Of a stretch of 28,300 bases of DNA, positions 1 to 28,300 are shown piece by piece (the stretch's first letter is position 1; each line of letters starts with the position of its first letter). A model generated the notes under the pieces. It did not search any database, had not been told where the DNA came from, and saw nothing but the letters and a program-made list of their open reading frames with translations. Origin of the DNA: a virus; IMG/VR virus record IMGVR_UViG_3300043786_001220, positions 1 to 28,300 of that record; one strand, 5' to 3'. The position numbers and the translations under genes are program-made.

Positions 1-200
1 CCGGTGATCTCGGGTCGCGACTGCAGGCCGGTGATCTCGGGTCGCGACTGCAGGCCGGTGATCTCGGGTCGCGACTGCAGGCCGGTGATCTCGGGTCGCG
101 ACTGCAGGCCGGTGATCTCGGGTCGCGGCTGCAGGCCGGTGATCTCGGGTCGCGACTGCAGGCCGGTGATCTCGGGTCGCGACTGCAGGCCGGTGATCTC
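1..200. repeat. 27-bp tandem repeat array (7 full copies plus 11 bp)
   Basis: Seven head-to-tail copies start at 1, 28, 55, 82, 109, 136 and 163, and an 11-base partial copy fills 190-200. Copies are identical except for one A-to-G change at 128 in copy five. Each unit carries the palindromes GTCGCGAC and CTGCAG. The array begins at the first base of the window, so it probably extends further left. There are no spacers, so this is a minisatellite and not a CRISPR array. The unit length is a multiple of three and five of the six frames are open through it, so an open frame here is no evidence of coding. Its place upstream of the terminase genes would fit a packaging, replication or recombination site, or a boundary with host DNA; this is inference. 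Confidence 0.95.
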
Positions 201-333
201 ATCGAGTTCGAACTATCGACGAAATCGTAGAGGCGGGAAGCGGCGCATTAACGATGTCACTCAACTACTCCAAAAATAAAAAAACAACTTCCCACTTCCA
301 TTTCTCCAACATTTCGTCTACACTTCTACTCAT
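201..333. other. Non-coding spacer after the repeat array
   Basis: No convincing gene lies here. It holds a perfect 10-bp palindrome, AGTTCGAACT at 205-214, directly after the array, and an A-rich tract at about 274-287. The stretch up to the first small gene is C/T-rich and shows no clear ribosome binding site. A promoter may be present but I could not pick convincing boxes. Confidence 0.5.
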
Positions 334-504
334 ATGAAACACGAACAATTCACCCGCAACGAACTCGACTGGCTTCTGAAGCGAGCGTTAGACCGCAGAG
401 CAGAGGTCACTTCGAATCCGACAATTCCGGCTGTCGACGATCCTCTGGTCGAGTTCCTTACTGGGATCATCAACAAACTTTACGCACTGATCGGCAACCA
501 ATGA
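334..504 (+). CDS. Small hypothetical protein (56 aa)
   Basis: I do not recognise this gene. The ATG at 334 opens a 56-residue frame whose TGA overlaps the ATG of the next gene (ATGA at 501-504), the coupling style used throughout the window. The N-terminal half is charged and probably helical (NELDWLLKRALDRRAE) and the C-terminal half is more hydrophobic (PLVEFLTGIINKLYALIG), so a small helical protein is likely. No Shine-Dalgarno sequence is obvious upstream. The case for coding rests on codon character and the start-stop overlap. Function is unknown. Confidence 0.5.
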   Translation: MKHEQFTRNELDWLLKRALDRRAEVTSNPTIPAVDDPLVEFLTGIINKLYALIGNQ

Positions 505-704
505 CCCAAACAAACCCCGGTTCCCCCGCCGCCATCGCGGCAGGTTGTCTCTGCCCGATCTCGATGAACAACCAGGGCAACGGCGTATCGACGAACACGC
601 CGAATCTGCGTCGGTTCATTCATGCGAACGCATGTCCGTTGCATGGCGTTTACATTCCGCAAAACACAACCATCACAATCGACAGTTCAGGAGTCCAGCG
701 ATGA
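501..704 (+). CDS. Small hypothetical protein (67 aa)
   Basis: Unknown function. The 67-residue product contains a CLCP motif near residue 16-19 and another ACP at about 45-47, then HGVYIP. This spacing suggests a small Cys-containing, possibly metal-binding, fold such as CxC-x(n)-C-x2-H, but no named family is recognised. Start and stop both overlap the neighbours by four bases (501-504 and 701-704), which supports translation as part of a coupled set. It is short and could instead be an accessory early protein. Confidence 0.5.
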   Translation: MTQTNPGSPAAIAAGCLCPISMNNQGNGVSTNTPNLRRFIHANACPLHGVYIPQNTTITIDSSGVQR

Positions 705-985
705 TCCGCGTATCAATCGTTATCATTCTGCTCACCATCGCCACAAGCCGAATCACAGATGCTGGCGACCCGAGCTTTGCTGACAGGTATTTCAAGGCGA
801 TGGAGTCGAGACCAGCGACTCCGCCGGCCCCACCGAAAATAAAAAAAGAACCTGTGGTCCGCAAAAAGACGACTGAGAAAACCGCAGCACCATCCGTCAC
901 ATTTGACGGGGTTTACCTGCGGAATTCAGCGGGCGATGTAATTGGGATGCGAACGCGGTGTAAGGCGTGTAGAATCGGGCGTTAG
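701..985 (+). CDS. Exported small hypothetical protein (94 aa)
   Basis: Function unknown. I start at the ATG at 701 because it overlaps the previous stop (ATGA) and places a signal peptide at the N-terminus: MIR followed by a hydrophobic stretch VSIVIILLTIATS, then a likely cleavage near residue 20-22. An in-frame upstream start at 545 would bury this signal inside the protein. The mature part has a Pro/Lys-rich linker (about residues 46-65) and a C-terminal domain ending with a CKAC motif. Export and the CxxC pair suggest a periplasmic or envelope protein. Confidence 0.55.
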   Translation: MIRVSIVIILLTIATSRITDAGDPSFADRYFKAMESRPATPPAPPKIKKEPVVRKKTTEKTAAPSVTFDGVYLRNSAGDVIGMRTRCKACRIGR

Positions 986-993
986 TTCCTTAA

Positions 994-1013
994 GTTTCAC
1001 AGCGTCGTGAAAC
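994..1013 (+). other. Short hairpin between genes
   Basis: GTTTCAC at 994-1000 and GTGAAAC at 1007-1013 form a perfect 7-bp stem with a 6-base loop (AGCGTC). No T-run follows, so it is not a standard rho-independent terminator. It may protect the 3' end of the upstream message or be an operator for a dimeric protein; both are guesses. Confidence 0.4.
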
Positions 1014-1041
1014 ACAACAACCATTAGCCGAAGGATCAGAA

Positions 1042-1320
1042 ATGTCGAAGCAGTTTCGTTTCAGGATTAACGTCGAGTGCGACGTTCAGAACGCGGATTC
1101 CGAGTCGATTGCGAGGACAGCAGCGTTTGCTCTGCTGACCCAGATGCAGTCCGAGAAAAAGCGGGGTCGTCCGTCCTCGGATGTGAAGGCGACGATTACG
1201 GGGGTGTCGATCAGTCCGACTGAAGACGCGAAGGTGCTGTACCGGCATTCGATGCCACTTCCGATGAAGCCTCGTTCGTTGGACGAGTCAGAGACGACCA
1301 TTGACGAAGTCACCGAGTAG
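1042..1320 (+). CDS. Hypothetical protein (92 aa)
   Basis: Unknown function. The start at 1042 has a good ribosome binding site (AAGGA about 8 bases upstream). The 92-residue product begins with a beta-type segment (QFRFRINVECDVQ), then a short helix and a second beta segment (VKATITGVSIS), and ends with an acidic tail. It may be a small single-domain alpha/beta protein. A rho-independent terminator lies directly downstream, so it is the last gene of the left-hand unit and is not obviously cotranscribed with the terminase genes. Confidence 0.6.
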   Translation: MSKQFRFRINVECDVQNADSESIARTAAFALLTQMQSEKKRGRPSSDVKATITGVSISPTEDAKVLYRHSMPLPMKPRSLDESETTIDEVTE

Positions 1321-1330
1321 TTCTCCCCGA

Positions 1331-1375
1331 AAGCAGTCAGCGATTCCCCCGAGTCGCTGGCTGCTTGTTTTGTTT
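1331..1375 (+). terminator. Rho-independent terminator
   Basis: GCAGTCAGCGA (1333-1343) pairs with TCGCTGGCTGC (1354-1364) to make an 11-bp stem with one G-U pair and a 10-base loop, followed by TTGTTTTGTTT at 1365-1375. It separates the left-hand small genes from the packaging genes. Confidence 0.8.
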
Positions 1376-1388
1376 GCGGACCATCACA

Positions 1389-1649
1389 ATGAAGTCCTCC
1401 CGAGCCTCCCACACTCACGTTCGCCACAAGATCGAGCAGATCACGAACGACACCGAGCAGATCAATCAGATTCTGGTGAATAATGCTCCGGATATCATCG
1501 ACCTGCTGACCGAGACTCTCTCCCTCCGTCAGGTTGCTCGTAAAGTGAAGAGATCGCCGACATATTTGAGTCAGGTGAAGAACCGGAAGCAGCGGATCTC
1601 GTGGGAGACGTATTGCCTGCTGGCGATGATGCTTGAAGAGAGCGAGTAA
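1389..1649 (+). CDS. Small HTH protein, candidate terminase small subunit
   Basis: The 86-residue protein has a basic N-terminus and a helix-turn-helix in the C-terminal half, with the pattern LRQVARKVKRSPTYLSQVKN at about residues 46-65. This resembles Cro/CI-type (HTH_3-like) domains. It ends immediately before terL, the usual place of the terminase small subunit, which binds the packaging site and loads the motor. I start at the ATG at 1389 because an earlier possible start at 1365 lies inside the terminator T-run. The size is small for a full TerS, which usually also carries an oligomerisation domain, so a transcription regulator is the alternative. Confidence 0.6.
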   Translation: MKSSRASHTHVRHKIEQITNDTEQINQILVNNAPDIIDLLTETLSLRQVARKVKRSPTYLSQVKNRKQRISWETYCLLAMMLEESE

Positions 1650-3065
1650 ATGGAAGTCAGTGAACCACAGTACAAAATGCTTAGTTCTTCTAGTGAATTC
1701 CTACTATTTGGTGGGGCCGCATCTGGCGGAAAATCTTGGGCTTTATGCCTCGATCCGCTGCGTCACGTTCAGGGAAAGCATGCGACTCCTGATGCAAGGT
1801 GCGCGCTGTTTCGCAAGACTCACCCGCAGTTGATGCAAGCCGGTGGATTGTTTGACACGACGACAAAGATCTATACGCCGCTAGGAGCTAAATTCAATCA
1901 CACGCGATCAGAGTGGACGTTCCCGTCAGGCGCGAAGATTGGCCTGAATACGCTGCAGCATGAGAAGGATATTGAGCAGTATCTCGGGGCTCAGTGGGAC
2001 TGGGTCGGAATTGACGAGTCGGCGGCGTTTTCCCTGCAAAATGTGATGTTTTTCTGGTCCAGATGCCGCTCGAAGTCGGGAATAAAACCAAATCTCAGGC
2101 TAACGGCGAATCCGGACAATAGCAGTTTTCTGTATCCGCTGATTCACTGGTGGCTTGATAGCGAGACTGGATACCCGAATTACGACAAGGCAGGAGTTAT
2201 CCGGCACTTCGTCACGCAGGATGACACGTTCATCTGGTCTGATGATCCGGTCTTCGACGACAAGGGAGTGAAGATTTCAACGTCGATGACATTCATTCCT
2301 GCGAAGATCACCGACAACTCTCACCTGATGAAAAGCGACCCGTCGTACTATCGCCGATTGATGTCACTGCCGACGCAGGAGAGGGAGAGATTCCTTGAGG
2401 GATCGTGGCTTGCGTCATCAAACACTGGAACTGAGTGGCCCAGAGAATGCTTCACGGACCTGTTCATTCCGATCGAAAGATTTCCGACTCCAAAGCATGC
2501 CAATGACATCGTCAGAATGTTTGCTGTTGACGCATCGAAGGGGAAGTCTGAGAAGAAGGGTGATTACAGTGCCTTGGTTTGTCTGGCACAAACGTCAGAA
2601 TTGGCTTACGTCGATGCTGACTTAAAAAGGCGACCACCAGGACAGATTGTCGAGGATCTATTTCTGTTTTGCGAGCAGGACCATCACAGGATTCGGTCGG
2701 GAGATTTGATTGGCGTTGAGTCGACTCAGTTTCAGAGCATCTTCAGAGACTTGATCGTCACATACGCAGAGTCTCACAAAGAGTATGCGTTGTCGAAGTA
2801 CATCGCTTCAGGAGGGCTGATAATCCCTATCGAAGATCACATGAACAAGCAGATGAGAATCAGAAGACTCGATCAGAGAATCAGGCAACGCGAGATGCGA
2901 TATCTTGAAAATCCCGGAACAACACTGCTGCTGAATCAATTGAAGCAGTTCGACGGCATCCCAGGCGTCGGAAAGCACGACGACGGGCCGGATGCATTGG
3001 CGATGTGTACGCAGTTGCCGCGTTATGAGCAGGAGTATTGGGAGAATTTGAGGAAGGAGAAGTGA
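1650..3065 (+). CDS. terL: Terminase large subunit (TerL)
   Basis: This 471-residue protein is the ATP-driven DNA packaging motor and headful or site-specific nuclease. The N-terminal ATPase shows a Walker A motif GGAASGGKS at residues 21-29 and a Walker B DWVGIDE at 117-123, followed by a TANPD motif in the 150s typical of the coupling segment. The C-terminal RNase H-like nuclease is seen as FAVDASKGKSEKKGDYSAL near residue 290, LIGVES near 350 and KHDDGPDALA near 443, supplying the acidic metal ligands. The length is normal for the family. The ATG follows the previous stop directly (TAA then ATG). The protein is well conserved in all motifs and should be active. Confidence 0.95.
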   Translation: MEVSEPQYKMLSSSSEFLLFGGAASGGKSWALCLDPLRHVQGKHATPDARCALFRKTHPQLMQAGGLFDTTTKIYTPLGAKFNHTRSEWTFPSGAKIGLNTLQHEKDIEQYLGAQWDWVGIDESAAFSLQNVMFFWSRCRSKSGIKPNLRLTANPDNSSFLYPLIHWWLDSETGYPNYDKAGVIRHFVTQDDTFIWSDDPVFDDKGVKISTSMTFIPAKITDNSHLMKSDPSYYRRLMSLPTQERERFLEGSWLASSNTGTEWPRECFTDLFIPIERFPTPKHANDIVRMFAVDASKGKSEKKGDYSALVCLAQTSELAYVDADLKRRPPGQIVEDLFLFCEQDHHRIRSGDLIGVESTQFQSIFRDLIVTYAESHKEYALSKYIASGGLIIPIEDHMNKQMRIRRLDQRIRQREMRYLENPGTTLLLNQLKQFDGIPGVGKHDDGPDALAMCTQLPRYEQEYWENLRKEK

Positions 3066-3142
3066 TGAAAAAATAAACCTTGGTGTCGAGTGGTGGAATC
3101 GTGAAAAATGTTTGGTTCAGTCTTAACAAGCAGAGGAATGTC

Positions 3143-3553
3143 ATGCGTTTTATGATTTTGGTTTTGGTGGTATTGGGATCAGCAAAGGTTCAGGCAGATA
3201 CGTTTTACCCGGATCCAAGCACAATGCTTTCTGGAGATTCGTATTTTCCGGTAATGCCCATTTGGTGGCCGACGTGGTTTCCGTTTGAGGAGCCCCCGAC
3301 GCCCGTTCCGCCGGTCCCGACGGCGATGGAAATGTATATGTCTGACTTCGCCATGGTGATTCGAATTGGTGAGGAGATTGATGAGATTAACGCTGAGTTG
3401 GACCTGCAGAGGTTCCTGCTGAGTCTCGACCCGGATGGATTAAATGCCCCGATGATTCAAATGAGCATTATGATGTTTGAAACTCGCAAAGCGTCACTGG
3501 AAGCTGAGCGACAGGCGCTAAGAAATCAGATGTCGGCGACGGACTTGCCTTGA
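3143..3553 (+). CDS. Exported hypothetical protein (136 aa)
   Basis: Function unknown. I choose the ATG at 3143, which has AGAGGA 5 bases upstream and gives a clean signal peptide (MRFMILVLVVLGSAKVQA, cleavage probably after residue 18). The mature protein starts with an aromatic and Pro-rich segment (FPVMPIWWPTWFPFEEPP) and then a long charged helical part (about residues 70-130, EEIDEINAELDL and RKASLEAERQALRN) likely to form a coiled coil. An exported protein between terL and portal is unusual in phages. A strong terminator follows, so it may be expressed separately as a cargo (moron-like) gene. Confidence 0.65.
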   Translation: MRFMILVLVVLGSAKVQADTFYPDPSTMLSGDSYFPVMPIWWPTWFPFEEPPTPVPPVPTAMEMYMSDFAMVIRIGEEIDEINAELDLQRFLLSLDPDGLNAPMIQMSIMMFETRKASLEAERQALRNQMSATDLP

Positions 3554-3578
3554 CGTAGCAAAACAATAAATAAACGAG

Positions 3579-3610
3579 ATGCCAGCGGATCAATGCCGCT
3601 GGCATTTTTT
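3579..3610 (+). terminator. Strong rho-independent terminator
   Basis: ATGCCAGCGG (3579-3588) and CCGCTGGCAT (3596-3605) form a perfect 10-bp stem with a 7-base loop, followed by six T residues (3605-3610). It closes the transcript carrying the exported protein. Confidence 0.92.
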
Positions 3611-3634
3611 CACACATCAATCAGGAATATGATC

Positions 3635-3802
3635 ATGAGCAAACGAGGATGCAATTCATGCCGAGAGAAGTCAGATCCCGTCGGCAGTGCGATACAGACG
3701 ATTTCGATGATCGTCGACCAATCGTTTCAGCAGAACGCGAACATCGGGATTTACCGGCGAGCGGTGAGATCGTCGTTTTGGTGGTGGAAGTGGCTTCGCT
3801 GA
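3635..3802 (+). CDS. Small Cys-containing hypothetical protein (55 aa)
   Basis: Unknown function. The start at 3635 lies about 9 bases after AGGAA and just downstream of the terminator; an ATG at 3629 in the same frame is also possible. The product begins MSKRGCNSCREK, a CxxC within a basic segment, has a helical middle and ends with a basic, Trp-rich tail (SSFWWWKWLR). A second frame (ATG at 3649 or 3658, ending at 3900) overlaps this one and runs 41 bases into portal; I consider it less likely because it has no good ribosome binding site. Confidence 0.4.
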   Translation: MSKRGCNSCREKSDPVGSAIQTISMIVDQSFQQNANIGIYRRAVRSSFWWWKWLR

Positions 3803-3859
3803 TGGGTCGTGTTGCTTCTGGTGATTTTTCAGCGTATTCTGTGCTGAAGGAGACATCAG

Positions 3860-5464
3860 ATGGCATATGCGAACGGTTTACCGACAAGCTGGGTGATTGA
3901 GAACGAGAAACTGGCAATCGAGGCGACGAAGGCTGCTGCGCGGATCTTCGAGGAACTCGGAGTCAGTTGCGGCGGGGTGAACGCGAACGGCGATCAGCTT
4001 CCGTTTGGTGGCGACGAGCCGCTCGAGACGATTCAGGATGTCCGGGAGGCGATTGTTCTCGGGGATCAGCTTGGCAGGTTGCCCTGGGGGACGAATGCGA
4101 AGGACAATCGGTCGTATTACATTGCCGATACAGGGCACGCAATCACGGTAAAGCCGAGGGACGAGAATCAGCCGAACTCTGATGCGGTGAAGCGGATTGA
4201 GGCGTTCATTGAGCTGTGGACGGCTGAGAATCAGTGGCAAATGCGGCAGTCGGAAGTCAGTCAGCGGTGCGATCGGCACGGTGAAGTGTTCGATTTGCTG
4301 AGTTACGACGACGACGGGATGGTCCGGGTCTATTTTGGCGAGCCGCAGGATCTCGACGACGACCCGAAAAGCACTTTCGTCGATCCGGACGACGCGACGA
4401 AGGAGTATTTCGATTCGCTGGGCGTCCGGAAGACAAATGATCTCCGCGCTCAGCCGGTCGCGTACTTCCTGAAGGATGTTTGGTATCCCGACCTGCGTTT
4501 TGTCACGAAAATGACAAAGGACGGTAGTCTTGCGAATTACCGGGGCGACACGATTCCGCAGATGGAAGAATCTCAGGATCGGATTCTGGTTCAGCATCGC
4601 AAGAGAAACGTGTTGTCGGCGGATCCCCGAGGGCTCACTCTTTACTGGCCGGTACGCGAAGAACTGATCTTCGCCAAGAAGTTGCTGGCGAATCTGATGC
4701 GAACGAGTTCATTTCAGGCGGCGTTCGGTGCGATCCGGACGATCATGGGGAATCCGTCGAGCGATTCGGTCAAGAGTTACCTGAATACGCAGCAAAATGG
4801 CGGCGCGAGCAGCGGGCAATCAGAAACATACGACTTTCCGTCGGCAGCGGTTGTCACAATTCCGTCGCAGATCAAGTACGAGTTTCCGGAAACAGGCGCC
4901 GGTAACAGTAACCACATAGAAACTCTGGTATCGCTGCTTCGGTCGTGCGCTGCGGGAATGAAGTTGCCGGAGTTTATGCTGACGGCGAACGTCAGCGAGG
5001 GGAACTTCGCCTCAACGCTGGTTTCGGAGGGACCGTTCCACAAGTCGATGCGGTTCGAGCAGTCTCTTATGGTGCAGGAAGACCTGCGGATTCTGAAGCA
5101 GGCTCTGTGGTACGCTGCGGAGTCAGGACAGCACGACATCACAACGGCTGACGTGTTGCAGGTTGTGCTGGAGATCAAGCCGCCACGAGTTCAGACGAGA
5201 AACCGCCAGGAAGATCACGAGGTGATGAAAGACTGGTGGGATCGTGGGCTGCTGGGGAATAAGACGGTTCTGGCTCCGGAAGGGCTGGAATCGGTGGCCG
5301 AGAATGCTCAGCGGAAGTCAGAACTGGTAACGGAGCTTCCGTTGCCGGCGGGATCGCCGCAATCGCCGCAGAACATGGGCACTCCGGGTCCAGTTGCGGG
5401 CAATAAAGCCGATCCGATGAAAGAAAAGGGTGTTTCGAAGAAAGATCCGACTCGAAACGCTTAA
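3860..5464 (+). CDS. Phage portal protein
   Basis: A 534-residue protein in the position and size range of the portal, the dodecameric ring at the capsid vertex through which DNA enters and to which the neck binds. The start is supported by AAGGAGA at 3847-3853. Features typical of portals include an acidic, beta-containing wing region in the first half, a central segment with HRKRNVLSADPRGLTLYWPV, and a helical stretch EELIFAKKLLANLMRTSS like the stem/tunnel helices. The tail is Pro/Gly-rich and basic (about residues 490-534). The assignment is by position between terL and the capsid protease plus these features; sequence similarity to one particular portal subfamily could not be tested here. 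Confidence 0.85.
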   Translation: MAYANGLPTSWVIENEKLAIEATKAAARIFEELGVSCGGVNANGDQLPFGGDEPLETIQDVREAIVLGDQLGRLPWGTNAKDNRSYYIADTGHAITVKPRDENQPNSDAVKRIEAFIELWTAENQWQMRQSEVSQRCDRHGEVFDLLSYDDDGMVRVYFGEPQDLDDDPKSTFVDPDDATKEYFDSLGVRKTNDLRAQPVAYFLKDVWYPDLRFVTKMTKDGSLANYRGDTIPQMEESQDRILVQHRKRNVLSADPRGLTLYWPVREELIFAKKLLANLMRTSSFQAAFGAIRTIMGNPSSDSVKSYLNTQQNGGASSGQSETYDFPSAAVVTIPSQIKYEFPETGAGNSNHIETLVSLLRSCAAGMKLPEFMLTANVSEGNFASTLVSEGPFHKSMRFEQSLMVQEDLRILKQALWYAAESGQHDITTADVLQVVLEIKPPRVQTRNRQEDHEVMKDWWDRGLLGNKTVLAPEGLESVAENAQRKSELVTELPLPAGSPQSPQNMGTPGPVAGNKADPMKEKGVSKKDPTRNA

Positions 5465-5470
5465 ATTCGG

Positions 5471-5530
5471 TTGCACGGGACTTGTCAAGTTCGTACAAAA
5501 TGACTTATTGTCAATTTGGCGATTTGACAA
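5471..5530 (+). promoter_or_regulatory. Candidate promoter/operator with three TTGTCAA boxes
   Basis: The AT-rich gap between portal and the capsid genes holds TTGTCAA at 5482-5488 and 5508-5514 and its reverse complement TTGACAA at 5524-5530. The first lies in a near-palindrome ACTTGTCAAGT (5480-5490); the last two form an inverted repeat with a 9-base spacer. A weak sigma70-like pair, TTGCAC (5471-5476), 17 bases, TACAAA (5494-5499), overlaps the boxes. The arrangement suggests a controlled start for the capsid operon, but it is only a sequence pattern. Confidence 0.35.
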
Positions 5531-5542
5531 AAGGAGTTTGCC

Positions 5543-5602
5543 ATGGGATGTGGCTGCGGAAGTAAGAAGAAACCGAAGGGCGGCAAGGGCGGAACAAAAT
5601 GA
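5543..5602 (+). CDS. Tiny Cys/Gly/Lys-rich peptide (19 aa)
   Basis: A 19-residue open frame beginning MGCGCGSKKKPK and continuing Gly/Lys-rich. It has one of the best ribosome binding sites in the window (AAGGAG, 6-7 bases upstream) and its TGA overlaps the ATG of the protease-scaffold gene (ATGA at 5599-5602). Both points argue for real translation, either for the peptide itself or as a leader that couples translation of the protease. The CGC motif with a polybasic tail could bind metal or nucleic acid. No family is recognised. Confidence 0.6.
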   Translation: MGCGCGSKKKPKGGKGGTK

Positions 5603-6579
5603 GTGACATCCTCGTAACAGAAGATGCGTTCGAAGCCATTGCCGAAGATCGAATTGATCGAGAGCGGGGAATCATCCGGGGAGTCAAGTTGCTGGGGTTG
5701 AGAAGTCTCAACAAACGCAACTACGACACACCCGGAGTCCAGAAGTCAGCGATGAAGTTACTGCCGGGGACATCGATTTACATCGACCATCCTGCGACAG
5801 CCACAACCAATCGCTCTTACCGGGACAAATTCGCTGTTGTCGGCCAGAAGGTTGAGTATCGTCCAGGCGAAGGTTACTTCGGGGACGTGCATTTTAACCC
5901 GAAACATGCTGTTGCAGAACAGTTCTTGTGGGATGTTGTGAACGCTCCGAAGTCGTTGGGGATGTCGATCAATTCCTCAATCAAGTCCGGAAAAGTCGGT
6001 TCCGACGGGGACGTGATTGTTGAGTCCATCGAAGTTCTCCGGTCTGTCGACATTGTCACGAAGCCGGCAACAACTGCTGGCATTTTCGAATCAGAGGAAG
6101 AAGAGATCATGGACCTGAAGACACTCCGCGACAAGCATCCAGAACTCGTGAAGTCAATTCTCGAAGAATCACAGGCGACCGACGCGACGGAAGCCGCGCT
6201 CGCTCAGGCGAAGAAAGAGAAGGACGAGTTGAAAGCTCGTCTGGACGCACTGGAAGCGGAACGAGCGACTGAGAAGTTGCGAGGCGAAGTGTCTGCCGAG
6301 TTCACGAAGGTCTTTGAAGGCGTGACCATCGAAGCTGACCTGATGAAAGAAATCGTCGAGTGCGCCTGCGAAATGCAGGAAGGTGCTCGCAAGAAATTCA
6401 GTTCGGTTCTGTCCAGGATCAGCCCGATGCTGATCGACGACAATCCGGACGACACAGAAGAAACTCCTGTGAAGGAAGAGGAAGAGCAGCCGAAGAAGCC
6501 TGCCTACCGTCCGACGCCAGGGAACAAGGCTGGCTACAAGAAGGGTTCTTTGCTTGAAGAACTCGGCCTGAAGAAGTAA
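5599..6579 (+). CDS. Capsid maturation protease fused to scaffold
   Basis: The 326-residue protein combines an N-terminal protease (about residues 1-165) with a C-terminal scaffold-like part. Protease features are IDHPATAT with candidate catalytic His64, GMSINSS with candidate Ser123 (or Ser126), and SVDIVTKPATT with Asp151, a pattern like viral prohead serine proteases. From about residue 170 the sequence turns highly charged and helical (KKEKDELKARLDALEAE near 210-226), then ends in an acidic and Lys-rich tail, as expected of a scaffold that is digested after procapsid assembly. It lies between portal and major capsid genes and is coupled to the 19-aa peptide by an ATGA overlap. Confidence 0.82.
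   Translation: MSDILVTEDAFEAIAEDRIDRERGIIRGVKLLGLRSLNKRNYDTPGVQKSAMKLLPGTSIYIDHPATATTNRSYRDKFAVVGQKVEYRPGEGYFGDVHFNPKHAVAEQFLWDVVNAPKSLGMSINSSIKSGKVGSDGDVIVESIEVLRSVDIVTKPATTAGIFESEEEEIMDLKTLRDKHPELVKSILEESQATDATEAALAQAKKEKDELKARLDALEAERATEKLRGEVSAEFTKVFEGVTIEADLMKEIVECACEMQEGARKKFSSVLSRISPMLIDDNPDDTEETPVKEEEEQPKKPAYRPTPGNKAGYKKGSLLEELGLKK
6109..6579 (+). CDS. Possible nested in-frame scaffold (156 aa)
   Basis: Met171 of the protease-scaffold gene (ATG at 6109) sits exactly at the domain border and is preceded by the purine-rich run GAGGAAGAAGAG at 6094-6105, a plausible internal ribosome binding site. Starting here would give a free scaffold beginning MDLKTLRDKHPELV. Lambda C/Nu3 is the known precedent for such nesting. 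The purine run also encodes Glu residues, so it may be coincidence. Confidence 0.4.
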   Translation: MDLKTLRDKHPELVKSILEESQATDATEAALAQAKKEKDELKARLDALEAERATEKLRGEVSAEFTKVFEGVTIEADLMKEIVECACEMQEGARKKFSSVLSRISPMLIDDNPDDTEETPVKEEEEQPKKPAYRPTPGNKAGYKKGSLLEELGLKK

Positions 6580-6620
6580 TCACTGACCGTTTCGGTTCGT
6601 TTGTTTGAAAAGGGCGAGAC

Positions 6621-7154
6621 ATGCCACGCTGTTTGAATGTAATGCACCAGTACGGTCAGGTTCCTGCTGTCACTGACATCCGTCATATGACTCCGCCGGA
6701 CACTTTGGTCGATATGTGCTTTGGCGACTTTCTTGGCAGCGATAGCTCCACGGGAGTTCTCAAGGCTGCACTGATCCAGACGGATCAGGCATGGGACACC
6801 AACCTTTCGACGACCCAGAAGGCCGCGAAAGTCAAGTTTCAGGGCGTGAACCTGCAGGAGATCGACGATGCGGACGGTGTCTGCAACGATGCTCCGGACT
6901 GCATCCCGTTCGCTCTGTACCGTCAGGGATCGACATTTCAGCGTGCATACAAGATCGTTGATGTCAACGGGGCGGCTGCTCCGACGACATGGACTCGCGG
7001 TCAGGGATTCACGTTCGGCAAGGTCTCTGGGTCGAATCTGTTGAGCAACGACACGATTCAGAAATCCAGCGATGCTGACGAAATCGTGTTCATCGCAGTG
7101 AATGACAGCGGAGCCGAAAGTCAGGCTTACGCTCTCGTTGAATTCAAATCGTAA
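6621..7154 (+). CDS. Probable head decoration protein
   Basis: A 177-residue protein placed between scaffold and major capsid gene, the usual position of a decoration (capsid-stabilising) protein. The ribosome binding site is AAGGGCGAG before the ATG at 6621. The sequence appears mostly beta with Gly, Asp and Ser turns and a motif YRQGSTFQRAYKIVDVNG in the middle. It contains four Cys (C4, C33, and a CNDAPDC pair), in keeping with other virion proteins here. No direct homolog is recognised, and another minor head protein is possible. Confidence 0.6.
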   Translation: MPRCLNVMHQYGQVPAVTDIRHMTPPDTLVDMCFGDFLGSDSSTGVLKAALIQTDQAWDTNLSTTQKAAKVKFQGVNLQEIDDADGVCNDAPDCIPFALYRQGSTFQRAYKIVDVNGAAAPTTWTRGQGFTFGKVSGSNLLSNDTIQKSSDADEIVFIAVNDSGAESQAYALVEFKS

Positions 7155-7193
7155 TTTGTGTGGTGATTCCGAGGTTCAGACAAGGACAGTAAA

Positions 7194-8414
7194 ATGGCGA
7201 ATCGCCAACTCACGAAAAAGGTTGTTGACGCTTACAAAAAGCACGGCGAGCAGGTCTTCGAAGAATTCGATGAAGCTCTCGAGTCCAAGCAGATCAAGCC
7301 TTTTGATATCGACTTGAATTTCTGCGTTGAGCAGGACTTCGGGCCGAACTTCAAAGAAAAGATCCTGAACATGGACGCGGATGCGATGGAAGCCATCGTG
7401 ACCAGCGGCACGTTCAACAAGATGGTTCAGCGAACCATCCGCTACTCGTTGCAGGAAAACCCTCGCGAAGAGTACAAGCTCTCCGCGATCACTCCTGTCG
7501 AGACTCGTGGTGAGTGCGAAGAGTCCTTCAAGGACTGGGGTGTCTTCAGCGACATGAAGGCCCACGAGTTGTGCGAACTTGAAGCCAGCCCGTTGTACGG
7601 TGTTGCCAGTGATTATCTGGAACATCCAAACGGCAAGACTGTTGGGCTCGGCTTGGCGTTCACTCGCGAAGCACTCTGCAAAGATCCGAACGGATTTGCG
7701 TTGCAGCAGGTTCCAAAGATCGCTGACGCTCATAACCTGTACCGCGAAGAAAAGTTGGTTGACGCTCTGATCGGCTACAACGTGACCTACGATCGCAGCG
7801 GAACTCTGTACGACATCTTCTACGAAGATGGCGCGACAGGCACTCCGTTCGACGACGGTTCCGGTGGACCTTGGATCAATGCAGCTTCACTGACTTTGAC
7901 CTGCGGCGAAGACCTGCAGACTGTCAAGAATCTGTTCTACGACATGACGGACTTGGTTCACGGTCGTCCGATGTCGGTCGACGTGACGAATTTGAACGTG
8001 TTTACGAGTCAGCGAACTCGGGACCGGATTCTGCCACTGCTGAACGCAACCAGCGTTGAGCGAGAATCGACCTGTCCGGGATCGGGCGACCTGACACACT
8101 TCTTCATGACTCCGGAAGTCGCCAACGGGATGACTTTCGCTCCTGTCGAATATCAGCGACTGACTTCGGCTATTGCGGCCCGATACAGCCTGACGCTGAC
8201 TCAGGCTCGCGAGTGGATCTTCTTCGGCAAGATTCCTGAGTTCATGGCGTGGGTCTTCCAGATCCGTCCGACGGTCACGCGACTGAACCTGAGCGAAGAG
8301 TCTCAGCGTCGTCGAATCGTGGCTCAGTACGACAGCATCAGCAAGGGATACGCCTACATCAAGGAGCCACAGAAGGCTGTTTGGTTGACCGGCGATTCCA
8401 GCGAATCAACATAG
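7194..8414 (+). CDS. Major capsid protein
   Basis: The 406-residue protein builds the icosahedral shell, presumably with the HK97 fold. Evidence is position (after protease/scaffold, before neck genes), size, an AAGGA ribosome binding site, a charged helical N-terminal arm (about residues 1-60) and a C-terminal half with RPMSVDVTNLNVFTSQRTRD and WVFQIRPTVTRLNLS, typical of a beta-rich capsid domain. A strong terminator follows at once, consistent with a highly expressed message. Six Cys are spread along the chain. The last residues, GDSSEST, are Ser/Thr/Glu-rich like tracts in other virion proteins. Which residues are removed by the protease cannot be told. Confidence 0.85.
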   Translation: MANRQLTKKVVDAYKKHGEQVFEEFDEALESKQIKPFDIDLNFCVEQDFGPNFKEKILNMDADAMEAIVTSGTFNKMVQRTIRYSLQENPREEYKLSAITPVETRGECEESFKDWGVFSDMKAHELCELEASPLYGVASDYLEHPNGKTVGLGLAFTREALCKDPNGFALQQVPKIADAHNLYREEKLVDALIGYNVTYDRSGTLYDIFYEDGATGTPFDDGSGGPWINAASLTLTCGEDLQTVKNLFYDMTDLVHGRPMSVDVTNLNVFTSQRTRDRILPLLNATSVERESTCPGSGDLTHFFMTPEVANGMTFAPVEYQRLTSAIAARYSLTLTQAREWIFFGKIPEFMAWVFQIRPTVTRLNLSEESQRRRIVAQYDSISKGYAYIKEPQKAVWLTGDSSEST

Positions 8415-8440
8415 TCTGCGGTGAGCAGATGACGCATCGA

Positions 8441-8475
8441 AGAGCGACGGCGAGTGATCGTCGCCGCTCTTTTTG
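8441..8475 (+). terminator. Rho-independent terminator after the major capsid gene
   Basis: AGAGCGACGGCGA (8441-8453) and TCGTCGCCGCTCT (8458-8470) form a 13-position stem with one mismatch and one G-U pair, a GTGA loop, and TTTTT at 8470-8474. It should reduce read-through from the capsid message into the neck and tail genes. Confidence 0.87.
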
Positions 8476-8502
8476 TTTCCAGTTCCTGAAGGAAGGTGTA
8501 GA

Positions 8503-8766
8503 ATGGCAAGTAGCACGATGTGGGCTGTTCGTTGTCCTGGCGGGCCAACGAAGGTCGTGAAGTCCAAGAAGCCGATCAGCGAGAACACTGTCAAGGAAGC
8601 ATACCTTGAATCGTTTTCGAAGATCCGGACGGAAGTCGACAAGGACAAAGAGTTGAAGTGGCCGATTCTGAAACCGATTGACGAGACGGAATTCCAGAAG
8701 GAATTCGCACAGATTTGTGCGCCGTCTCCGAGCAGTGGTCGGGAATGGCGAGTGGTTGAAGTCTAA
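8503..8766 (+). CDS. Small protein between capsid and neck genes (87 aa)
   Basis: Unknown function. The start at 8503 follows a strong purine-rich site (GAAGGAAGG). An in-frame start 10 codons earlier lies in the terminator T-run and is unlikely. The product starts with MASSTMWAVRCPGGPTKVV, has a charged helical middle and a short hydrophobic end. Its position suggests a small head or neck accessory protein. The next gene starts 11 bases after its stop. Confidence 0.6.
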   Translation: MASSTMWAVRCPGGPTKVVKSKKPISENTVKEAYLESFSKIRTEVDKDKELKWPILKPIDETEFQKEFAQICAPSPSSGREWRVVEV

Positions 8767-8777
8767 GGAGATCTGCG

Positions 8778-9086
8778 GTGGCAAGCTGTCTGTCGTGTGA
8801 AGAGCTGGAGCAGAAGATCTGTAATCTTTCGGAAGAGATTACGGAGGCTTCGTGTACGGCATCGATCACGAAAGAGGGCGACACCTTCGAGGACAGAACT
8901 CCCGGCCTGAACGCGAAGATTGACCTGATGAAGACGTACACGGATTTGTACACAGCGAAGAAGTGTGGCTCGTCCACAGACTTGTTCGAGTTTGTGCATG
9001 TTCCGTGCGTGACTCCGGTGAGTTGCATTGGGGATGTCTGCATTTCGACTCCGTTGATTCGGAGGAATCGCAGGTATCGCCGATGA
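8778..9086 (+). CDS. Cys-rich neck-region protein (102 aa)
   Basis: Starts with GTG at 8778, 6 bases after a strong AAGGAGA. Eight of 102 residues are Cys: MASCLSCEELEQKIC at the N-terminus and CVTPVSCIGDVC toward the end. The helical middle (residues 20-60) may pack against the connector. No family is recognised; by position it may be the head-tail adaptor or a partner. Its TGA overlaps the ATG of the next gene. The Cys pattern suggests bound metal or disulfides. Confidence 0.6.
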   Translation: MASCLSCEELEQKICNLSEEITEASCTASITKEGDTFEDRTPGLNAKIDLMKTYTDLYTAKKCGSSTDLFEFVHVPCVTPVSCIGDVCISTPLIRRNRRYRR

Positions 9087-9766
9087 GCGAGTCAGCTTCG
9101 GAATCGTGTTGTCTGGAGATCCCGTGCGGATGCACGAGTTGGTTGACGGCATTCTGTGACTACGTTCCGCTGACTTACGAGTATTGCGGCGAGACCACAG
9201 AGTTTTTGTCAGCCAGATACAAGGCTGTGAAGTTCGAGTCGCAGAACAATCTCACGAACGTGCATATGAGTGATCGGATCTTCCGAGTTTCGACTCAGGA
9301 GAATGCGATCGAGGTCGGCGCGGGAGCGGTGATTACGGATGCTGACGGTGGTGAGTGGGTCGTTTACGCGACCGAGTATCTGGCGTCGTTTTGTGTCTGG
9401 AAGTTGTGGGCTCGGTCGGTTGCGGCGTGTTTCCTGCTGACGGAGACGATCGATGTACTCGAAGAAGACTGTGAAAACTGCGACTGCAGTCAGGAAACGG
9501 TTTACCGGCGAGTTGCGAGAGTCAAGGGAAGCATTTACGCAGAGACAGGGCAGATTCAGTCGAGGAACGACGGGCGAGATCTGGTGTACCAGTATTTTGG
9601 AGATTTGGTCAAGTGGCCTCTCAGTGACAAACCCTCGTCTCGACATCGACTGAAGACGAAAACAGGATCTTACAAGATCACGAGTGTGTCGGATCAGGGG
9701 AAGTTTGTCCCGTTCAAAGTTGGATTGGAGAAGGAAAGTGCTGACTGCTCGGTACGAGGATCATAG
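9083..9766 (+). CDS. Cys-rich head-tail joining protein (227 aa)
   Basis: I start at the ATG at 9083, which overlaps the previous stop (ATGA); an upstream in-frame start at 8963 would overlap the preceding gene by over 120 bases. The N-terminus, MSESASESCC, carries the Ser/Glu motif seen in other virion proteins here, and the protein has 12 Cys, including CCLEIPCGC near residues 9-17 and CENCDC around 157-162. The C-terminal part (RHRLKTKTGSYKITSVSDQGK) looks beta-rich, as in head-closure/stopper proteins. The function is inferred from position between the capsid and tail-completion genes. Confidence 0.55.
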   Translation: MSESASESCCLEIPCGCTSWLTAFCDYVPLTYEYCGETTEFLSARYKAVKFESQNNLTNVHMSDRIFRVSTQENAIEVGAGAVITDADGGEWVVYATEYLASFCVWKLWARSVAACFLLTETIDVLEEDCENCDCSQETVYRRVARVKGSIYAETGQIQSRNDGRDLVYQYFGDLVKWPLSDKPSSRHRLKTKTGSYKITSVSDQGKFVPFKVGLEKESADCSVRGS

Positions 9767-10193
9767 CGACGAAGTCAGCAAGATGATTGCAAAGCGGCTT
9801 GCTGTTGCTATCCGTGCAACAGCCGAAAAGTTGGCAGAGAATTACAAAAAGCAGTTAATGAGACAGCGGGCTCCGCCTCATTCAAAATTAGGACGTATCC
9901 CGTATATGTTCTTTGGTCAAGAGGGTGGAATTCCAAATAATCGGCCTGAAACTGGGTTTTCATCAGAACAACAAGATTTTCTGGCCACTTATATCGAGGG
10001 TGGGGCTGAATACGTTTTCGGAGATGTCGACGGTTATGTAGGATTCATGCCCAGCCACGTTACGAGCAGAGATCAGAATTACTTGTTGGAACACGACCGA
10101 ACGGGCCGGCCATGGGTAAAACCAGTCTTTGAATCGTCGCGAGGCGACATGATCCGAGTCTTCGAAACGAAACTGATGGAACTAAATCGATGA
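9738..10193 (+). CDS. Probable tail-completion/neck protein, HK97 gp10-like
   Basis: The start is most likely the GTG at 9738, which follows GGAGAAGG by a normal distance and overlaps the end of the previous gene by 29 bases; an ATG at 9783 is the alternative. The 151-residue product has a long N-terminal helix (MIAKRLAVAIRATAEKLAEN) and ends with FESSRGDMIRVFETKLMEL, the same general plan as HK97 gp10-like neck proteins, whose C-terminal helix also packs on the tail. It is followed directly by a small gene and the tail-terminator candidate, in agreement with the normal order. Confidence 0.6.
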   Translation: MLTARYEDHSDEVSKMIAKRLAVAIRATAEKLAENYKKQLMRQRAPPHSKLGRIPYMFFGQEGGIPNNRPETGFSSEQQDFLATYIEGGAEYVFGDVDGYVGFMPSHVTSRDQNYLLEHDRTGRPWVKPVFESSRGDMIRVFETKLMELNR

Positions 10194-10351
10194 AGTACAT
10201 TGTTTACGGCGCTGGATCTCCAATTGAGGTGGAAGCCTTGAGTCCGGAGATCGCTGAGGCCGTCGTGATCCGAGATCATGGAGTGGCCCTTGAGAATTTG
10301 GTTGTCGTAAGGAAGTCAGATGTCATGTTGCATCGAAGACGCAGTTCTTGA
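10190..10351 (+). CDS. Small overlapping protein (53 aa)
   Basis: The ATG at 10190 overlaps the previous TGA (ATGA), and the frame runs 32 bases into the next gene. It encodes MKYIVYGAGSPIEVEALSPE and a compact alpha/beta-looking sequence up to VVVRKSD; the last residues, within the overlap, are basic and probably secondary. The codon character in the non-overlapping part looks coding. Function is unknown; small genes of this kind are common between neck and tail genes. Confidence 0.5.
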   Translation: MKYIVYGAGSPIEVEALSPEIAEAVVIRDHGVALENLVVVRKSDVMLHRRRSS

Positions 10352-10754
10352 AACCCTCCGGGGTTTGAACTGCACGACCATCAAGAGCGAGAATCACTTT
10401 CTGAATGAGAAGCGATGTTCGGATTGTCTTCCGTATGTCGTGGTCAAGATCGATACCCAGTCTGGGCTCCGGACATCGTCTGCAGTCCAGAAGAGTCACA
10501 CGGTGGACCTGAAGGCTTACTTTTCTGATACGATGCAGAAGAAGGCTCAGGAATACCGTGCTCTGGTTGAGGACTGGCTGTTTTCAGCCGGTTGCGTGAC
10601 TCTTGGGAGTTGTGGATGTTTTTGCCAGCGAGGGAACGCAAGTTCATCGATTCGCAGTGGCACTGGTGGCGTGATCGTTTATAGTCTTGTTTTTCGTGGG
10701 ACGTACAAGCAGTCGGAGTCTTCAGATTCCGTATCCGCGTCTGAATCTGTTTGA
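10320..10754 (+). CDS. Cys-rich tail terminator candidate (144 aa)
   Basis: The 144-residue protein lies just before the tail tube gene, the position of the tail terminator that caps the tube and joins it to the neck. AAGGA lies about 6 bases before the ATG at 10320. The N-terminal helix (EDAVLETLRGL), a beta strand with YVVVKIDTQ and KSHTVDLKAYF fit the small alpha/beta fold of such proteins. It has nine Cys, including KRCSDC and GSCGCFC, far more than usual for the family. It ends in SESSDSVSASESV, the Ser-rich tail motif shared with other virion proteins here. Confidence 0.6.
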   Translation: MSCCIEDAVLETLRGLNCTTIKSENHFLNEKRCSDCLPYVVVKIDTQSGLRTSSAVQKSHTVDLKAYFSDTMQKKAQEYRALVEDWLFSAGCVTLGSCGCFCQRGNASSSIRSGTGGVIVYSLVFRGTYKQSESSDSVSASESV

Positions 10755-10766
10755 TGGAGAGTTGAA

Positions 10767-11231
10767 ATGCCATTTTCTGCTGGTGAACTGTGCTGCCCAT
10801 CGGAAGCCTGCGTGTACTTGGATACTACGGCTGCTGAGAGTTCAGCCTCTTGGGACAAAATCCCGCACGTCACGAGGATTGCGTTTACAAAGACTTCTGC
10901 TGTGAAGAAGCTCGTCACGTCGTCAACTGGCGGCAACGAGAAGACTGCCTGCGGAACAGTGACCAGCGCGGGCAACCTTGCAATCGCTTGCCACAACGGA
11001 ACTGCTCCTGCTCCGTTTGCGATCAACGGCATCTACCACATCATGTGGTCGGTTGACTGCGACAACATTCTGGAGTCTCCAATCGACCCATACTACGAAG
11101 CGAACATTCGCATCGTGTCGGTTCCGGTCGACTTCGACATCGCTGGCAATTCTCCAGTGGTTTACAACTATGGGTTTGAAGTGGACGAGTGGCTGCACGA
11201 GCCAGCGACACAAACTCAGGAAGAACAATAA
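10767..11231 (+). CDS. Probable major tail tube protein
   Basis: A 154-residue, beta-rich protein between the terminator and chaperone genes, the place of the major tail protein that forms the hollow tube. The ribosome binding site GGAGA precedes the ATG at 10767. The segments HVTRIAFTKTSAVKKLVTSSTGG and ANIRIVSVPVDFDIAGNSPVVYNYGFEV look like long strands. Six Cys are present, two as ELCC at the N-terminus. The short acidic C-terminus (ATQTQEEQ) may be exposed on the tube. A strong ribosome binding site and short gap to the next gene fit high expression. Confidence 0.7.
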   Translation: MPFSAGELCCPSEACVYLDTTAAESSASWDKIPHVTRIAFTKTSAVKKLVTSSTGGNEKTACGTVTSAGNLAIACHNGTAPAPFAINGIYHIMWSVDCDNILESPIDPYYEANIRIVSVPVDFDIAGNSPVVYNYGFEVDEWLHEPATQTQEEQ

Positions 11232-11245
11232 TTAAGGAGTGACGG

Positions 11246-11740
11246 ATGATCTCAGTCGTTCTTGGCGGAACAACGATTGAGGTGAGGCCGAAGAGATTAT
11301 TGAACTACGTTGAGAAGCTCGAGCACATCAAGTCTCGGCGCGACAAACCGTGGAATCTGATCTCCGGCTTCCCCAAGGAAATGACCGAGGAGAATTACAA
11401 AATTCTCGTCGGGATAGCGATGAAGCAGGTTTACTGCAATTCTTCAGCGGTTTCGATCGAGGAGGAATTGCAGTACGACCGATCGCTGGAAGGCTTTTTC
11501 TTCGACATTTGGCGATGCAACAAACGGAAGATCAAGACCGGCAAGGGTTCGCGCGAAGAGACGTGGGAAGAGGGGATCCAGCGAGTCAAGGATCTCTGGG
11601 ACCGCGCCACTCCGGAGCAGCAGTCGCAGTTGAAACTGGCGTTGTTTGCGACTGACGAGTCGAACACGCTGGGAAACTCCGATGGCCCGAGCGACCAAAG
11701 CCAGACGCTGGGGCCACAAAATCCACAACCATCACCGTAG
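11246..11740 (+). CDS. Tail assembly chaperone, short form (G-like)
   Basis: The 164-residue protein occupies the slot between tail tube and tape measure and has a TAAGGAG ribosome binding site. It is charged and mostly helical (PKRLLNYVEKLEHIKSRRDK, REETWEEGIQRVKDLWDRA), as expected of G-type chaperones, which coat the tape measure during tail assembly. The end, from about residue 144, is Pro/Gln/Ser-rich low-complexity sequence in which the alternative frame is the conserved-looking one. A slippery heptamer at 11671 allows a fraction of ribosomes to shift to frame -1 (separate entry). Confidence 0.85.
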   Translation: MISVVLGGTTIEVRPKRLLNYVEKLEHIKSRRDKPWNLISGFPKEMTEENYKILVGIAMKQVYCNSSAVSIEEELQYDRSLEGFFFDIWRCNKRKIKTGKGSREETWEEGIQRVKDLWDRATPEQQSQLKLALFATDESNTLGNSDGPSDQSQTLGPQNPQPSP

Positions 11741-11892
11741 AGAAGAAAGCTCCGGTGGATGTGGTTGACGGAAATCGCTATAAGATGCTGGCGCTCGCAG
11801 TGACAAAGAACTCCGGGATCGGACTCCGGGAGGCAATGAGTCTGTCATTGGTTGAGGCTTATCTTGCGTTAGGAGCGACGATCAGTGGCTGA
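11246..11892 (+). CDS. Tail assembly chaperone, frameshifted long form (GT-like)
   Basis: A -1 shift at 11671-11677 joins the first 144 residues of the chaperone to 71 residues read in the other frame (11677-11892), giving about 215 residues. The extension opens LRWPERPKPDAGATKST and ends in a helix-rich part (GIGLREAMSLSLVEAYLALG). It has no upstream start codon of its own near the border and covers the otherwise empty gap between the chaperone stop and the tape measure gene. In lambda the T domain recruits the tail tube protein to the tape measure. The extension overlaps the tape measure start by 8 bases. Confidence 0.85.
11671..11716 (+). promoter_or_regulatory. Programmed -1 frameshift site: GGGAAAC plus stem-loop
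   Basis: The heptamer GGGAAAC (11671-11677) is in the phase G GGA AAC relative to the chaperone frame, exactly the X XXY YYZ rule. After a 5-base spacer, TGGCCC (11683-11688) pairs with GGGCCA (11711-11716), and beyond a G-G mismatch AGCG (11690-11693) pairs with CGCT (11706-11709), giving a stem-loop of 6 plus 4 base pairs. Lambda uses the near-identical GGGAAAG at the same place between G and T. Confidence 0.9.
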
Positions 11893-14812
11893 CGGCGACG
11901 AATCACTGCTGGACGTGTTTGTAAACATTCGTCCGGATCCGAACTTTCAGGACATCATCCGCACGTCAGCGAATGAGGCAATTGCCGAGTACGCTCGCAT
12001 CTTCTCCACAGCGTCCATCCCATCTCCGAGGATCGGTCCCCCGAATGTTAGTGGCGGCGGATCGGGAGGCGGAGGTGGGGGGGCTTCTAACGGCGGCGGT
12101 GGCGGCGGTGGCGGTGGCGGCGGAAACCCGGGGAACTATCTTCGCGATGAGCTTCGCCGAGCGATCCTCGAGTTCCAGCGAGACAAGGCATTCCTCGAAA
12201 TCGACGTTCGCATTGCAAACGATAAAGACCTGCAGGATCGGTTGCGGAACATAACATCAAATGTTGCTGGTCAGGCGAATGCATTTCGTGCGACAGAAAA
12301 TGAGGATGAGCAGTTAAATGCTCTAATCCGAATCGTTGATCTTCGCGAACGCGATCTCGCACTTCTCCGCGAAGCAACTGCGGAACAGATTCGTGCCGCA
12401 GGACTCGGGACTTCTGCATTCGACCGCAATCTTGGATTTCGCGAACAGCGAAACGCCGTGGAGTCGTCGTTGCTTGGGATAAAAGGCGTAGGCAAGACTA
12501 TCAACGCGGCTGATGATAGCGGAATGCGCAGACAGTTCGAAGTTCTCAATCAGATGCTTGACCAGGCACAACTCAAGCTAAAACAAGGCATTGGAGCCGA
12601 GAACCTGATTGACGTAACTGAAGCCCGCGAACGCATTCAGAGAATCACAGACGACATTGACGCACTTCGCATTAAGGCCGAGGCGAAGATTGTTGTGGAT
12701 CTTCAGGTTAAGGCTGATCAGGCTGCAATCAAAGAACAGTTTGACTACATCTCAAGCAATGCCAAAGAGCAAATGTCGAGAGGTCGAATCGAAGATAAAC
12801 TCCAGTCATCTCTGATTCGCGGACTCCCATCAGGAGAGATGAGAGAGAACATTGCAAGGATGCGTGCTGAGCTTGAACTGGCAGAACTTGAAGTAAGAAA
12901 ACTGTCTCAGGGGTTCGACGGGAGCCAGGACAGTGTAGACAGGCTCGTGACTTCGGTGCAAAAACTCACGATAGCACAGCAAGGTCTGCAGGAAATGCAT
13001 GTAAACGCCAAGGCGGCGTCTGGATCGATGAATACCCTGAGCAACAACGCCTATCAGCTTGGTCAGGCATTCGAAGATGCTGCTGTTGGATACAGTCTGA
13101 ACGGACTGGCCGGAGCATTTCGCGGCGCGTCGAACAACATAAACTTTCTGATCAATGATGTGCTCCGACTCAAGGCTGTCCAGGATAAACTAGGAGACGG
13201 TCTCGCAGCGAAAGTGACTGTCGGGGCTGCAGTTGCGACCGCAGTAACAACACTCGTTCTTCCGGCTCTTCTTGAATGGCTTGAAAGTCTGAATGACATT
13301 GAGGCTAAGTTCGAAGATATCAGCGACGTTATTCGTAATGATTTTGCAGACGTAAAGTTTGATGTCGGATTGGAAGGCAGCGAACGCGAGTTCTTCAGGA
13401 CGATACAGCAGGCGAAGGAATTGAAGGAAGTCCTTGAGTCTCTCGGGGAAGTCAGCCAGAAGTCAAAAGATCAGGCCGACGACCTTCAAAAAGTGTTCCA
13501 AGGACTGGACAAGACAGACTCACTCACTGACGCGCTCGCTCAGATAGCAGCGTTTGAGAAGATTCTGGACGCAGAGGTTGAGCGAAAGAGCACTGTAACT
13601 GTCATTGTGCCACAGTCGCAGAGGAAGAACCCATTGTCTGGAGTTCCGGAAACAGAAACAAGAGTTCTGAGAGAAGGGGAAGATCCTGCCTACGACAAAC
13701 TGAAGAAACAACTCGAGGAAATTCGATTGCTGAATGAAAATCTTCGAAAGTCTGTTGCTGACGGATACTTCGGGAATTCCGACGTTGATCAGTTAAAGAA
13801 AACTGAAGAGGCTTTTAAGAAAGTCAAGGAAAGCGCGTCGTCCGTTCTTAGCGAAGCAGACCTTGTAGACGAGAAGGGCGCTGACAAGTTCGACGCGACG
13901 ATTGGCGCTCTTCAGGAGACCATCGATAAGGTTGGCGAGTCAAGACGCCAGATCGAATCGTTAAACAAGCAGATATCAGAAGGTTTTACGAACTCACAGG
14001 CAAAGTTTGATGAGTTCTTGGCCAAGCAAAAACTCATTCGTGAAGTCATTGCCGGCACGAAAAACGAACAGGAGCTTTTTGTCTTTGAGGCAAGGAAGTC
14101 AGTAATCGCATATGACAATCTGATTGAAAAAGTACGAGCAGCAAAAGTTGAGATTGCAAAAGGAAAAGACGGAATCGCGAATCAGCCATTTGAGGTTGAG
14201 ATGATTCGACTGGCTAATACAGAGGCCAGAAGAGCCCGGGAAGCATTGCGCATGGAGGCGGAAACTGTTCTGCTGCAGAAGAAAAAGGAAATCGAAGAAG
14301 AGATCGAAAAGATTCAAGACAGAAAAGACAGGAAAAAGTCTATTTCATCGACTCTTGATAAGTATCCTGAAATACTTCAGCGTAATGTCCTGTCGACTGG
14401 AGCAGAGGATGATAACACGGAACAGTTGAAGAGACTGACCAGTGAATTGCAAACAATTGAAGAGGCTATCAGGGAACTGAATCAGACTATGAGTTCCGAC
14501 AGGGACGGGATCCTTCAGAAGATAAATCAGTGGCTTGAAATGGCGAAATTTGGGACTCAAATCAGTTCGAGTCCATATGCAAAAGCAGCAGGGACTGCAG
14601 TCGATTTGTTCCAAGGGTTCCTTAACGCAAGGAAGCCAGAGGATTTCAGGGACGGGTTTTCTGATGTGCTGAAAAGCAAAGAAACTTTTGCTGATGCAAT
14701 TCGTATTGGAGTCGAGCAGGGCATGAAGGAAGCAGTCCGGTTCATAACGGGCGCTCAGTTTGAGACGACTGACGCTGTGAAGAAAATGCCAAACGGAGCC
14801 ACTGCAAGATGA
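11885..14812 (+). CDS. Tail tape measure protein
   Basis: At 975 residues this is the longest gene in the window. It starts with GTG at 11885, 8 bases after AGGAG. A Gly tract interrupted by few residues lies at 57-80, followed by long charged helical and coiled-coil segments over most of the chain. One hydrophobic stretch at roughly residues 440-465 (KVTVGAAVATAVTTLVLPALLEW) may become the membrane-active part at DNA injection. Tape measures set tail length at about 1.5 Angstrom per residue, which would predict a tail near 145 nm. No peptidoglycan-hydrolase domain is recognised in it. The stop overlaps the next start (ATGA). Confidence 0.88.
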   Translation: MADGDESLLDVFVNIRPDPNFQDIIRTSANEAIAEYARIFSTASIPSPRIGPPNVSGGGSGGGGGGASNGGGGGGGGGGGNPGNYLRDELRRAILEFQRDKAFLEIDVRIANDKDLQDRLRNITSNVAGQANAFRATENEDEQLNALIRIVDLRERDLALLREATAEQIRAAGLGTSAFDRNLGFREQRNAVESSLLGIKGVGKTINAADDSGMRRQFEVLNQMLDQAQLKLKQGIGAENLIDVTEARERIQRITDDIDALRIKAEAKIVVDLQVKADQAAIKEQFDYISSNAKEQMSRGRIEDKLQSSLIRGLPSGEMRENIARMRAELELAELEVRKLSQGFDGSQDSVDRLVTSVQKLTIAQQGLQEMHVNAKAASGSMNTLSNNAYQLGQAFEDAAVGYSLNGLAGAFRGASNNINFLINDVLRLKAVQDKLGDGLAAKVTVGAAVATAVTTLVLPALLEWLESLNDIEAKFEDISDVIRNDFADVKFDVGLEGSEREFFRTIQQAKELKEVLESLGEVSQKSKDQADDLQKVFQGLDKTDSLTDALAQIAAFEKILDAEVERKSTVTVIVPQSQRKNPLSGVPETETRVLREGEDPAYDKLKKQLEEIRLLNENLRKSVADGYFGNSDVDQLKKTEEAFKKVKESASSVLSEADLVDEKGADKFDATIGALQETIDKVGESRRQIESLNKQISEGFTNSQAKFDEFLAKQKLIREVIAGTKNEQELFVFEARKSVIAYDNLIEKVRAAKVEIAKGKDGIANQPFEVEMIRLANTEARRAREALRMEAETVLLQKKKEIEEEIEKIQDRKDRKKSISSTLDKYPEILQRNVLSTGAEDDNTEQLKRLTSELQTIEEAIRELNQTMSSDRDGILQKINQWLEMAKFGTQISSSPYAKAAGTAVDLFQGFLNARKPEDFRDGFSDVLKSKETFADAIRIGVEQGMKEAVRFITGAQFETTDAVKKMPNGATAR

Positions 14813-16035
14813 GCATGTACAACGACTACAATTTTGATGTTGAGCCTGTTCATCCGTCTGGAATGATTCAGTATCAGTCTGGGAAAGCGACATCCATCAG
14901 GAAGTTCAAAGTTCTCTGCGAGTTTGCCGAAGAGTTCGCATTGCGTCTGATTGGGAAATACTTTGCGTATGACCCGGAAGATGTTGAAACAGTTCTCTAC
15001 GACTCTCCTGTTCTTCCTTCTCCGTTTCCGTTCGACGGAACTTCGGCGTTAAATTATGGCAGAGTCAATCTAGTCGCCACATCATTTTTGATCGAACCAA
15101 TTTCAGACTGCTGCTTTAAGGTGCGATACACAACAGAAGAGACAGGGTCAGAAAGGCAAACAAAAGTAACTGACCCAACATCTCTCAACCAGATGGAAGC
15201 ATACTTCGCTAAGACAACCGAAGAGTCTGGGCAAACGCAAGACGACATTGATGAAGAAAACGCAGAATGTTTCTGTATGGTGTCTATAACCTACGAAGAA
15301 AACGCATGTGATTGCGTTGCATTCAATAACACAGACAAGGAATGGGAGGCTCATCCGTTCGTTCTTCCAAACACATGCCTTTCTGTCGAGCGAAACCCGT
15401 CCTATGAGATGTTTACTCTTCCGAATGGTGGCCTGTCGTGGGAGGGTCTTCCGTCTGGATCTGCTGAGCGACAGTTGAAGCCTGACTCGTATGCTTACAA
15501 GATTATCCCCAAGGCTGACATTATTGTTCACTGGCACAATGTTCCGCTTAGACATCTCTGTGCAATTGAGAATCATCTTCGCGAGTTTAGGGGTTCTGTT
15601 AATTCTGTTCCTTTTGGGGATGCGATAAATTGTGACGCTGCGGCAGTAAATCCTGCTGCATGCGGATGTGGACAATACGAACCTGAAACGATCCTTTTCA
15701 TCGACTTTCAGGAAGACAGGTCGAAAAGAACGGATGCTTTCGGAGGTTTCTCCGGTTCTATTGGTGACGGGTTCAGCGCTAAGAACATGAACACGACGAC
15801 GCTGAAGTTAATCTTCAAACAGAAGCGAATTGAAAAGCCGACTTCCGCTTCGTATTCTGACAGCGACGACTGCCCGGACGACAACGATGAAGCCTACGGA
15901 TGGAATCACCTGTTTCTGGATCGCGAAGGCCCAGTCGATGGAACTGGTGACTGGATGCGAGTTGTTGTGGAAGCGACCGGAGATCCTCTGTTTCCACTGA
16001 AATCATTTAACACGATCTTTTATCCACTGCTATGA
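14809..16035 (+). CDS. Cys-rich tail protein, possible distal tail (408 aa)
   Basis: The first gene after the tape measure is usually the distal tail protein that ends the tube and starts the tip. This 408-residue product fits by position but I see no diagnostic motif. It is beta-rich, contains 13 Cys (for example SDCC, ECFC, NACDC, CGCG) and near the C-terminus a Ser/Asp-rich linker (TSASYSDSDDCPDDNDE). The final segment (WMRVVVEATGDPLFPLKSFNTIFYPLL) looks like an ordered domain end. It is coupled to both neighbours by ATGA overlaps. A tail-tip or baseplate hub subunit is an alternative. Confidence 0.6.
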   Translation: MSMYNDYNFDVEPVHPSGMIQYQSGKATSIRKFKVLCEFAEEFALRLIGKYFAYDPEDVETVLYDSPVLPSPFPFDGTSALNYGRVNLVATSFLIEPISDCCFKVRYTTEETGSERQTKVTDPTSLNQMEAYFAKTTEESGQTQDDIDEENAECFCMVSITYEENACDCVAFNNTDKEWEAHPFVLPNTCLSVERNPSYEMFTLPNGGLSWEGLPSGSAERQLKPDSYAYKIIPKADIIVHWHNVPLRHLCAIENHLREFRGSVNSVPFGDAINCDAAAVNPAACGCGQYEPETILFIDFQEDRSKRTDAFGGFSGSIGDGFSAKNMNTTTLKLIFKQKRIEKPTSASYSDSDDCPDDNDEAYGWNHLFLDREGPVDGTGDWMRVVVEATGDPLFPLKSFNTIFYPLL

Positions 16036-17078
16036 CACGACCAAAACAATGGATCCCGGGAGACCCGCTGACTGCCGACCGACTTAATGTCGAGCAGGCC
16101 GAGTCTCTGCGTTCGCGCCGAGACATTGCCCTGACCAATGGTTCGTCGATGGTTAATGAGACGCTGGGAAACCAGTCGGCGAACATGCGACGGTCTTTCA
16201 CGCGACTCGCTGTGGCGACTGAGGACTTCGCAGTTCAGGACGTGAAGACCGATCTGGCAGAAGCCCTGGACGACGTTCCGTCCGGTATGTGCCAGTGGTT
16301 CCGGCTTAACAAGAAGTCTGGTGTTCACGAAGAAGACACTTTGTCGACTCCGTTCAGAGGATATGACGTTCTCGGCGGACTCAACGATCAGGTCCAGAAG
16401 GTCGCCGGCGAGTTCTTCTACGTGGTCTTCAATGAAGACTCGAAGCGGTGGGAGATCCTGCAGAGCGCCGGGATCAAACTGAAGTACGGGATTGTCGGCG
16501 AATGCCTCGGCGATGGATGGTACGAAGTCGAACTCAGCGACTGGGACGAACAGCCCCCGATTCCGGGGAGTGAATCTGCTTCGGCTTCCGCGTCGACTTC
16601 GGTTTCTGCGTCTGCTTCGGATGACCCGTGTGATCTCTGCATTTCAATTGATGTTACTATCGAAGCTGGCTGCGAGTCTGTCGAGGGCGTCGAAGTCACG
16701 CGAAATGCGGGGACAGGGACAGGACAAATCGTCTACGCGCACACAGCGGAGACGATTCCGCTGAAGGGCGGAAGTCTCGTCAAAATGATAAAACGCGCTG
16801 CTCCGGATGCTGCGAGCGATTCAGTCAGTTCGTCCTTGAGTACATCATCGAGTCTGTCTGCTTCGGACGATCCGATATCGAACAGACTGTACGACGTTGT
16901 GAATTCGGAGAAACCGCTGCTTTCGCTTCCGTTTCCGGATTACGAATGCTGCACCCTTCCAAACGGCTCTCAGGAATTCCGGATGATCAGTTGCACAAGA
17001 GTCATCGTCGAAGGCGTGACTTGCCCAGGTGAAACTGATCCTTGCCCATCTTCGGATAGTGCCTCGGAGAGTGTCTGA
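16032..17078 (+). CDS. Tail/baseplate protein with two Ser-rich linkers (348 aa)
   Basis: The N-terminus, WIPGDPLTADRLNVEQAE, resembles the start of many tail-tip proteins that dock on the tail and carry variable distal modules. The chain is divided by two low-complexity linkers that both end in SASDDP: SESASASASTSVSASAS (about residues 178-195) and SDSVSSSLSTSSSLSAS (about 261-277). It ends SSDSASESV, close to the end of the tail terminator candidate. The three parts between linkers could be separate domains on a string. Ten Cys are present. Start and stop are coupled to neighbours. The function is inferred from position and architecture. Confidence 0.6.
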   Translation: MTRPKQWIPGDPLTADRLNVEQAESLRSRRDIALTNGSSMVNETLGNQSANMRRSFTRLAVATEDFAVQDVKTDLAEALDDVPSGMCQWFRLNKKSGVHEEDTLSTPFRGYDVLGGLNDQVQKVAGEFFYVVFNEDSKRWEILQSAGIKLKYGIVGECLGDGWYEVELSDWDEQPPIPGSESASASASTSVSASASDDPCDLCISIDVTIEAGCESVEGVEVTRNAGTGTGQIVYAHTAETIPLKGGSLVKMIKRAAPDAASDSVSSSLSTSSSLSASDDPISNRLYDVVNSEKPLLSLPFPDYECCTLPNGSQEFRMISCTRVIVEGVTCPGETDPCPSSDSASESV

Positions 17079-17647
17079 TGAGCATGATGAAGAAGAAGTG
17101 GCTGGAATGCTGCACTTGCGGGCAGGCAATCTGCTGTACTGGCCGATGCTTCCCCGGGGCTCCCGGCGTTGACGGGAATTGCACGGGAGATCCCTCGGAA
17201 AATCCGCTTCCAACGACGCTGACTGTCGATATGTTGACTGACGATGCGTCCTTTGGGTGCTTTGCTGGCTCCACAACTGTAACTCTGGTAGCGAACGGAC
17301 GATGGGGTCTCGGCACGATCAATGCAACATGCAGTTGGCATAATCCGACCGACTCTACTGCGGCGTTTGTTACTTGGTATTTTTCAGTACAAGTCGCAAT
17401 TCAATGCACAAACGAAGCAGGATGGGGCATTGAGTTTCGTCGTCCGTTTTTCGAAACTTCTCCTCATCCATCATTCATTCCGCAGGATTCAACTCTCTCA
17501 AGAATTAGTTGCGACCCAATATCCCTGGAGGGCACAGTGTGTTACTTCCCGGGGATGAGCAGTGTTGTCTTTCCTGCAGTTCCTCCACAGCCACCTCTTG
17601 AGCACCCGACGATTTGCCTTTCATTTTCAGTTTATGAGACGCCATGA
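17078..17647 (+). CDS. Very Cys-rich tail-region protein (189 aa)
   Basis: The ATG at 17078 overlaps the previous stop by one base. Seven Cys lie within about 25 residues of the N-terminal segment: ECCTCGQAICCTGRC, then GNC after a GAPG turn. This looks like a compact metal-binding or disulfide knot. The rest (about residues 45-189) is beta-rich with further Cys, 13 in total, and Pro-rich near the end. It is the last gene before the sugar-modifying cassette and could be a receptor-binding or tail-tip protein. No family recognised. Confidence 0.55.
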   Translation: MSMMKKKWLECCTCGQAICCTGRCFPGAPGVDGNCTGDPSENPLPTTLTVDMLTDDASFGCFAGSTTVTLVANGRWGLGTINATCSWHNPTDSTAAFVTWYFSVQVAIQCTNEAGWGIEFRRPFFETSPHPSFIPQDSTLSRISCDPISLEGTVCYFPGMSSVVFPAVPPQPPLEHPTICLSFSVYETP

Positions 17648-17811
17648 GATATGTCATAGTCGTTGCGATTGCCTCTGTCATTGTGAGCAGAGTGCTATCT
17701 GAGTTGATCTCTGGTATTCCTGTACGGCAAAGAGAGGCGATCGCTGAAATAGAAGATCGCATGCAGGACACAAGGTACAGGGATCTGTGCTTAATGAAGA
17801 GCATTCAATGA
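17644..17811 (+). CDS. Small single-pass membrane protein (55 aa)
   Basis: The ATG at 17644 and the TGA at 17809-17811 overlap both neighbours by four bases, which strongly supports expression. The product starts MRYVIVVAIASVIVSRVLSE, one hydrophobic segment likely to be a membrane anchor or signal, followed by a charged helix (RQREAIAEIEDRMQDTRYRD). It resembles small phage spanin- or holin-like proteins in layout only. Sitting at the border of tail and glycosyltransferase genes, its role is unknown. Confidence 0.55.
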   Translation: MRYVIVVAIASVIVSRVLSELISGIPVRQREAIAEIEDRMQDTRYRDLCLMKSIQ

Positions 17812-18542
17812 CCCAGTTTGTTTACCTTAACGTCATCGGTCCCGACAACGGCGAAGAACTTCGGCTGTCGATGGCATCCGTCCGGAAGAACTTCACTGGG
17901 GATTCCTCTTTCACGATCATCGGCGAGAAGCCGAACTGGTACACAGGGCATCACATTCCAGTGCCTCGCCTCACGAAGATGCGAGAACTGCCAGGTCGCA
18001 TGGCGTTTCGCGACACTCAGGCAAAGATTATGCTGGCAGCGTCTCATCCGGAGATCGACGAAGAGTTCGTCTGGATGATGGACGACCAGTTCTTCCTGAA
18101 GCCAACGTCAATCGAGGATCTCAGAGTCCTTCGGTACGACCCGTGGTATCGGACAAATTCGAAACGAGAGTGGCATCGGCTGATCAAACTGACGTTCGGT
18201 GCGCTGGCTGCGAATGGTCGATCTAACTTTCAGGCCGGCACTCATCTTCCGCATGTGTTTGAGAAGACGAAACTTCAGCAAATGTTCGTCGAATACGGGT
18301 TCCCGAATAATTTGTACCTGTTCGAAATACTGTACGAAAATCATTGGCAATGTGGTCGCACGCCGATACCTTACGGAGGGATTTGGAAGGGTGTTCAGTA
18401 TCCGCAGTTTCTCAAGAGATTACTGCGACCGCTAATGCTTCGCCAACTGAATGAGATTGATGCCAATGTGCTGAATTACCAGAGCAACGTGTGGAGGCCG
18501 ACCATGCGAGATTGGCTGAGAGGTCGGTTTACGGAGGAATGA
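17808..18542 (+). CDS. Glycosyltransferase, GT-A type (244 aa)
   Basis: First sugar gene of the cassette. The start at 17808 overlaps the previous stop (ATGA). The product shows a Rossmann-like N-terminus (FVYLNVIGPDNGEELRLSMAS), and at residues 87-97 FVWMMDDQFFL, a DD metal/nucleotide-sugar motif like that of GT-A transferases and stealth-type phosphotransferases. It has no signal peptide or membrane segment, so it acts in the cytoplasm on nucleotide-sugar or similar donors. The acceptor is unknown; position suggests virion protein or a surface glycan. The next gene starts 1 base after its stop. Confidence 0.7.
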   Translation: MTQFVYLNVIGPDNGEELRLSMASVRKNFTGDSSFTIIGEKPNWYTGHHIPVPRLTKMRELPGRMAFRDTQAKIMLAASHPEIDEEFVWMMDDQFFLKPTSIEDLRVLRYDPWYRTNSKREWHRLIKLTFGALAANGRSNFQAGTHLPHVFEKTKLQQMFVEYGFPNNLYLFEILYENHWQCGRTPIPYGGIWKGVQYPQFLKRLLRPLMLRQLNEIDANVLNYQSNVWRPTMRDWLRGRFTEE

Positions 18543-18543
18543 G

Positions 18544-20034
18544 ATGCTCAATGTTTTCACCTACTGGGAGCATGCTCCGAAAGCCCGCAAGTGGCCTTAC
18601 ATTGAATTCTGCCTCGACACGATCCGATCGAAGTGTCTGGACGGCTGCTTGTTCCACCACATCACTTCAGCGAATATCGACAAGTATATCCCGGATGGGA
18701 TTATGCATCCGTCATGGAAGAACATCAAAGAACTCGGCGTGAAGTCCGATTGCGTCCGCGCTGCCGTGTTGATGCAGTATGGCGGGCTCTACATTGACGC
18801 AGATACGCTGATGTTGCGATCGCCAAAAGAACTCGACACTGGTCATGAATGCGGATTCATGACGTGGTCGACTCCCCCGCGACGAGTGATCGCTGGTTAC
18901 ATTTACTGTTGCCCAGACAGCGAAGTCGCGAAGAAGTGGGTTGCGAACATCAATGCAATGCTCGAGCAGGGAAAGCACGGGTGGACTGATCTCGGAGAGA
19001 AATGCCTGACTCCTGCCGTTGATTCGAGCGAGAACACGATCAACTGGCCTTTGGCGACATTCCTCCCAATAGAGATCGACACAGAAGTCCAGAGATTCTT
19101 CAGTGTTTCTACGTGGAAGGTTCCGGATCAATCGATAGCAATTGGATTGAACCATTCGCTGATGACGAGGAAGTATGCTGGAGAAATGAGGTCTGCAGGT
19201 CACGAGAATGCGTCATTTAAGAAACGATCGCAGGACTCAAAGCTCACGATTCACAAGATCTTCAGCAAAAGCAGATCATCTCAGAATCAAATGAAGATTG
19301 GCGTTTGCGTTCCCACATTTCGCAGGCCGAAACTGCTTGGGCATTTGATCTCCTGCTTCGAAAGCCAGAATTACGAAGACAGGCTCCTGATCGCATACGA
19401 CGACCATGGAGAGATCGCTGAGTCGTCTGGCGATCGATGGAAGATCGTTAGTCGCAACGAGCCCCACACATCGCTGGGAGAGAAGCGAAACGCAATCGCT
19501 GAGATGTTCGGTGATTCTGTCGACGCATTTGTGTTCTGGGACGACGACGACATCTTCCTTCCAGATGCCTTGTCTGCGGTTGAAAATGCTCTAAGCCGAT
19601 CGGACTGGTGCAGGGCAAGTCAGGTTCTCGTCCGTGGATCTCGTGATCTGACGCGATGTAAGACCTACTGGCGCGAAGATAAATCCGATAAAGCGTTTCA
19701 ATGTACCTGGGGAGTGACTCGTTCGGCGTTCTGGAGTGTAGGCGGGTTCGATTTCGTTTCTCTGGGAGAAGACCTGCGACTTGCAAAGAAGCTACGAGAC
19801 GCGAAGATCAGCGAATCTGATCCAGTCGCGATGGGGTGGAATCCGTATGCGGTTTCATCGCCTTACGGAAATGAACACTTCTCTTGGACTGTGAAGGATT
19901 ACGAAAAGTGGAAGGATGTTGCAAAGTCTGACGGCGAATTCAGAGTTGCGAATCATCCATTCAGCTTGAAGATTGGGGACCATGTCAATGATCGATCTTG
20001 GAAGGGAGATTGGTATGACGACGAAGTACGATGA
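18544..20034 (+). CDS. Two-domain glycosyltransferase (GT32-like plus GT2-like)
   Basis: A 496-residue fusion. Domain one (about 1-240) has the GT32 signature MQYGGLYIDADTLML with the DxD motif at 85-87, as in capsular polysaccharide and alpha-1,6-mannosyl-type transferases. Domain two (about 250-496) begins MKIGVCVPTFRRPKLL like a GT2 transferase, has FWDDDD at 331-336 and an FDFVSLGEDLRL segment in the acceptor region. An internal ATG (19291) stands at the domain border but has no ribosome binding site, so the fusion is probably real. AGGAA precedes the start. It could add two sugars in sequence to one acceptor. Confidence 0.78.
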   Translation: MLNVFTYWEHAPKARKWPYIEFCLDTIRSKCLDGCLFHHITSANIDKYIPDGIMHPSWKNIKELGVKSDCVRAAVLMQYGGLYIDADTLMLRSPKELDTGHECGFMTWSTPPRRVIAGYIYCCPDSEVAKKWVANINAMLEQGKHGWTDLGEKCLTPAVDSSENTINWPLATFLPIEIDTEVQRFFSVSTWKVPDQSIAIGLNHSLMTRKYAGEMRSAGHENASFKKRSQDSKLTIHKIFSKSRSSQNQMKIGVCVPTFRRPKLLGHLISCFESQNYEDRLLIAYDDHGEIAESSGDRWKIVSRNEPHTSLGEKRNAIAEMFGDSVDAFVFWDDDDIFLPDALSAVENALSRSDWCRASQVLVRGSRDLTRCKTYWREDKSDKAFQCTWGVTRSAFWSVGGFDFVSLGEDLRLAKKLRDAKISESDPVAMGWNPYAVSSPYGNEHFSWTVKDYEKWKDVAKSDGEFRVANHPFSLKIGDHVNDRSWKGDWYDDEVR

Positions 20035-20722
20035 AGAGAAGCGGTTCTGGAAGGATGAGATCTCATTCTACGTCCGGTGGTTCCATGGAAGAATCAAAGA
20101 ACTGTACGGAGTCCCGTGCCCGAAGCAGCATGAAAAGATTCAGCGATTCTCTTCTGAAGAACTGAATGCGATTGAGACGTGGATTAACGCAGACAAGTGG
20201 CGTTACTGCAAAAGGCTGCACGTCGAGCCGACGTACTTCTCTGGCAAGAAGGTTTTAGAGGTTGGTTCTGGTCCGCTGGGCCTGAGCCGGTTCTTTGCGG
20301 GAGCGGAAGTGCATTATCTCGATCCACTTCATGCATGGTACTGGCAGTGCGGATACCCGAAGGTCGGATATTCAATCGAAGCAAGAATCGAAGACTGTAT
20401 GCATCATCGATATGACGCTGTGATCTCAGTGAACGCAATCGATCACGTCGATCAGTTTGAAGACGCAATCAATGCCTGTGAAATGATGTGCGACATGGAC
20501 GGCGAAATCCGCATGGACATCCACTACCACGCACCAACAGTCACAGAACCACATGTCCTGAATGACGAGATTGTCGCTGCGGCGTTCAAGAAGTTCGACA
20601 TGAAAAAGATCGCGGAGAATCCGTCGCGAGTTTTCTATCCTCGTGGCACGCATCCAGACTCTGATAGATTCGCTGTTTGGAGCAATCGCGATTACGTTTA
20701 CGATGCAGTGAGGTCGCTGTGA
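20015..20722 (+). CDS. SAM-dependent methyltransferase (235 aa)
   Basis: I start at the ATG at 20015, 6 bases after AAGGGAGA, which overlaps the preceding gene by 20 bases; an earlier in-frame start at 19973 would enlarge the overlap. Motif I of class I methyltransferases is seen as KVLEVGSGPLGLSRF at residues 79-93, followed by an acidic residue in EVHYLDP for ribose binding, and the post-motif YDAVISVNAIDHVDQFEDA near 135-153. The N-terminal ~75 residues are helical and may bind acceptor. By context it could O-methylate a sugar added by the neighbouring transferases. Confidence 0.8.
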   Translation: MTTKYDEEKRFWKDEISFYVRWFHGRIKELYGVPCPKQHEKIQRFSSEELNAIETWINADKWRYCKRLHVEPTYFSGKKVLEVGSGPLGLSRFFAGAEVHYLDPLHAWYWQCGYPKVGYSIEARIEDCMHHRYDAVISVNAIDHVDQFEDAINACEMMCDMDGEIRMDIHYHAPTVTEPHVLNDEIVAAAFKKFDMKKIAENPSRVFYPRGTHPDSDRFAVWSNRDYVYDAVRSL

Positions 20723-21639
20723 ACAGAGAACAAGCACTCGCAAAGATGGTTGCCCCGGTCCAGAAGCGGAAGACTGCCTGGCTGAAAGGCATCATTCAGA
20801 TCCACGTTACGCGAGCCTGCGATCTCGCCTGCTCCAACTGCACGCAGGGATCTCAGTTTGGCGGCAAGGCATCGTTCATCACCGAAGAAAACTTCGAGGC
20901 GGCAGTCGTCAGCCTAAAGGATTACTTTGGTGTTGTCGGGATCTTTGGAGGCAACGCAGCACTGGCTCCGAACTTCGAGGCACTTTGCCTGATTCTTGAA
21001 AAACATATTCCGAAGAATCGTCGTGGTCTGTGGTGCAACAACCCGCGAGGACACGGCAAGCTGATGCGGCGAGTGTTTAACCCAAAGGTGTCAAACCTGA
21101 ACGTGCATCTGGTCAAGGATGCCTACGACGAATTCAAACGCGACTGGCCAGAGTCAGAACCGTTCGGACTTCATCACGACTCTCGTCACTCGCCGGTCTA
21201 CGGATCGCTGGAGAAACTGGTTCCGGACGAGTCGCAGCGATGGGATCTCATTGGCAACTGTGCGATCAACCAGAACTGGTCGGCGATGATCTGTCAGTTC
21301 CGTGGCGAGCTTCGCGGATACTTCTGCGAAATTGCTGGCGGGCAGGCGATGCTGAATCAAGAGAATCCGGAATACCCTGACACGGGCGTGAAGATCGAAG
21401 CTGGATGGTGGAAGAAGGCGATGCCGGAATACGGTGCTCAAGTCGACTTCCACTGTCATCGGTGTTTGGTTCCGCTAAACGGTCATGGAGCATTGGCTCA
21501 GGCCGACAAGAAGACACAGGTCACGGAAGAGTATTCGCACCTGAAGTTGAAGTCTGGTGGCACGTTTCAGATCGTCGATAACATCAGCGATATTCTGCCT
21601 GAAGAAAAACGCATCGTGACGGAGTATCTCGGAACATGA
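20719..21639 (+). CDS. Radical SAM enzyme (306 aa)
   Basis: The likely start is GTG at 20719, overlapping the previous TGA (GTGA). The signature CDLACSNC (Cys34, Cys38, Cys41) binds the 4Fe-4S cluster that cleaves SAM. GIFGGNAAL at about 75-83 may match the glycine-rich SAM-binding motif. Further Cys in the C-terminal half (GNCAIN, MICQF, YFCEIAGG, FHCHRC) suggest an auxiliary, SPASM-like cluster, as found in enzymes that modify peptides or sugars. Its position among sugar transferases points to a sugar or glycopeptide substrate. The exact reaction cannot be told. Confidence 0.82.
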   Translation: MNREQALAKMVAPVQKRKTAWLKGIIQIHVTRACDLACSNCTQGSQFGGKASFITEENFEAAVVSLKDYFGVVGIFGGNAALAPNFEALCLILEKHIPKNRRGLWCNNPRGHGKLMRRVFNPKVSNLNVHLVKDAYDEFKRDWPESEPFGLHHDSRHSPVYGSLEKLVPDESQRWDLIGNCAINQNWSAMICQFRGELRGYFCEIAGGQAMLNQENPEYPDTGVKIEAGWWKKAMPEYGAQVDFHCHRCLVPLNGHGALAQADKKTQVTEEYSHLKLKSGGTFQIVDNISDILPEEKRIVTEYLGT

Positions 21640-22172
21640 TCCTGAATCATCGTGAATCGTTGGCCGACATTGCAAATGCAAAAGGTCTCACGACTGCCGT
21701 TGAGATCGGAACTCACCAAGCCGTTTTCGCCGCTGAGTTTCTTAAGCGATTTCGCGGCACACTTACGATGATCGATCCATGGGATGGGTACGACGGAGTC
21801 CGCGATGTCTTCTACCCGATGGTTCAGGAGACAACGAATCGAGACGATGATTTCGAGATTGCAAGAATGGCGATGATGGCATTCCCGGATCGGCACAAGT
21901 TTCTGAGGATGCGGAGCGAAGAAGCGGTGATGCTGTTTGATGACCTGAGCGTAGGCTTTGTTTATATAGACGCATTGCACGACTATGAGTCCGTCATTCA
22001 GGACATGAGACGCTGGGAAACGAAAATCGTTGAGGGTGGAATTATCGCTGGACACGATTTTGCAATTGAAAACCATGGAGTGATCCATGCGGTTCTGGAA
22101 TTCTGCAGAAACCGCTCACTGAAGTTTCACGTCACTCAAGAGGACGTTCCGTCCTGGTGGATTGAGTTATGA
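21636..22172 (+). CDS. Class I methyltransferase, Methyltransf_24-like (178 aa)
   Basis: The 178-residue protein shows AVEIGTHQAVFAAEFLKRF (residues 21-39, motif I), TMIDPWDGY, VGFVYIDALHDYESVIQDM and GGIIAGHDF, the characteristic order of small Methyltransf_24-type enzymes often found in cell-surface sugar clusters. The IDALHDYE segment carries likely metal- or substrate-binding acidic residues. It is coupled to both neighbours by ATGA overlaps. Together with the methyltransferase at 20015 it suggests that more than one methyl group or sugar position is modified. Confidence 0.82.
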   Translation: MILNHRESLADIANAKGLTTAVEIGTHQAVFAAEFLKRFRGTLTMIDPWDGYDGVRDVFYPMVQETTNRDDDFEIARMAMMAFPDRHKFLRMRSEEAVMLFDDLSVGFVYIDALHDYESVIQDMRRWETKIVEGGIIAGHDFAIENHGVIHAVLEFCRNRSLKFHVTQEDVPSWWIEL

Positions 22173-22912
22173 CAGCAATCAAGCCCCGAGGCATCACCGT
22201 CTGCGTCGACTACGCCGACATCCTCTCGCTGACGCTCCCGTACAACCGGGAGTTCTTCAGCGAGTTCATGGTGGTCACGACGGTCAAGGATCATCAGACA
22301 ATCCACCTCGCGCAGGAGAACGACTGTCATGTCCATCTTAGCGATGCTTTTTACGCTCGAGGCGCTGCGTTCAATAAGTTTGCAGCGATGGAAGAAGGGC
22401 TTGATGTTTTCGGTCGGCACGACTGGATGTGCATCATTGATGCTGACATCGTCATCCCGAAGAACAAGCTCGCTTGGGTGCCGAAGATCGGAAAGATCTA
22501 CACTCCGCATCGCCGGATCCTGCACCAGATTCCGACGGAAATCCCGGAACATCGCCTATGGCGACAGTCGAAGAGAGCGATGAACAACGAAGAGTTCGCA
22601 GGCTACTTCCAGTTGTTCCATGCGAGCGAACCGTTCCTGCAGAAGACTCCATGGCATGAAACGGACTGGACGTGGGCTGGCGGCGCTGACTCGTTCTTTC
22701 ATCAAAAGTGGTCGGAGTCAAATAAGGTCCGACCACCGTTCGAGGTTCTGCATCTCGGGCCTCCGTTTATCAACTGGTGCGGACGAGTCACTCCGTTTGC
22801 AGACGGAACGACACCTGAGAAGGCGATGGTTCGTAACGAACATCGGATGATGCTGCTGAAGAATCGCCGTGAGAACAAGCAGGACCGATACAAAGCGGAG
22901 AAGTTGAAGTGA
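22169..22912 (+). CDS. Glycosyltransferase, GT-A type (247 aa)
   Basis: This 247-residue protein has a GT-A core: ITVCVDYADILSLTLPYNREFF at the N-terminus, WMCIIDADIVIPKNK with the DxD motif at residues 91-93, and WTWAGGADSFFHQKW later, where a transferase usually holds its acceptor/catalytic acid loop. No membrane segment is seen. The C-terminus is highly basic (RRENKQDRYKAEKLK). Start and stop overlap the adjacent genes. Donor and acceptor are unknown. Confidence 0.72.
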   Translation: MTAIKPRGITVCVDYADILSLTLPYNREFFSEFMVVTTVKDHQTIHLAQENDCHVHLSDAFYARGAAFNKFAAMEEGLDVFGRHDWMCIIDADIVIPKNKLAWVPKIGKIYTPHRRILHQIPTEIPEHRLWRQSKRAMNNEEFAGYFQLFHASEPFLQKTPWHETDWTWAGGADSFFHQKWSESNKVRPPFEVLHLGPPFINWCGRVTPFADGTTPEKAMVRNEHRMMLLKNRRENKQDRYKAEKLK

Positions 22913-23718
22913 GAATCTCCGTCGGGATACTGTCCGCGCCAAGGCCGGAACCCACTCTAAATAAGTGTTCGACTGCCATTGCCGAGTCGGGCTTCAGCTT
23001 GATCCATCACGCGACGGAATCAGAGAGCCGGCATTTTCTGTCGCCGTGTGAGTTTGAGCGATCACCGACGGGATCTCTGGGCAACTTCCAGAACTGGCTG
23101 CAGACTGCGAGAGATCTGCTCACAATGGACCACGACGCAATCCTGATCGCCGAGGATGATGCGTTGTTCTGCCGGGACGTGCATGCACTTCTGCAGCGGG
23201 ATCTCTGGCCTGCGGCGGACTGCGGGTGCGTGTCGTTGTACTGTCCTGCAATGTCGCATTACAAGCAGAGTTCCTCGGGACTGCACAAAACGCGGATTGC
23301 CCGTGCAGAGCCGATGACGAACAGAACGAATCTCGTCGGCGCGCTCGCTCTTGCGTTTCCTGCGTCGGTGCTGAGAGAACTGGTTTACCACGACTCGATT
23401 AGCCAGTGGGGAGGATCTCACATGCAGGCGAGTAATCCGAAGACAAAGCCATACCAGCGGAAGGCAGTCGACACATGGATTGGCAGAACTCTGATTTCAA
23501 TGGGTCGATCGATCTGGCATTATTCCCCGAGCCTCGTGCAGCATTACGTTCCGAATCCGAAAATTGCAAATTCGTCGCTTGGGCATGGAATGGCGATTGG
23601 AAACCGCCAGTCGCGATCGTGGGCTGGAAATTCAAAACGGAGTGTGCTGGAGATGATTCCGGCCAACAAGGAAAAGTTTGATGTCGCAAGTTCCGGTCTA
23701 CCTGAACATCAGGTCTGA
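22909..23718 (+). CDS. Glycosyltransferase-like protein, GT25-like (269 aa)
   Basis: It starts with GTG at 22909 in a GTGA overlap. The N-terminal part (MRISVGILSAPRPEP) and DAILIAEDDALFCRDV at residues 76-91, with EDD at 82-84, are typical of GT25 and related GT-A transferases. Later elements include NLVGALALAFPASVLREL and YQRKAVDTWIGRTLISMG, where VDTWIG fits the acidic acceptor-loop motif. The basic tail from about 240 is less conserved-looking and its last 38 bases overlap the next gene. The enzyme should be cytoplasmic. Confidence 0.7.
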   Translation: MRISVGILSAPRPEPTLNKCSTAIAESGFSLIHHATESESRHFLSPCEFERSPTGSLGNFQNWLQTARDLLTMDHDAILIAEDDALFCRDVHALLQRDLWPAADCGCVSLYCPAMSHYKQSSSGLHKTRIARAEPMTNRTNLVGALALAFPASVLRELVYHDSISQWGGSHMQASNPKTKPYQRKAVDTWIGRTLISMGRSIWHYSPSLVQHYVPNPKIANSSLGHGMAIGNRQSRSWAGNSKRSVLEMIPANKEKFDVASSGLPEHQV

Positions 23719-24397
23719 ATATGCAGAAGCGGATAGTTCGAGGTATCGGTTTTCGCTGACTGAGAACATTCTGATCCCAAGCCTGAAGAATCAGGTTGCC
23801 CGAGGCGCGATCATCTTCCTGCAGCAGTCTCCGATGGATCCGTACTTCAAGCGGCGGGAGAAAGCATTTCGATCCATCACGGATAAAGTGATCCCGATGC
23901 ACGAGAAGGAAAGCATGGAGTTGCCGGCCAGAGTCGAGGCGACGATTGGCGACGACGACTTTCTTGGGCCGGAGTTTGTCCAAAAGATGCGGATGGGCTT
24001 TGTGCCAGAGCGCGGAAACGTCCAGATGTTTATGCCGCACGGGTACATTTTCTTCGAGGGAGCCCTGCATCCTTGGCGGAACAAGGACGATTTCATTGAG
24101 ATCACGCAGTACGGCAACCCAAGTTCGCCGGTGGTTCGGCACGAGGGATTCAGGATTGCGGACACTCCGCAGTGGATTTACTGCAGGCATCAGATGAATT
24201 TTAACCCGCTTTCGGCTTCAGAAGTTAATGCTCCTGAGATAAAACTGGCTGCGTGGAAGGGTTGGGCACAGAAAATAGTGGCGCGCTATTGCCAAACTCA
24301 AGTGCTGACGGCGACTGCGAATGGGTGTACTTTGCATCCTACAAAAAGCAAGTCGATGATGTACGCTAAGGGGTCTGCTCGTAGTCGAAGGAAATGA
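23681..24397 (+). CDS. Putative rhamnosyltransferase-like glycosyltransferase (238 aa)
   Basis: I use the ATG at 23681, 6 bases after AAGGAA; a TTG one codon earlier is also open. The product has VYLNIRSEYAEADSSRYRFSL at the start, RVEATIGDDDFLGPEFVQK at 84-102 with a DDD metal motif at 91-93, and a strand-rich C-terminal half containing FMPHGYIFFEGALHPW. This layout resembles the putative rhamnosyl transferase family. Its last ~35 residues are basic and rather low in structure. It closes the cassette of sugar enzymes. The next gene, a membrane protein, overlaps it by four bases. Confidence 0.65.
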   Translation: MSQVPVYLNIRSEYAEADSSRYRFSLTENILIPSLKNQVARGAIIFLQQSPMDPYFKRREKAFRSITDKVIPMHEKESMELPARVEATIGDDDFLGPEFVQKMRMGFVPERGNVQMFMPHGYIFFEGALHPWRNKDDFIEITQYGNPSSPVVRHEGFRIADTPQWIYCRHQMNFNPLSASEVNAPEIKLAAWKGWAQKIVARYCQTQVLTATANGCTLHPTKSKSMMYAKGSARSRRK

Positions 24398-24672
24398 TCA
24401 TGGACTGTCTGGTTTGCTGGCTGGCAACATTTGGATTCGCTTTCACCATCGCGTTGACGCATGGCCCGCTGGGCCTGTTTAAGACGATGCGGGAGAAAGT
24501 GAAGGCTCGCTTCGGCGAAAAGCACTGGGTGACAATCGGAATTGGCTGTCCTGTATGCCTGTCGTGCTGGATCGCAATTCCGTTCACTATAGCCTCAGAT
24601 ACTGGAGGCATCCTGATGTGGGCGTCGAGCGTGGGGTTCACCTGCGCTGTGACAAGCATCAGTCCCGATTAA
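24394..24672 (+). CDS. Membrane protein, DUF1360-like (92 aa)
   Basis: The 92-residue product has two or three hydrophobic segments: residues 5-22, GCPVCLSCWIAIPFTIA around 51-67 and GILMWASSVGFTCAVT near 72-87. The loop FKTMREKVKARFG and CPVCLSC pattern match DUF1360-type phage membrane proteins. Start is the ATG at 24394 (ATGA overlap) or the ATG two codons later. Such proteins are often found near lysis genes and their function is not established. A strong hairpin follows. Confidence 0.65.
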   Translation: MIMDCLVCWLATFGFAFTIALTHGPLGLFKTMREKVKARFGEKHWVTIGIGCPVCLSCWIAIPFTIASDTGGILMWASSVGFTCAVTSISPD

Positions 24673-24674
24673 GT

Positions 24675-24735
24675 CCACTGCCCGGGCCATGGTGTGATTC
24701 CTTCGCACTTCCATGGAGACGCCCTCGGGCAGTGG
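24675..24735 (+). other. Long RNA hairpin between membrane-protein genes
   Basis: CCACTGCCCG (24675-24684) pairs perfectly with CGGGCAGTGG (24726-24735). Inside it, CCATGG (24687-24692) pairs with CCATGG (24711-24716) and TGTG (24693-24696) with CGCA (24704-24707, one G-U). No T-run follows, so it is not a simple terminator. It ends 22 bases before the next ATG, outside its ribosome binding site. It may block exonucleases, or set relative levels of the genes on each side. Confidence 0.75.
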
Positions 24736-24757
24736 CAACTTTACCTTGGAGATAAAC

Positions 24758-24961
24758 ATGAAAAATGCAAGCTGGAAAACAACCGCCGCTGGTATCGTCG
24801 CGGCGCTGAGTATTTTGCTTCATCAGGCAAATGCATATTTGGATACAGATCCGCAGACAGTGTTTGATCTGACTCAGGTCATTGCTGCTTTTGGGATGCT
24901 GTGGATGGGAATTTCTGCTCGGGACAACAACGTCACGAGCGAACAGGCAAAGGCAAAGTAG
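24758..24961 (+). CDS. Holin-like small membrane protein (67 aa)
   Basis: I use the ATG at 24758 with GGAG 7 bases upstream; an earlier in-frame start at 24713 lies in the hairpin. The product has two hydrophobic stretches, TAAGIVAALSILLHQANAYL (about 8-27) and VIAAFGMLWMGISA (about 40-53), a short polar loop with DTDPQTVFDLTQ, and a polar end (RDNNVTSEQAKAK). This size and topology are typical of holins and of small phage membrane proteins of unknown role. It heads the group that contains the papain-like peptidase. Confidence 0.6.
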   Translation: MKNASWKTTAAGIVAALSILLHQANAYLDTDPQTVFDLTQVIAAFGMLWMGISARDNNVTSEQAKAK

Positions 24962-24985
24962 TTTCACAGTTCAGAAAGGCGTCTC

Positions 24986-25342
24986 ATGAACAATTTGAAT
25001 AAACAAGCTCGACTTGCTGCGGATCGCGTCGATCCCTCAGTCGGGTTCGATCCAATCACAATTCTTACGATTATCACTCAGGTGCTTCCGTTCCTGGCTT
25101 CGTGCTGGAATCGCAACGACTCCCCGGATCCGGCGGAATCAAAGAAGAAGTTGCAGGCTTATGCGGAGAAAAATCCGCAGGCATTGCTGAAACGCACGGC
25201 ACGACGTGTGCGATCTGAGTCAGACGAGAAGATGACCAAACTGGAATCCTTCGATATCGCCAGGGCGATTATTGAGCAGGCACTGTCTGCGGATGACGAG
25301 ACGGTCGCAGCCTGTTGCGCGGAAGCACCGGAGGGGCTATGA
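24986..25342 (+). CDS. Hypothetical protein with one hydrophobic segment (118 aa)
   Basis: Function unknown. AAAGGCG precedes the ATG at 24986. A hydrophobic segment (PITILTIITQVLPFLASCW, about residues 23-41) is followed by a long basic and helical region (ESKKKLQAYAEKNPQALLKRTARRVRSE) and an amphipathic C-terminus with a CC pair. It could be a membrane-bound lysis accessory or a structural protein. The stop overlaps the next start (ATGA). Confidence 0.55.
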   Translation: MNNLNKQARLAADRVDPSVGFDPITILTIITQVLPFLASCWNRNDSPDPAESKKKLQAYAEKNPQALLKRTARRVRSESDEKMTKLESFDIARAIIEQALSADDETVAACCAEAPEGL

Positions 25343-26202
25343 AAGAGTTGATTTTATTCCTGAGTGTCTGCCTTGGTGCGATATTGGCGGCGATTCAGGA
25401 CGACCCGACGGTTCAGAAACCTGCTCCAGACAGAATTGATCTGGAGCCACAGATTATCTTCCCGACGATCCCGGTAATCGACGAGGGGGATGTTCCGGAG
25501 GAAGATCTCCCTGTTCCTCCGGTGCGTCCGAAACGTGGACCGGAGTTTGTGTCGAAGCTGAGCGAAGAGACTTGGCTCGTCGTTGAATCGCCGGGGCCGC
25601 TGATGATCTTTGACTTCCCGGAAGGACTGGTCGAGATCGATTCAGACGACGGTGCCAGACCGATGAAGGTCAAAGGAAAATTCGCTGACGGCACAGGGAA
25701 AGTCGAGACTCGCACATTCACGAGCAAGCACTTGTATTTCGTGAATGCTGTGAAGTCTGGTGAGATGGAGATGTTGATCATCCCTGAGGGAGCGATCAAC
25801 AAGAAGCAATCTCAGCGACATAAGATTGTGGTGATGGGCGAGGCGCCGAAACCTCCACCGGATCCGGAACCTGAACCTGAACCAATGCCAGTTCCGACGG
25901 GGAATGTGGTCATTGCGATTGTCGAGGACGCACAGAACCGCAAGCCTGATACGGCGATTCTGCTGAATGCGATGGCGGGATGGAATGCTTTGAAAGACGC
26001 TGGGAATGACTGGCGTCTTTATGACGTTGCGACCAGCGAGCCAAAGGGAAAGCAGGCAGTCGAGGATGCGAAGTCTGCTGAACTTCCGGCGATGATCATT
26101 CGCGACAAGGAGACCGACAAGATCCTGCGAGTGATTCCGTTGCCGAAAGATTTCGACTCGTTGAAAAGAATTCTTTCCGAACTGGGGGTGAAAGGTGTCT
26201 GA
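25339..26202 (+). CDS. Exported two-domain protein with thioredoxin-like C-terminus (287 aa)
   Basis: The ATG at 25339 (ATGA overlap) gives a signal peptide, MKELILFLSVCLGAILAA; an upstream in-frame start at 25315 would not. Then come a Pro/acidic linker (about 27-65), a beta-rich domain (about 70-160), a linker of Pro-Glu-Pro repeats (PPPDPEPEPEPMPVP near 173-187) and a C-terminal domain whose pattern VVIAIVEDAQ, LPAMIIRDKETDKILRVIPLP and FDSLKRIL resembles a thioredoxin fold without the CxxC. It would act outside the cytoplasm, perhaps as a binding or scaffold protein. The next gene starts 8 bases before its end. Confidence 0.55.
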   Translation: MKELILFLSVCLGAILAAIQDDPTVQKPAPDRIDLEPQIIFPTIPVIDEGDVPEEDLPVPPVRPKRGPEFVSKLSEETWLVVESPGPLMIFDFPEGLVEIDSDDGARPMKVKGKFADGTGKVETRTFTSKHLYFVNAVKSGEMEMLIIPEGAINKKQSQRHKIVVMGEAPKPPPDPEPEPEPMPVPTGNVVIAIVEDAQNRKPDTAILLNAMAGWNALKDAGNDWRLYDVATSEPKGKQAVEDAKSAELPAMIIRDKETDKILRVIPLPKDFDSLKRILSELGVKGV

Positions 26203-27001
26203 GGAAATCGAACAGATCATTGATGAGACTGGCGAGACTCGCCGACTCGGATCTCTGGCTCCTCAGGAGGGATTCGTATCGGCGTTCAACACGTTTGAGC
26301 AGGAGCATCCGGTCTGGGATGACGCTGACATCAAACGGGTGATTCTGGATGCGAACAGAACTCCGCGCCGGACAGTGTTTACCAAGGAGTGGATTCAGAG
26401 CCAGGGCAACTTTGGCTCCTGCAACGGATACGCTGGCGCTGGCGCCTTGTCAAAAGCCCGATACCTGCGAGGCATTCAGGACAAGCTGAAACTTTCCGGA
26501 GCGTTCATCTACTCACTCATCAATGGTGGGCAGGATAACGGTTCTGCTTTGGAGAGCGGGCTGAAGGTTATTGGCACTCACGGAGCTCCGCCAGAGACTT
26601 TGGTTCCGTGGAACATGATTTACCCCAAGCAGCAGCCATCAAACGCCAAGGCAGAAGCGCTGAAGCATCGTGGGCTGAAATGCTACGCTGTGCAGACAAA
26701 GCAGGGATTCCGGACAGCTTTGGCTGCGGGGTTTCCTGTGATCGTTGCTGTTCACGCCGGACGCAATTTCCAGAGAGTGAATGCCCAGGGGATTGCCTCG
26801 GCGGATTCCGGCGGCGGCAACCATGCGATCCACTGCGACGACATCAGGATCGTTGGCGGGCAGGAAGTTTACGACTCCTGCAATTCGTGGGGCGTGACTT
26901 ACGGCGATCAGGGTCGGGCTTTCCTGACGTGGGATTCGTTTGCTCAGACGTTTGGCCGGCACAAATTTTACGCTGTCTCCAGCACTCTCGAAGCGGAGTA
27001 G
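26195..27001 (+). CDS. Papain-like (C1-type) cysteine peptidase
   Basis: The 268-residue protein starts with GTG at 26195 after a G-rich ribosome binding site. It has the full papain set: QGNFGSCNGYA with oxyanion Gln70 and nucleophile Cys76, GGGNHAIHCDDI with His210, and SCNSWG with Asn230 followed by the conserved SWG. The first ~60 residues may be a short propeptide-like or specificity region. There is no signal peptide, so release through a holin or injection with the virion would be needed for an envelope target. Peptidases of this clan are rare in phage lysis regions, where muramidases or amidases are normal. Confidence 0.85.
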   Translation: MSEEIEQIIDETGETRRLGSLAPQEGFVSAFNTFEQEHPVWDDADIKRVILDANRTPRRTVFTKEWIQSQGNFGSCNGYAGAGALSKARYLRGIQDKLKLSGAFIYSLINGGQDNGSALESGLKVIGTHGAPPETLVPWNMIYPKQQPSNAKAEALKHRGLKCYAVQTKQGFRTALAAGFPVIVAVHAGRNFQRVNAQGIASADSGGGNHAIHCDDIRIVGGQEVYDSCNSWGVTYGDQGRAFLTWDSFAQTFGRHKFYAVSSTLEAE

Positions 27002-27003
27002 TC

Positions 27004-27600
27004 ATGCAAAACGTCGTCTTTCTGCTTCTGTGCTGTATTTCCGGGCCTCCGGAGATCTTTTCGGCTACTGGCGTTTACGCTGAAAAGCCGAAGGCGGCTC
27101 CTGCTCCATACCTGCTCATGTTCACCGCAGAATGGTGCGGACCATGTCAGGCATGGAAAAAGTCAGGGAAGAAGAAGCAGATCGAGGAAGCCGGCGTTTC
27201 GGTGACGTTCGTCGACATCGACAAGAATCCAGAGTACCGGATCGCCGGAGGACCGCTTCCAGCAGTGGATCGGTTCCCGACGTTCTGGCTGATGGTTCCA
27301 CCGAATCAGAAGCCTGTGAAGGTGTGGTTTGGTACAGTTTCACACTTGGATGTGCGGGCGAATTTGCGAATTCGCAGGTCAAAGGAAGATCTGGACAAAT
27401 GGGTTCGAAGCAATTACACCGAGCAAACCACGTTAAAGATGGGCATGGAAAAGAATGCGGACGTTTACTTGCATCTCACGGATGGGACAGAAAACACGCA
27501 CGTTTTCACAAAAGAGCAGGTTTTAGGGCTGGATTTGTGGGTTGCTTTGGCACTTCATGATGCTTTGCATTCCGCAAAGATCAGTCCGTTTGTAGACTGA
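27004..27600 (+). CDS. Exported thioredoxin-like protein with WCGPC site (198 aa)
   Basis: The ATG at 27004 has GGAG upstream and begins a hydrophobic signal (MQNVVFLLLCCISG), which may be cleaved near residue 26 or act as a lipoprotein signal at Cys10/11. The active site AEWCGPCQAW has Cys45 and Cys48, and RFPTFWL supplies the cis-Pro at 92. The core is a thioredoxin fold; the C-terminal ~70 residues (after about 130) are an extra domain. It may reduce or shuffle disulfides in the periplasm or in the Cys-rich virion proteins of this phage, though the latter assemble in the cytoplasm. Confidence 0.8.
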   Translation: MQNVVFLLLCCISGPPEIFSATGVYAEKPKAAPAPYLLMFTAEWCGPCQAWKKSGKKKQIEEAGVSVTFVDIDKNPEYRIAGGPLPAVDRFPTFWLMVPPNQKPVKVWFGTVSHLDVRANLRIRRSKEDLDKWVRSNYTEQTTLKMGMEKNADVYLHLTDGTENTHVFTKEQVLGLDLWVALALHDALHSAKISPFVD

Positions 27601-27645
27601 GTTGCTATTCTACGGGAAGAGAATTTGGCAACAGGAGCCGCAGCA

Positions 27646-27867
27646 GTGAACATATCAGCAGAAATCATCTTGGGGATTATCACAACGCTTGGTGCTGTCC
27701 TCAGCGGCGCGGTCGGGAAGATGTGGATTTGGTTTACCGCTGAACTTCGCGAATGCAAGGACGACAGAAAAAACCTGCATGATCGCGTCGAAGTGATGCA
27801 CAACAACATTGCTGAGATCAGCACAACCGTTGGACGGCTTGAAGGCCGATTGAGTGACGACAAATGA
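27646..27867 (+). CDS. Small membrane protein with coiled coil (73 aa)
   Basis: GTG at 27646 with AGGAG 9 bases upstream is my preferred start; a TTG at 27625 is also possible. One hydrophobic segment (IILGIITTLGAVLSGAVGKMWIWF) is followed by a charged helix with heptad character (ELRECKDDRKNLHDRVEVMHNNIAEIS), ending RLEGRLSDDK. The layout resembles phage proteins that anchor a cytoplasmic or periplasmic coil to the membrane, such as holin partners or i-spanin-like proteins. Its TGA overlaps the next ATG. Confidence 0.6.
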   Translation: MNISAEIILGIITTLGAVLSGAVGKMWIWFTAELRECKDDRKNLHDRVEVMHNNIAEISTTVGRLEGRLSDDK

Positions 27868-27959
27868 AAAAGACTGTGAATGGCCTTGCGGTGGTGCTGA
27901 GTTGGGTTTGGGACGCAACGGGCGGGCTGATTTATTCAGTTTGGAAGCAGTTGCAGTAA
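27864..27959 (+). CDS. Small hydrophobic peptide (31 aa)
   Basis: The ATG at 27864 overlaps the preceding stop (ATGA). The 31 residues have a basic start (MKKTVNG) and a hydrophobic/aromatic body (LAVVLSWVWDATGGLIYSVWKQ), consistent with an amphipathic or membrane-inserting peptide. Coupling with the preceding membrane protein hints at a two-part lysis function. Too short to classify. Confidence 0.45.
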   Translation: MKKTVNGLAVVLSWVWDATGGLIYSVWKQLQ

Positions 27960-28003
27960 ACGCGGACTCGTTGATCCGCTGTTGATTTGGAATCGAGTAA
28001 ATC

Positions 28004-28174
28004 ATGAGTGACGTTAGTGAAGCACTGCAAAGACTAATTGCCGCAGCGAGACCATTTATTAGTGCAGATGTTGTCGATGAAACTACAGGAACAATTCCGC
28101 TGATGGAAGAACTGGCCTCAGCGATTGAGCAAGCTGAATCAGTACTTGCAGGAGATGATAACAATGAATCCTAG
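28004..28174 (+). CDS. Small acidic hypothetical protein (56 aa)
   Basis: Unknown. The frame from the ATG at 28004 gives an acidic, helical protein (SEALQRLIAAARPFISADVV, MEELASAIEQAESVLAG) with no membrane segment and no Cys. Only a weak ribosome binding site is seen. Its last 11 bases overlap the next gene. It is more AT-rich in codon use than the structural genes and may belong to a different functional group. Confidence 0.55.
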   Translation: MSDVSEALQRLIAAARPFISADVVDETTGTIPLMEELASAIEQAESVLAGDDNNES

Positions 28175-28300
28175 TGAACTTAAAACCCTGATCGAATCAG
28201 ACAGTGAAGCACTGGCACACTGGAACGCAGGTCGGCACGCTGCTTGTGCGGCACGTTGTTCTGTAATCGCTCCAGTTATTCGCCAGCCCGTTGACGGTGG
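28164..28300 (+). CDS. Hypothetical protein, cut by the window end
   Basis: AGGAG at 28150-28154 precedes the ATG at 28164. The visible 45 residues start MNPSELKTLIESDSEALAHW and continue with small and Cys residues (AACAARC) and VIAPVIRQPVDGG. The frame is open at the window edge. The start resembles short phage proteins of unknown role found near late genes; no function is proposed. Confidence 0.55.
   Translation, partial: MNPSELKTLIESDSEALAHWNAGRHAACAARCSVIAPVIRQPVDG

Follow-up and report, generated by a model that had tools for sequence, protein, structure and literature searches.

Minisatellites with a variable number of tandem repeats (VNTR loci) consist of GC-rich units that are arranged head to tail. 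Their copy number changes, variant units are interspersed among the others, and the arrays change faster than the DNA on either side. In the a sequence of herpesviruses, reiterated repeats lie between cleavage signals. In lambdoid phages, short boundary sequences are found at the junctions between modules.

The locus described here is a 27-bp tandem array at the left end of a virus record of 28,300 bp (IMGVR_UViG_3300043786_001220), which was analysed as a whole and is referred to as the window. In related phages the same position, here called the slot, mostly carries arrays built from other units. With about even confidence, we regard the array as one allele of a hypervariable minisatellite that is anchored at a slot between two modules and whose function would not lie in its sequence.

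The array and its flanks

The program TRF reports a single array in the window (period 27, 98% match, score 393), while the top score in 60 dinucleotide shuffles of the window did not exceed 57 (mean 39.7). Six of the seven whole units are identical in the unit map, and the variant copy carries an A>G substitution at position 128. The near-perfect minisatellite with a single substitution, as described by the sequence-only reading, was thus recovered, and its location beside the packaging genes was also correct (Table 1). As the window is the complete record and its left end falls within the array, the left part of the array is missing and 7.4 copies is a minimum. The unit contains both GTCGCGAC and CTGCAG, as had been claimed for each copy, but the A>G copy has lost GTCGCGAC. 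With head-to-tail units within the range of about 8 to 100 bp and at least two copies, the array belongs to the minisatellite/VNTR class. In the window and in the unit maps the units abut directly, without the unique spacers of a CRISPR array.

Table 1. Features of the slot and the neighbouring genes in the window
Feature	Position	Strand	Basis or remark
27-bp tandem array	1..200	.	Truncated by the start of the contig, hence 7.4 copies or more; TRF and unit map
Conserved right-flank element of the slot	201..330	+	Match to model R1, 98.4 bits
Palindrome AGTTCGAACT	205..214	.	Full form in 3 of 33 aligned flanks (window, L012, L134)
Element core TCGAACTATCGACGAAATCG	208..227	+	Occurs a single time in each of 20 of the 22 related contigs, up to 2 mismatches being allowed
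A-rich tract of the element	272..287	+	Retained in most relatives (flank alignment)
Conserved TACACT	319..324	+	Flank alignment; candidate -10 box
56-aa ORF directly after the element	334..504	+	Read from the sequence
94-aa ORF directly before the terminase	1365..1649	+	Weak helix-turn-helix matches (E 0.002 and 0.003)
Large terminase subunit	1650..3065	+	Anchor for finding relatives

To the right, the array is followed by a conserved element. The two exceptions to its core among the 22 contigs are G003, which starts to the right of the core, and G013, in which the core has diverged. The palindrome AGTTCGAACT, noted earlier as a separate feature behind the array, is indeed present, but its full form is rare: most of the 33 aligned flanks show AATTCGAACT at this position or diverge more, so the palindrome itself is not conserved. 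In the window, about 70 bp separate the array from the A-rich tract on its right, which, together with the conserved TACACT, may form a promoter; sigma-70 promoter scans found none at TACACT and leave this reading unsupported. No consensus RNA structure was found for the element, and Rfam gave no match up to an E value of 0.5 in window positions 1-3000.

The gene at the position of the 56-aa ORF varies among the relatives. In the window, small ORFs lie between this ORF and the 94-aa ORF, which, judging from its weak domain matches, is a possible small terminase. The distance from the element to the large terminase gene on its right is about 1.4 kb. Behind the structural genes, a run of sugar-modification-like genes is found (17787-24394). 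Glycosyltransferase-like genes lie at 18544-20034 and 22169-22912, a radical-SAM-like gene (below the cut-off) at 20677-21639 and a methyltransferase domain at 21636-22172. Near the right contig end, a papain-family peptidase gene is followed by a thioredoxin-like gene (26195-27600).

To the left of the slot, the gene in L011 encodes a GP88-family protein (PF17338, E 5.5e-26). At 11 of 17 boundaries (L141, L143, L032, L029, L033, L134, L135, L187, L152, L190 and L181), the slot is preceded at a distance of 9-42 bp by a T-run and a stem of 10-13 pairs with no more than one mismatch. This terminator pattern is missing at the other six: L085 and L160 have no stem, L165 has no T-run, L157 has only a weak stem, and in L173 and L171 the stems are 97 and 86 bp off. 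The hairpin at the slot of L011 was detected by the stem search and is not listed by a terminator library scan. At several loci the first unit extends the left boundary GCGCC with CCGGATG or CCGGT, and this continuity suggests that units may be born locally.

Occupancy and turnover of the slot in related phages

In IMG/VR, the exact 27-bp unit was found in only two other contigs, L011 and L012, in both cases at the same place. L011 (37.7 kb) has an internal array of 10.7 copies, and L012 (4.5 kb) begins within the array. This distribution supports the earlier proposal of a recent expansion or homogenisation that is linked to the phage. A scan with the terminase of the window returned 15 loci, eight of which (L014-L018 and L021-L023) carry an array at this place, directly to the left of the conserved sequence, with other units, namely of 43, 8, 26, 27 (two other sequences) and 17 bp. 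Scanning for the core TCGAWCTNKCGACGAAATCG gave 19 stretches; one of them, L037, shows a different context and no adjacent array.

The best match in genome_contigs (the GTDB genome set) is L085, a 4.5-kb contig of a metagenome-assembled genome (MAG) titled Planctomycetaceae bacterium. Its terminase is 56% identical, and the same slot holds 4.4 copies of a 34-bp unit. Planctomycete hosts are suggested by this match, although the presence of a phage contig in a bin does not prove them. The relatives form a family of phages of about 56-60 kb that probably infect Planctomycetota. Among the named phages, no DNA match to window positions 1-1640 was found and the terminase relatives stay below 60% identity in all 1554 records; plasmids gave no match to positions 1-240. 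The core of the element also marks a little-known family of phages, probably with planctomycete hosts.

For a count of slot occupancy, 33 right flanks (28 array-adjacent, 5 not) were aligned and converted into the sequence-only model R1. The search set comprised 81 loci: the window, L085 and 79 loci of the terminase scan (best 80 of 198). The model gave 49 matches, of which 47 were strong. L026 and the second match of L128 (weak) were left out, as were L147, L156 and L168 with less than 60 bp to the left, which results in 44 loci; near-duplicates such as L125/L126, L032/L144, L181/L182, L033/L189, L129/L130, L135/L187 and L170/L171 were kept. Among these best 80 of 198 relatives, the array ends at most 21 bp from the element in 33 of the 44 loci, a count that is biased towards arrays as 28 of the 33 model sequences come from array-bearing loci. 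In L157, a (CTGG)18 array lies 99 bp from the element. The remaining 10 of the 44 loci, from the same best 80 of 198, have no adjacent array, including L145, which was scored this way although its contig begins with a 17-bp array, some 590 bp left of the element. The array is therefore dispensable. In L038 and G005, small genes have been inserted on the left, and the array directly follows the last of them, still beside the element. In G011 and G012 (L160, L165), the element follows the gp88-like gene without an array. Read in the orientation of the slot, the G011 contig (L059/L061, 60.1 kb) starts within about 32 copies of a 15-bp unit, and its other end, judged without the last 102 bases, shows the same 15-bp repeat.

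About 22 unit types occur at the slot, with periods of 8-65 bp and about 1.6 to 27.6 copies. Over 21 of them (the 65-bp unit of L154 was left out) the GC fraction is 0.685, versus about 0.52 in the window. GATCGG occurs in 7 of the 21 unit types and ACCTGC in 6, against 1.5 and 0.4 expected from shuffles. No word is common to all 21; the best 6-mer reaches 7 and the best 4-mer 14. Since shared words exceed the shuffles, it would be too strong to call the units unrelated, and a loose sequence preference among them is possible. CTGCAG is present in 4 of the 21, and neither CTGCAG nor GTCGCGAC is a group feature of the arrays. Among perfect palindromes in the 21 units, those of 8 bp (8 versus 3.2 expected, a mild excess) and 10 bp (4 versus 0.8) are enriched, in contrast to the shorter ones of 4 and 6 bp. 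The idea that hairpins are a general rule was rejected: 6 of 12 arrays fold at z < -2 relative to shuffles and 6 do not. A protein-coding repeat was likewise rejected, as slot units of 8, 16, 17, 26, 28, 31, 32, 34, 37, 41, 43 and 65 bp are not multiples of three. When three unit patterns were searched in IMG/VR, scans from which the window's own record is possibly absent, they were found in 2, 3 and 3 contigs, all at the slot of the related set.

The turnover of the arrays is independent of both flanks. From the element onwards, L033 and L038 share 96.6% identity over 6.15 kb and carry units of 17 versus 8 bp; their left sides differ. In a pairwise comparison of 17 of the 47 loci, L141 is 97% identical to L132 over the first 300 bp on the right and 84% identical to L029 over 700 bp on the left, with different units in both cases. 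Conversely, the window and L141 have a unit in common, while a fraction of only 0.23 of the bases is identical between 0.3 and 3 kb to the right. The window and L014/L015 have identical terminases and units of 27 versus 43 bp. The window, L011 and L012 share their unit, and L012 starts with another gene after the array.

Copy number also differs between relatives with the same unit, as is the case for VNTR loci. A unit with 15.6 copies in L032/L144 is present in 1.6 copies in L045/L135/L187 (L135 and L187 belong to the 10 loci without an adjacent array), and another has 13.5 copies in L033 and 9.6 in L134, where both arrays lie inside their contigs. Unit maps show interspersed variants in L143 and L032 and repeated blocks in L029. 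No consistent polarity of variation towards the element was found in 12 arrays.

Further arrays are found in a larger intergenic region about 1.9-3.4 kb to the left of the core, beyond the window. Units of 19, 19, 35 and 26 bp, different in sequence and followed by an AT-rich flank, occur in G001, G010, G013 and G015/G019. The 17-bp intergenic units of G001, G010, G018 and G020 resemble each other, so hypervariability does not apply to all arrays of these phages. The large intergenic region also contains AT-rich repeats with the 14-bp palindrome TTGTATTAATACAA in G001, G005, G018 and G020 (L011 2960-3060, L069 14817-14854, L072 1778-1815, L051 2888-2901), a possible origin or operator. Dense repeats of 12-15 bp, all multiples of three, lie about 16-18 kb to the right of the slot (L049 16059-16915, L065 16490-17152, L067 18117-18769); judged from the untranslated DNA, they probably encode a low-complexity serine-rich structural protein.

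A proposed variable junction between modules and alternative explanations

As a hypervariable minisatellite at a module junction, the slot would be a non-coding stretch that leads from a gp88-type gene, usually with an intrinsic-terminator-like hairpin, to the conserved element, which may carry a promoter and after which the genes on the way to the packaging operon would begin. New units would arise on the spot, in part out of the left boundary GCGCCGG(ATG), would expand by slippage or unequal exchange and could be swapped between co-infecting phages. Any use of the array would then be independent of its sequence, as a recombinogenic spacer between the two modules. In compact phage genomes, a non-coding slot that is usually filled, with a repeat that differs in many lineages, is unexpected. 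It offers a natural experiment on the birth and replacement of minisatellites and is a likely exchange point between modules.

A purely neutral minisatellite, in which slippage-prone GC-rich DNA simply persists in a rare non-coding gap and the slot is nothing special, is rather unlikely. It would accommodate the 10 of 44 relatives that are array-free, the further arrays in another large intergenic region and the lack of a motif common to all units. However, 33 of the 44 loci are filled, and with different units, which would require arrays to be born there often or to be retained strongly even though the genome is compact. In L038 and G005, moreover, the place beside the element has been kept despite the small genes inserted on the left.

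A more specific proposal, which we put forward as a speculation with a modest chance of being correct, is that the core CGACGAAATC and the left terminator hairpin act together as a cis seed. Arrays would arise there repeatedly from scratch, for example through recurrent breaks or fork stalls and template switching. The slot would then be a phage counterpart of break-driven minisatellites and an exchange point of co-infecting phages.

Less probable is a packaging site, in which the terminase would cut the element (not the array) and end repair or recombination would build the adjoining array. The short distance to the terminase gene, the single core per contig in 20 of 22 contigs and the variable repeats with cleavage signals of the herpesvirus a sequence fit this explanation. 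So do the contig ends: of the 33 arrays, 19 start with the first base of their contig, and one starts at base 14. Contig breaks at the arrays are, however, to be expected because short reads cannot cross the repeat, and 13 of the 33 arrays are internal. In G005 (56,615 bp), both ends lie in the same 8-bp array with an exact overlap of 126 bp. The gp88 side is present at the end of this contig, and the map is therefore closed across the array. The element, finally, resembles the upstream region of an operon. In practice, contigs of these phages often stop at the slot, which hides complete genomes.

It is also improbable, slightly more so, that the array is an iteron-type replication origin or a partition site, where the units are the binding sites of a protein that differs between phages. 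Direct tandem repeats in a non-coding junction beside a conserved element, with some words common to several units, would agree with it. Against it, near-identical phages differ in the length (8-65 bp) and sequence of their units, the units are GC-rich (0.69) instead of AT-rich, no word occurs in all unit types, and which gene lies beside the array does not depend on the unit (window, L011, L012). An iteron origin is expected to keep its unit in relatives with the same initiator, which does not seem to be the case here. A better candidate for the origin is found elsewhere, in the AT-rich repeats with the palindrome TTGTATTAATACAA. GC skew is low around the slot and shows no clear switch. The protein-binding array or replication origin offered by the sequence-only reading is thus poorly supported, given that relatives carry other units at the same slot. 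The same holds for its integration border: no tyrosine integrase (PF00589) was found in the 22 contigs, many of which are fragments, by a search confined to this type of integrase.

Among the same 22 contigs, again many of them fragments, no reverse transcriptase (RVT_1, PF00078) was found, and the slot does not show this mark of a DGR- or retron-like system. In 8 of the 22 contigs (G001, G002, G005, G008, G009, G010, G018, G020), HNH_3 genes lie no more than about 3 kb from the core; as a driver of the arrays they were rejected, being absent from the window contig and several other array carriers.

A host repeat or assembly artefact is very improbable: the window contig does start within the array, and two loci (L107 1501-1552, L113 1378-1590) of one genome of the presumed host order do hold small GC-rich minisatellites, but the sequence of these is unlike the slot units, an exact search of genome_contigs for the 27-bp unit found nothing, and the slot is seen again in one MAG contig and in numerous separate contigs from metagenomes. 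When eight unit types were searched for as a chain, none of 7 genomes (MAGs) matched, and among 170 genomes from the presumed host order 6 matched only marginally (E 2e-4 to 9e-4) and without such arrays; these searches rated a small number of candidates in each genome and included no genome known to be positive as a control. The scattering through host genomes that would have contradicted the phage link was accordingly not encountered.

Comparison with known systems

A minisatellite as such is a known kind of locus; the conserved slot with a unit that changes between lineages appears to be the new aspect. At the level of abstracts, the literature gave no description of a conserved phage slot with a lineage-changing repeat unit, which may still have been published.

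The slot has direct tandem repeats in a non-coding region in common with iteron origins. It differs from them in the lack of a conserved unit, the wide range of unit lengths, the high GC content and an adjacent gene that is not tied to the unit. With the herpesvirus a sequence it shares a variable array of direct repeats beside a short conserved element, near packaging functions; the slot belongs to another virus group, and the likeness is a resemblance only. In the manner of the lambdoid boundary sequences, the identity between phages shifts abruptly at a short conserved sequence (L033/L038), whereas at the slot a tandem array fills the junction. The closest match is the hypervariable minisatellite or VNTR locus, with its GC-rich head-to-tail units, changing copy number, interspersed variants and turnover that is faster than that of the flanks. 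Unlike in VNTR loci, however, the unit itself is replaced between close relatives, and this takes place at one conserved slot in the phage genome.
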